A DNA stretch of 48,768 nt from an uncultured Bacteroidales bacterium (lineage in GTDB: Bacteria > Bacteroidota > Bacteroidia > Bacteroidales > UBA932): positions 1 to 48,768 of the forward strand of contig CAMHIP010000004.1 in assembly GCA_946185205.1 (NCBI GenBank). Direction: 5' to 3'. Shown piece by piece: positions 1 through 48,768 of this stretch. The notes beneath the pieces are model-generated. The model searched no databases and had not been told where the DNA came from. It saw nothing but the letters and a program-made list of their open reading frames with translations. The number at the start of each line of letters is the position of its first letter. Position 1 is the first letter of the stretch. The position numbers and the translations under genes are program-made.

Positions 1-1302
1 CGTAGCGGCATCGCGCATCTCGGAGCCTGCGCGCAGCGGATTGGTCTCGTGGCACATCCAGACCTCCAGGCCCGGACGCTCGGGGATCATGTCGCCCATG
101 TGCATGGCGTCGCCGTGCTCCAGTTTGGTGGTGTAGAGGCCCGTGCCGTCGTCGTCGATGCAGCAGGAGCCGTAGACGATCTCGTCGCGGCCGTCGCCGT
201 CCACGTCGGCCACGCGCAGGTTGTGGTTACCCTGTCCGTCAAAGCCCCGGAGCGAGTCGTCGCTGTGCGAGTCGAAGAACCATCTGTTGGTCAGGGACTT
301 GCCGTCCCAGTCCCAGGCGGCGAGGGTGGCGCGGGTGTAGTAGCCGCGGCACATCACCACGCTCGGGTGCACGCCGTCCAGGTAGGCGACGCCGGCGAGG
401 TAGCGGTCGGAGCGGTTGGCGTTGCGGTCGCCCCAGGAGCCGTTCTCGCCGCGTCCCGGGATGTAGTCCACGGTGGCCATCGCGGCGCCGGTGCGGCCGT
501 TGAAGACGGTCAGGTACTCGTTGCCCTTCATGATGCGGCCGAGCGTGCGGCTGCTGTGCTCGCGGTAGTCGGCGTCCGGGTCGCCGATCACGCGGCCGGT
601 GCCGTCCACGGTGGCGTCGGAGGTCTTGCAGACCAGCTCCGCGCAGCCGTCCCCGTCGAGGTCATAGACGATGAACTGCGTGTAATGGGCGCCGGCGCGG
701 ATGTTGCGGCCGAGGTTGATGCGCCAGAGGCGCTCGCCGCTGAGCTTGAGACAGTCGATATAAACCTCGCCCGTGTAGCCGTTGTGGGCGTTGTCGTGGG
801 CGTTGGAGGGGTCCCATTTCAGGAAAATCTCGTATTCGCCGTCGCCGTCGACATCGCCCACCGAGCAGTCGTTGGGGGAGTAGGAGGCGCGCTCCCCGTT
901 GGGGGCCCAGCGGTCTTCGGGAATGTCCAGCGGGATGGGCAGGTAGCCGACGGGCGCGTCTTCGGGCAGGGTGAAGGCGCCGGCCTTGCCTTTGCCGGAG
1001 GCGGGCCTCACCTCATAGCGCGCCGCGGAGGCGCTGCTCTTGGCATCGACGAAATACGTCACGCCCGAGACGGGCTGCCGGTTGAGCTGCACGCCGTCCC
1101 GGAAGACGTTGAACTTGATCCCGGCGGGGTCTTCGCTGAGGTAGCGCCAGGTCACGAACACTTCGGCGGGGCTCTTGCGCACGGCGATCACGCCGCGCCC
1201 GAGGTCCTCCATCCGGAGTTTGCTGAAATCGTAGGCCGTCTGCGCCCCTGCGGACAGGAGCGACAGGAAGAGTACGAAAAGGGGGATGATTTTGGTTTTC
1301 AT
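1..1302 (-). CDS. Rhamnogalacturonan lyase, PL11-like (C-terminus off the left edge)
   Basis: Reverse-strand reading from ATG at 1302: MKTKIIPLFVLFLSLLSAGAQTAYDFSKLRMEDLGRGVIAVRKSPAEVFVTWRYLSEDP..., then VGDVDGDGEYEIFLKWDPSNAHDNAHNGYTGEVYIDCLKLSGERLWRINLGRNIRAGAHYTQFIVYDLDGDG, typical of PL11 RG lyases. Not in the supplied ORF list because it is open at the edge. Confidence 0.9.
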   Translation of the reverse strand, partial: MKTKIIPLFVLFLSLLSAGAQTAYDFSKLRMEDLGRGVIAVRKSPAEVFVTWRYLSEDPAGIKFNVFRDGVQLNRQPVSGVTYFVDAKSSASAARYEVRPASGKGKAGAFTLPEDAPVGYLPIPLDIPEDRWAPNGERASYSPNDCSVGDVDGDGEYEIFLKWDPSNAHDNAHNGYTGEVYIDCLKLSGERLWRINLGRNIRAGAHYTQFIVYDLDGDGCAELVCKTSDATVDGTGRVIGDPDADYREHSSRTLGRIMKGNEYLTVFNGRTGAAMATVDYIPGRGENGSWGDRNANRSDRYLAGVAYLDGVHPSVVMCRGYYTRATLAAWDWDGKSLTNRWFFDSHSDDSLRGFDGQGNHNLRVADVDGDGRDEIVYGSCCIDDDGTGLYTTKLEHGDAMHMGDMIPERPGLEVWMCHETNPLRAGSEMRDAAT

Positions 1303-1313
1303 ATCACTGACGG

Positions 1314-4154
1314 TTAATTGAAATCGAACCAGACGTGGATGCGCAGGCCCTCGTCGCCGGACTTGATCCGGATGTTGCCGGGCTGGCTGTGCGGCCCCTG
1401 CTGGGGGATGCTCTTGAAACTCTTGATGGCCTGGATGTCCAGGAGCAGCGAGATGTCGCCCTCCGGCAGTTCGGGCAGCAGGCGCGCCGGCACCGTCACG
1501 TCGTCGGGGTTGAAGACCTTGACGAACAGGCCGTCAGTGGCACTGTAGAGTGTCAGCGGGTGGTCGCCCTCGAGGCGGGCCCAGTAGATGTTGCCGTGGT
1601 AGCCCTTGAACTCGGGATACTCCATCGGGCCCACGGTGCCGCGGCCCGTGATGGTCTCATTGTAAGCCTTGTGCCAGAGGTCGATATTGTGGCCGCGCTG
1701 CCGGTTCTTCCAGACGCGGTAGGGGCCGCGGCCGAACCACTGCATGCCGGTCACGCCCTCTTTCGGATAGTCGAAGGTGAAGCCGAGGTCCTTGATGTCG
1801 GTGTCCATGAAGCCGTCGTCGAAGCCGCCGCGCACGCCGCCGTTGTCGCGGTTGAGCAGCACGGCTTCCATGCCGAGCCGCCCGTCGCGGCCCAGGCGCC
1901 AGACGATGCTGTCCACGGCGCCGAGGTACTTGGCCACATAGACGGCGTCGTCGCCGTCCCGGCGGGAATAGCCGCCGGTGAAGCGCATCTTGATGCCCAC
2001 CGGGCGCATGTTTCCCAGGGGCAGGACCTGCCCGTCGCGGGTAATCTGCGCCAGTTCGCCCGTGGCCGCGTCGAAGGCCGCGCTGACGCCGCGGGCGCTC
2101 AGGACGTGGCGGCCGTCCCGCTCCGCAGCGATGGCGGGTGCGGCGGCGTGCGGCCGTTTCAGCGTGCCGCCGATGCCGTGCCGTGCCAGGTAGCCGGCGG
2201 CATAGCGGATGGGCCAGGTCCAGGTGCAGATGCTGCGGCCGTCCGCCGCGAAGGCCTCGAGCTCCAGCAGGTCCCCTTCGAAGAAGTCCGCCGGCAGCTC
2301 CATGTGCATCACACCGGTGCAGTCGCGCTCCAGGGCGGGCACGGGGATGCTGCCGCTGGCGGTGATCACCGAAGCGGCGCCTTCCGCCGGGGTGCCGATC
2401 CGCTTCACGCGGTACTGCATCGTGCACTCGTCCAGCCGGCTGAAGAGGAATTTGTTGGTCACGTAGAAGTCTCCGTTCCAGGACGGGGTGATGAAGAGCT
2501 TGCGGAACTGGATAGGCGCCCAGATGTCCCGGATGGCCCAGAAGCTGCCTTCCTTCTCCCGGTAGGGGCCCACGACGCCGTCATTGCCCATGTCGAAGCT
2601 GGTGTCCAGCGCGCCGCCGCGGTCCGTGCGGGCCACGGCCTCGTCCACGAAGGCCCAGATGAAGCCGCCGGCGAAGAGCGGATGTTCCGTCCAGCTGGCC
2701 CAGAAGTCCTCCAGGCCGGCGCCGCCGCCCTGGTCGGAGTTGGTGTGCATGAACTCCGTGGGCATGAAGACCTTGTAGCCGTTGGTGAAGCGGGCCACGC
2801 CCGTCAGGTAGGTGGGGTAGTGGTGCGTGTCCAGCTGGTCGAAATCGGCCCAGGGATGGATCACGTGGCGTTTCTGCGGGTCATGCTGCGCGAAGAGGGG
2901 GTCGAGGTGCGTGTTCCAGCCGCCTTCGTTGCCGTTGTCCCAGAGGATGACGCAGGGGTGATTGACGTCGCGGCGCACCATCTCGGCCACCAGGCCCGGG
3001 CCCACCTCGTCGTCATAGCGGCCGTGCCAGCCGGCCAGCTCGTCGAGGTAGAAGAGGCCCAGCGAGTCGCATACATCGAGGAAATGCACGTCCGGCGGGT
3101 AGTGCGAGCGGATGGCGTTCATGTTCATGTCCTTGATCAGCTGCGCGTCCGACAGGGAGATGGAGCGCGAGGAGCAGCGGCCGCCCTCCGGATGGAAAAC
3201 GTGGCGGTTCACGCCCTTGAGCACGACCTTGACGCCGTTGACATAGAGCCCGTCCTGCGGCCGGAAATCCACGGTGCGGAAGCCCGTGCGGCCCTCCGTC
3301 GCGTGCAGGACCTTCCCGGCGGGGGAGAGCAGCTCGATCCGGAGGGTGTAGAGGTGCGGGTGCTCGCAGTCCCAGGGGGCGATGCCGGACCATTGCAGCT
3401 CGTGGTGGAGTTTTCCGTCATTCCCGGCCTGACCGGGAATCTCCCGCACCTGCGCCGCCGCGGCAGGGGCGGTGAGCGGCGTGAGCGTATAGCGCAGCGA
3501 GGCGCCCGCCGGAGCGTTCTCCAGCTCCAGATCCACGCCCATGCTGCCGTCGGCGCGGGCATCCAGCGCATAGTGCGCGATGTGCTCGGGGGCCGTGGCG
3601 GTCAGATAGACCGGGCGGTTGATGCCGCCGAAATTCCACCAGTCGGCGTGGCGCTCGGCGTTGTTGACGGAGGCGTTCTCCGATTCCTTGCGCACCAGGA
3701 CGTCCAGCTGGTTGGCGGCACCGTATTTCAGGAGCCGGGAAATGTCATACGAGAAGCGGTAGAAGCCGCCGTGGTGCGCGGGGCCCGCGCTCTTCCCGTT
3801 GATGCGGACCTCGGCGTCGGTCATCACGCCCTCGAAGACGATCCGCACGTCCTTGCCCCGCCAGGAGGCGGGCACCTTGAAGCGGTGGCGGTACTCGCCG
3901 TACTCGTTGAGCGGACCCTGGCCGGGCCCGAAGCCGCGGCCGTAGTTGTATTCGCCGTAGCCCTGGAATTCCCATTGCGAGGGCACCTGGATGGTGCTCC
4001 AGCGGCCGCTGCCGCTCCCGGCGGAACAGCGGAACTGCCAGGTCACGGTGTCGTCCAGACCGGTGCCGGAAAGGTAGAGGGTCTGCGTCTGCTGCGCGGC
4101 GGCGGAAATGCCGCCGAGGCAGAGTGCGAGAAAGAGGAGGATGTGGTTGCGCAT
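1314..4154 (-). CDS. Glycoside hydrolase family 2 (beta-galactosidase-like), secreted
   Basis: ORF 1314..4223; signal-peptide start MRNHILLFLALCLGGISAAAQ at 4154; GH2 motifs VNGVKVVLKGVNRHVFHPEGGR, SHYPPDVHFLDVCDSLGLFYLDE, NHPCVILWDNGNEGG. Confidence 0.88.
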   Translation of the reverse strand: MRNHILLFLALCLGGISAAAQQTQTLYLSGTGLDDTVTWQFRCSAGSGSGRWSTIQVPSQWEFQGYGEYNYGRGFGPGQGPLNEYGEYRHRFKVPASWRGKDVRIVFEGVMTDAEVRINGKSAGPAHHGGFYRFSYDISRLLKYGAANQLDVLVRKESENASVNNAERHADWWNFGGINRPVYLTATAPEHIAHYALDARADGSMGVDLELENAPAGASLRYTLTPLTAPAAAAQVREIPGQAGNDGKLHHELQWSGIAPWDCEHPHLYTLRIELLSPAGKVLHATEGRTGFRTVDFRPQDGLYVNGVKVVLKGVNRHVFHPEGGRCSSRSISLSDAQLIKDMNMNAIRSHYPPDVHFLDVCDSLGLFYLDELAGWHGRYDDEVGPGLVAEMVRRDVNHPCVILWDNGNEGGWNTHLDPLFAQHDPQKRHVIHPWADFDQLDTHHYPTYLTGVARFTNGYKVFMPTEFMHTNSDQGGGAGLEDFWASWTEHPLFAGGFIWAFVDEAVARTDRGGALDTSFDMGNDGVVGPYREKEGSFWAIRDIWAPIQFRKLFITPSWNGDFYVTNKFLFSRLDECTMQYRVKRIGTPAEGAASVITASGSIPVPALERDCTGVMHMELPADFFEGDLLELEAFAADGRSICTWTWPIRYAAGYLARHGIGGTLKRPHAAAPAIAAERDGRHVLSARGVSAAFDAATGELAQITRDGQVLPLGNMRPVGIKMRFTGGYSRRDGDDAVYVAKYLGAVDSIVWRLGRDGRLGMEAVLLNRDNGGVRGGFDDGFMDTDIKDLGFTFDYPKEGVTGMQWFGRGPYRVWKNRQRGHNIDLWHKAYNETITGRGTVGPMEYPEFKGYHGNIYWARLEGDHPLTLYSATDGLFVKVFNPDDVTVPARLLPELPEGDISLLLDIQAIKSFKSIPQQGPHSQPGNIRIKSGDEGLRIHVWFDFN
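3415..3445. repeat. Palindromic element copy A, in frame inside the GH2 gene
   Basis: CCGTCATTCCCGGCCTGACCGGGAATCTCCC (reverse complement GGGAGATTCCCGGTCAGGCCGGGAATGACGG), encoding REIPGQAGNDG. Confidence 0.85.
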
Positions 4155-4267
4155 ATCGTTTGGTTGATCGGTATCGTGGCAATATAAGCAGGGTAAATAT
4201 ACGAATTTTTGCGGACAATCCACCGCTTTTTCCTATCTTGCGGACACAATTGACAAACCCGTATCCT

Positions 4268-5689
4268 ATGTTGAACAATTTCAGACCTGTTCTGCTGGCG
4301 GCGCTTCTGACGGCGGCTGCCTGCTCGCCTTCCGGCACATCTTCCGATCCCTGGGCGGAGGCGGACCGCGTCCTCGCCTCCATGACGCAGGTGCATTTCC
4401 CCGACCGGGCCGTCAGCATCACCGATTTCGGCGCCGTGCCCGGCGACTCGCTGCAACTCGCCACGGAAGCCATCAACAACGCCATCCTCGCCGTGAACCA
4501 GGCGGGCGGCGGCACGGTCAACGTGCCCGACGGAACCTTCTGGACCGGCCCCGTCACCCTCAAGAGCAACGTCAACCTGCACCTCTCAGACGGCGCCGTG
4601 CTGAAATTCACCACGGACGTGAAACAGTATTTCCCGGCCGTGCCGTCCCGCTGGGAGGGCATCGACTGCAACAATACGCATCCGCTGATCTACGCCTACG
4701 GCGAGACCAACATCGCCCTCACGGGCGGCGGGACCATCGACGGCTGCGCCGCCCAGGACAACTGGTGGGGACGCGGCCGCGTCACGGAGCGCCGTCCCTG
4801 GCCGCTCGACCCGTCCGACCCCAAGTCCCCCATGATGGAAGGGTCCCGCGTGCGCCTGCTCGCCTGGGGCGAGAGCGGTGCGCCGATGTATGAGCGCACC
4901 TACACGGAGACCGACGGCCTGCGTCCGCAGACCCTCCATTTCAACCGCTGCACCACCGTCCTGATCGAGGGGGTGACCCTGCTCCGTTCGCCCTTCTGGG
5001 TCATCCATCCGCTGATGTGCAACGACCTGACGGTCAGGGGCGTGACGATCAACAACAACGGTCCCAACGGCGACGGCTGCGACCCGGAATCCTGCCGGAA
5101 CGTGCTCATCGAAGACTGCGTCTTCAACACGGGTGACGACTGCATCGCCATCAAGAGCGGGCGCAACGAGGACGGCCGCAAGTGGGGCATCCCTTCGGAA
5201 AACATCATCGTCCGCAATTGCCGGATGGCCAACGGCCACGGCGGCGTGGTGATCGGCTCCGAGATCTCCGGCGGCTACCGCAATCTCTGGGTGGAGAACT
5301 GCAAGATGGACTCCCCGAACCTGGACCGCGTGATCCGCATCAAGACCTCCACGGCCCGCGGCGGCGTCATCGAAGGCATCCACGTGCGCAATGTGGAGGT
5401 GGGGCAGTGCCGCGAGGCGGTCCTGCGCATCAACCTCAAGTATGAGCAGAACGAGATTGCGAAGCGCGGTTTCATCCCTGAAGTGCGCGACGTCACGCTG
5501 GAGCGGGTGACCTGCCGCAAATCGACTTACGGCGTACGTTTCGACGGCCTGGACGACGAGGTCCGGATCAACGACATCACCCTGCGCGACTGCGCCTTCG
5601 AGGGCGTAGAAAAAGACCCTGTCCTACAGAGCGGGCTCGTGGGCAGGGTCAGTTTCGAGAACAGCACCGTCAACGGACAGGCGCTGTAA
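4268..5689 (+). CDS. GH28 polygalacturonase-like, lipoprotein-type signal
   Basis: ORF 4124..5689; likely start MLNNFRPVLLAALLTAAACSPSG at 4268 with lipobox-like AAAC; GH28 motifs NNNGPNGDGCDPESCRNVLIEDCVFNTGDDCIAIKSGRN and NGHGGVVIGSE. Confidence 0.9.
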   Translation: MLNNFRPVLLAALLTAAACSPSGTSSDPWAEADRVLASMTQVHFPDRAVSITDFGAVPGDSLQLATEAINNAILAVNQAGGGTVNVPDGTFWTGPVTLKSNVNLHLSDGAVLKFTTDVKQYFPAVPSRWEGIDCNNTHPLIYAYGETNIALTGGGTIDGCAAQDNWWGRGRVTERRPWPLDPSDPKSPMMEGSRVRLLAWGESGAPMYERTYTETDGLRPQTLHFNRCTTVLIEGVTLLRSPFWVIHPLMCNDLTVRGVTINNNGPNGDGCDPESCRNVLIEDCVFNTGDDCIAIKSGRNEDGRKWGIPSENIIVRNCRMANGHGGVVIGSEISGGYRNLWVENCKMDSPNLDRVIRIKTSTARGGVIEGIHVRNVEVGQCREAVLRINLKYEQNEIAKRGFIPEVRDVTLERVTCRKSTYGVRFDGLDDEVRINDITLRDCAFEGVEKDPVLQSGLVGRVSFENSTVNGQAL

Positions 5690-5692
5690 CGG

Positions 5693-7063
5693 CTATTTCT
5701 TCTTGTTGTACTGCTGGAAGAGCGGCACCTTGGTCAGATCGACCAGGATGAGGTTGAGCCGCTTGGCGTCGGAGTAGTGTCCGCTCTGGAAGCAGAGCTT
5801 CGTGCCGTCCGGGCTGAAGAACGGCTGGGCGTGGTCCGGCTGCATCTTGAGGTCGGAAGCGATTTGGATGCGCAGGCCGTTGGCCACATTGACGATCCAG
5901 ACGCTGCCGCCGAAGGTGTCGCCCGTGGCCCACTGGTTGTCGCGGGTGGAGTTGCAGTGCCAGAAGCCGCGGCCGGTCAGCTGGGTGGTGCGGTCCTGGT
6001 CCAGTTCCACCTGGCCGATCACCTCCACGTCGTCGGTGCGCAGGTTGATGCGGAAGATGCCGCTGGCCTGCTTGCGGAGGCGGTCCTGCCAGCCTAACAC
6101 ATTGAAATACACATAGTCTTCGGTGCCGAAGGTCTCATGGGTGACCCAGTCGAGCGGGGTCTCCTTGTAGAGGGCCTTGTACTCGTTGGTGTTGGCGTCA
6201 CAGTACCACATGCGCTGGCCCGCGTCACCGCCGGTCTCGCAGCAGAAGAGGATTTCGTTGGGACGGAAGCGGCTGGCCTGGATGTGGCCGACGCGGAAGG
6301 GGACGTTGCGGATGAAGGAGACTTCGCCCGTCTTGAGGTTCATCTTCCTGAGGCCGCTCATGCCCTGGCCCACCTTGACGGGCTGGTCCTCGCGCGGCTT
6401 CTGGGCCACGCGGGACTGGATCTCCAGCTCCTCGGGGGTCGGCTCGACATCGCGGCTCACGGTGATGTAGGCCCAGTTGTCGTCGCTGCTCACGCACCAG
6501 CCGCCGGGACGGCCCATCTCCGGGGTGTTGGGGAAGGTGCCGATTTTCTTGAGGTAGTCGGCCATGTGGCGGGTCTTGTTCGGCTGCTTCCTGGCGTCGG
6601 CAAAGAGTTTGTCGAGGTCAATCACGCCCATCGTCCAGGCCGCGTCGGGACCGTTGCCTTCGCGGCTGCTGACATACAAGGTGTTGGCGGTGTTGCCGAG
6701 GAACACGGCGTTGGCGTTGCCCTCGGTGACCTGCATGATCTTGCCGGTGGCGACTTCGATCATGAAGTAGCGGGTCGGGGTGAAGCTGCGCTTGCTGCCG
6801 TCCGGCATCGTTCGTTCTTCACCCTGTTCGCCGGCGCGTTTGGAGGAGCGGAAGAGCAGGTACTTGCCGTCCGGGGTCCACATCGGGTCGGTCTGGTAGA
6901 TGTAGTGGTCGTCGCCGGCCGTGTCGGTCAGCACGTTGAGTTCGATCCCGGTGCCGGGATCCTTGACCTTGGTGGTCTCGGAGGCTTTCCACACGCCGAA
7001 CTGGGCGTAGGCGCTGCAGGTAGCGGCCAGCAGGAGGGCCGCTGCGAAGAGGGTTTTCTTCAT
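5693..7063 (-). CDS. Oligogalacturonate lyase-like beta-propeller (PL22-like)
   Basis: Signal peptide MKKTLFAAALLLAATCSAYAQ at 7063; DPMWTPDGKYLLFRSSKR, RGFWHCNSTRDNQWATGDTFGG, HAQPFFSPDGTKLCFQSGHY match the Ogl/PL22 propeller pattern. Confidence 0.65.
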   Translation of the reverse strand: MKKTLFAAALLLAATCSAYAQFGVWKASETTKVKDPGTGIELNVLTDTAGDDHYIYQTDPMWTPDGKYLLFRSSKRAGEQGEERTMPDGSKRSFTPTRYFMIEVATGKIMQVTEGNANAVFLGNTANTLYVSSREGNGPDAAWTMGVIDLDKLFADARKQPNKTRHMADYLKKIGTFPNTPEMGRPGGWCVSSDDNWAYITVSRDVEPTPEELEIQSRVAQKPREDQPVKVGQGMSGLRKMNLKTGEVSFIRNVPFRVGHIQASRFRPNEILFCCETGGDAGQRMWYCDANTNEYKALYKETPLDWVTHETFGTEDYVYFNVLGWQDRLRKQASGIFRINLRTDDVEVIGQVELDQDRTTQLTGRGFWHCNSTRDNQWATGDTFGGSVWIVNVANGLRIQIASDLKMQPDHAQPFFSPDGTKLCFQSGHYSDAKRLNLILVDLTKVPLFQQYNKKK

Positions 7064-7074
7064 AAAACGGTTGA

Positions 7075-7776
7075 TTAATTGGAAGTTATGGTAAATTTTC
7101 TGAGTTGTGTGCGGGACAGGGTGGTGCGGAAACCGAACCAGCCGCGGCGGAGCGGCTCCGGGTCGGCGTAGTCGAAGAGTTTCTCCCCGTCGATCCAGTA
7201 CTCCGTGCGGCCGTCCTCCCGGCAGACCAGGCGGATGCGGTACCAGTGGTTGGGCTGCAGCAGGTGCGCCGGGTCGGTGTATTCCTGCAGCAGGGCCGGG
7301 TCGGGCATGCCGTTGTAGCGGCGGAAACGGGTGGTGCTGTTGTAGTTGCCGCCGTAGCCGACGTAGTAGAGCTGCAGCGTCGCGCAGTTGGCGAATTTGC
7401 CGCCGCGTTCCGCGCTCCGCGCGAAAATGTCCTCCGCGGCCGGGTCCGAAGCCATCCAGAAGCAGTTGAGGTCGCTCAGGCGGTCGCCTTCGCGCTCCTG
7501 CATCACGCGGGCCTCGTACTCGATGGTGCAGGGGGCCTCGACGGGCTTGCTGTACCACAGCGTCAGCCCCTTGGGCGCCGTGATCTCCACGCCTTCGCCC
7601 ACGAACTCCACCCGGCTGTCGGGTGATTCGGACTCGACGGTCCAGTAACTGTCGAATGCCTTGATGTTCAGCCCGTCCGGGTACTTCTCGTATCCGGAGA
7701 GCAGCCAGGCGATCCCGGCGCCGAGCAGCAGCACCAGCGCGCCGGAGACGATGCCGATCTGGGTACTCCGGTTCAT
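7075..7776 (-). CDS. DUF6250-type membrane-anchored protein
   Basis: N-terminal TM helix IGIVSGALVLLLGAGIAWLLSG followed by a concanavalin-like domain (DLNCFWMASDPAAEDIF, LQLYYVGYGGNYNSTTRFRRYNG). Confidence 0.6.
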   Translation of the reverse strand: MNRSTQIGIVSGALVLLLGAGIAWLLSGYEKYPDGLNIKAFDSYWTVESESPDSRVEFVGEGVEITAPKGLTLWYSKPVEAPCTIEYEARVMQEREGDRLSDLNCFWMASDPAAEDIFARSAERGGKFANCATLQLYYVGYGGNYNSTTRFRRYNGMPDPALLQEYTDPAHLLQPNHWYRIRLVCREDGRTEYWIDGEKLFDYADPEPLRRGWFGFRTTLSRTQLRKFTITSN

Positions 7777-7779
7777 GGC

Positions 7780-10764
7780 TTACTGCAGCAGGTTTTCCTT
7801 GAATTCGATTTCGACGATGCGCAGCTCGTGGTTGGGCTCGCCGGCCCCCTTGGCCTTGAAGAGGTCGAGTTCGCCGGCGGCGGGCGCGACCACCTCCTTG
7901 ATGGCGCCGAAGGCGTCTTCCTCGGCGGCGGAGCCCTTGAGGCGCAGGGTGATCTCGCGGGTCATGACGGGTTTCACGGGGATGTGGACGTAGCCCAGCG
8001 TCCGCTCCGTCTCGCCGCTCCAGATGAGTTCCTTGCCGGCGTAGATCTCGATGGGGTAGGAGCGCATGCGCCAGCCGGTGAACTTGACGCAGATCTCATC
8101 GACCGTGGCCATGCGGCCCAGCCGGTAGGAGATCCAGCCGGTGGAGAGCTGCCCGTCGTTGGTCCATTCGCTCAGCTCGTTGTCGTCCCAGCTGGCCCCG
8201 GCCTTGTCGGCGTTGGCGCCGGCCGTGGCGCCCGTGATCTCCACATCGATGCAGCGGTCGTAGTAGGAAGGCGTCTGCGGGGTCTCGCCGCGGTCCAGCC
8301 GGGCGCTCAGGTGCTCCCCGGGGATGTAGTCCGACAGGCCGCCCTTCACCTCGAAGGGGACGGTCTCAAAACTCACCGAAGCACCGCGCAGCCCCTCGGC
8401 GGAGGCCTTCAGCGTGATCCGGCCGGCCTTCGTGGTGGAGCGCAGGATGGCGCGGTTGATGCCGCATTCCACGGGGAAGTCCTTCGCCAGGATGTAGTTG
8501 TCCGGACCCTGGGCGATGCCGCCGCGCCATTCCGCGGGGCCGTCCAGTTCGTAGTGGATCATGTCATTCGCGAGCGGGCAGCGGCGGCCCTGCGCGTCCA
8601 CGACCTCGACCTGCACCAGGGCGACGTCCGCCCCGTCGGCCTTCCAGCCGCTGGGGTCCTCGATCTTCGTCAGTTTCAGGGCCGCGGGGGCGCCGGCGGT
8701 CTCGAGGGTGTAGCGCGTGACCTCACGTCCGCCGTCATAGCCGACGGCCTCCAGCTTGCCGGGGGCGAAGGCCACGTCCTTATACGTGAAGAGGAAATGG
8801 TATTGCCGCTCGGGGGCGGGGAGCTCCTTCCCGTTGAGGAAGAGCTTGACGGACTCGGTGTTGGAGACCACATAGACGGGCTTGACCGTGCCGGCCTCGT
8901 AGTTCCAGTGGCCCACGATGTAGATGTGCGGGCGCTCGATATCGACCCAGCCGTCCCACATGACCTGGTGGGCGAAGTAGGTGTCCTTGGGGATGCGGAG
9001 CGGGTCCACGTTGCCGCTGCGGCGGTAGTTCTCCACGCCGCGGAAGTGCGTGTTGGAGTCGGAGAAGATGATTTTGACGCCGCCGCTGCTCACGCGCGAG
9101 CCCGAACCCGGGCGCTCGCGGTAATAATCATACCAGCGGGCCACGTGCTCCACCACGAAATTGTCCTGGTTGCGGTTGTAGGCGGCTGCGCTGCCGGGCA
9201 CGTAGGCGTTCTGCGCGGCGGACCAGACCATGTTGCCGCCCTCGCCCTCCTTGTGCCAGGGCCAGGACCAGTCGTCCCAGTATTTGCGGAGCGCCTCGTC
9301 GCGGCAGTATTCCATGGCCCACATGGGGGAGTGGGCGCTTTTGTTGATGTAGAGCATCTCGCCGCCGTATTCGGCCTCGCGGATGTCCAGCATCTCGCGG
9401 CTGCCGATGGCCCGGCCGCCGTAGAAGTCGTATTGGTCGCGGATCTCCCGCATCTCGAGCATGTGCTCGCGGCTGATGGATTCGTTGCCGCACTCATAGT
9501 AGATGACCGAGGGGTTGTTGCGGTTGTAGATGATGGCGTCGCGCATGAGTTCCTTGCGCTGCTGCCATTGCCGTCCCTGGCAGTCCTTCTCGGCGTCGCC
9601 CGCCTGCAGGCTCATCATCAGGCCCACGCGGTCGCAGCTCTCGATGTCCTGCTTCCAGGGGGTGACGTGCATCCAGCGCACGGTGTTGGCGTTCTGCTCC
9701 ACCATCAGGCCGTTGGACCAGTCGCTCAGCCACGCCGGGACGCTCATCCCGAGGGCGGGCCACTCGTTGGAGGTGCGCTGCGCGAATCCCTTCACCTGCA
9801 GCACGCGGTCGTTGATCCAGATCTTGCCTTCGGCGAAGCGCGTCTTGCGGAAGCCGGTGCGCGTGGCGACTTCATCCACCACCAGCCCGTCCACGACCAG
9901 CGCCGTGCGGACGTCGTAGAGATAGCCGTAGCCCCAGCTCCAGAAATGGAGCCCTTCCACGGGCGCCTCGGCGCAGAGCGTCTGCGTGGCGCCGGCGGGG
10001 ATGCTCACCGCTTCGCTGCAGAAGGTCTTGAGGCAGGTCCCGTCGCGGTCGGTCAGGCTGACCCGGTACTGGGCCGTCTGGGGCCGTCCCGTCTCGTTGC
10101 GCACCTGCGACTCGGCGTGGAGCAGGGCGCTGCGCTCCTTCACGCGGATGTCGGCGGCATAGACATAGACGCCGGTGGTGCCGAGGTTGCTGTAGAGCGG
10201 GAGGGTCTGGTACAGCCGGTCGGTGACGTGCAGCCAGACGTTCTTGGGCAGGCCGCCGTAGTTGGCGTTGAAATTCTTGTTGCTCCACTGGTATTTCACG
10301 CCCGTGCTGCGCTCGGCGTAGTCCCAGTTGTTGTCGACCCGCACGGCGATGACGTTGCCGCCGGCCTTGACATAGGGCGTAAGGTCGAAACCGAAGGCCA
10401 TCACGCCGTTCTCGTGCTGGCCGACCATCTTGCCGTTGACATAGACGTCCACGCCCTGGCGGGCGCCTTCGAATTCGATGAAGACCTTCTTGCCGCGGGC
10501 GCTCTTCGGCAGGTCGAAGTGCTTGCGGTACCACATGACCGTGTCGGTGAGGTCGTGGATATCGACGCGGAAGGCCTCGTCTTCGTTGAAGGCGTGGGGG
10601 AGGGTGACCTGCTGCCAGGAGCGGTCGTTGAAGGCGGGCTTCTGCGCGCCGGGGATGTCGCCGACCTTGAGCAGCCAGCCGGGGTTGAAATTGTACTTTT
10701 CGCGCGCGCCTGCGCACAGCGAGGCGAAAATCGCCAGGAGAACAAGCAGTCTTTGGATCTTCAT
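7780..10764 (-). CDS. Glycoside hydrolase family 2 (beta-galactosidase-like)
   Basis: Start MKIQRLLVLLAIFASLCAGAREKYNFNPGW at 10764; GH2 sugar-binding, Ig-like and catalytic segments (IIYNRNNPSVIYYECGNESIS) plus C-terminal Ig-like and carbohydrate-binding-like domains. Confidence 0.85.
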   Translation of the reverse strand: MKIQRLLVLLAIFASLCAGAREKYNFNPGWLLKVGDIPGAQKPAFNDRSWQQVTLPHAFNEDEAFRVDIHDLTDTVMWYRKHFDLPKSARGKKVFIEFEGARQGVDVYVNGKMVGQHENGVMAFGFDLTPYVKAGGNVIAVRVDNNWDYAERSTGVKYQWSNKNFNANYGGLPKNVWLHVTDRLYQTLPLYSNLGTTGVYVYAADIRVKERSALLHAESQVRNETGRPQTAQYRVSLTDRDGTCLKTFCSEAVSIPAGATQTLCAEAPVEGLHFWSWGYGYLYDVRTALVVDGLVVDEVATRTGFRKTRFAEGKIWINDRVLQVKGFAQRTSNEWPALGMSVPAWLSDWSNGLMVEQNANTVRWMHVTPWKQDIESCDRVGLMMSLQAGDAEKDCQGRQWQQRKELMRDAIIYNRNNPSVIYYECGNESISREHMLEMREIRDQYDFYGGRAIGSREMLDIREAEYGGEMLYINKSAHSPMWAMEYCRDEALRKYWDDWSWPWHKEGEGGNMVWSAAQNAYVPGSAAAYNRNQDNFVVEHVARWYDYYRERPGSGSRVSSGGVKIIFSDSNTHFRGVENYRRSGNVDPLRIPKDTYFAHQVMWDGWVDIERPHIYIVGHWNYEAGTVKPVYVVSNTESVKLFLNGKELPAPERQYHFLFTYKDVAFAPGKLEAVGYDGGREVTRYTLETAGAPAALKLTKIEDPSGWKADGADVALVQVEVVDAQGRRCPLANDMIHYELDGPAEWRGGIAQGPDNYILAKDFPVECGINRAILRSTTKAGRITLKASAEGLRGASVSFETVPFEVKGGLSDYIPGEHLSARLDRGETPQTPSYYDRCIDVEITGATAGANADKAGASWDDNELSEWTNDGQLSTGWISYRLGRMATVDEICVKFTGWRMRSYPIEIYAGKELIWSGETERTLGYVHIPVKPVMTREITLRLKGSAAEEDAFGAIKEVVAPAAGELDLFKAKGAGEPNHELRIVEIEFKENLLQ

Positions 10765-10819
10765 CGGACGATCGGTTGATTTTGGTCCGATAAATATAGC
10801 GATTTCCTGTCGGAAAATC

Positions 10820-10853
10820 AAAAAAAAGGACCGCCCTCTTGCGGGGGCGGTCC
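10820..10853 (-). terminator. Rho-independent terminator downstream of susD-1
   Basis: AGGACCGCCC-N8-GGGCGGTCCT stem; on the minus strand it is followed by an uninterrupted T run. Confidence 0.85.
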
Positions 10854-10854
10854 T

Positions 10855-10880
10855 GGGGATTCCCGATCAGGTCGGGAATG
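10855..10880. repeat. Palindromic element copy B
   Basis: GGGGATTCCCGATCAGGTCGGGAATG; CATTCCCGACctgaTCGGGAATC hairpin 3 nt downstream of the susD-1 stop. Confidence 0.75.
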
Positions 10881-10883
10881 TGC

Positions 10884-13043
10884 TTACTGCAGATTCTTGA
10901 AGCCGTAGCCGTTCTTCAGGCCGGTGGTGGCGAGCACGTTGGTCTCCATCGGGATGAGGTAGATCGGGGCCTTCTTGGCGGCGTAGTCGGCGTCGGTGTA
11001 GCCGCCGAGGAACTTGGTGCTCCACTCGGCCTCACGGTCGGCGTCTTCCTTGCCACCCTTCGTGTACATGCCTATCGCCCAGTCGGTCTGCTTGTAGCCT
11101 TCGGCCTCGAGGGCCTTGGCCTCGGCGGAGCCGGGCTCGATGTGCTTGAACAGACCCTTGATGGCGAGGTTGGTGAAGTCCTCGACAGGGACGACCTTGA
11201 CGGCGTTGCCGCGGGAGCTGATCTGGTAGTCCTTGGCCTTCTGCCAGTCGTCGTGCTGGCCGCGCCAGCCCGGATACAGGACGGGATCATCCTGCTTGCC
11301 GGCGGGGGTCTGCATGGTCAGGCGGTAGCCGTATTCCTTCCGGGCATCGACGAGCTTGGTCCAGACATAGGCGGGAAGTTCGTTGCCGTTGTCGAAGGTG
11401 GCGTAGCCGTTGGCCTTGAGCTCAGCCATGTGATCGACCATCTTCTTGCGGAAGCCGTAGGCGATCTCGGGGAGCTTGCCGGTGCGGACGAGGTCCCAGC
11501 GGCGGAGGTTCTCACCCTGGAACTCCAGCTGGCGCTCCTTGATGATGGCCTCATAGACGCTGCCGGCATTGGCGAGGAGCTCGTTGAACTTGGCGTCCTG
11601 GATGTCGTCGGCGAAGGCGCGGTCGTGGATCTGCTTGAGATAGGTGCGGGCGTTGGATTCATCACCGGTCTGGGCATAGGCCTCGGCGAGCATCAGGATG
11701 ATGTCGGCCTGGCGCATGTGGATGTAGCTGACGCCGCTGTTGAGCTGGCGCAGGTCCGGGGTCTCGACGCGGTTGGGGTCATACTTGTTCAGGCCGATGC
11801 CGAGGGTCAGACGGTTGGTCAGGTTGAAGTTGTAGAGGACCTCGACGCCGGTGCCGGAGGAGCCGGTCACGGACATGGAGACGTCGCGACGCATGTCCTG
11901 CGGATCGAACTCGCCGTAATAGACCTCCGGATAGGAGCAGATCTGGGCGTTGGCCTTCGGGGGAAGACCCGGGCTGGCGCCGTTTGAGCCGCGGCCGAAG
12001 TTGTAGGCGATGCGGGAACCGCCGCCGACTTCCTTCATCGTGACCTCGTAGATGGTCTCGGGGGCCTTGTACTCCTCGTTGATCTGCTGGAAGTAGTACT
12101 GGAAGGGGTTGCCGTAGGTGCGGTTGTTCTCGCTGCGCGGGTCCTCGGTGGTGAGGATGGCGGCGCCGGGCTGCTCGACGGCTTTCTTGAGGTACGGGAG
12201 GGCCTTGGAATAGAAGGTCTTCCAGTCGGAGCGGCGTCCGTAGGCGGCTGCCTTCTCGGAGTCGGTGCCCCAGTCCTCGAAGCTGATAACCTTGCCGTCT
12301 TTGTCGGTGTAGAAGTCGGCGCCGAGGTCGGTGCGGCGGGTCTGGTAGCCGGCGAGGGCGAAGCAGATGCGGCCGATGAGACCGTCGCAGAAGTTGCGGG
12401 TCATCTGGTCGGAAAGGTGGCCGGCGGAGCCGATCGGGTACATCAGTTCCTCGACCTTCATCAGGTTGTCCAGCTCGCTCTCGAGGATGGCGAAGCGGGA
12501 GGTGAGATCCGTGCTCTCCTCACGGGCGGCCTTGATGTAGATCACGTCGCCGTAGTACATCGTCATGTCGTAATAGACCGAGGCGCGGAGGCAGTAGGCC
12601 TGTCCGAGCAGGTCGGAGAGGTCATTCGGGGCCGTTGACTTGATGGTCTCGATGTCCGGGTTGTTCTCGATGTTCTCGATGATGGAGTTGCACTTGAAGA
12701 TGATGGAGTAGAAGCGGTCCCAGTTGCCCTTCTGGAAGTTGATGTTGAAGGCGCTTTCCGTATAGGGCTCCAGGTAGAGCTGGGCGCCGCCGACCAGGTC
12801 GGTGATGTTGCCGACGGAGCAGCGCTCGATGTCCGAACCGATGTTGGTGAAGTTCGGGACGTAGCCGTTGTTGTAGTCGTTGATGAGCTGGTTGTAGGCA
12901 GCGAGGATGGCCGTGCGGCCGGTCTCGATGCCGCCGAACACGAACTGTCCGTCCACGACCGAAGGCGAGGTGGTCTCCAGGTTGCAGGACACGGCAGCCG
13001 TGCCGCAGAGGGCGATCAACAGGTATTTAGCGATCTTTTTCAT
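10884..13043 (-). CDS. RagB/SusD family outer-membrane lipoprotein (719 aa)
   Basis: MKKIAKYLLIALCGTAAVSCNLETTSPSVVDGQFVFGGIETGRTAILAAYNQL; SYIHMRQADIILMLAEAYAQTGDESNARTYLKQIHDRA; IIKERQLEFQGENLRRWDLVRTGKL. Confidence 0.93.
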   Translation of the reverse strand: MKKIAKYLLIALCGTAAVSCNLETTSPSVVDGQFVFGGIETGRTAILAAYNQLINDYNNGYVPNFTNIGSDIERCSVGNITDLVGGAQLYLEPYTESAFNINFQKGNWDRFYSIIFKCNSIIENIENNPDIETIKSTAPNDLSDLLGQAYCLRASVYYDMTMYYGDVIYIKAAREESTDLTSRFAILESELDNLMKVEELMYPIGSAGHLSDQMTRNFCDGLIGRICFALAGYQTRRTDLGADFYTDKDGKVISFEDWGTDSEKAAAYGRRSDWKTFYSKALPYLKKAVEQPGAAILTTEDPRSENNRTYGNPFQYYFQQINEEYKAPETIYEVTMKEVGGGSRIAYNFGRGSNGASPGLPPKANAQICSYPEVYYGEFDPQDMRRDVSMSVTGSSGTGVEVLYNFNLTNRLTLGIGLNKYDPNRVETPDLRQLNSGVSYIHMRQADIILMLAEAYAQTGDESNARTYLKQIHDRAFADDIQDAKFNELLANAGSVYEAIIKERQLEFQGENLRRWDLVRTGKLPEIAYGFRKKMVDHMAELKANGYATFDNGNELPAYVWTKLVDARKEYGYRLTMQTPAGKQDDPVLYPGWRGQHDDWQKAKDYQISSRGNAVKVVPVEDFTNLAIKGLFKHIEPGSAEAKALEAEGYKQTDWAIGMYTKGGKEDADREAEWSTKFLGGYTDADYAAKKAPIYLIPMETNVLATTGLKNGYGFKNLQ

Positions 13044-13075
13044 TTTCTTGATACTTTATACTGTGTCCGGAATGA

Positions 13076-16000
13076 TTATAGGGTGACGTTCAGACCGAAG
13101 GTGAAGGTCTTGGCGATCGGGTAGGCGCCGCGGTCGATACCCGGAGTAGGGAAGCCGTAGCTGCCGCTGCGGTTGGTGTTGACCTCGGGATCCAGACCGG
13201 TGTACTTGGTGAAGGTCAGGAGGTTGGTGGCGGTGAAGTAGGCACGGAGGTTCTTCAGGCCGATCTTCTTGACCCACTCCTTGGGCAGGGTGTAGCCGAT
13301 GGTGAGGTTCTTCAGACGCAGGAAGGAGGCGTCCTCCACCCACTTGTCGAAGAGCATACCCTTCATGGAAGTCGGGGTGTGCATGGTGGCGTTCGCGTTC
13401 ATGCGGTCCAGTTCGGCCGGGTCGGAGACGAACTCGAGCTCGCCGCCGTTCCAGCGGTACGGGGAATAGGCATCCTTGGCGAAGGCCAGGCGGTTGGCGC
13501 CGAACATGTTGTCCTTGGCTCCGTACAGGGAGTGGAGACCCCAGTAGTTGATGAGGTGTCCGCCGATGGCGTAGTTGAAGTTGACCCCGAAGTCGAGGTT
13601 CTTCCAGCGGCCGTTGATGTTGAAGGAACCGGTGCTGCGCGGGGTCATCTCGCCGATGACGTAGGTGTCACCTTCGTTGATGATCTTGGCGTTGTCATCC
13701 ATGTTGGCCACCTTGGCTGCGCCCGGGAAGGCCTGCTGGCCCGTGGCACGCGGCAGGGAGGTGAAGTAGGAGTCGGCGGCCCAGTCGGGGATACCCTCTT
13801 TCAGTTTGTAAACTCCGTCCACGTAGTCGAAGTCGGAGGTGGTGTACCAGCCCTCGTACTTGTAGCCGGTGATGGTGCCGATGGCCATGCCTTCGCGGAG
13901 GATGAACTCACCGGCGGTCGGCATATGCTCGGAGTTGGCCCACTGGCCGTAGGTGTTGACGGCCACGGCGTCGGAGAGCTGCTCGATCTTGTTGACGTTG
14001 TAGTTGTAGATGAGGTTGGCGCTCAGGGTGAAGTCGCTCGTGCGGACGATGTCGCCGCCGAGGGAGAACTCGAGACCGCGGTTGGCGACGACGCCCATGT
14101 TCTGGTACTGGTAGGAGTAACCGGTGGCGGCGTTGACGGAGACCGGCATGAGCAGGTCCTTGGTGGTGGACCAGTAGCCCTCGATGGTACCGTAGAGGCG
14201 GTCATCCCAGAAGCCGAAGTCGATACCGAGGTTGCGGGTGATGGTGCTCTCCCACTTCAGGTCGGGGTTCTGCATCATGGAGCCCGGAGCGTAGCTGTAG
14301 CCGTAGCCGCTGTTGGTATCGCTGCGGTCGTTGGAGATGGTGTAGTTGGAGGCGCTGGTGCCCAGGGCCCAGGTCTCGCGCCAGAGGTTGGCGTTGATGG
14401 CGTCGGAACCGGTCACACCGTAGGAGAGGCGGAGCTTGAGGTTGGAGAGCCAGTCCTTGCTGCCCTGCATCCAGGGCTCGTCGATGACGCGCCAGGCGAA
14501 GGCCGCGGCAGGGAAGTAACCCCAGCGGTTGTTGGGCGCGAAACGGGAGGAACCGTCAGCACGGAACGTGAGCGTGAAGAGGTAGCGGTCATAGAGCGCG
14601 TAGTTGGCGCGGGTGAAGAAGGACAGCGAACGGCCCGGCACGTCGATGCTCTGCGTGAAGGCGTTGTTGGTCGTGCCCTGGCTCAGCATGGCGAGGGCGC
14701 GCTCCCGGTCGAAGTGGGACGGGAACACCTGGGCGTAGTACTGCATCCACTCGGAGGAAGAGGAAATGTACTCCTGTCCGACCATGACGTCGGCGCGGTG
14801 GATGTCCTTGTTGGCGAACGGAATGTCGTAGGAGATGGTGTTGGTCCAGTGCAGGTCGCCGCTTTCGCTGCGGTTCAGGGCGGCGGTGTTGGTCAAGGTG
14901 CCGTAGCCCGAGGAATAGGTCTCCGTCTTGGTGAAGCTCTTGGCCAGACCGATTTCGGAACGGAGCTTGAGTCCCTCGATGGGGGTCCAGTTGGCGGCGG
15001 CGATGCCGCGGAAGTTGTGATTGAATCTCGTATTCTGCTGGGCCAGGGTCAGCTCCACAGGGTTGGAGGATTCGCTGATGTAGGCCTCAAGGCCGGCGCC
15101 GAAGCCGCCGGTGGAAGAGGGATCGCCGAGCGGGTTGGGGATCGGGTTGTAGCGGAACGATTCCGCGAGACGCGGGTTCGAACGGCTGTTCGAATAGCCG
15201 TAGGAGACGTTCAGTTCGATGTTGAAGTTGTCCGTGAGGTTCTCCACGGTCTTCAGGGAGGCGTTGGCACGCTGGAACCAGGAGTTGATGACCGTACCGT
15301 CGTCGTTCAGGAAGTTGAGCGAGAAGATGGTGCGGTTCCGCTTGGTACCGTTGCTGATGGTGAGGTTGTGGCTGTGGGCGATGGCCGTCTTGTAGAGGTC
15401 GCTCTGCCAGTTCTTGGTCTTCACGTTGGCGTAGGCGGAATACTTGTCGCCGTTGGCGGCGCCGATGCCGAAGTACTTGGCGATCTGGTCGCCCATGGAC
15501 TTGGAGTAATCCCAGCCGTAGCCGATGGTGAATTTCAGGTAGTCATAGGTATCCATGACGTCGCGGACGTTCATGGAGGAGTCCTTGATCTGCACGAAGC
15601 CGTTGTAGGTCACCTGGGTCTGGCCCTCGATGGCGCTCTTGGTCGTGACGATGACGACGCCGGAGGCACCGCGGCTACCATAGATGGCCGTTGCGGCGGC
15701 GTCCTTCAGGACGTTGATGCTCTTGATCTGGTCGGAAGGGATGCCGGCGAGCGAGCCCACCGGGAAACCGTCCACGATGTAGAGCGGGTTGTTGGTCTGG
15801 GTGATAGACTTGGTACCGCGCACGCGGATCTGCGGCTCGGCGCCCGGGGTGCCGTCGTTCATCGAGACGACCACGCCGGGGAGTTTGCCCTGCAGGGCCT
15901 CGCCGACGTTGGCGACCGGGGTGGCGAGGTCTTTCTCGCCGACGGCTGCGACGGAACCGGTCAGGTCGCGGACCTTGACGGTGCCGTAGCCGATGACGAC

Positions 16001-16330
16001 GGTCTCTTCGAGCATCTCGGCGTCATCCTGGAGGGTGACGGTCAGGTTGGCGGCGGCAGCGACGCGGACGGTCGCGTAGCCGATGCAGGAGACCTCGAGG
16101 GTTGTGCCGGGAGCGACGCGGATCTCGAAGTTGCCGTCAAGGTCGGTGATGACACCGTTGGTGGTGCCGGGAACGACGACGGACGCTCCGATGATCGGTT
16201 CGCCCTGGGCATCCAGGACCTTACCTTTGCTGACACCCTGGGCAAACGCCGCGGGGCCGGCAAGGAGCAAAGCCACAACTGCCGTCAGGGCGAGGATCGC
16301 CCGGCGGCTCACTGAGAAAACAGATTTCAT
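13076..16330 (-). CDS. SusC/RagA family TonB-linked outer-membrane receptor
   Basis: CarboxypepD_reg-like N-domain, GEALQGKLPGVVVSMNDGTPGAEPQIRVRG, NPLYIVDGFP, AAATAIYGSRGASGVVIVTTK; ATG at 16330 (track start 16333 is a TTG). Confidence 0.95.
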   Translation of the reverse strand: MKSVFSVSRRAILALTAVVALLLAGPAAFAQGVSKGKVLDAQGEPIIGASVVVPGTTNGVITDLDGNFEIRVAPGTTLEVSCIGYATVRVAAAANLTVTLQDDAEMLEETVVIGYGTVKVRDLTGSVAAVGEKDLATPVANVGEALQGKLPGVVVSMNDGTPGAEPQIRVRGTKSITQTNNPLYIVDGFPVGSLAGIPSDQIKSINVLKDAAATAIYGSRGASGVVIVTTKSAIEGQTQVTYNGFVQIKDSSMNVRDVMDTYDYLKFTIGYGWDYSKSMGDQIAKYFGIGAANGDKYSAYANVKTKNWQSDLYKTAIAHSHNLTISNGTKRNRTIFSLNFLNDDGTVINSWFQRANASLKTVENLTDNFNIELNVSYGYSNSRSNPRLAESFRYNPIPNPLGDPSSTGGFGAGLEAYISESSNPVELTLAQQNTRFNHNFRGIAAANWTPIEGLKLRSEIGLAKSFTKTETYSSGYGTLTNTAALNRSESGDLHWTNTISYDIPFANKDIHRADVMVGQEYISSSSEWMQYYAQVFPSHFDRERALAMLSQGTTNNAFTQSIDVPGRSLSFFTRANYALYDRYLFTLTFRADGSSRFAPNNRWGYFPAAAFAWRVIDEPWMQGSKDWLSNLKLRLSYGVTGSDAINANLWRETWALGTSASNYTISNDRSDTNSGYGYSYAPGSMMQNPDLKWESTITRNLGIDFGFWDDRLYGTIEGYWSTTKDLLMPVSVNAATGYSYQYQNMGVVANRGLEFSLGGDIVRTSDFTLSANLIYNYNVNKIEQLSDAVAVNTYGQWANSEHMPTAGEFILREGMAIGTITGYKYEGWYTTSDFDYVDGVYKLKEGIPDWAADSYFTSLPRATGQQAFPGAAKVANMDDNAKIINEGDTYVIGEMTPRSTGSFNINGRWKNLDFGVNFNYAIGGHLINYWGLHSLYGAKDNMFGANRLAFAKDAYSPYRWNGGELEFVSDPAELDRMNANATMHTPTSMKGMLFDKWVEDASFLRLKNLTIGYTLPKEWVKKIGLKNLRAYFTATNLLTFTKYTGLDPEVNTNRSGSYGFPTPGIDRGAYPIAKTFTFGLNVTL

Positions 16331-16457
16331 CAAGCTTTGGATTTTGGTTAAACTTTAATGGTTATACTAACGAGTTTGTCTCGGTTTTAGCGGAACAAAT
16401 ATAAGTACAAATCACTATCGTGAAATTGGGGCGGAACAAAAATCGAAACGGAAATAT

Positions 16458-16490
16458 CAAAAATAAAAGCCGCACCGGAGGGGTGCGGCT
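16458..16490 (-). terminator. Rho-independent terminator downstream of susD-2
   Basis: GCCGCACC-N5-GGTGCGGC followed on the minus strand by TTTTATTTTTG. Confidence 0.85.
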
Positions 16491-16492
16491 CA

Positions 16493-16524
16493 GGAGAGAT
16501 TCCCGGTCAAGCCGGGAATGACGG
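16493..16524. repeat. Palindromic element copy C
   Basis: GGAGAGATTCCCGGTCAAGCCGGGAATGACGG immediately downstream of the susD-2 stop. Confidence 0.85.
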
Positions 16525-16534
16525 GGATTTGCTG

Positions 16535-18187
16535 CTACCAGCCGGGGTTCTGCTGATACAGGCCCGGGGCGGCGTTGGTCTCGCTGATTGGAATCGGCAG
16601 GAAGTGGCGGCCTTCCTGAATGTTGTTGGCATTCATGTTGGTCCGGTATTCGCCGTCGATCTTGTAGTTGTCCCACATCGCCTTGGTGGCTTCTTTCCAT
16701 TCGCCGTAGCGGACTTCGTCGAACCAGCGGACGCCTTCCTGGTAGAGCTCGAGCTTGCGCTCCAGCTTGACCCATTTCATGGCATCCTCCTTGGAGGCGC
16801 TTGCGCTGCGCTCCGGCACGCCGGCGCGTTTGCGGATCTGGTTCACGAGGGCCATGGCCTGATCCACGTTGCCATCCTCGACAAAGAGTTCGGCCTGCAG
16901 GAGCATCATGTCCTCGTAGCGCAGGATCGGGAAGTTGATCGGCCACTGGTTGCGGGAGCCGGTGCTCGTTCCGATGGAGGCATCGTCAAAGGAGACACCC
17001 ACTTCCGCACGCTTGGGGAGCGTCGGGCAGAACTTGATGTTGATGGCATTCTCGATGGACTCGATGGCGGCACCGTTGTACTGGAACGTCGTCGTCCTGG
17101 AGGAATAGGGCTGGATGGAGCCCTTCCCCTCATAACCGTCGAGGAACGACCAGCCGGCGCCGCGGAGGTCACCGTTGGAAACGAATTCGTAACGCAGGGT
17201 TCCCTCGGGGTAAACCGAAGTCATGCCGGATCCCGAGTGATAGGAATCGACGACGATGTCGGGATTCTCGATGCCGACGCCTTCTTCGAAGGTGATGGTG
17301 TTTCCGGTACCCAGACGGTGCTGGATGGCGAAGATTTGGTACTTGTTGGCGGTATCGTTGTCGGTGACCCACTGCTTTTTCCACTCCGTGATGGTCGGGG
17401 CGAAATACGCGGAACCATTCTGCAGGACCTTGGTCAGGTATTCCTGGGCCTTGGCCTTGGCGGAGCTGTCATTGAAGGGGAAGCCCTTGAGGGTCATGTA
17501 AACGCGGGCGAGCAGGGCCTGGGCGGCGAGCTTGTCGGCGCGGCCGTTGTTGGCAACGCTGCCACCGGTGGCGTTCTTCATAGAAGCCCGGTAGGGGAGC
17601 AAGCCCTCAGCCTGGACCAGGTCGGTGATAGCTGCTTCGATCACGGCCTTCGGCTCGCTCTGGGCGATTTCCTTGGACTCGGACACCGACAGGACCTTGG
17701 TGATGACGGGCACGCTGCCGAAGGTGCGGGCCAGTTCGAAGTGGGCCAGGCCGCGCAGGAAGAGAAGCTCTCCCTTGAACTGGTTCTTGACGGCCTCGTC
17801 GGAGAACTCGACGGCGTCAATGTTGGCCAGGACCGTGTTGGCATTGTAGATCAGGGCATACCAGCCGGCCCAGAGGCTGCCCAGTTCGCCCAGGGAGCTG
17901 TTGATACGCAGGAAAGCGACTTCGGAGCAGGAACGGACGCCGTTCGGATCCGGATCCGCCCAGATGTTGTCGGAGCGGTCTTCGGAGAAGAGCAGATACT
18001 GCGGATTCTCGATGGCGATCAGTTTGGAATAGACACCCAGCACACCGGATTCGATATGTGCAGGCGTGGTGTAGAAACCATCCGGAGAAAGGGAGCCCAC
18101 CGGCGGTTCGTTGAGGTAATCCTGGCAGGAGACGGCCGCGACGGCAGCGACGGCGGCGATCAGGACGTATTTGATATTCTTCAACAT
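16535..18187 (-). CDS. RagB/SusD family outer-membrane lipoprotein (550 aa)
   Basis: MLKNIKYVLIAAVAAVAAVSCQDYLNEPPVGSLSPDGFYTTPAHIESGVLGVYSKL; RYEDMMLLQAELFVEDGNVDQAMALVNQIRKRAG. Confidence 0.94.
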   Translation of the reverse strand: MLKNIKYVLIAAVAAVAAVSCQDYLNEPPVGSLSPDGFYTTPAHIESGVLGVYSKLIAIENPQYLLFSEDRSDNIWADPDPNGVRSCSEVAFLRINSSLGELGSLWAGWYALIYNANTVLANIDAVEFSDEAVKNQFKGELLFLRGLAHFELARTFGSVPVITKVLSVSESKEIAQSEPKAVIEAAITDLVQAEGLLPYRASMKNATGGSVANNGRADKLAAQALLARVYMTLKGFPFNDSSAKAKAQEYLTKVLQNGSAYFAPTITEWKKQWVTDNDTANKYQIFAIQHRLGTGNTITFEEGVGIENPDIVVDSYHSGSGMTSVYPEGTLRYEFVSNGDLRGAGWSFLDGYEGKGSIQPYSSRTTTFQYNGAAIESIENAINIKFCPTLPKRAEVGVSFDDASIGTSTGSRNQWPINFPILRYEDMMLLQAELFVEDGNVDQAMALVNQIRKRAGVPERSASASKEDAMKWVKLERKLELYQEGVRWFDEVRYGEWKEATKAMWDNYKIDGEYRTNMNANNIQEGRHFLPIPISETNAAPGLYQQNPGW

Positions 18188-18199
18188 AGTGCTTTCAGA

Positions 18200-21100
18200 T
18201 TAGAAGTTGATGTTGACACCGAGGGTGAAAGTGCGGGCGGACGGGTAGGCACCGTAGTCCACACCGACAAATCCGCTCTGGTTGGCGGCCTCCGGCGTAT
18301 AGCCGAGGTAATAGCTGTCGAGGATCAGGAGGTTCTCGATGGAAAGATAGACGCGGGCGGACTCGATGAAGTTCTTGAACGGGATCTTGTAGCCGATGGT
18401 GAGGTTCTTGATCCGGAAGTAGTCGGAGCTGTAAACGAAGCGGGAATCCACGTTGCTCTCCTTGGTGGTCAGCGGGTAAGGCAGGCCGTTGCCCGGCTCG
18501 TTCTCGCTCCACCAGGCATCCTTGAGCCAGTGGCGCAGGGTGTTCTGCTGGGTACCCATGTGCGGGCGGTCGATGGCACGGCCGAAACCGCCGAGGATCT
18601 GACCGCCGGTCTGCGCGGTGAAGAGGATGGAAGCATCGAAATTCTTCCAGGTGAAGCGGTTGGTCATACCGAAGACGAACTTCGGAGCCGGCTGTCCGAC
18701 CACCTGCCAGTCGCGGGCGTCGTCGTTGACGTTGTTGTCGCCGTCGACATCTTCATACTTCGGGTCGCCGGGGACGACGGCGGTACCCTTGTAGCTCGGC
18801 ACCTTGTGCTCGGGGTGGGCGGCCGTGGCGGCATCGATCTCGGCCTGGTTCTTCCAGACACCGAGGTACTTGAGCTCGTAGAACTCGTACATCGGGGAGC
18901 CGATGCGCAGGATCTGGTTCATCTGCATGTTGGACCCCGTGATCACGTAGTCGCCGACTTTGGTGTTGTCACCGAGCTGGAGGACCTTGTTGCGGTTGTA
19001 GGACACGTTGAAGGAGGTGCTCCAGGTGAAGTCGCGGTTCGAGATGTTCTGCGTGTTGAGCTCGATCTCGAGACCGTGGTTGAGCACGGAGCCGAGGTTG
19101 TCGGTGATGCTGGTGGTGCCGAAGACGGACGGGACCGGGACGTTGTAGAGCAGGTCGGTGGTGGTCTTGGTGTACCAGTCGACGGACAGCTGGATGCGGT
19201 TGTTCAGGAAGCCGAGGTCAACGGCGACATCCGTGGAGTGGGTCTTCTCCCAGCCCAGGCCGATGTTGCCGAAGGAACCGGCGTAGTAGGCGAGGTTTCC
19301 GCCGTAGTCGCCGGCGACCAGCGTGGAATAGGCGGCGGCTTCGCCGATGCCGTAGTTACCGGTCTGGCCATAGGAGACGCGGAGTTTCAGGGTGTTCCAC
19401 CAGCCGAGGTCGGCGTTCTTGAAGAACGGCTCGTTGGAGATCATCCAGCCCGCGGAAGCGGAAGGGAACCAGCCCCACTTGCTCTGGCTGCCGAAGCGGG
19501 AATAACCGTCGCGGCGCAGGGAGGCGGAGAACATGTAGCGGTTGTCGTAGTTGTAGTTGATACGGGCGAAGGCGGACAGGAGCTTGGTGTGGGTCTTCTC
19601 CGTGAGGTCGGATGCCTTGACGGTCGGGGTCGTGGTGGCGTTGCTGCCCTTGAAGGTGCCCTGGATCACGTCGTTGGCCAGGTTGGAATAAGACTGGTTG
19701 GTGGCATATCCGATGTTGCCGACTTCGGAGGAGGCACCGAGCATCGCGGCGATGCTGTGCTTGCCGAAGGTCTTGTTGTAGTTGGCGACGACCTGGAGCA
19801 GGGTGTTGATTGCGTAATCCGTGTTGTGGGTGACGGAGGAGTTGATTCCTTCCTGCTGGAGCCAGAGGGCTTTCTTGTCATACCACATGGTCTTCGCCAC
19901 GAAACGGTGGGTGTTGCTGTTCAGGTAGTTGGCCGATGCGGTCGCCTCGATCTGGAAACCGTCGAAGGGATTGACGCGCAGGAAGGAACTGGCCTGCATG
20001 CGGAGGGTATGGTTGACCGGCGCTTCTTCGTCGTAGGAGGCGAGGTTGCGCATGCCGGTGCCGCCCCACAGATAGGTGCTGTTGGGATAGTAATCCACGT
20101 TATAGCCGACACCGGTATCGGAGACGGGCGGGGAGGAAAGCACGTGGTGGGCACGGGTGTCCTTGCCGTTGCCGCGGCCGGCGCCGTAGTTGATTACGAA
20201 GGACGGGGCGATATTGAGACCGACGGTGATCCAGTTGTTGAGCTTGCTCTCCACGTTGGTGCGCAGGTTGATGCGCTTGTAGTTGGATGCCGGGGACAGA
20301 CCGTCCTGGTCCATGTAACCGAGGGAGAACATGTACTTGGTGGCGTCGCTGGCGCCGGAGATGCTGATGTTGTGGCTCTGCTGCCATGCCGGTTTGTAGG
20401 CATAGCTCTGCCAGTCGAGCAGGCTCAGCTCGGAGCCGTCGTCGTGGTAGGTGTGGCTGGCCTGCATCTCGGGGCTGAGGTACTTGAACCAGCGGTCGTC
20501 GAAGTTGACGGCATTGCCGCCGGTACGTCTCGGGGCGCTGATCCTGAGGTTGGCCATACGGGTGGCGTTGTCATCGGAGATGCTGCCCTGCGGATAGGAC
20601 TGGAGGTACATGGCGTCCATGCAGCGGACGGCGAACTCCATCCACTCCACGGCGCTCATCGAATCCATCTTCTTCTCAAGGGTGGAGAGGCCGACGGTGC
20701 CGGTGTAGGTCACCTTGGGTTTGCCCTTCTGGCCGGTCTTGGTGGTGACGATCACGACGCCGTTGGAGCCGCGGCTGCCGTAGATGGCGGAGGAGGCGGC
20801 GTCCTTGAGGACCTCGATGGAGGCGATGTCGTTGGGGTTGAGTCCGGTCATGCTTTCCTGCGGGATACCGTCGATCACGTAGAGCGGGTTGTTGCCTGCG
20901 CTGATGGAGGCGGCGCCGCGGACGCGGATCTCGGGATCGGCGCCCGGCTCGGAGCTCGTGATACGCACGGACACACCGGCGAGCTGACCCTGGAGAGCCT
21001 GCTCTGCACGGGCCATCGGGCGGTCTTCAATGCCCTTGTTGTCCATCTTGGCGACGGCGGAGGTCAGGTCGGAACGCTTGACGGAGCCGTAACCGATGAC

Positions 21101-21430
21101 GACGGTCTCTTCAAGCATCTCGGCATCCTCTTCGAGGGTGACGGTCATGTTGGCGACGGCGGTGACGCGCTTGGTCACGTAGCCGATGCAGGAGACCTCC
21201 AGCTGGGTGCCGGGGGCGACACGGAGTGTGAAGTTGCCGTCGATGTCGGTGGTGACGCCGTTGGTGGTGCCGGGCACCATCACGGCCGCGCCGATGACGG
21301 GGACTCCGTTGGTGTCGATGACTTTACCCGAGGTGGTCTGGGCGGAGGCCGCCAGGCCGGTCAGGAGCAAAGCCGCGGAGGTCAGCAGGGCGCAGAGCGC
21401 CTTGTGACCGACAGAAAAGATAGATCTCAT
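18200..21430 (-). CDS. SusC/RagA family TonB-linked outer-membrane receptor
   Basis: Start MRSIFSVGHKALCALL at 21430; GVPVIGAAVMVPGTTNGVTTDIDGNF, EQALQGQLAGVSVRITSSEPGADPEIRVRG, NPLYVIDGIPQ, AASSAIYGSRGSNGVVIVTTK. Confidence 0.95.
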   Translation of the reverse strand: MRSIFSVGHKALCALLTSAALLLTGLAASAQTTSGKVIDTNGVPVIGAAVMVPGTTNGVTTDIDGNFTLRVAPGTQLEVSCIGYVTKRVTAVANMTVTLEEDAEMLEETVVIGYGSVKRSDLTSAVAKMDNKGIEDRPMARAEQALQGQLAGVSVRITSSEPGADPEIRVRGAASISAGNNPLYVIDGIPQESMTGLNPNDIASIEVLKDAASSAIYGSRGSNGVVIVTTKTGQKGKPKVTYTGTVGLSTLEKKMDSMSAVEWMEFAVRCMDAMYLQSYPQGSISDDNATRMANLRISAPRRTGGNAVNFDDRWFKYLSPEMQASHTYHDDGSELSLLDWQSYAYKPAWQQSHNISISGASDATKYMFSLGYMDQDGLSPASNYKRINLRTNVESKLNNWITVGLNIAPSFVINYGAGRGNGKDTRAHHVLSSPPVSDTGVGYNVDYYPNSTYLWGGTGMRNLASYDEEAPVNHTLRMQASSFLRVNPFDGFQIEATASANYLNSNTHRFVAKTMWYDKKALWLQQEGINSSVTHNTDYAINTLLQVVANYNKTFGKHSIAAMLGASSEVGNIGYATNQSYSNLANDVIQGTFKGSNATTTPTVKASDLTEKTHTKLLSAFARINYNYDNRYMFSASLRRDGYSRFGSQSKWGWFPSASAGWMISNEPFFKNADLGWWNTLKLRVSYGQTGNYGIGEAAAYSTLVAGDYGGNLAYYAGSFGNIGLGWEKTHSTDVAVDLGFLNNRIQLSVDWYTKTTTDLLYNVPVPSVFGTTSITDNLGSVLNHGLEIELNTQNISNRDFTWSTSFNVSYNRNKVLQLGDNTKVGDYVITGSNMQMNQILRIGSPMYEFYELKYLGVWKNQAEIDAATAAHPEHKVPSYKGTAVVPGDPKYEDVDGDNNVNDDARDWQVVGQPAPKFVFGMTNRFTWKNFDASILFTAQTGGQILGGFGRAIDRPHMGTQQNTLRHWLKDAWWSENEPGNGLPYPLTTKESNVDSRFVYSSDYFRIKNLTIGYKIPFKNFIESARVYLSIENLLILDSYYLGYTPEAANQSGFVGVDYGAYPSARTFTLGVNINF

Positions 21431-21589
21431 CTGGCTTAAAATTTTGGTTAAACGATAATGGTTATGTATTAAAAGTGTCATTTATATAAAAAACGCGCAA
21501 AATTACTAATTATTTTATGAGATTATGCTGTTCGTTTTTAAAAATGTTTCAGATATGTGGAGATATATCAAATCTATCGGTCGGATTGA

Positions 21590-21623
21590 CAAAAATAAAA
21601 GCCGCACCGGGAGGGGTGCGGCT
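21590..21623 (-). terminator. Rho-independent terminator downstream of rhaM
   Basis: AAAAATAAAAGCCGCACCGGGAGGGGTGCGGC, near-identical to the terminator at 16458-16490. Confidence 0.85.
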
Positions 21624-21625
21624 CG

Positions 21626-21650
21626 GGGAGAGATTCCCGGTCAAGCCGGG
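21626..21650. repeat. Palindromic element copy D
   Basis: GGGAGAGATTCCCGGTCAAGCCGGG, directly abutting the rhaM stop codon (21651-21653). Confidence 0.8.
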
Positions 21651-21968
21651 CTATTCCATATAGAAACGCTCGTCGAGCGGGATGGAGACGGGGGAGTTGT
21701 CGGGATTGACTTCCATGATGTCGGCCATGTAGTCCCACCATTTCTGGACCACCGGGTTACCGCCCAGGTCCTGGGAACCCTCGTCGCCTTCGACTTCCTG
21801 GTAGGCGAACAGGATGTTGGTGTCCTTGTCCCACCAGATGGAGTAATTCTTCACGCCGCTGTCGGACAGGAGTTTCTTGAGTTCGGGCCAGATGGCCGCG
21901 TGCCTGCGCTGGTATTCGTCTTCGAAACCAGGCTTCAGGAACATTTTGAATGCTTCTCTTCTTGCCAT
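21651..21968 (-). CDS. rhaM: L-rhamnose mutarotase
   Basis: 105 aa: MARREAFKMFLKPGFEDEYQRRHAAIWPELKKLLSDSGVKNYSIWWDKDTNILFAYQEVE..., typical of the L-rhamnose mutarotase family. Confidence 0.88.
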   Translation of the reverse strand: MARREAFKMFLKPGFEDEYQRRHAAIWPELKKLLSDSGVKNYSIWWDKDTNILFAYQEVEGDEGSQDLGGNPVVQKWWDYMADIMEVNPDNSPVSIPLDERFYME

Positions 21969-22036
21969 AACAATAAAATGGTTAATAGTTGTGAGCTTGT
22001 TTTATGCAATTGTTTCGTAAAGATAAGGATTATTTT

Positions 22037-22044
22037 TAAATTTG
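22037..22044 (+). promoter_or_regulatory. Putative Bacteroidetes -7 element (TAAATTTG)
   Basis: TAnnTTTG match 21 bp upstream of the CE12-like start. Confidence 0.4.
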
Positions 22045-22064
22045 GGGAGAAAACCGAATCTGCC

Positions 22065-23288
22065 ATGAAGAAAACCCTCCTTTTCCTCTCCGCCCTGCTG
22101 CTGGGCGCCGCCGTCCGGGCGACGGAATTCCCGGTCATCCTGCACTATGACACCGCGAAGCAGTCCGCTTTTGAAATCAACGTTCCCGTGCCGGACGGTA
22201 ATTACCTGGTGACGCTCGAGATCGGCTCCCGCAAGCGTGCGGGCCGGACTTTCGTCAAGGCCGAATCGCGCCGGCTGTGTGTCAACGACCTGGCCACGTC
22301 CAAGGGCGAAGTGAAGACGGTCTCGTTCCTGGTCAACAAGCGCGACCGCACCATCCGCGAGAACGGACAGGAGGTGGCGCAGGTCATCACCAAGCCCCGG
22401 GAGAAGGCCAAGCTCAACTGGGACGATTGCCTGAACCTGGAGATCGGCGGCGATGCGCCGGCCCTCGCCTCCGTGCGGATCGAGCCCGCCCCGGCGGGCG
22501 TGACGACGGTCTTCCTCTGCGGCGACTCCACGGTCGTCGATCAGGACATCGAGCCCTGGGCCAGCTGGGGCCAGATGTTCCCGTGGTTCTTCGACACGCA
22601 GGTGGCGGTCGCCAACTACGCCGAGAGCGGCGAGCGGGCGGACACCTTCATCGGAGCGGGACGCCTGCGCAAGATCCTTTCCGTGCTGCAGCCGGGCGAC
22701 TACGTCTTCGTCGAATTCGGCCACAACGACATGAAACTCAAGGGCCCCGGCAAGGGCGGATACTACTTCTTCGCCACCCAGCTCAAGACCTTCGCGGACG
22801 AGATCCGCGCCAAGGGCGGCATCCCGGTGTTTGTCTCGCCGACGCACCGCCGCAACTTCGATGCCGACGGACACGTCATCGAGACCCACGAGGACTATCC
22901 GGCGGCGATGGAGTGGGTGGCCCGCCGCGAGGGCGTGACCTTCCTCGACCTGCACCGCCAGACCGCCGTCTTCTACGAAGCGATGGGGGAGGAGGCCTCC
23001 AAAGGCGCTTTCGTGCACTATAAGGCCGGCTCCTTCGAGGGGATGCCCAACGACGTGGAGGACAATACGCATTTCAACACCTACGGCGCCTTCGAGCTCG
23101 CGAAATGCGTGGTGGCGCTGCTGCAGGTCAGCGGCCTGCCGCTCGCCCGGCACATCATCCATTTCGACGGCTTCAGCCCGGCCTGCCCGGACGCGCCGGA
23201 GAGTTTCCGCTGGCCGCTCAGCCCCTACCGTGACACCTACGGCGTGCAGGTCCAGGAGAAGGATGATGCGGCGACCGTTACAAAATAA
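22065..23288 (+). CDS. SGNH-type rhamnogalacturonan acetylesterase (CE12-like)
   Basis: ATG at 22065: MKKTLLFLSALLLGAAVRA; TTVFLCGDSTVVDQ (GDS block), VEFGHNDMK, DVEDNTHFNTYGAFELA. Confidence 0.85.
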   Translation: MKKTLLFLSALLLGAAVRATEFPVILHYDTAKQSAFEINVPVPDGNYLVTLEIGSRKRAGRTFVKAESRRLCVNDLATSKGEVKTVSFLVNKRDRTIRENGQEVAQVITKPREKAKLNWDDCLNLEIGGDAPALASVRIEPAPAGVTTVFLCGDSTVVDQDIEPWASWGQMFPWFFDTQVAVANYAESGERADTFIGAGRLRKILSVLQPGDYVFVEFGHNDMKLKGPGKGGYYFFATQLKTFADEIRAKGGIPVFVSPTHRRNFDADGHVIETHEDYPAAMEWVARREGVTFLDLHRQTAVFYEAMGEEASKGAFVHYKAGSFEGMPNDVEDNTHFNTYGAFELAKCVVALLQVSGLPLARHIIHFDGFSPACPDAPESFRWPLSPYRDTYGVQVQEKDDAATVTK

Positions 23289-23390
23289 CGGTCGCGTGAC
23301 GGCCTCATTCAGCGGGGGTCGTATCCCCCGCACCCCCTGCGTCGCTTCGCTCCGCTCAGGTTCTTCGATAACGGTCGCCTTGTGACGGCC
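23271..23390. repeat. Composite repeat between the CE12-like and GH106 genes
   Basis: Perfect 10-bp inverted repeat GCGACCGTTA-CAAAA-TAACGGTCGC spanning the CE12 stop (23271-23295); GCGGGGG-TCGTAT-CCCCCGC hairpin (23312-23331); TAACGGTCGC..GTGACGGCC recurs at 23369-23390. Confidence 0.75.
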
Positions 23391-23420
23391 CGATTGTACG
23401 TAAGATAAAAGATTCGAAAG

Positions 23421-26400
23421 ATGAAAACGGCTGAGTGCATTCTGTCTATAGCGTTGATTTTCGGATTATTGCGGCCGGAGGCGGCGGGTGCTGTCCCTGA
23501 CCCGGGGCGGCCCGATGGCATCCGGGAAGCCCTGGCGGCGTTCCGGACGCCGCCGGACGAAGCCCGCACCAAGGTCTGGTGGTTCCACGGCGAGACGCCG
23601 ACCACCCGGGAGGGCATCACGGCCGACCTGGAGGCGTTCAAGGCCGCCGGGTTGGGCGGCGTGGTCTATTACGACCAGGTCCACGGCCCCGCCGAAGGGG
23701 CGCTGGACGCGTTCTCGCCCGCGTGGTGGGATATGCTGAAGTTTGCCGCCCTGGAAGCGAAACGGATCGGACTCTCCTTCGAGATCAACCTGTCCAACGG
23801 CTATGTGGCCGGCGGCCCCTGGATCACCCCGGAGACGGGCATGCAGCGGCTCTGCTCCTCGGATACGCTCGTCCGGGGCGGCGGCCGCTTCGCCGGACGG
23901 CTCGCTCCGCCTTCCGGACAGGATTGGTGGCGGGACGTGGCCGTGCTGGCCTGGCCGGTGGATCCGGACAACTGGCGGACCGTCCCGCTGGACGCCCCGT
24001 CCTGCCGCGTTCCGGAGGGCTTCGCGGCGCGCAGCATCACCTACACGGCCCCCAAGGCCCGCAAGTCGCGCAACGGCGCGATGAACTACCCCGACGGACC
24101 GGCGCCGGCGTTCTACGGGATGAATTTCGAACCCTACGGGACGGTGGGCACGCTGGAATGCTCGTCCGACGGGAAACAGTGGCGCGCGGTCTGCGACCTG
24201 CCCCGTCCGGGCGGCGGTTCCGGCCTGGCGCAGCGTACCGTGACCTTCGGGACGACCGTCAGCCGCTTCTGGCGCATCCGGGATGCTGCCGACGGGCTCT
24301 CCGGCGTGAGTCTCTCGTCCGCCGCCCGGGTGGACCGCTGGCAGGAGAAAGCCAATTACTATGCGGATTTCCATGATTCTTATGATACGCCCAGCTATGG
24401 CACTGGGGAAATCGATCCCGCGCGGGTGCTGGACCTGACGGAGCGCCTGCGCCCGGACGGGACCCTTGACTGGACTGTCCCGGAAGGGGACTGGGTCGTG
24501 ATGCGCTTGGGTGCGGAATCCACCCGCGGCGCCGTCAAGCACGGGCGCGCCAATCTGCTGGGCCTGGAGTGCGACAAGATGTCTCCGGAGGCGGCCCGGC
24601 TGCATTTCCGCTCCTATGCGGGCCGTATCCTCGACACCCTGGCGCGCATCGGCGCCAAGCCGCTCGGCGTGACGATGGACAGCCACGAGGCGGGGCCGCA
24701 GAACTGGACCCCGGACTTCCCGCGGATTTTCCGGGAGCACAGCGGCTATGACCTGACGCCCTGGCTGCCCGCCCTGCGCGGCTATACGGTGCAGGACGGC
24801 GCCGCGACGGAGCGCTTTCTCAAGCATTTCCGCCGCGCGGTCGCCGACGCCGTCGCCGAGAACTACTACGGCACGCTGGACAGTCTGTGCCGGGCCGCGG
24901 GCGTCCGTTTCACGGCCCAGGCAACGGGCAACCAGCTGAGCCTGGGAGCCGACAACATCGGCGCCAAGCGCCTTGTGGACAAGCCCCAGGGCGAATTCTG
25001 GGCGCGCGACATCCATGGCAGCAACGACATCCTGGACTGCGCCTCGGCGGCGCATCTCTACGGGAAGCCGATCGCCTCGGGGGAGGCTTTCACTGACGCG
25101 AAATACAGCGATTCCCCGGCCACGCTCAAGATGCTCGCAGACTTCGCTTACACGCGCCTGATCAACGAGTTCGTGGTCTGCGCCTCGGCCTATCAGCCCC
25201 GGCTGGACGAGGTGCCGGGCAACGTCGCGAACGGCCGGCAGTACTGCCTGAACCGCAACAACCCCATCTGGCCGCTGAGCCGGCCTTTCTGGGACTACCA
25301 GGCCCGTTGCGCGGCGCTGCTGCGGCAGGGCGAACCGGTGGTCGATCTGCTGGTCTATCTGGGCGACGATCCGCCCGTGAAGACGCTCTCGCACCTGCTG
25401 CCGGTCATCCCGGAGGGCTACAGCTTCGACACCACGGCGGCGGACGGACTGTCCGGCGCCTGCGTCGTTCGGCTTGCGGACGGGACGCCGGTCCTCCGCC
25501 TGCCTTCCGGCATGGAATACCGGATGCTGGTCCTGCAGCGCAATGTGGCGGCGGACGATCCGCTGCGGACGGCCTTTGCCGCCTGGCACTCCGCCGGCCT
25601 GCCGCTTTATGACGCCGGCGGGGTGCAGCATGCTGGCGGGGTGCAGAATGGCCCCGTGGACACCCCGGCAGAGGTTCCGGGGCTGTTCGAGCCGGTGCCG
25701 GTGCCCTTTGCGCCGGACCTGGGCTTCCACAGCGCGGCGAAACTGGACGACTGCGTCCGTTTCGGCCACCGGCGCCTGCCGGATGCGGATATCTGGTTCA
25801 TCTACAACCACAGTGCGGAGGCGTTTTCGCAGGAGGTGACGCTCCGCACCCCCTGGCGAGGGGTCTGGCGCCTGGATCCGCTGACCGCTTCGGTGACGCC
25901 GCTCCCCGCCGGGGTGGAGAATGGCCTCGTGCACACCCGGCTGACGTTGGAGCCGGGGGAGGCCGCTTTCCTGGCGGCCACGGACGTGCTGCTGCCGGAG
26001 TCTGCTCCGGACCCGGGTGATTTGCGGACGGTCCTGACGCTGGACGGGCCCTGGCGGGTGCGGTTCGATCCCAGGATGGGCGGGCCGGAGCGGCCGGTGA
26101 GATTCCGGACGCTGTCCGGCTGGACGGAGAGCGCGGATCCGCGGATCCGGTATTATTCGGGGACGGCGGTCTATACCGGGACGTTCCGGTGGCGGTCGAA
26201 GGGAGGAGATTCCCAGTCGCAGCCGGGCATGACGGGAGCGCCGGGCATGACAGCATCAACCGCTCCGGCGGAAAAGCAGTATCTGCAAGTGGATGCTTCC
26301 GGCTGGATGGCCCGCGTCTATGTCAACGGCCGCGAGGCGGGCACGGTCTGGTGCGCGCCCTGGCGGCTGGACATCACGGACTACCTCCGGCCCGGGCGCA

Positions 26401-26570
26401 ACAAACTCCGCATCGAAGTGGTCAACTCGCTGTACAACAGGATGATCGGAGATGCCGTCCAATACCCGGATGAGCCCGGCGGACACTATACCCGCAGCTC
26501 ATATCCGCTGGTCGATGCCGATACGCCGCTCGTCCCGTCCGGCCTGCTTGACGTGCGGATCCTTTTCTAG
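23421..26570 (+). CDS. GH106-like alpha-L-rhamnosidase
   Basis: [78 protein letters not shown]; C-terminal jelly-roll [40 protein letters not shown]. Confidence 0.88.
   Translation: [1049 protein letters not shown]
26211..26254. repeat. Palindromic element copy E (degenerate, 3' half repeated), in frame inside the GH106 gene
   Basis: GGGAGGAGATTCCCAGTCGCAGCCGGGCATGACGGGAGCGCCGGGCATGACAG, encoding [18 protein letters not shown]. Confidence 0.65.
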
Positions 26571-27583
26571 GGAAAGACCGTCGGCGCGTCGCGGTCGCAG
26601 CTCAGCGTCCGGCCGTCTTCGCACCGGAGTTCGGCGACCTGGATGAAGGTCGAATTGGGCGAGAGCCCCTCGCTGCGGGGCGTGTCCGGCTGCAGGCCGC
26701 GGAAGCGACGCAAGTGCGTGAAATAGAAGATGTAGGCCCGGTCGCCCAGGACGACCACGTCGCCATGGTTGCCGGCCACGTCGTCAAAGGCGCCCCGGCC
26801 CGGCTCCTGCAACAGGTTGCCCTCCTGGCGGGTCCAGTGCTCCGCGTCGTCGCTCCGCCAGACGGCGAAGCCCTTCCATTCGTCGCAGATGAGCCACCAG
26901 GAACCCTTCCAGAAGAAGGCCTTGGGCCCTTCGCAGCTGCTGATGCCCGGCAGCAGGCCGTGGTCCTCCCAGTGATAGAGGTCGGGGCTGTCGGCCCAGG
27001 CGATGCGCTTGCCCGTGGGCTCGTCGTTGTACCACATCCGCCAGGTCCCGTCCGGCAGACGGGCCACGTCGGCATCGATGACCTTCTCCGAAATCAGGTC
27101 CAGTACCTGCTGGAACTTCCAGTGGATCAGGTCGTCCGAAGTCAGGTGGACGATGTGCCGCGGGTGGTCCCAGTCCGGGAAGATGCCGGGCACATAGGTC
27201 AGGTACATGTGGTATTCCCGGCCGTCATCCACCACGGACGGCGCCCAGTAGGTCGGGTCCGGATCGGGCGCATAGCCGATCTGCGCTTCCTGCAGGTAGG
27301 TCCAGTTTGCCAGGTCGGGGGAGGTGGCGATCCCGATGGGGGAGCCGTGCACCCATTCCGCGCCGCGTCCGTCGCGCAGGTCTGCCCGGCGGTTGGTGTA
27401 GAACATGTACCAAAGCCCGTCCCGGCGGTTCCGGATGATGACCGGGTCGGCGGCTCCGCCGTGCACCGGATCGACATAGAGCGGCTTGGGCGCGGCTTGG
27501 CTGCAAGATGGCGGCACGCCGTCCGCCTGTCCGACGAGACAGGAGAACAGGCACGCGGCCAGCAGGGGAAGAATCTGTATCAT
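26567..27583 (-). CDS. Five-bladed beta-propeller glycosidase (GH43-like)
   Basis: DPVHGGAADPVIIRNRRDGLWYMFYTNRR, GIATSPDLANWTYL, YWAPSVVDDGREYHMYLTYV, IDADVARLPDGTWRMWYND. Confidence 0.6.
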   Translation of the reverse strand: MIQILPLLAACLFSCLVGQADGVPPSCSQAAPKPLYVDPVHGGAADPVIIRNRRDGLWYMFYTNRRADLRDGRGAEWVHGSPIGIATSPDLANWTYLQEAQIGYAPDPDPTYWAPSVVDDGREYHMYLTYVPGIFPDWDHPRHIVHLTSDDLIHWKFQQVLDLISEKVIDADVARLPDGTWRMWYNDEPTGKRIAWADSPDLYHWEDHGLLPGISSCEGPKAFFWKGSWWLICDEWKGFAVWRSDDAEHWTRQEGNLLQEPGRGAFDDVAGNHGDVVVLGDRAYIFYFTHLRRFRGLQPDTPRSEGLSPNSTFIQVAELRCEDGRTLSCDRDAPTVFP

Positions 27584-27590
27584 AGGCGGA

Positions 27591-28385
27591 TCAAGCTTGT
27601 TCGCGCTGCAGGTCCCGGGCGATGTCCGGGAGGCGGTCGATGGGTTCCCATTGCGACAGGATGCGGGCGGCTTCCGTGCCGTCCGACTGGGTGAGGATAT
27701 GCTGGTAGAAGCCCTCCGCGCCCTCCACGGCGTACAGCCCGCAGCTCAGCGTCTCGCCGGGCGGGGTCTCCCGCAGCCACTTGATCTGCATGGAACGGAG
27801 GCGGTGGCCCGACAGGAAGCCGTCCGTGGCCGTGAGCATGGCGATGGAGAGGTAGCTGCGGTTGCCGACATGCCCGTTGAAATCGAGGTCCAGCAGGTTG
27901 ACATGGTGCCGGACGCTGCCCATGGGTGCGCCCGGAGCGGGGAAGCGGCTCTTGCGGGGCGCCTCCGGCAGGGCGGCTTCCGGGAGCACGGTGATGGCCG
28001 AGGCCGCGGCGTCGGTGTGCGCCAGGCTGTGCGTGGCCGTGTCCAGCAGGCTCCAGCAGCCGCTGCCGCGCACGATTTCTTCCTGCGTGGCGGCTTTGCG
28101 GATGATGAAATCGCTGTAGATACGCAAGGGGGTGATCTCCCGGATCCAGATGCACACATCCACCTCGTCCGTCCAGAAGACATCGACGGGCCGGAATTCG
28201 CTCCGCAATTCGGTGACGACCCACATCAGCCCCTGCTTCACGAGATCGAACGCCGCCACGTGCAGGATGGTCATGTAGCGGGCGAAACTGTCCTGAAACC
28301 AGAGCAGGACGGCGCCCGGCGTCATCCGGTAGTGCATGTCCATCAGGTCGGCGGTGATGGAATACCTGTGCGTATAACGATCCAT
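27591..28385 (-). CDS. Acyl-ACP thioesterase
   Basis: Double hot-dog pattern: DMHYRMTPGAVLLWFQDSFARYM, WVVTELRSEFRPVDVFWTDEVDVCIWIREI, VNLLDLDFNGHVGNRSYLSIAM. Confidence 0.8.
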   Translation of the reverse strand: MDRYTHRYSITADLMDMHYRMTPGAVLLWFQDSFARYMTILHVAAFDLVKQGLMWVVTELRSEFRPVDVFWTDEVDVCIWIREITPLRIYSDFIIRKAATQEEIVRGSGCWSLLDTATHSLAHTDAAASAITVLPEAALPEAPRKSRFPAPGAPMGSVRHHVNLLDLDFNGHVGNRSYLSIAMLTATDGFLSGHRLRSMQIKWLRETPPGETLSCGLYAVEGAEGFYQHILTQSDGTEAARILSQWEPIDRLPDIARDLQREQA

Positions 28386-28396
28386 GAATCAGTGTA

Positions 28397-29809
28397 TTAT
28401 CTGCCCGGCGCGAAGCCCCCGATCTTCATGTCCCCGCCGTCCGGGGTGAAGGCGTCCCAGGTGACGTTGCGCACGATCAGGTTGCGGGTGTTGGTGACGT
28501 TGCTCACGAACTTGGTCAGCTTGCCCACGTGGACGTCCTCGATGGTCACGCCGTCGATCGGATCGCGTTCGTCGCCGTTGAACTCATAGACGGCCTCGGC
28601 CTGGCGGCAGGTGGCGCCGCGGATGCCGATGTTGCGGATCTTCGTGATCCGGGTCTCGAAGGTCGGCACGATGTCGCGCCACTGGTAGAGCACGTCCGTG
28701 TCGATCTCGAACACGCGGTTGGCCTTGTCGGCGCTCACGTTCTCCATCCAGATGTCCTCCAGCAGGCCGCCGCGGCGGTGGTTGGTCTTGATGTAGAGCA
28801 TCCGGTAGACGGCGTCGGTGGATTTGCAGTCATGCATATAGACATGCTGCACGCCGCCGGCCATCTCGCTGCCGATGCCCATCAGGCAGTGGCCCTGGAC
28901 CACTTCGCAGTTGCGCACGACCACGTACGCCGTCGGCGTGTCGAGCCGCCAGGCGTCCTGGTTGCGGCCGGACTTGATCACCACGGCGTCGTCGCCCTGG
29001 TCGAAGACGCAGTCCTCCACGACGGCGTGCTGCGTCATTTCCAGGTCGATGCCGTCGTTGTTGTGGCCGTGGGCATAGACGTGCAGACCGTGCACCCAGG
29101 CGTCCCGGCAGAGGTACAGGTGGATGGTCCAGAAGGGGCTGTCCTGGATGCGGAAGTCGCTGAGCTGCACGTTGGTGCAGCGGTTGAACTGGATGAGGTG
29201 CGGGCGCATGTTCGCCTCGCCCTCCTCCATCCGGCGGTGTTCGACCGGAATGCCGGTCGAACACATCGCGTAGAGCTGCCGGGTGGCCTGGATGTGCGCC
29301 TCGGGGCGCGCGAACCAGGTCCGCCAGAAGTCCATTTTCGGATGGATGAGTCCCGGGCCGCCGATGCCCACGTTTTCACATTCGTAGGCATAGATCAGCG
29401 GGGAATAGTTCATGCATTCCGTCCCTTCCCAGGAGGTCCGCACGGCCGGCAGATACAGCTTGGGATCGTCCTCGAAGACGAGCTCGGCGCCTTCCGACAG
29501 CCAGAGCTGGCAGTTGCTCTCGAAGTGGACGGGGCCTGTGAGCCACTGTCCGGCGGGCACCACCACGCGGCCGCCTCCGGCCTTGCGGCAGGCGGCCATC
29601 GCCTTGGCGAAGGCCTGCGTCGTGGCCGTCACGTTGCCCGGCCGGGCGCCGAATTTCGTGATGGGGAAGTCCCTGGCCGGGAATACATACATCTCCAGCG
29701 GCGCGAATTCGAACGGGGCCTCGGAGGCCGTGACGACGGTCTGCGCCGGGGCGCAGAAACTGCCTGCAGCCAGCAGGACGAGCGTGAGGAGGGAATGGAA
29801 TACTTTCAT
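28397..29809 (-). CDS. GH28 polygalacturonase-like
   Basis: Likely start MKVFHSLLTLVLLAAGSFCAPAQ at 29809; HNNDGIDLEMTQHAVVEDCVFDQGDDAVVIKSGRNQD; QGHCLMGIGSEMAGG. Confidence 0.88.
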   Translation of the reverse strand: MKVFHSLLTLVLLAAGSFCAPAQTVVTASEAPFEFAPLEMYVFPARDFPITKFGARPGNVTATTQAFAKAMAACRKAGGGRVVVPAGQWLTGPVHFESNCQLWLSEGAELVFEDDPKLYLPAVRTSWEGTECMNYSPLIYAYECENVGIGGPGLIHPKMDFWRTWFARPEAHIQATRQLYAMCSTGIPVEHRRMEEGEANMRPHLIQFNRCTNVQLSDFRIQDSPFWTIHLYLCRDAWVHGLHVYAHGHNNDGIDLEMTQHAVVEDCVFDQGDDAVVIKSGRNQDAWRLDTPTAYVVVRNCEVVQGHCLMGIGSEMAGGVQHVYMHDCKSTDAVYRMLYIKTNHRRGGLLEDIWMENVSADKANRVFEIDTDVLYQWRDIVPTFETRITKIRNIGIRGATCRQAEAVYEFNGDERDPIDGVTIEDVHVGKLTKFVSNVTNTRNLIVRNVTWDAFTPDGGDMKIGGFAPGR

Positions 29810-29829
29810 GATCAGCGGGTTGTGCAATT

Positions 29830-31242
29830 CTACTTGAACAGGGCGTGGGCGCCGAGCATGGCCTGCGGGTTCAGGGCCTCGTCGAGCTTCTCCTTCGTCA
29901 TCAGACCGTCCTCGAGGACGATGTCATAAACGCTGCGGCCGGTCTCGAGGGCCTTCTTGGCCACCTTGGTGCTGCCCTTGTAGCCGATGTACGGGTTGAG
30001 GGCCGTGACGATGCCGATGGAGTTCTTGACCATCTCGTAGCAGTGCTCCGCGTTGACGGTGATGCCCTCCACGCACTTGGTGCGCAGGGTCTCGATGGCG
30101 TTGCACAGCCAGGTGACGCTCTCGAGCACGGATTCGCAGATGACGGGCTCCATCACGTTGAGCTGCAGCTGGCCGGCCTCGGCGGCGAAGGCCACGGTGG
30201 TGTCGTTGCCGATCACCTTGAAACAGACCTGGTTGGTCACCTCGGGGATCACGGGGTTGACCTTGCCCGGCATGATGGAAGAGCCCGGCGCCATCGGCGG
30301 CAGGTTGATCTCGTGCAGGCCGCAGCGGGGGCCGGACGCCATCAGGCGCAGGTCGTTGCAGATCTTGGAGAGCTTGATGGCGAGGCGCTTGAGGGCGGCG
30401 GAGTAGCTGACGTAAGCGCCCGTGTCCGGGGTGGCCTCCACCAGGTCCTCGGCCTTGGTGAGCGTGTCGCCGCAGAGCTCGGACATGCGGCGGGTGCAGA
30501 GCTCCGCGAAGCCCGGCACGGCGTTGAGGCCGGTGCCGATGGCGGTGCCGCCCATGTTGATCTCGCGCAGGAGCACGGCGTTGCGCTCCAGGTTGGCGAT
30601 CTCCTCTTCAAGGTTGGTCGCGAAGGCGTTGAACTCCTGTCCCGCGGTCATCGGGACGGCGTCCTGCAGCTGGGTGCGGCCCATCTTGATGTAGTCCTTG
30701 AATTCCACGCCCTTGGCGCGGAAAGCGGCGATCAGGGCGCCCAGGCTGCTGACGAGCTTCTTGTTCATCCGCACGAAGGTGTAGCGGAAGGCGGTCGGGT
30801 AGGCGTCGTTGGTCGATTGGGCGCAGTTGACGTGGTCGTTGGGGGAGCAGTACTGGTATTCGCCCTTCTTGTGACCCATCAGCTCGAGGGCGCGGTTGGC
30901 GATCACCTCGTTGGCGTTCATGTTGACGGAGGTGCCGGCGCCGCCCTGCATCATGTCGACGGGGAACTGGTCGTGGAACTTGCCTCCCACGATCTCGCGG
31001 CAGGCCGCGCAGATGGCTTCGGCGATCTTCTTGTCCAGCACGCCGAGTTCGGCGTTGGCGGTGGCGGCGGCCATCTTGACGTAAGCGATGGCGATCACGT
31101 ACTCCGGATAGTCGCACATCCGGGTATTGGAAATTTTGTAGTTGTTGAGTGCGCGCTGTGTCTGCACGCCATAGTAGGCCTCGGCGGGGACTTGGAGCTC
31201 GCCGAGCAGGTCGCTTTCGACCCGGAATTTCTGTTCAGACAT
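29830..31242 (-). CDS. aspA: Aspartate ammonia-lyase
   Basis: MSEQKFRVESDLLGELQVPAEAYYGVQTQRALNNYKIS; signature GSSIMPGKVNPVIPE; MGRTQLQDAVPMTAGQEF. Confidence 0.92.
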   Translation of the reverse strand: MSEQKFRVESDLLGELQVPAEAYYGVQTQRALNNYKISNTRMCDYPEYVIAIAYVKMAAATANAELGVLDKKIAEAICAACREIVGGKFHDQFPVDMMQGGAGTSVNMNANEVIANRALELMGHKKGEYQYCSPNDHVNCAQSTNDAYPTAFRYTFVRMNKKLVSSLGALIAAFRAKGVEFKDYIKMGRTQLQDAVPMTAGQEFNAFATNLEEEIANLERNAVLLREINMGGTAIGTGLNAVPGFAELCTRRMSELCGDTLTKAEDLVEATPDTGAYVSYSAALKRLAIKLSKICNDLRLMASGPRCGLHEINLPPMAPGSSIMPGKVNPVIPEVTNQVCFKVIGNDTTVAFAAEAGQLQLNVMEPVICESVLESVTWLCNAIETLRTKCVEGITVNAEHCYEMVKNSIGIVTALNPYIGYKGSTKVAKKALETGRSVYDIVLEDGLMTKEKLDEALNPQAMLGAHALFK

Positions 31243-31330
31243 AGATGATTTCGTTATCAGGTTCAGTGTTTTTTTGCCCCATCGGGCAGACAAAAGTAGT
31301 GCGGAATTCCTGAAAAAACAAAAAAATGCT

Positions 31331-31338
31331 TACCTTTG
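31331..31338 (+). promoter_or_regulatory. Putative Bacteroidetes -7 element (TACCTTTG)
   Basis: TAnnTTTG match upstream of the GH28 gene at 31394; shares AAAAATG(C/A)TTACCTTTG with the kdgK upstream region. Confidence 0.5.
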
Positions 31339-31393
31339 AAGAACCAAGCGACCACAACCAATTATAAATAATAACTAACCCGTTATTCTCGAC

Positions 31394-32653
31394 ATGAAGA
31401 AAATTCTCACCACCCTTGCCGGACTCGCGCTCGCGGGCCTGAGCCTGCTTGCCGGCAATGTCTGGCCGGACGGCACCAAGATGGACAAGTGGTTCACTTC
31501 CAAGCCCGCAGCCCTCAAGGGGCAGGAGGCCGTGCGCTTCGTCATCACCGACTACGGCGTGGCCTGCGACAGCACGCTCCTGCAGACCGAGGCGATCCAG
31601 AAGGTCATCGACCTCGCGGCGGAGAAGGGCGGCGGCACCGTCGTCATCCCGCAGGGCACGTTCCTGACCAGTTCGCTCTTCTTCAAGAGCAAGACGCATC
31701 TCTACCTGGAGAAGGGCGCCGTGCTGAAGGGAAGTGACGACGTGTCCGACTACGCCGTGGTGCCCGTGCACATCGAGGGGGTGATTCAGCCCTACATCGC
31801 CGCGCTGGTCAACGCCTACGAGTGCGACGGCTTCTCGATCCGCGGCGAAGGCGTCATCGACGGCAACGGCCTGCGCTACTGGCGCGATTTCTGGACCCGC
31901 CGCAAGGTCAACCCCAAATGCACCAACCTGGAAGCCCTCCGCCCGCGCCTCTTCTACGCGGCGAACAGCAAGAACGTCCTGCTCGAAGGCGTGACCCTGC
32001 GCAACCCGGGCTTCTGGACCACCCACTTCTACAAGTGCGACTATGTCCGCGTCAAGGACATCGTGATCTATGCGCCGAAGAAACCGGTCCCGGCCCCGTC
32101 CTCCGACGGCGTGGACATCGACGCCTGCAACAACTTCCACATCACCGGCTGCAGCTTCCAGAACAGCGACGACCTCATCGCCATCAAGGGCGGCAAGGGC
32201 CCCTGGGCCGACCAGGATCCGGACAACGGCACCAACTCCAACATCCTCGTGGAGAACACCTGGTTCGGTCCCGGCTCCGCGATGGTGACCTTCGGCAGCG
32301 AGTGCGTGGGCGGCCGCAACGTCATCCTGCGCAACTGCGTGGGCGCCGGCGCCTCCCGCGTCCTGTGGCTCAAGATGCGCCCCGACACCCCGCAGAACTA
32401 CGAGTACATCCTCGTGGAGAACATCACCGGCGAGGTGGGCAACTTCATCTACATCCACCCCTGGACCCAGTTCTTCGACCTCAAGGGCCGCAAGGACATC
32501 CCGAAATCCTACGGTTCCCACATCCTGATGCGCAACTGCGAGGTGACCTGCACCCGCAAGCCCTACGACATCGTGGAGAAGCCGGAAGAATTCGAGCTCA
32601 GCGACATCAAGTACGAGAACATCAAGATCATCGACAAATCCAATCAGCAGTAG
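31394..32653 (+). CDS. GH28 polygalacturonase-like
   Basis: MKKILTTLAGLALAGLSLLAGN signal peptide; SSDGVDIDACNNFHITGCSFQNSDDLIAIKGGKG; VTFGSECVGGRNVILRNCV. Confidence 0.88.
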   Translation: MKKILTTLAGLALAGLSLLAGNVWPDGTKMDKWFTSKPAALKGQEAVRFVITDYGVACDSTLLQTEAIQKVIDLAAEKGGGTVVIPQGTFLTSSLFFKSKTHLYLEKGAVLKGSDDVSDYAVVPVHIEGVIQPYIAALVNAYECDGFSIRGEGVIDGNGLRYWRDFWTRRKVNPKCTNLEALRPRLFYAANSKNVLLEGVTLRNPGFWTTHFYKCDYVRVKDIVIYAPKKPVPAPSSDGVDIDACNNFHITGCSFQNSDDLIAIKGGKGPWADQDPDNGTNSNILVENTWFGPGSAMVTFGSECVGGRNVILRNCVGAGASRVLWLKMRPDTPQNYEYILVENITGEVGNFIYIHPWTQFFDLKGRKDIPKSYGSHILMRNCEVTCTRKPYDIVEKPEEFELSDIKYENIKIIDKSNQQ

Positions 32654-32656
32654 CAT

Positions 32657-35083
32657 ATGAAAAAGACGGCTTTGACTGCCTTGGGCTGCCTCTGCTGCGC
32701 CCTCGCTCTCCAGGCTGCCGCTCCGAAGCAGAAAATGGCGAAGTTCATTCAGAAAGAAATGGACTTCGCCATTTCGCAGTCCATGCGGATGTATGACTCC
32801 GTCAAGGACCTGGACGGACGCCTGGTCAACACGACCCGTGACGGCCGGCTCGAGACCTGCGACTCCAAGAACTGGGTGGCGGGCTTCTTCCCCGGGACCC
32901 TGTGGTATCTCTATGAGTATTCGCAGGATCCGGCCATCCGCGCGGCGGCCGAACGGATGACGGAGCGCATGGCGCCCGAACAGTTCAACACCGACAACCA
33001 CGACGTCGGCTTCATGGTCTATTGCAGCTACGGGGCGGGCTTCCGCCTGACCGGCCGGGACGACTACCGGCAGGCGGTCGTCAATGCCGGCAGGTCCCTC
33101 GCCACCCGCTTCAACCCCGCCGTGGGCTGCACCCGGTCCTGGAACCCGCAGCCGCGCAAGGGGCGCGACTTCATCGTCATCGTGGACAACATGATGAACC
33201 TGGAGCTGCTCACGGTGACCTCCGCCCTGACCGCTGACCCGCAGTATCTGGAGATGGCGTGTACGCACGCCAACACCACGATCCGCAACCACTACCGTCC
33301 CGACTACAGCTCCTGGCACGTGGTCAATTACAACGGGGAGACGGGAGAGATCATCAGCAAGGAGACCGAGCAGGGCTATGCGGACGGCTCCGCCTGGTCG
33401 CGCGGCCAGGCCTGGGGCCTGTACGGCTTCACGATGATGTACCGCCAGACCCGCGATCCCCGCTTCCTGGAGCAGGCCGTGCAGATCGGCCGTTTCCTGA
33501 TGAACCATCCGGCCCTGCCCAAGGACAAGATCCCGTACTGGGACCTGGACGTCCCGGTGACGAAGGACACTCCGCGGGACGCCTCCTCCGCCTGCATCAT
33601 GGCTTCGGCCCTGATCGAACTGTCCACCTTCGTGGAGGATCCCGTTCTCTCGCAGCAGTTCCTCACCCTGGCGGAGCAGCAGCTCCAATCTCTCTCCAAG
33701 GCCCCCTACAAGGCGAAAGCGGGGGAGAACGCCAACTTCATCCTGAAGCACTGCACGGCCAACAAGCCGGCGAACACCTTCGATACGCCGCTCGTGTATG
33801 CCGATTACTACTACATCGAGGCGCTGCTGCGCTACAAACGCCTGCTGGAGGGCCGCCCGGTCGTGGATGTGCGCACCGTGGTCTCCGGCAACCCGGACCG
33901 CCAGCTCTGGATCTCCACGCTGGACCGCATCGCCCGTCCCGTGCTGACGAACCTGGCGGCGGGCACGCTGAAGCGCAACCTGCCCTTCGAGTCCCTGTCC
34001 GACGATCCGAACCGCAAGGAAGTGTCCCGCCTGGAGGCCTTCGGCCGCACGGTCTGCGGCATCGCCCCCTGGCTGGAACTGGGCCCGGACGACAGCCCGG
34101 AAGGGCGCCTGCGCGCCGAGTATATCGAGCTGACGCTCCAGGCGCTGGCGAACTCCGCCGACCCGGCGTGCCCCGACCGGCTGGTCTGGGACGGGAGCCA
34201 CGGGGGACAGGCCCTGGTGGACGCCGCGTTCCTTGCGCAGGGGCTCCTGCGCGCCCCGACGCAGCTCTGGGGCCGGCTCAGCCCGAAGGCGCAGGCAGAC
34301 CTCGTGGCCGCCCTGCAGTCCTCGCGGGAGATCCGCCCGGGGGAGAGCAACTGGCTGCTCTTCGCCAGCATCGTGGAGGCGGCGCTGCTGCAGTTCACCG
34401 GCAGCTGCGAGATGGACCGGCTGCTCTACGGCGTGGACCGCTTCCTGCATGACGGCTGGTACAAGGGCGACGGATGGTACGGGGACGGCCGCGAATTCCA
34501 TTTCGACTACTACAATTCGCTGGTGATCCAGCCGATGCTGACCGACGTGCTGCGCGTCCTGCAGGGCCGCGTCCCCGCCGAGGCGCAGTATCTGCCGCAG
34601 CAGCTGGCCCGGGAGGCCCGCTATGCCTCGCAGCTCGAACGCCTGATCTCGCCGGAAGGGACCTATCCGGCCGTGGGCCGGTCGATCACCTACCGCTTCG
34701 GCTCCTTCCACGCCCTGGCACACGCCGCCCTGCAGCACAACCTGCCCGAAGGGCTTCCCGCCGCGCAGGTGCGCAGCGCGCTGACCGCCGTGATCCGCCG
34801 CCAGCTTTCCGTGCCCGGCAACTTCGACCGGGACGGCTGGCTGACCGTGGGCTTCTCCGGCCACCAGCTTCACATGTCCGAGCCGTACATCAACACCGGC
34901 AGCGAATACCTCTGCTGCGCCGTTTTCCTGCCGCTGGGCCTGCCTGCGGAAGACCCGTTCTGGGCGGATCCGGCCCGGGAATGGACCGGCCTGCGGGCCT
35001 GGAAAGGGGAGGATGTCGGCGCCGACCACGCCATCCGCGACCTTGACGCCGTCCCGCTGCGGCACCCCTTGCAGCAGAACTGA
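32657..35083 (+). CDS. Two-domain protein: N-terminal GH88-like unsaturated glucuronyl hydrolase fused to C-terminal DUF2264 (GH154-like)
   Basis: GH88: NTDNHDVGFMVYCSYGAGFRLT, DNMMNLELL, GYADGSAWSRGQAWGLYGFTMMYR. DUF2264: RLEAFGRTVCGIAPWLEL, SNWLLFASIVEAALLQF, WYKGDGWYGDGREFHFDYYNSLVIQPML. One uninterrupted 808-aa frame. Confidence 0.82.
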   Translation: MKKTALTALGCLCCALALQAAAPKQKMAKFIQKEMDFAISQSMRMYDSVKDLDGRLVNTTRDGRLETCDSKNWVAGFFPGTLWYLYEYSQDPAIRAAAERMTERMAPEQFNTDNHDVGFMVYCSYGAGFRLTGRDDYRQAVVNAGRSLATRFNPAVGCTRSWNPQPRKGRDFIVIVDNMMNLELLTVTSALTADPQYLEMACTHANTTIRNHYRPDYSSWHVVNYNGETGEIISKETEQGYADGSAWSRGQAWGLYGFTMMYRQTRDPRFLEQAVQIGRFLMNHPALPKDKIPYWDLDVPVTKDTPRDASSACIMASALIELSTFVEDPVLSQQFLTLAEQQLQSLSKAPYKAKAGENANFILKHCTANKPANTFDTPLVYADYYYIEALLRYKRLLEGRPVVDVRTVVSGNPDRQLWISTLDRIARPVLTNLAAGTLKRNLPFESLSDDPNRKEVSRLEAFGRTVCGIAPWLELGPDDSPEGRLRAEYIELTLQALANSADPACPDRLVWDGSHGGQALVDAAFLAQGLLRAPTQLWGRLSPKAQADLVAALQSSREIRPGESNWLLFASIVEAALLQFTGSCEMDRLLYGVDRFLHDGWYKGDGWYGDGREFHFDYYNSLVIQPMLTDVLRVLQGRVPAEAQYLPQQLAREARYASQLERLISPEGTYPAVGRSITYRFGSFHALAHAALQHNLPEGLPAAQVRSALTAVIRRQLSVPGNFDRDGWLTVGFSGHQLHMSEPYINTGSEYLCCAVFLPLGLPAEDPFWADPAREWTGLRAWKGEDVGADHAIRDLDAVPLRHPLQQN

Positions 35084-35099
35084 AAAATGATTACCTTTG
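35069..35099 (+). promoter_or_regulatory. Putative sigma-ABfr-type promoter (TTG-N20-TACCTTTG) before kdgK
   Basis: TTG at 35069-35071 and TACCTTTG at 35092-35099; the -33 part lies inside the 3' end of the preceding gene. Confidence 0.6.
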
Positions 35100-35130
35100 T
35101 GAGATTGAAATTTTAATACAACTAACCCAT

Positions 35131-36210
35131 ATGGCTATCACACTCAAACAGGGCTGCAAGTACAGCCTCCTCGTCCCCACCTCCATGGGACTCCGTATCA
35201 CCCCTGAAAACGGCCAGCCCGTCCAGTCCAGCGACGTCTTCCATCTCCAGGCCACCAGCGCCGAGACGAATGTCGCCAGCGTGGCGTCCTATCTCGGCCT
35301 TCCCGTCAAGGTCCTCACGACCTTCGTCAAGGGCAGCCCGTTCGCCTCTTTCATCAAGAGCAACCTCCGCGCCCGCGGCATGGACTTCGAGGGACCGGAA
35401 GTGGCCCAGGGCGGCCCGTGGGGCTACCGTCACCAGATCAACATTGCTGACAGCGGCTACGGCTCCCGCGGACCGCGCGTCTGGAACGACCGCGCCGGCG
35501 AGGTGGGCCGCACCCTGAACGTCAAGGACTTCGACCTGGACCGCATCTTCGGCGAGGAGGGTGTCCAGATCGTGCACCTGTCCGGCCTGATCGGCGCCCT
35601 GAGCCCGGAGACCAGCAAATTCTGCCTCGAGATCGCCCGCGCCGCCAAGAAATACGGCACGCGCATCGCGTTCGACCTCAACTACCGCGCCTCCTTCTGG
35701 ATCGGCCGTGAGAAAGAGCTCCATGACATCTTCTCCGAGATCTGCTCCATCGCCGACATCCTCATCGGCAACGAGGAGGACTTCCAGCTCTGCCTCGGCA
35801 TCGAGGGTCCGGAGGCCGGCGGCAAGGACATCGCTGCCAAGATCAACGGCTTCAAGGAGATGATCGGCCGCGTCAAGGCCCAGTATCCCAACGCCCAGGT
35901 CTATGCCACCACGCTCCGCCAGGTCAACAACACCAACAGCCACAACTGGGGCGCCATCATGCTCGAGGGCGACAACTGGCATGTGGTCGAGCCGCGCGAG
36001 ATTCATGTCCTCGACCGCATCGGCGGCGGCGACGGCTTCGTCGGCGGTCTCCTCTACGGTATCCTCAAGGGCTGGGAGCCCGAGAAGTGGATCCAGTTCG
36101 GCTGGGCCACGGGCGCTCTCGCCACCACCATGCTCACCGACTACGGCCAGCCCGCCGACGAGGAGCAGGTCTGGAGCATCTGGGCAGGCAACGCACGCGT
36201 AAAGAGATAG
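35131..36210 (+). CDS. kdgK: PfkB-family carbohydrate kinase, probable 2-dehydro-3-deoxygluconokinase
   Basis: FDLNYRASFWIGREKELHDIFSEICSIADILIGNEEDF; DRIGGGDGFVGGLLYGIL (PfkB C-terminal signature). Confidence 0.82.
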   Translation: MAITLKQGCKYSLLVPTSMGLRITPENGQPVQSSDVFHLQATSAETNVASVASYLGLPVKVLTTFVKGSPFASFIKSNLRARGMDFEGPEVAQGGPWGYRHQINIADSGYGSRGPRVWNDRAGEVGRTLNVKDFDLDRIFGEEGVQIVHLSGLIGALSPETSKFCLEIARAAKKYGTRIAFDLNYRASFWIGREKELHDIFSEICSIADILIGNEEDFQLCLGIEGPEAGGKDIAAKINGFKEMIGRVKAQYPNAQVYATTLRQVNNTNSHNWGAIMLEGDNWHVVEPREIHVLDRIGGGDGFVGGLLYGILKGWEPEKWIQFGWATGALATTMLTDYGQPADEEQVWSIWAGNARVKR

Positions 36211-36214
36211 TCCC

Positions 36215-37492
36215 ATGATGTACTTTGAAAGAGGTTCCAAGACGGACATCATCACCGCCGAGGACACCAGGGCCATCCTGAAGCAGGTTTTTGACAACAT
36301 GGGTCCGAAGAAGCGCGTCCTGGCGCTTCCCCCGGACTTCACCCGCTTCAATTCCTACGCCGGCCCGATCACGGAAATGGTCAACGACTATTACGGCGAC
36401 GCCCTGACGGACATCATGCCCGCGCTCGGCACCCATTCCCCGATGAGCGACGAGCAGCTCTCCGTCATGTTCCCGAGCGTGCCCAAGGACAAGTTCCGCG
36501 TACACGACTGGCGCAACGACATCGTGACCGTCGGCACCGTGCCCGGCTCCTATGTGAGCAAGGTCTCCGAGGGCAAGCTCGACTACGAGATGAACGCGCA
36601 GGTCAACAAGCTCCTGCTCGACCCGTCCTTCGACCTGATCCTCTCGATCGGGCAGGTCGTGCCCCACGAGGTGATCGGCATGGCCAACTACACCAAGAAC
36701 ATCTTCGTGGGCGTAGGCGGCTCCGACTTCATCAACAAGAGCCACTTCATCGGCGCCAGCTACGGCATGGAGCGCATCATGGGCCGCGCCAAGAGCCCGG
36801 TCCGCGACGTGTTCGAGTACGCCAAGGTCCACTTCCTGAAGGACGTGCCCATCGTCTATGTGCTGACCGTCCGCGCCAAGGACGAGGCCAGCGGCGAGAT
36901 GGTGACCCGCGGCCTGTACATCGGCGACGATTTCGAGTGCTTCCAGAAGGCGGCCGACCTGTCCCTCGCCACCAACTTCATCATGGTGGAGAAGGAGATC
37001 AAGAAGTGCATCGTCTATCTCGATCCCGAGGAGTTCAAGAGCACCTGGCTGGGCAACAAGAGCATCTATCGCACGCGCATGGCCCTGGCCGACGACGCCG
37101 AGCTGATCGTGCTGGCCCCCGGCCTGAAGGAGTTCGGCGAGGACAAGACCATCGACGGCCTCATCCGCAAATACGGCTACAAGGGGACTCCGCACACGCT
37201 GGAGTGCACCAACGCCAACGCCGACCTGCAGGCCAACCTCGGCGCCTCCGCGCACCTCATCCACGGCTCCTCCGAAGGGCGTTTCAAGATCATCTACTGC
37301 CCGGGCGACGGCATGACCCGCGAAGAGATCGAGGGCGTGGGCTTCGACTACTGCCATTACAACGACATGGTGGCCCGCTATCCGATCGAACAGCTCAAGG
37401 ACGGCTGGAACACGGTCGGCGGCGAGGAAGTCTATTACATCAGCAATCCGGCCCTGGGCCTCTGGGCCTATCCGGACCGCTTCAAGGACTGA
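36215..37492 (+). CDS. LarA-like / DUF2088 nickel-pincer racemase or epimerase family protein
   Basis: RVLALPPDFTRFNSYAGPITEMV, ALGTHSPMSDEQL, VVPHEVIGMANYTKNIFVGVGGSDFINKSHFIGAS: arrangement and His/Lys spacing resemble the LarA H..H..K..H set. Confidence 0.75.
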   Translation: MMYFERGSKTDIITAEDTRAILKQVFDNMGPKKRVLALPPDFTRFNSYAGPITEMVNDYYGDALTDIMPALGTHSPMSDEQLSVMFPSVPKDKFRVHDWRNDIVTVGTVPGSYVSKVSEGKLDYEMNAQVNKLLLDPSFDLILSIGQVVPHEVIGMANYTKNIFVGVGGSDFINKSHFIGASYGMERIMGRAKSPVRDVFEYAKVHFLKDVPIVYVLTVRAKDEASGEMVTRGLYIGDDFECFQKAADLSLATNFIMVEKEIKKCIVYLDPEEFKSTWLGNKSIYRTRMALADDAELIVLAPGLKEFGEDKTIDGLIRKYGYKGTPHTLECTNANADLQANLGASAHLIHGSSEGRFKIIYCPGDGMTREEIEGVGFDYCHYNDMVARYPIEQLKDGWNTVGGEEVYYISNPALGLWAYPDRFKD

Positions 37493-37493
37493 G

Positions 37494-38630
37494 ATGAAGA
37501 TCGTATGTGACGACAAGATACCCTTCCTCCGCGGAGTGCTCGAGCCCTTCGCGGAGGTGGTGTATCTCCCCGGCAAGCAGACGACCGCCGAGGTGGTCCG
37601 CGACGCGGACGCCATCATCACGCGCACCCGCACCAAGTGCAATGCCGAACTGCTCTCCGGCTCTTCCGTCAAGGTGATCGCCACGGCCACCATCGGTTTC
37701 GACCACATCGACACCGGCTGGTGCGAACGCAACGGCATCATCTGGCGCAACGCTCCGGGATGCAACTCCTGGTCCGTCAAGCAGTATATTTCCTCCGTGC
37801 TGGTCAGCCTGGCGCGCCGGTACGGCCTGGACCTGACGAAGATGACCCTGGGCGTCGTCGGCGTGGGCAACGTGGGATCCAAGGTGGCCGAGGCGGCTTC
37901 GCTGCTCGGCATGAAGGTCCTGCTCAACGACCCGCCGCGTGCGCGCCGGGAAGGTCTGCAGGGCTTCGTGTCCCTGGACGAACTGATGGCGCAGTCCGAT
38001 ATCGTGACGCTGCACGTGCCGCTCACGAAAGAAGGGGAGGATGCCACCTGGCACCTGTTCGACGCCGCCCGCATCGCGCGGCTCCGCCCGGACCAGTTCC
38101 TCTTCAATTCTTCCCGCGGGCCGGTCGTGGACAACGCCGCCCTGCGCGACGCCCTCAAGGCGAAGACGCTGCGGGGCGCCGTGCTGGACGTGTGGGAGAA
38201 CGAGCCCGACATCGACCGCGAACTGATGGGCCTGGTCGAGTATTCCACCCCGCACATCGCCGGCTACAGCGCCGACGGCAAGGCGAACGGCACCACGATG
38301 AGCGTGCGGACGGTCGCGTCCGTGCTCGGGCTGCCGCTCACGGACTGGACCGCTTCCGGCGTGCCCGCCCCAGCGCAGCCGCTTGCTTTCTGCATCGACG
38401 CCGCCGGCAAGAGCGACGCCGAAGTGCTCGCGGAGGCCATTCTGCATACCTACGACGTGCAGCGGGACAGCGACGCCCTGCGCGCCGCGCCCGACCAGTT
38501 CGAGAAGTTGCGCGGCGACTATCCCGTGCGGCGCGAGCCCACGGCCTTCTCCCTGACCCTCAGGGGCGGGACCGCCGCCCAGGCGGAAACGCTCTCCCGG
38601 CTTGGATTTCAAATTACAATCAACCAATAA
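37494..38630 (+). CDS. pdxB: 4-phosphoerythronate dehydrogenase
   Basis: MKIVCDDKIPFLRGVLEPFAEVVYLPGKQ; TATIGFDHIDTGWCERNGIIWRNAPGCNSWSVKQYI; GVVGVGNVGSKVAEAASLLGMKVLLNDPPR; C-terminal PdxB-type dimerisation region. Confidence 0.88.
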   Translation: MKIVCDDKIPFLRGVLEPFAEVVYLPGKQTTAEVVRDADAIITRTRTKCNAELLSGSSVKVIATATIGFDHIDTGWCERNGIIWRNAPGCNSWSVKQYISSVLVSLARRYGLDLTKMTLGVVGVGNVGSKVAEAASLLGMKVLLNDPPRARREGLQGFVSLDELMAQSDIVTLHVPLTKEGEDATWHLFDAARIARLRPDQFLFNSSRGPVVDNAALRDALKAKTLRGAVLDVWENEPDIDRELMGLVEYSTPHIAGYSADGKANGTTMSVRTVASVLGLPLTDWTASGVPAPAQPLAFCIDAAGKSDAEVLAEAILHTYDVQRDSDALRAAPDQFEKLRGDYPVRREPTAFSLTLRGGTAAQAETLSRLGFQITINQ

Positions 38631-38640
38631 AAAATTATCT

Positions 38641-40098
38641 ATGCAACCTGTATCTGATATCGGACTTGTCGGACTTGCCGTGATGGGCGAGAACCTGGTC
38701 CTCAACATGGAAAGCAAAGGCTTCCACGTCAGCGTGTTCAACCGCACCGTCGAGAAGGTGGACAAATTCATCAACGGCCGCGGCAAGGGCAAGAATTTCT
38801 ACGGCGCCCATTCCCTCGAGGACCTGGTCGCTTCCCTCAAGACCCCGCGCCGGGTGTTCCTGATGGTCAAGGCCGGCCAGCCGGTCGATGACTTCATCGA
38901 GAAACTCATCCCGCTCCTGGAGCCGGGCGATATCATCATCGACGGCGGCAACTCCCACTTCCCGGACACCGCACGCCGCACCGCTTACGTGGAAAGCAAG
39001 GGCCTCCTGTACATCGGCACCGGTGTGTCCGGCGGCGAGGAAGGCGCCCTCAAGGGCCCGTCCATGATGCCCGGCGGATCTCCTGCCGCATGGCCCTATG
39101 TCAAGCCGATTTTCCAGAGCATCTGCGCCAAGGTCGAGGACGGCTCCCCGTGCTGCGACTGGGTGGGCGAGAACGGCGCCGGCCATTTCGTGAAGATGGT
39201 GCACAACGGCATCGAGTACGGCGACATCCAGCTCATCTGCGAGTGCTACCAGATTATGAAGGACATCCTCGGCATGACCAACGAGGAGATGCACCAGACC
39301 TTCGCCGAGTGGAACAAGGGCGACCTCGACAGCTACCTCGTGGAGATCACCCGCGACATCCTCGCCAAGAAGGACGAGGACGGCAAGTATGTGCTTGATT
39401 ATATTCTCGATACCGCCGGCCAGAAGGGCACCGGCAAGTGGACGGCCATCGCCTCCCTCGACCAGGGCGTGCCCCTCACGCTCATCGGCGAGTCCGTGTT
39501 CGCCCGCTGCCTGTCCGCCCAGAAGGAGGAGCGCGTGGCTGCCAGCAAGGTCCTCGTGGGCCCGAAGCCGGCCAAGTTCACGGGCGACCGTGCCGCTTTC
39601 CTCGAGGATCTGCGCAAGGCCCTCTTCTCCGCCAAGGTCGTTTCCTACGCCCAGGGCTACACGCTGATGCGTGCCGCGGCCAAGGAGTACGGCTGGAACC
39701 TCAACTACGGCGGCATCGCCCTGATGTGGCGCGGCGGCTGCATCATCCGCAGCGTGTTCCTCGGCAAGATCAAGGAAGCCTTCGACAAGAACCCCGAGCT
39801 GCCGAACCTCCTGCTCGACTCCTACTTCCAGGGCAAACTCGCCGACGCCCAGCAGAGCTGGCGCAACGTGGTCGCCTGCGCCGTGATGAACGGTGTCCCG
39901 GCCCCTTGCCTCTCCTCCGCCCTCGAGTACTACGACGGCTATCGCTGCGAGCGTCTGCCGGCCAACCTCCTGCAGGCCCAGCGCGACTACTTCGGCGCCC
40001 ACACCTACGAGCGTACCGACAAGCCGCGCGGAGAGTTCTTCCACACCAACTGGACGGGCCACGGCGGAGATACCGTTGCCGGCACATACATTGCGTAA
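38641..40098 (+). CDS. gnd: 6-phosphogluconate dehydrogenase, decarboxylating
   Basis: IGLVGLAVMGENLVLNMESKGFHVSVFNRTVEKVD; GTGVSGGEEGALKGPSMMPGG; GAGHFVKMVHNGIEYGDIQLICE. Start ATG at 38641. Confidence 0.95.
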   Translation: MQPVSDIGLVGLAVMGENLVLNMESKGFHVSVFNRTVEKVDKFINGRGKGKNFYGAHSLEDLVASLKTPRRVFLMVKAGQPVDDFIEKLIPLLEPGDIIIDGGNSHFPDTARRTAYVESKGLLYIGTGVSGGEEGALKGPSMMPGGSPAAWPYVKPIFQSICAKVEDGSPCCDWVGENGAGHFVKMVHNGIEYGDIQLICECYQIMKDILGMTNEEMHQTFAEWNKGDLDSYLVEITRDILAKKDEDGKYVLDYILDTAGQKGTGKWTAIASLDQGVPLTLIGESVFARCLSAQKEERVAASKVLVGPKPAKFTGDRAAFLEDLRKALFSAKVVSYAQGYTLMRAAAKEYGWNLNYGGIALMWRGGCIIRSVFLGKIKEAFDKNPELPNLLLDSYFQGKLADAQQSWRNVVACAVMNGVPAPCLSSALEYYDGYRCERLPANLLQAQRDYFGAHTYERTDKPRGEFFHTNWTGHGGDTVAGTYIA

Positions 40099-40120
40099 TT
40101 AACTGATAACCAATAAAGAA

Positions 40121-41266
40121 ATGATGAAAATCGGAAAATATTCCTTCGGCACGGGCGACCGCTTCGCCCACGAGGGAGTGAACCAGCTCAAGGCCCTCAT
40201 CGAGGCCGAGAAGCTGTTCGGCGTACACTTCGTGCCCGTTTGGAACAAATCCAACCGTGAGCATGACATCATCGGCACCGAGCCGATCAGCACCCGCAAA
40301 GAGGCCGACGCCGCCGTCAAGGCCCTGGGCTACAAGGACCAGTATTTCGTGGACGCGGACCACATCAACATGCACAATGTCGATCGTTTCATCGACTGCT
40401 GCGACTTCTTCACCATCGACGTCGCCGACTACATCGGCCACACCGGCACGATGGAGGAGCGTTTCCTGCCCGCCATCAAGGAGGCCGGCAAGATCTACCG
40501 CCACATCGCCGGGAAGAAGGGCGCCGACAACTTCGTGACCGAGGTCTCCATGGACGAGGTCGATGAGGCCCAGACCCCCGAAGAGCTCCGCTACATCCTC
40601 AAGGAGATCGCCAAGGAGAAGATCCCCGTGCAGACCATCGCTCCCAAGTTCACCGGCCGCTTCAACAAGGGCGTCGATTACCGCGGCGACCTCGAGCGCT
40701 TCGAGAAGGAGTTCGAGCAGGACCTGCTCGTCATCGACGAGGCCATCAAGGAATACGGCCTGCCCGAGAACCTCAAGCTCTCCATCCACTCCGGCTCCGA
40801 CAAGTTCAGCATCTACCCGATCATGGGCCGCCTGATCCGCAAGTACGACAAGGGCATCCACATCAAGACCGCCGGCACCACCTGGCTCGAGGAGAACATC
40901 GGCCTCGCCCTGGCCGCTCCCGAAGGACTCGCCCTCGCCAAGAAGATCTATGTGAACTCCCTGGGCCGCATGGAAGAGCTCACCGTCCCGTACGCCACCG
41001 TCATCGACGTCGATGTCAAGGCCCTCCCGTCCCCCGAAGAGGTGGAGAAGTGGGATGCTGAGACCTACGCCAAGGTGATGCGCCACAACCAGGCCGAGCC
41101 GCTCTACAATCCTTCCTTCCGCCAGCTCATCCACGTCAGCTACAAGATCGCTGCCGAACTGAAGGACGAATTCCTCCCCGCGCTCGAGAAGTACACCAAC
41201 GTCATCGGCGACCAGATCACCGCGAACATCTGCGAGCGGCATATCAAACGGCTTTTTACAGAGTAG
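40121..41266 (+). CDS. Tagaturonate epimerase (UxaE)-like protein
   Basis: KYSFGTGDRFAHEGVNQLKALI, VWNKSNREHDIIGTEP, FVDADHINMHNVDRFIDCCDFFTIDVADYIG, LSIHSGSDKFSIYPIM. Confidence 0.65.
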   Translation: MMKIGKYSFGTGDRFAHEGVNQLKALIEAEKLFGVHFVPVWNKSNREHDIIGTEPISTRKEADAAVKALGYKDQYFVDADHINMHNVDRFIDCCDFFTIDVADYIGHTGTMEERFLPAIKEAGKIYRHIAGKKGADNFVTEVSMDEVDEAQTPEELRYILKEIAKEKIPVQTIAPKFTGRFNKGVDYRGDLERFEKEFEQDLLVIDEAIKEYGLPENLKLSIHSGSDKFSIYPIMGRLIRKYDKGIHIKTAGTTWLEENIGLALAAPEGLALAKKIYVNSLGRMEELTVPYATVIDVDVKALPSPEEVEKWDAETYAKVMRHNQAEPLYNPSFRQLIHVSYKIAAELKDEFLPALEKYTNVIGDQITANICERHIKRLFTE

Positions 41267-41269
41267 GCG

Positions 41270-42856
41270 ATGAAACTTCTTGACATTTTCTCCAGCGGCT
41301 TCGACGCCGCCGAGTGGGAGCAGAAAGGCTATCAGCTCCCCAAGTTCGATATCGCTGCCGTGCGGGAGAAGACCCGCAAAGAGCCCACCTGGGTGCACTT
41401 CGGTGGCGGCAACATCTTCCGCGCCTTCCCGGCGTCCATGCTCAATGACGCGCTGAACACCGGCCGTTACGACCGCGGCGTGATCGTGGCCGAGACCTTC
41501 GACTTCGAAGTCGTGGACAAGGCCTACGCCCCCTATGACAACCTCTCCCTGTCCGTCGCCCTCAAGTCCGACGGCACGGTCGAGAAGAAGGTCATCGCCA
41601 GCGTCACGGAGGCCCTCAAGGCCGATTACCAGTTCGAAGACTGGAACCGCCTCGTGGAGATTTTCCGGGCTCCCTCGCTCCAGATGATCTCCTTCACGAT
41701 CACGGAGAAGGGTTACGGCTACAACGAAGCCGACCTCGCCCGCGGTCTCAAGCCCATCTTTGCCCTGGGCAAGGTGACGGCCCTGCTGTTCGAGCGCTGG
41801 AATGCCGGCAGCCTGCCCCTGACGATCCAGTCCATGGACAACTGCTCCCACAACGGCGACCGCGTCAAGGCCGGCGTCATGGCGTATGCCGAGCGCTGGG
41901 TGAAGGACGGCCTCGTGCCGCAGGCCTTCCTGAACTACCTCAAGGACGAGACCAAGATCACCTTCCCCTGGTCCATGATCGACAAGATCACCCCGCGTCC
42001 CCACAGCAAGGTCAAGGCCATGCTCGCCGAGGACGGATTCGAGGACAACGACTACATCGAGACCGAGAAGCACACCTTCACGGCCCCGTTCGTCAACGCC
42101 GAGGAGACGCAGTACCTCGTGATCGAGGACCACTACACCAACGGCCGTCCGCCGCTGGATCTCGGCGGCGCCCTCTACACCACGCGTGAGACCGTCGACA
42201 AGGTCGAGACCATGAAGGTGACGACTTGCCTCAACCCGCTCCACACGGCCATGTCCATCTACGGCTGCATGCTCGGCTACACCCTGATCTCCGCGGAGAT
42301 GGCGGATCCCGACATCCGTTCCTTCATCCAGAAGATCGGCTACATCGAGGCCATGCCCGTCGTGACGGATCCCGGCGTGCTGAACCCGTATGAGTTCATC
42401 GGCGCCGTGATCGGCCGCCGTCTGCCGAACCCCTTCATGCCGGACGCCCCGCAGCGTATCGCGATGGATACCTCCCAGAAGCTGGCCATCCGCTTTGGCG
42501 AGACCATCAAGAAGTACATCGCCCGCGGCCTCGACATGGAGAACCTCCAGCTGATCCCGCTCGTGCTGGCCGGTTACGCCCGCTACCTGAAGGGTATCCA
42601 GGACGACGGCACGCCGTTCGAGCCGTCCCCGGATCCCATGCTCGCAGAGCTGCAGGCCATCGTGGCACCGCTCCAGATCGGCAAGGCCGACCAGGACTAC
42701 AGCTGCCTCAAGGCCCTGTACAGCCGCAAGGACATCTTCGGTCTTGACCTGTATGAAGCGGGTCTGGGCGAGAAGATCGAGGGCATGGTGAAGGAGCTCT
42801 TCGCCGGCGTCGGTGCCGTCCGGGCGACCCTGCACAAATACGTGGAGGCCCGCTAG
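41270..42856 (+). CDS. Mannitol dehydrogenase-family oxidoreductase (UxuB/UxaB-like, fructuronate/tagaturonate reductase)
   Basis: WVHFGGGNIFRAFPASML, QSMDNCSHNGDRVKAGVMAYAERW, SMIDKITPRP, CLNPLHTAMSIYGCMLGY. Confidence 0.82.
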   Translation: MKLLDIFSSGFDAAEWEQKGYQLPKFDIAAVREKTRKEPTWVHFGGGNIFRAFPASMLNDALNTGRYDRGVIVAETFDFEVVDKAYAPYDNLSLSVALKSDGTVEKKVIASVTEALKADYQFEDWNRLVEIFRAPSLQMISFTITEKGYGYNEADLARGLKPIFALGKVTALLFERWNAGSLPLTIQSMDNCSHNGDRVKAGVMAYAERWVKDGLVPQAFLNYLKDETKITFPWSMIDKITPRPHSKVKAMLAEDGFEDNDYIETEKHTFTAPFVNAEETQYLVIEDHYTNGRPPLDLGGALYTTRETVDKVETMKVTTCLNPLHTAMSIYGCMLGYTLISAEMADPDIRSFIQKIGYIEAMPVVTDPGVLNPYEFIGAVIGRRLPNPFMPDAPQRIAMDTSQKLAIRFGETIKKYIARGLDMENLQLIPLVLAGYARYLKGIQDDGTPFEPSPDPMLAELQAIVAPLQIGKADQDYSCLKALYSRKDIFGLDLYEAGLGEKIEGMVKELFAGVGAVRATLHKYVEAR

Positions 42857-42874
42857 GCGCGCGTCCTGTCATTG

Positions 42875-42904
42875 AAAAAGGCAGCCCGACCGGGCTGCCT
42901 TTTT
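42875..42904. terminator. Bidirectional Rho-independent terminator between the uxuB-like gene and fabD
   Basis: AAAAAGGCAGCCCGACCGGGCTGCCTTTTT, near-perfect palindrome with A and T tails. Confidence 0.92.
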
Positions 42905-42907
42905 CAT

Positions 42908-43792
42908 TTACAGGATCGTGACCTCCGCTCCGGCGGCCGTCGCGATGCGCTTCACCAGCCCCTGCAGCACCGTGCCGGGACCGATCTCGCGGAACTCCGT
43001 GGCGCCGTCGGCGAGCATGCGCTGCACGGACTGTGTCCAGCGGACGGGAGAGGTCAGCTGCTGCAGCAGATTGTCCTTGATCCGGGCGGGATCCGTCTCC
43101 GGCAAGGCCGTGACATTCTGATAGATAGGGCAGCGCGGAGCGCGGACTTCCGTACGTTCGATGGCCTTGGCCAGTTCGGCGCGGGCCGGCTCCATCAGCG
43201 GGCTGTGGAAGGCGCCGCTCACGCTCAGCGGCAGGGCGCGCTTCGCTCCCGCGGCCTTCATGGCGTCGCAGGCGCGGGCCACGGCTTCCTTCTCGCCCGA
43301 GATTACCACCTGGCCGTCGCAGTTGTAGTTGGCGGGGATCACGATGCCCTCCACGGCGGCGCAGACTTCCTCCACCTTCTCGTTCGGCAGGGCGATCACG
43401 GCCGCCATGCCGCCGGGCACCTGCTCGCAGCATTTCTGCATCTCGCCGGCGCGCACGGCCACCAGCCGCAGGGCGTCCTCGAAGTCCACGGCGCCCGCCG
43501 CCACGAGGGCGGAGAATTCACCGAGCGAATGGCCGCCGACCATGTCGGGGGCGGGGAGTCCTTCGGTACAGAAGGCCGTGACGACAGAATGCAGGAAGAT
43601 GGCCGGCTGCGTCACGCGCGTGGCGCGCAGGTCCTCGTCGCTGCCGTCGAACATGATATCCGTGAGGCGGAAGCCCAGGATTTCGTTGGCACGCTCCATC
43701 AGTTCGCGCGCACGGGGCTGGCTCTCATACAGGTCTTTGCCCATTCCGGAGAACTGGGATCCCTGTCCGGGGAAAATATAGGCTCTTTTCAT
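42908..43792 (-). CDS. fabD: Malonyl-CoA:ACP transacylase
   Basis: MKRAYIFPGQGSQFSGMGKDLYES; MVGGHSLGEFSALVAAGAVDFEDAL; VSGAFHSPLMEPA. Start ATG at 43792. Confidence 0.95.
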   Translation of the reverse strand: MKRAYIFPGQGSQFSGMGKDLYESQPRARELMERANEILGFRLTDIMFDGSDEDLRATRVTQPAIFLHSVVTAFCTEGLPAPDMVGGHSLGEFSALVAAGAVDFEDALRLVAVRAGEMQKCCEQVPGGMAAVIALPNEKVEEVCAAVEGIVIPANYNCDGQVVISGEKEAVARACDAMKAAGAKRALPLSVSGAFHSPLMEPARAELAKAIERTEVRAPRCPIYQNVTALPETDPARIKDNLLQQLTSPVRWTQSVQRMLADGATEFREIGPGTVLQGLVKRIATAAGAEVTIL

Positions 43793-43852
43793 ATCAGCTT
43801 TCGTTTTTTGAAAATTCATCGTGTTTTGCACCGCAAATTTACAAAAATTAAG

Positions 43853-43860
43853 TATATTTG
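43853..43860 (+). promoter_or_regulatory. Putative -7 element (TATATTTG) for tRNA-Arg
   Basis: TAnnTTTG match 28 bp upstream of the tRNA 5' end. Confidence 0.45.
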
Positions 43861-43888
43861 CACTCCCCAACGGCAAGCCCGCGGGCAT

Positions 43889-43960
43889 GCCCCTGTAGTT
43901 TAATGGATAGAATTTCGGATTCCGGTTCCGACGATAGGCGTTCGATTCGCCTCGGGGGTA
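43889..43960 (+). tRNA. tRNA-Arg (anticodon CCG)
   Basis: GCCCCTGTAGTTTAATGGATAGAATTTCGGATTCCGGTTCCGACGATAGGCGTTCGATTCGCCTCGGGGGTA: acceptor GCCCCTG/CGGGGGT (two GU pairs), anticodon stem TCGGA/TCCGA with loop TTCCGGT, T-arm AGGCG-TTCGATT-CGCCT. Confidence 0.92.
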
Positions 43961-43968
43961 CAAAGATC

Positions 43969-44008
43969 AACCGCCAACTCGCTCATTATCAGCGACGAGG
44001 CGGTTTTC
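43969..44008 (+). terminator. Possible terminator after tRNA-Arg
   Basis: AACCGCC...GGCGGTTTTC hairpin with T run. Confidence 0.5.
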
Positions 44009-44110
44009 TTGTTGTCTGCGTCGTCAACCGAATGTCAACGAAGCTGCCGCTCTCCTCCCTGGCCGTGCCGGCGTGACCTGCAACGTGTTGGAAATTAACG
44101 ACATCCGCCG

Positions 44111-44141
44111 AAAAGGGGTCCGTTTTTGAGGCACCCCTTTT
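44111..44141. terminator. Hairpin terminator
   Basis: AAAAGGGGTCCGTTTTTGAGGCACCCCTTTT, symmetric A/T-flanked stem. Confidence 0.6.
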
Positions 44142-44186
44142 CATGATAAATGATTAACAAACAACTGCTTACAAGTCACGCTCCGG

Positions 44187-44290
44187 CCGGGCATGGTCTC
44201 TTCCAGGTCGGCCGTTCCCTGAGAGTTGCCACTACCTTAGGATGGTATGGGTCCCTCCAGCTGGGACAACTTAGATTTTGGCCAGGGGAT
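44187..44290 (-). pseudogene. Decayed N-terminal fragment of a 'YVASSWRNPYQPEVV' protein (nucleoside 2-deoxyribosyltransferase-like/TIR-like family)
   Basis: Minus-strand reading ...QNLSCPSWRDPYHPKVVATLRERPTWKRPCPAGA*, homologous to MAKNYVASSWRNPYQPEVV at 45348-45437; no start codon. Confidence 0.5.
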
Positions 44291-44292
44291 AT

Positions 44293-45336
44293 CTATTTGT
44301 TGAGGAACATTTGGTATTTGGATATCTCTTCTTGTAGGACTTCCTGACTGATTCCCGCCTCCGGATGAAAAACCTCCGTCCGGAGTTTCCCGGCGGGGGC
44401 GGACCAGTTGCCGACGACTTGGCCGTCCAGGAGGATGACGGGCCAGAAGTTGCCGGTGCTGTTGTGGGCGCGGTGGGTGTGGTCGGGGTGGAGGGCGATG
44501 TGGCGGCTTTTGTATCCGATGAGGTATTCGTCGTAGGAGGGCAGGAGGGTGACGGTGCCACTGCGGAAGCCGCGGGTGCGGCTGTCCTGGTGGCGGAAGA
44601 AGCGGAGGCCTTTCCAGCGCTCTTCGATGAGTTCGCTTTGGATGGCGTCCATCCCGGATTTGCAGTCGCTGATGTTCAGCCCGGTCCACCACACGAAGTC
44701 TTCCAGGGTGGCGGGGCCGTGGCTGCGGATATATTTTCGCGCAAGCAGGGCCAGGGCTTCGTCCCGGGGGATGGGGTTCTGCCTGGGAAGTTTGTCCTCC
44801 ACCAGGGCGTAGCTGGGTTTCATCGGGAAAAGGTCCCCGCTGCACAGCAGCCCCGAATACTCGGCCAGACGGATGTGGTAGGAGAGCCGCTGCTCGTCCA
44901 TGGCGATGCCTTTCTCTTGCACCGCTTTGGCAAAATCGGCCTTCAGGGCGATACGGTTTTGGGAGAGGTAGTCGCTGAAGATCTGCTGGATGGCCTCCTG
45001 TTCCGCCTGCGGAATGCTCACGCCGTTGGAATGCATCCAGCCGGTCATGCCGCGCAGGGCATTGACACGGCAAAGTTCCAGCATCCAGCGCCAGTCCTCT
45101 CCGGCCACCAGCTGCCAGGTGGTGCGGAAAAGGTGGCCGCGGACCATCCTGCCCGCATTGTAATCCTGCTCAAAGGCCTTTGCCGACGGCTTCCGGGTCC
45201 GCATCCCCACGGCCCAGCGCATCATCCGGTATTCCTGCGCCTGCATGGCGCCCATCCACTCCACCACATCGTAGGGCGAGGAGAACTGCGGGCAGATGAG
45301 CTGCTGGCTCAGAAGGCGTTGGGAGATAGGATTCAT
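44293..45336 (-). CDS. Winged-helix DNA-binding protein, HTH_42 / AlkZ-like DNA glycosylase family
   Basis: LICPQFSSPYDVVEWMGAMQAQEYRMMRWAVGMR; HLFRTTWQLVAGEDWRWML; LLPSYDEYLIGYKSR signature. Confidence 0.82.
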   Translation of the reverse strand: MNPISQRLLSQQLICPQFSSPYDVVEWMGAMQAQEYRMMRWAVGMRTRKPSAKAFEQDYNAGRMVRGHLFRTTWQLVAGEDWRWMLELCRVNALRGMTGWMHSNGVSIPQAEQEAIQQIFSDYLSQNRIALKADFAKAVQEKGIAMDEQRLSYHIRLAEYSGLLCSGDLFPMKPSYALVEDKLPRQNPIPRDEALALLARKYIRSHGPATLEDFVWWTGLNISDCKSGMDAIQSELIEERWKGLRFFRHQDSRTRGFRSGTVTLLPSYDEYLIGYKSRHIALHPDHTHRAHNSTGNFWPVILLDGQVVGNWSAPAGKLRTEVFHPEAGISQEVLQEEISKYQMFLNK

Positions 45337-45347
45337 GGGCGGTGGCG

Positions 45348-45437
45348 TCAGATGCTGCGAATCAAGTCATCGATGTTACCCACCACTTCGGGCTGGTAGG
45401 GGTTCCTCCAGCTGGAGGCGACGTAGTTTTTTGCCAT
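45348..45437 (-). pseudogene. Truncated 29-aa ORF, N-terminal remnant of a 'YVASSWRNPYQPEVV' protein
   Basis: ATG at 45437: MAKNYVASSWRNPYQPEVVGNIDDLIRSI*. The first ~19 residues look like the start of a larger conserved family, then diverge and stop. Confidence 0.5.
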
Positions 45438-45562
45438 TGTCCTGGTAGATATTGAAATACTCGCTTGGAAGCTAAGGCCCCAAAGTTACGATTTTTTTCA
45501 GAGCGGCCCAACGCCGTCCCTGCTTTCACGGTGCCCCGTGCGCCGCGAAAGGTAAAAATGCG

Positions 45563-45570
45563 TATCTTTG
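45563..45570 (+). promoter_or_regulatory. Putative -7 element (TATCTTTG)
   Basis: TAnnTTTG match 20 bp upstream of the DUF3810 gene start. Confidence 0.5.
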
Positions 45571-45589
45571 GCAAAGCAACAAAACTGCG

Positions 45590-46618
45590 ATGCCCATGGA
45601 AAAGTCAACCCGGCGACATCTGATTTCCGCCCTGGTGGCCGCGCTGCTGCTGGGGGTGGTGGTGCTGTGCCGCTGCAAGACGGCCTGGGCGGATGCCTAT
45701 GCGCTGTATTTCTACCCGCTGTGGTCCGCCGGGGTGTCCTGGCTGAGCGCCCGCCTGCCGGTGTCGTTGGACGAGTGGGTGGTGATCGTGGCCGTGGCCG
45801 TGGCGCTGGTGCGGCTCGTCCGCATTCGCCGGCGCTGGGCCGCCCTGCTCAGCCTGCTGCTGTGGATGACCGTCTGGTTCTACGCCGGATGGGGTCTCAA
45901 CTACTTCCGCAGCAGCGTCTTCGACCGCGCCGGGAAGCGGCCGGAGGCCTTTGAGGAGCAGAAATTCCGGCATTTCCTGGAAGATTACGCGCAGGAGCTG
46001 AACGGAAGCTACCGCCCCTTCGAAGAGCTGGACAAGCCGTCCTTCGAGCAGGAGGTCCGCCAGTACTACGCGACGCTTCCCGCCCATTGGGGGCTGGCGC
46101 AGCCCAAGCCCTGGCAGAAGCCCAAGCGCCTGTTGGCCAATCGTTTGTATTCGGCGGTCGGGGTGTCGGGCTACGTAGGCCCGTTCTGCAGCGAGATCCA
46201 GATCAACGAAGACGCGCCGCTGCGGCAGTATCCGCTTCTCTATGCGCACGAACTGGCGCACCTGCTGGGCGTGAGCAGCGAGGCGGAGGCCAATTTCTGG
46301 GCCTACCGGGCCTGCCTGGCTTCGTCCCGTCCGGAGATCCGTTACGCGGCGCACCAGTCGCTGCTGCCGTATGTGCTCGCCAATGCCCGGGCGGCGCTGG
46401 GCGAGGAGGATTTCCGGGCCTGGCGTGCGACGCTGCGGCCGGAGGTGGTGGAGGTGTACCAGTCGGAACGGGCCTACTGGCAGGAGCGCTATTCGCCCGA
46501 GATCGGGCGCGTCCATGCCTGGTTCTACGACAAGTTCCTGAAAGGCAACCGCATCGCCACCGGCTCCGCCAGTTACAACGAAGTCATCCGGCTCCTGCTG
46601 ACGCTGGGCACGGATTAA
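45590..46618 (+). CDS. DUF3810 family membrane protein with metallopeptidase-like HExxH
   Basis: N-terminal hydrophobic helices; SAVGVSGYVGPFCSEIQINEDAPLRQYPLLYAHELAHLLGVSSEAEANFWAYRAC. Confidence 0.8.
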   Translation: MPMEKSTRRHLISALVAALLLGVVVLCRCKTAWADAYALYFYPLWSAGVSWLSARLPVSLDEWVVIVAVAVALVRLVRIRRRWAALLSLLLWMTVWFYAGWGLNYFRSSVFDRAGKRPEAFEEQKFRHFLEDYAQELNGSYRPFEELDKPSFEQEVRQYYATLPAHWGLAQPKPWQKPKRLLANRLYSAVGVSGYVGPFCSEIQINEDAPLRQYPLLYAHELAHLLGVSSEAEANFWAYRACLASSRPEIRYAAHQSLLPYVLANARAALGEEDFRAWRATLRPEVVEVYQSERAYWQERYSPEIGRVHAWFYDKFLKGNRIATGSASYNEVIRLLLTLGTD

Positions 46619-48768
46619 AGGAAGCGCCCGGTGCGGCTCTCCGCGCAGGCGCGGATCTCGGACGGCGCGCCCGTCGCCACGATGCGCCCGCCTTCTTCGC
46701 CCCCGCCGGGGCCCATGTCGATGATGTAGTCCGCGCTGCGGATGATGTCGAGGTCGTGCTCGATCACGACCACGGTCGCGCCGGCGGCAATCAGGGTTCT
46801 GAATACTTGCAGCAGCGTCTGCACGTCCAGCGGATGCAGGCCGATGGAGGGCTCGTCGAATACGAACACGGTGTCGGTCTGCGTGCGTCCCATTTCGCTG
46901 GCGAGCTTGAGGCGCTGCGCCTCGCCGCCGGACAGGCTGGGCGTTTGCTCGCCGAGGGTGAGGTAGCCCAGCCCCAGGTCCTGCAGGGTCTGCAGGCGGT
47001 CGCGCACGAGCGGGAGGTCCCGGCAGAAGGCCAGGGCGCGGGTGACGTCCATGTCCATCAGCTCCGGCAGGGAAGCGGACGCGCCGGCCTTGTTGGCGTA
47101 GCGCATGCCATAGGCGGCCCTGGCGTAGCGCGAGCCGCGGCAGTCGGGGCAGGGGATGTCCACGTCCGGCAGGAACTGGACGTCCAGCGAGATGGTGCCC
47201 GTGCCGTCGCAGACAGGGCAGCGCAGGCTGCCGGTGTTGTAGGAGAAATCGCCGGCCTTGTGGCCCAGCCGGCGGGCGTCCGGGGTCTTGGCGAAGATCT
47301 TGCGGAGCTCGTCGTGCACCCCGGCGTACGTGGCCACGGTCGAGCGGACGTTGATGCCGATGGGGGTGGCGTCGATGAGCTTGCAGCGGGCGATGCCGGG
47401 CGCATCGACCTGCCGGACGTGGTCGGGCAGGGGCGCCTTCTGCGTCAGGGCCTCCAGGGCCGGTACGAGGCTTTCCAGGATCATCGTCGTCTTGCCGGAG
47501 CCGGACACGCCGGTCACGACGGTCAGGCGCCCCTTGGGGAGCTCGACCTCCAGCGGCTTTACCGTGTGGATGGCGCCGGTGGACAGGCGGATGCGCCCTT
47601 CGGCGAACAGGTCCGGCGCCGGTCCCTTCAGGGCCTGCGCGCCGTCCCGCAGGAAGGGTCCGATCCGCGAGGCCGGGTCGGCGGCGATGTCGCTGATGCT
47701 GCCCTGGGCGAGCACGCGTCCGCCGTCCGCACCCGCCGCCGGGCCCATCTCGATGAGCCAGTCGGCTTCGCGCAGGATCTGCGTGTCGTGATCCACGAGC
47801 AGGACCGTGTTGCCGTCGGCCACGAGGTCGTGCATGACGCCGTTCAGCCCCACGATGTTGGAAGGATGCAGGCCGATGGAGGGCTCGTCCAGCACATACA
47901 GCACGCCGGTCGTGCGGTTGCGTACGGCCCGGGCGAGCTGCATCCGCTGGCGCTCGCCCGTAGAGAGCGTGGAGGCGGCGCGGTCCAGGGCCAGGTAGCC
48001 CAGCCCCAGGTCCGTCAGGCGCCGGGCCGTCTCCAGGAAGGAGTCGCAGATGGACTGCGCCATCGGGCGCATCGCCTCCGGCAGGCTGCCCGGGACGCCG
48101 CGTACCCATTCCACCGCTTCGGTGAGCGTCATCTTGCAGGCGTCGGCGAGCGAAATGCCGCGCAGGCGCGGGGCGCGGGCGGCTTCGGAGAGGCGGGTGC
48201 CGCCGCAGTCGGGGCAGGGGGCCTGGCGCAGGAAGCGTTCCACGCGCTTCATCCCTTTCTCGTCCGTGACCTTCGCCAGCGCGTTCTCCACCGAATAGAC
48301 GGCGCTGTAGTAGGTGAAGTCCATCTCGGCGAAGTTGTTGGTCTTCTCGTTGCGGTAGAGGATGTGGCGTTTCTCGGCGGGGCCGTGATAGACGATTTCC
48401 TTCTCTTCCGGGGTCAGGTCCCGGAAGGGGACGTCGGTGCGCACGCCCATCTCGCGGGCGATGTCCTTCATCAGCGACCACATCAGCGAGCCCCAGGGCG
48501 CCACGGCCCCTTCGTCGATGGTCAGCGACTCGTCCGGGACCAGCTTGGACTCGTCCACGGTCCAGACGGTGCCGGTGCCGCCGCATCGGGTGCAGGCGCC
48601 CTGGCTGTTGAAGGCGAGCTCCTCCGCGCCGGGCGCGAAGAAACGGGCTCCGCACACGGGGCAGACCAGTTCCTGCTCCGCCGCCACGGCGAGCGTCGGG
48701 GGCAGGTAGTGCCCGTTGGGGCAGCGGTGGCTGGCCAGGCGCGAGAACATGAGCCGCAGGCTGTTGAG
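46615..48768 (-). CDS. UvrA-like ABC ATPase, short UvrA paralogue (N-terminus off the right edge)
   Basis: CPVCDGTGTISLDVQFLPDVDIPCPDCRGSRY; LTLGEQTPSLSGGEAQRLKLASEMGR; VVTGVSGSGKTTMI. The frame stays open upstream of the track Met (LNSLRLMFSRL), so 48750 is an internal Met. Confidence 0.88.
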   Translation of the reverse strand, partial: LNSLRLMFSRLASHRCPNGHYLPPTLAVAAEQELVCPVCGARFFAPGAEELAFNSQGACTRCGGTGTVWTVDESKLVPDESLTIDEGAVAPWGSLMWSLMKDIAREMGVRTDVPFRDLTPEEKEIVYHGPAEKRHILYRNEKTNNFAEMDFTYYSAVYSVENALAKVTDEKGMKRVERFLRQAPCPDCGGTRLSEAARAPRLRGISLADACKMTLTEAVEWVRGVPGSLPEAMRPMAQSICDSFLETARRLTDLGLGYLALDRAASTLSTGERQRMQLARAVRNRTTGVLYVLDEPSIGLHPSNIVGLNGVMHDLVADGNTVLLVDHDTQILREADWLIEMGPAAGADGGRVLAQGSISDIAADPASRIGPFLRDGAQALKGPAPDLFAEGRIRLSTGAIHTVKPLEVELPKGRLTVVTGVSGSGKTTMILESLVPALEALTQKAPLPDHVRQVDAPGIARCKLIDATPIGINVRSTVATYAGVHDELRKIFAKTPDARRLGHKAGDFSYNTGSLRCPVCDGTGTISLDVQFLPDVDIPCPDCRGSRYARAAYGMRYANKAGASASLPELMDMDVTRALAFCRDLPLVRDRLQTLQDLGLGYLTLGEQTPSLSGGEAQRLKLASEMGRTQTDTVFVFDEPSIGLHPLDVQTLLQVFRTLIAAGATVVVIEHDLDIIRSADYIIDMGPGGGEEGGRIVATGAPSEIRACAESRTGRFL

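Follow-up and report, generated by a model that had tools for sequence, protein, structure and literature searches.

A CGTC-tagged REP beside an ordinary terminator downstream of susD-2 in a Ca. Cryptobacteroides genome

Described REP families and the palindrome downstream of susD-2

REPs are short, non-autonomous, dispersed elements, and the CGTC-tagged ones (CGTC-1 to CGTC-4) were defined by Di Nocera et al. 2013 (PMC3733652). The published definition comprises a CGTC tag, its TGTC variants included, AT at the base of the stem, an 8-bp stem and a 5-nt loop; the ranges given for these elements are a tag of CGTC or TGTC/CCTC, a stem of 8-9 bp, a loop of 4-5 nt and a tail that is mostly CCA (PMC3733652). 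Their hosts include Bacteroidetes, and no transposase was found for them (PMC3733652); a limited search of the later literature returned none either. The dRS3 repeats of Neisseria (CGTC-1) and the RPE-6 and RPE-4 elements of Rickettsia (CGTC-1 and CGTC-4) belong to this superfamily (PMC3733652), while the GTAG REPs and REPINs, which are moved by RAYT (TnpA-REP), are a further group of short tagged hairpins that are dispersed and biased towards extragenic 3' positions. In the literature that we searched, there was no description of CGTC REPs in Cryptobacteroides.

In this study, we analysed a stretch of 48,768 nucleotides (the window), which is contig C4 of an incomplete Ca. Cryptobacteroides MAG (2.06 Mb, 157 contigs, 78% complete), whose named relatives are Ca. 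Cryptobacteroides and other rumen or gut Bacteroidales MAGs. The palindrome downstream of susD-2, CCGTCATTCCCGGCTTGACCGGGAATCTC, is one copy of an element with the consensus of a CGTC tag, a stem AT-N-CC-S-G-R that pairs with Y-C-S-GG-N-AT, a loop of CTTGA or CCTGA and a CTC tail. In the near-intact copies, GTCAT was present in 100%, and the preceding base was C in 73% and T in 17%. The tag, the invariant AT at the stem base, the 8-bp stem and the 5-nt loop all match the published defining features, and the palindrome is very probably a CGTC-tagged REP that was inserted beside an independent terminator. The pairing of the stem is maintained among the copies: three stem pairs vary with compensation and 97.7% of the cells are paired; 41 double-change cells were counted where shuffles gave 13.3, and the covariation score was 0.407, compared to at most 0.135 when slid.

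The elements described here resemble the published CGTC REPs in their CGTC or TGTC tag, the 8-bp stem that starts with AT and the 5-nt loop, which is the geometry of family 2, the short tail, the bias to 3' ends and the occurrence of some intragenic copies (PMC3733652). They appear to differ in the small number of head-to-head dimers, which are common in the superfamily, and their tail is CTC (T 98%, C 80%) and not the published CCA. Similar to the REP described here, the Rickettsia RPEs lie inside protein genes, although the stem and loop sequences and the hosts of dRS3 and the RPEs are different, and in Neisseria and Wolbachia most of the copies occur in clusters whereas those found here are dispersed (PMC3733652). 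The elements are not of the GTAG type, as their tag is CGTC; RAYT-like Y1 genes are present in this genome, but they are diverged from the curated RAYT model and are not flanked by the repeats.

Three 3' ends in the window

The two-hairpin 3' end that the earlier note had described downstream of susD-2 is present exactly as it was stated (Table 1). The susD-2 stop lies at 16535, with a gap of 12 bp to the element; next after the palindrome, the minus strand from 16491 to 16467 reads GAGCCGCACCCCTCCGGTGCGGCTTTTATTTTT, and folding the 3' end as RNA gave two separate hairpins (z = -4.9). The same arrangement had been claimed after rhaM and susD-1, where the order of stop, palindrome and terminator was indeed found, but not an intact palindrome. 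The rhaM stop (21651-21653) lies directly against CCGGG, and the palindrome at this site is without its tag and outer stem, which leaves a 5-bp stem, while the susD-1 palindrome has a decayed tag and another loop and is followed by a terminator with a different stem. The identities of the susC, susD and rhaM genes were backed by Pfam. A search with the 29-mer found two matches in the window at up to three mismatches, compared to none in 100 shuffles, and the second of these (3415-3443), which the earlier note had not mentioned, lies within the coding sequence of a GH2 gene. An Rfam scan of the window had no match other than tRNA.

Table 1. REP copies and intrinsic terminators in the window
Feature	Position	Strand	Basis
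Intact CGTC-tagged REP copy in the gap between the susD-2 stop and terminator	16498..16522 (with flanks 16496-16524)	-	Sequence and genome pattern search
Intrinsic terminator (10-bp stem and T run) that ends the susD-2 transcript	16467..16491	-	Hairpin search and folding
Truncated REP copy adjoining the rhaM stop	21632..21650	-	Sequence, folding; orthologous sites of G065 and G008 are REP-free
Intrinsic terminator 3' of rhaM	21599..21624	-	Hairpin search; near-identical stem in REP-free G065
REP copy directly 3' of the susD-1 stop; tag decayed (CACAT in place of GTCAT), loop CCTGA	10858..10882	-	
Intrinsic terminator of the susD-1 transcript	10827..10854	-	Hairpin search and folding
Fourth REP copy, antisense inside the GH2 gene 1314-4154(-), read as EIPGQAGND	3417..3441	+	

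The near-identity of the susD-2 and rhaM tracts over about 60 bp, which had also been pointed out, was confirmed: in an alignment of 61 columns, the tracts differ by a single mismatch and two 1-base gaps, and the aligned region runs from CCCGG inside the REP to the T-run of the terminator. It could be argued that this likeness comes solely from a tandem duplication of susCD that included the upstream intergenic region, and the paralogous susC 5' regions do align at an offset of 5.1 kb with 72-79% identity. This explanation is unlikely, however, as the tract is about 95% identical, which is far above the value for the susC copies, and the local alignment ends at the tract ends, one of which is inside the REP, which favours a later local exchange. 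Judging from the sequence, the tract was probably generated by local copying, exchange or recombination with one end inside the REP.

Distribution and turnover of the copies

A degenerate pattern revealed about 46 copies in the genome, compared to none for the reversed control pattern. This agrees with the mobile REP-like element that the earlier note had proposed, and the copies strongly favour sites directly downstream of stop codons. The positional statistics were based on 448 kb of sampled stretches and on the loci of all of the pattern-matched copies, with 47 sites classified and with gene calls from a home-made codon-usage model (coding density 0.91). Among the intergenic copies, 19 of 29 are no more than 35 bp away from a stop codon, compared to an expected 11.5% (p = 9e-12), 16 of these 19 are in sense with the gene (p = 0.004), and in the copies just after stops the tag mostly faces the stop codon. 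Among the 47 sites, a single pair (C3 5329/5381) was clearly head-to-head, and there were a few direct arrays. A small tandem array at G000 C63:7163-7263 consists of three direct REP copies with a period of 38 bp and a changed loop-side pair.

Fifteen copies lie inside genes, 12 of them antisense. The intragenic antisense copies are nearly all read in one frame and encode peptides such as EIPGQAGND, EIPDQVRDD and EMPGQAGHD. The host genes, named tentatively from their sequences, include ftsK, which has two copies, and genes for cytidylate kinase, an FAD oxidoreductase, a sigma factor and an indolepyruvate oxidoreductase-like protein. In ftsK, the two in-frame REPs lie in a linker (G000 C43:14813-14837 and 14927-14951), and the single in-frame REP of the cytidylate kinase gene is close to the gene end.

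A comparison with relatives revealed turnover. At the orthologous 3' end of rhaM, neither G065 nor G008 has a REP, and the terminator (GCCGCACC...GGTGCGGC) is kept in G065. At the orthologous susD-1 site, G015 has the terminator alone, two paralogous loci of G008 carry unrelated palindromes, and there is none in G065. The GH2 REP is missing from most of the Cryptobacteroides homologues (L206, L209 and L213) as well as from those of flavobacteria; in G008 (L204), it has expanded into an array, and in L205 it is decayed. The REP of the FAD oxidoreductase lies in the same linker in G000, G008, G065 and G155, and is absent from G015, G144, G058 and G127. In the orthologous oxidoreductase genes L137, L138, L142 and L146, the same-site REPs have different stem variants, each of which is self-complementary, which suggests either compensatory evolution or replacement in place. 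In a further orthologue (L158, G005 C159), a palindrome of another type (GTCATACCGA) lies close to this linker, which hints at a recurrent REP target. The orthologous sites that were compared lie in variable linkers, and none of them yielded a clean insertion in which the target was unaltered. Across 73 congeners, the copy number of the same pattern ranged from 0 to 67, with 41 genomes positive, and in a second set 15 of 38 genomes were positive; the control had zero hits in both sets.

These observations bear on the two possibilities that were offered in the earlier note, i.e., a mobile REP-like element or a conserved 3' module for PUL transcripts. The first one agrees with the copy number, the stop bias, the anatomy, the turnover and the presence of RAYT-like genes; the second one was not supported. 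A conserved module, in which the palindrome and the terminator would jointly protect or process the PUL mRNAs, is suggested by the order of stop, palindrome and terminator at three PUL transcripts in the window, and by the fact that both hairpins are stable and two of the tracts are near-identical. Nevertheless, we consider it very improbable and reject a PUL-specific 3' module. A separate terminator was found at 3 of 19 REP-bearing 3' ends and at 9 of 71 other 3' ends (Fisher p = 0.71), which equals the background, and therefore the supposed co-occurrence of REP and terminator is not general. Moreover, the rhaM and susD-1 terminators persist in relatives that have no REP or an unrelated palindrome, and thus the two hairpins are independent parts; copies are also found after and inside non-PUL genes such as those for FtsK, cytidylate kinase, the sigma factor and the FAD oxidoreductase. 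The apparent module is very probably a REP that was inserted beside an older, ordinary terminator.

It might also be proposed that the REPs are kept mainly as RNA stabilisers or attenuators where many operons end, and that transposition is a minor or ancient process. The strong stop-codon bias, the sense orientation and the maintained stem pairing are in line with this, and such roles have already been proposed for REPs in general. However, the elements are patchy within one genus, with sister species that differ widely (e.g., G033 vs. G072), about a third of the copies are intragenic and mostly antisense, and compensation is also expected from the recognition of single-stranded DNA hairpins, which makes this explanation rather unlikely. 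For a REP that was inserted beside a terminator, we envisage that copies would spread as single-stranded hairpins and that selection would leave them at tolerated places, i.e., after stops and in surface loops. Each copy would add a stable 3' RNA hairpin that may shield the mRNA end, although the operon would not require it; a 3' hairpin of this kind may affect mRNA stability generally.

RAYT-like genes as candidate mobilisers

The earlier note had also raised the question of a RAYT elsewhere in the genome, and diverged RAYT-like Y1 genes were found there. The Y1_Tnp genes of G000 match PF01797 at the cut-off, and in the alignment of their products of about 290 aa, the NHVH motif is invariant and a Tyr is conserved; they thus combine the HUH motif, the catalytic Tyr and the Y1_Tnp domain that characterise RAYTs. 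The NCBIfam RAYT model scored them at E 1.5e-9 and 37.9 bits, which is below its cut-off of 80. One RAYT-like gene (L021, G000 C19:22233-22922) has lost most of its C-terminal region by deletion and has full-length paralogues on C21 and C111. A RAYT-like gene of G000 lies at C21:1108-1968.

A second GTCAT...ATC family with another inner hairpin (GTCATTCTGAGCGAAGCGAAGAATC / GTCATCCTGAGCGCAGCGAAGGATC) reaches up to 111 copies per genome in the set G000-G072 (e.g., in G072, G042 and G028), and the loads of the two families are correlated across genomes (rho 0.42). When both families were counted in the 73 congeners, a RAYT-like gene was present in all 42 genomes with at least three REPs and in 20 of the 31 others (p = 2.4e-5); for this comparison, the initial counts were already known when the threshold and the refined RAYT profile were chosen. 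With a threshold of one REP, the figures were 49 of 52 and 13 of 21 (p = 0.0014), and with the stock PF01797 model 40 of 42 and 16 of 31. When REP presence was simulated along a tree built from the rpoB genes of 46 genomes, P was about 0.010 for zero REP-bearing genomes among the eight RAYT-free tips. The custom profile was built on one Y1 subtype (A2), and more distant subtypes also match it; a split into Y1 subtypes by the PF01797 match range was not decisive. Many of the RAYT-bearing genomes have no REP of either family tested.

A cognate RAYT that is flanked by its own REPs was not found at the RAYT-like loci examined: no RAYT-like gene was bracketed by REPs, a REP lay within 1.5 kb at 2 of 32 loci, and most of 30 later loci were without any. 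About 450 bp downstream of one RAYT-like gene (L292, G139 C11), two other GTCAT-tagged hairpin types, GTCATTTCGAGCG...GAGAAATC and GTCATTCCACGGCTTGTCCGTGGAATC, occupy positions 1612-1677.

A Y1 (HUH) transposase of the RAYT type would act in trans on the REP copies, and it is possible, though doubtful, that the REPs spread in this manner. In its more specific form, which we put forward equally tentatively, the CGTC/GTCAT REPs of Cryptobacteroides would be moved in trans by a diverged family of RAYT-like HUH proteins of about 290 residues that reads the shared GTCAT...ATC ends, and the ATTCCCGG-type and GTCATTCTGAGCGAAGCGAAGAATC-type families would share this machinery. The association between REPs and RAYT-like genes is a correlation across genomes, to be regarded as a lead and not a demonstration.

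The REP described here belongs to a known kind of element, is found in a host genus new for it and lies beside an ordinary terminator; a REP in such a position should not be taken for a regulatory module of PULs. The CGTC REPs gain an example that extends across a genus, including intragenic copies that encode in-frame peptides in conserved proteins. Additionally, the availability of more than 100 genomes for this genus, some with about 110 REPs and others with none, makes the question of the CGTC REP mobiliser testable, with the RAYT-like genes as candidates.
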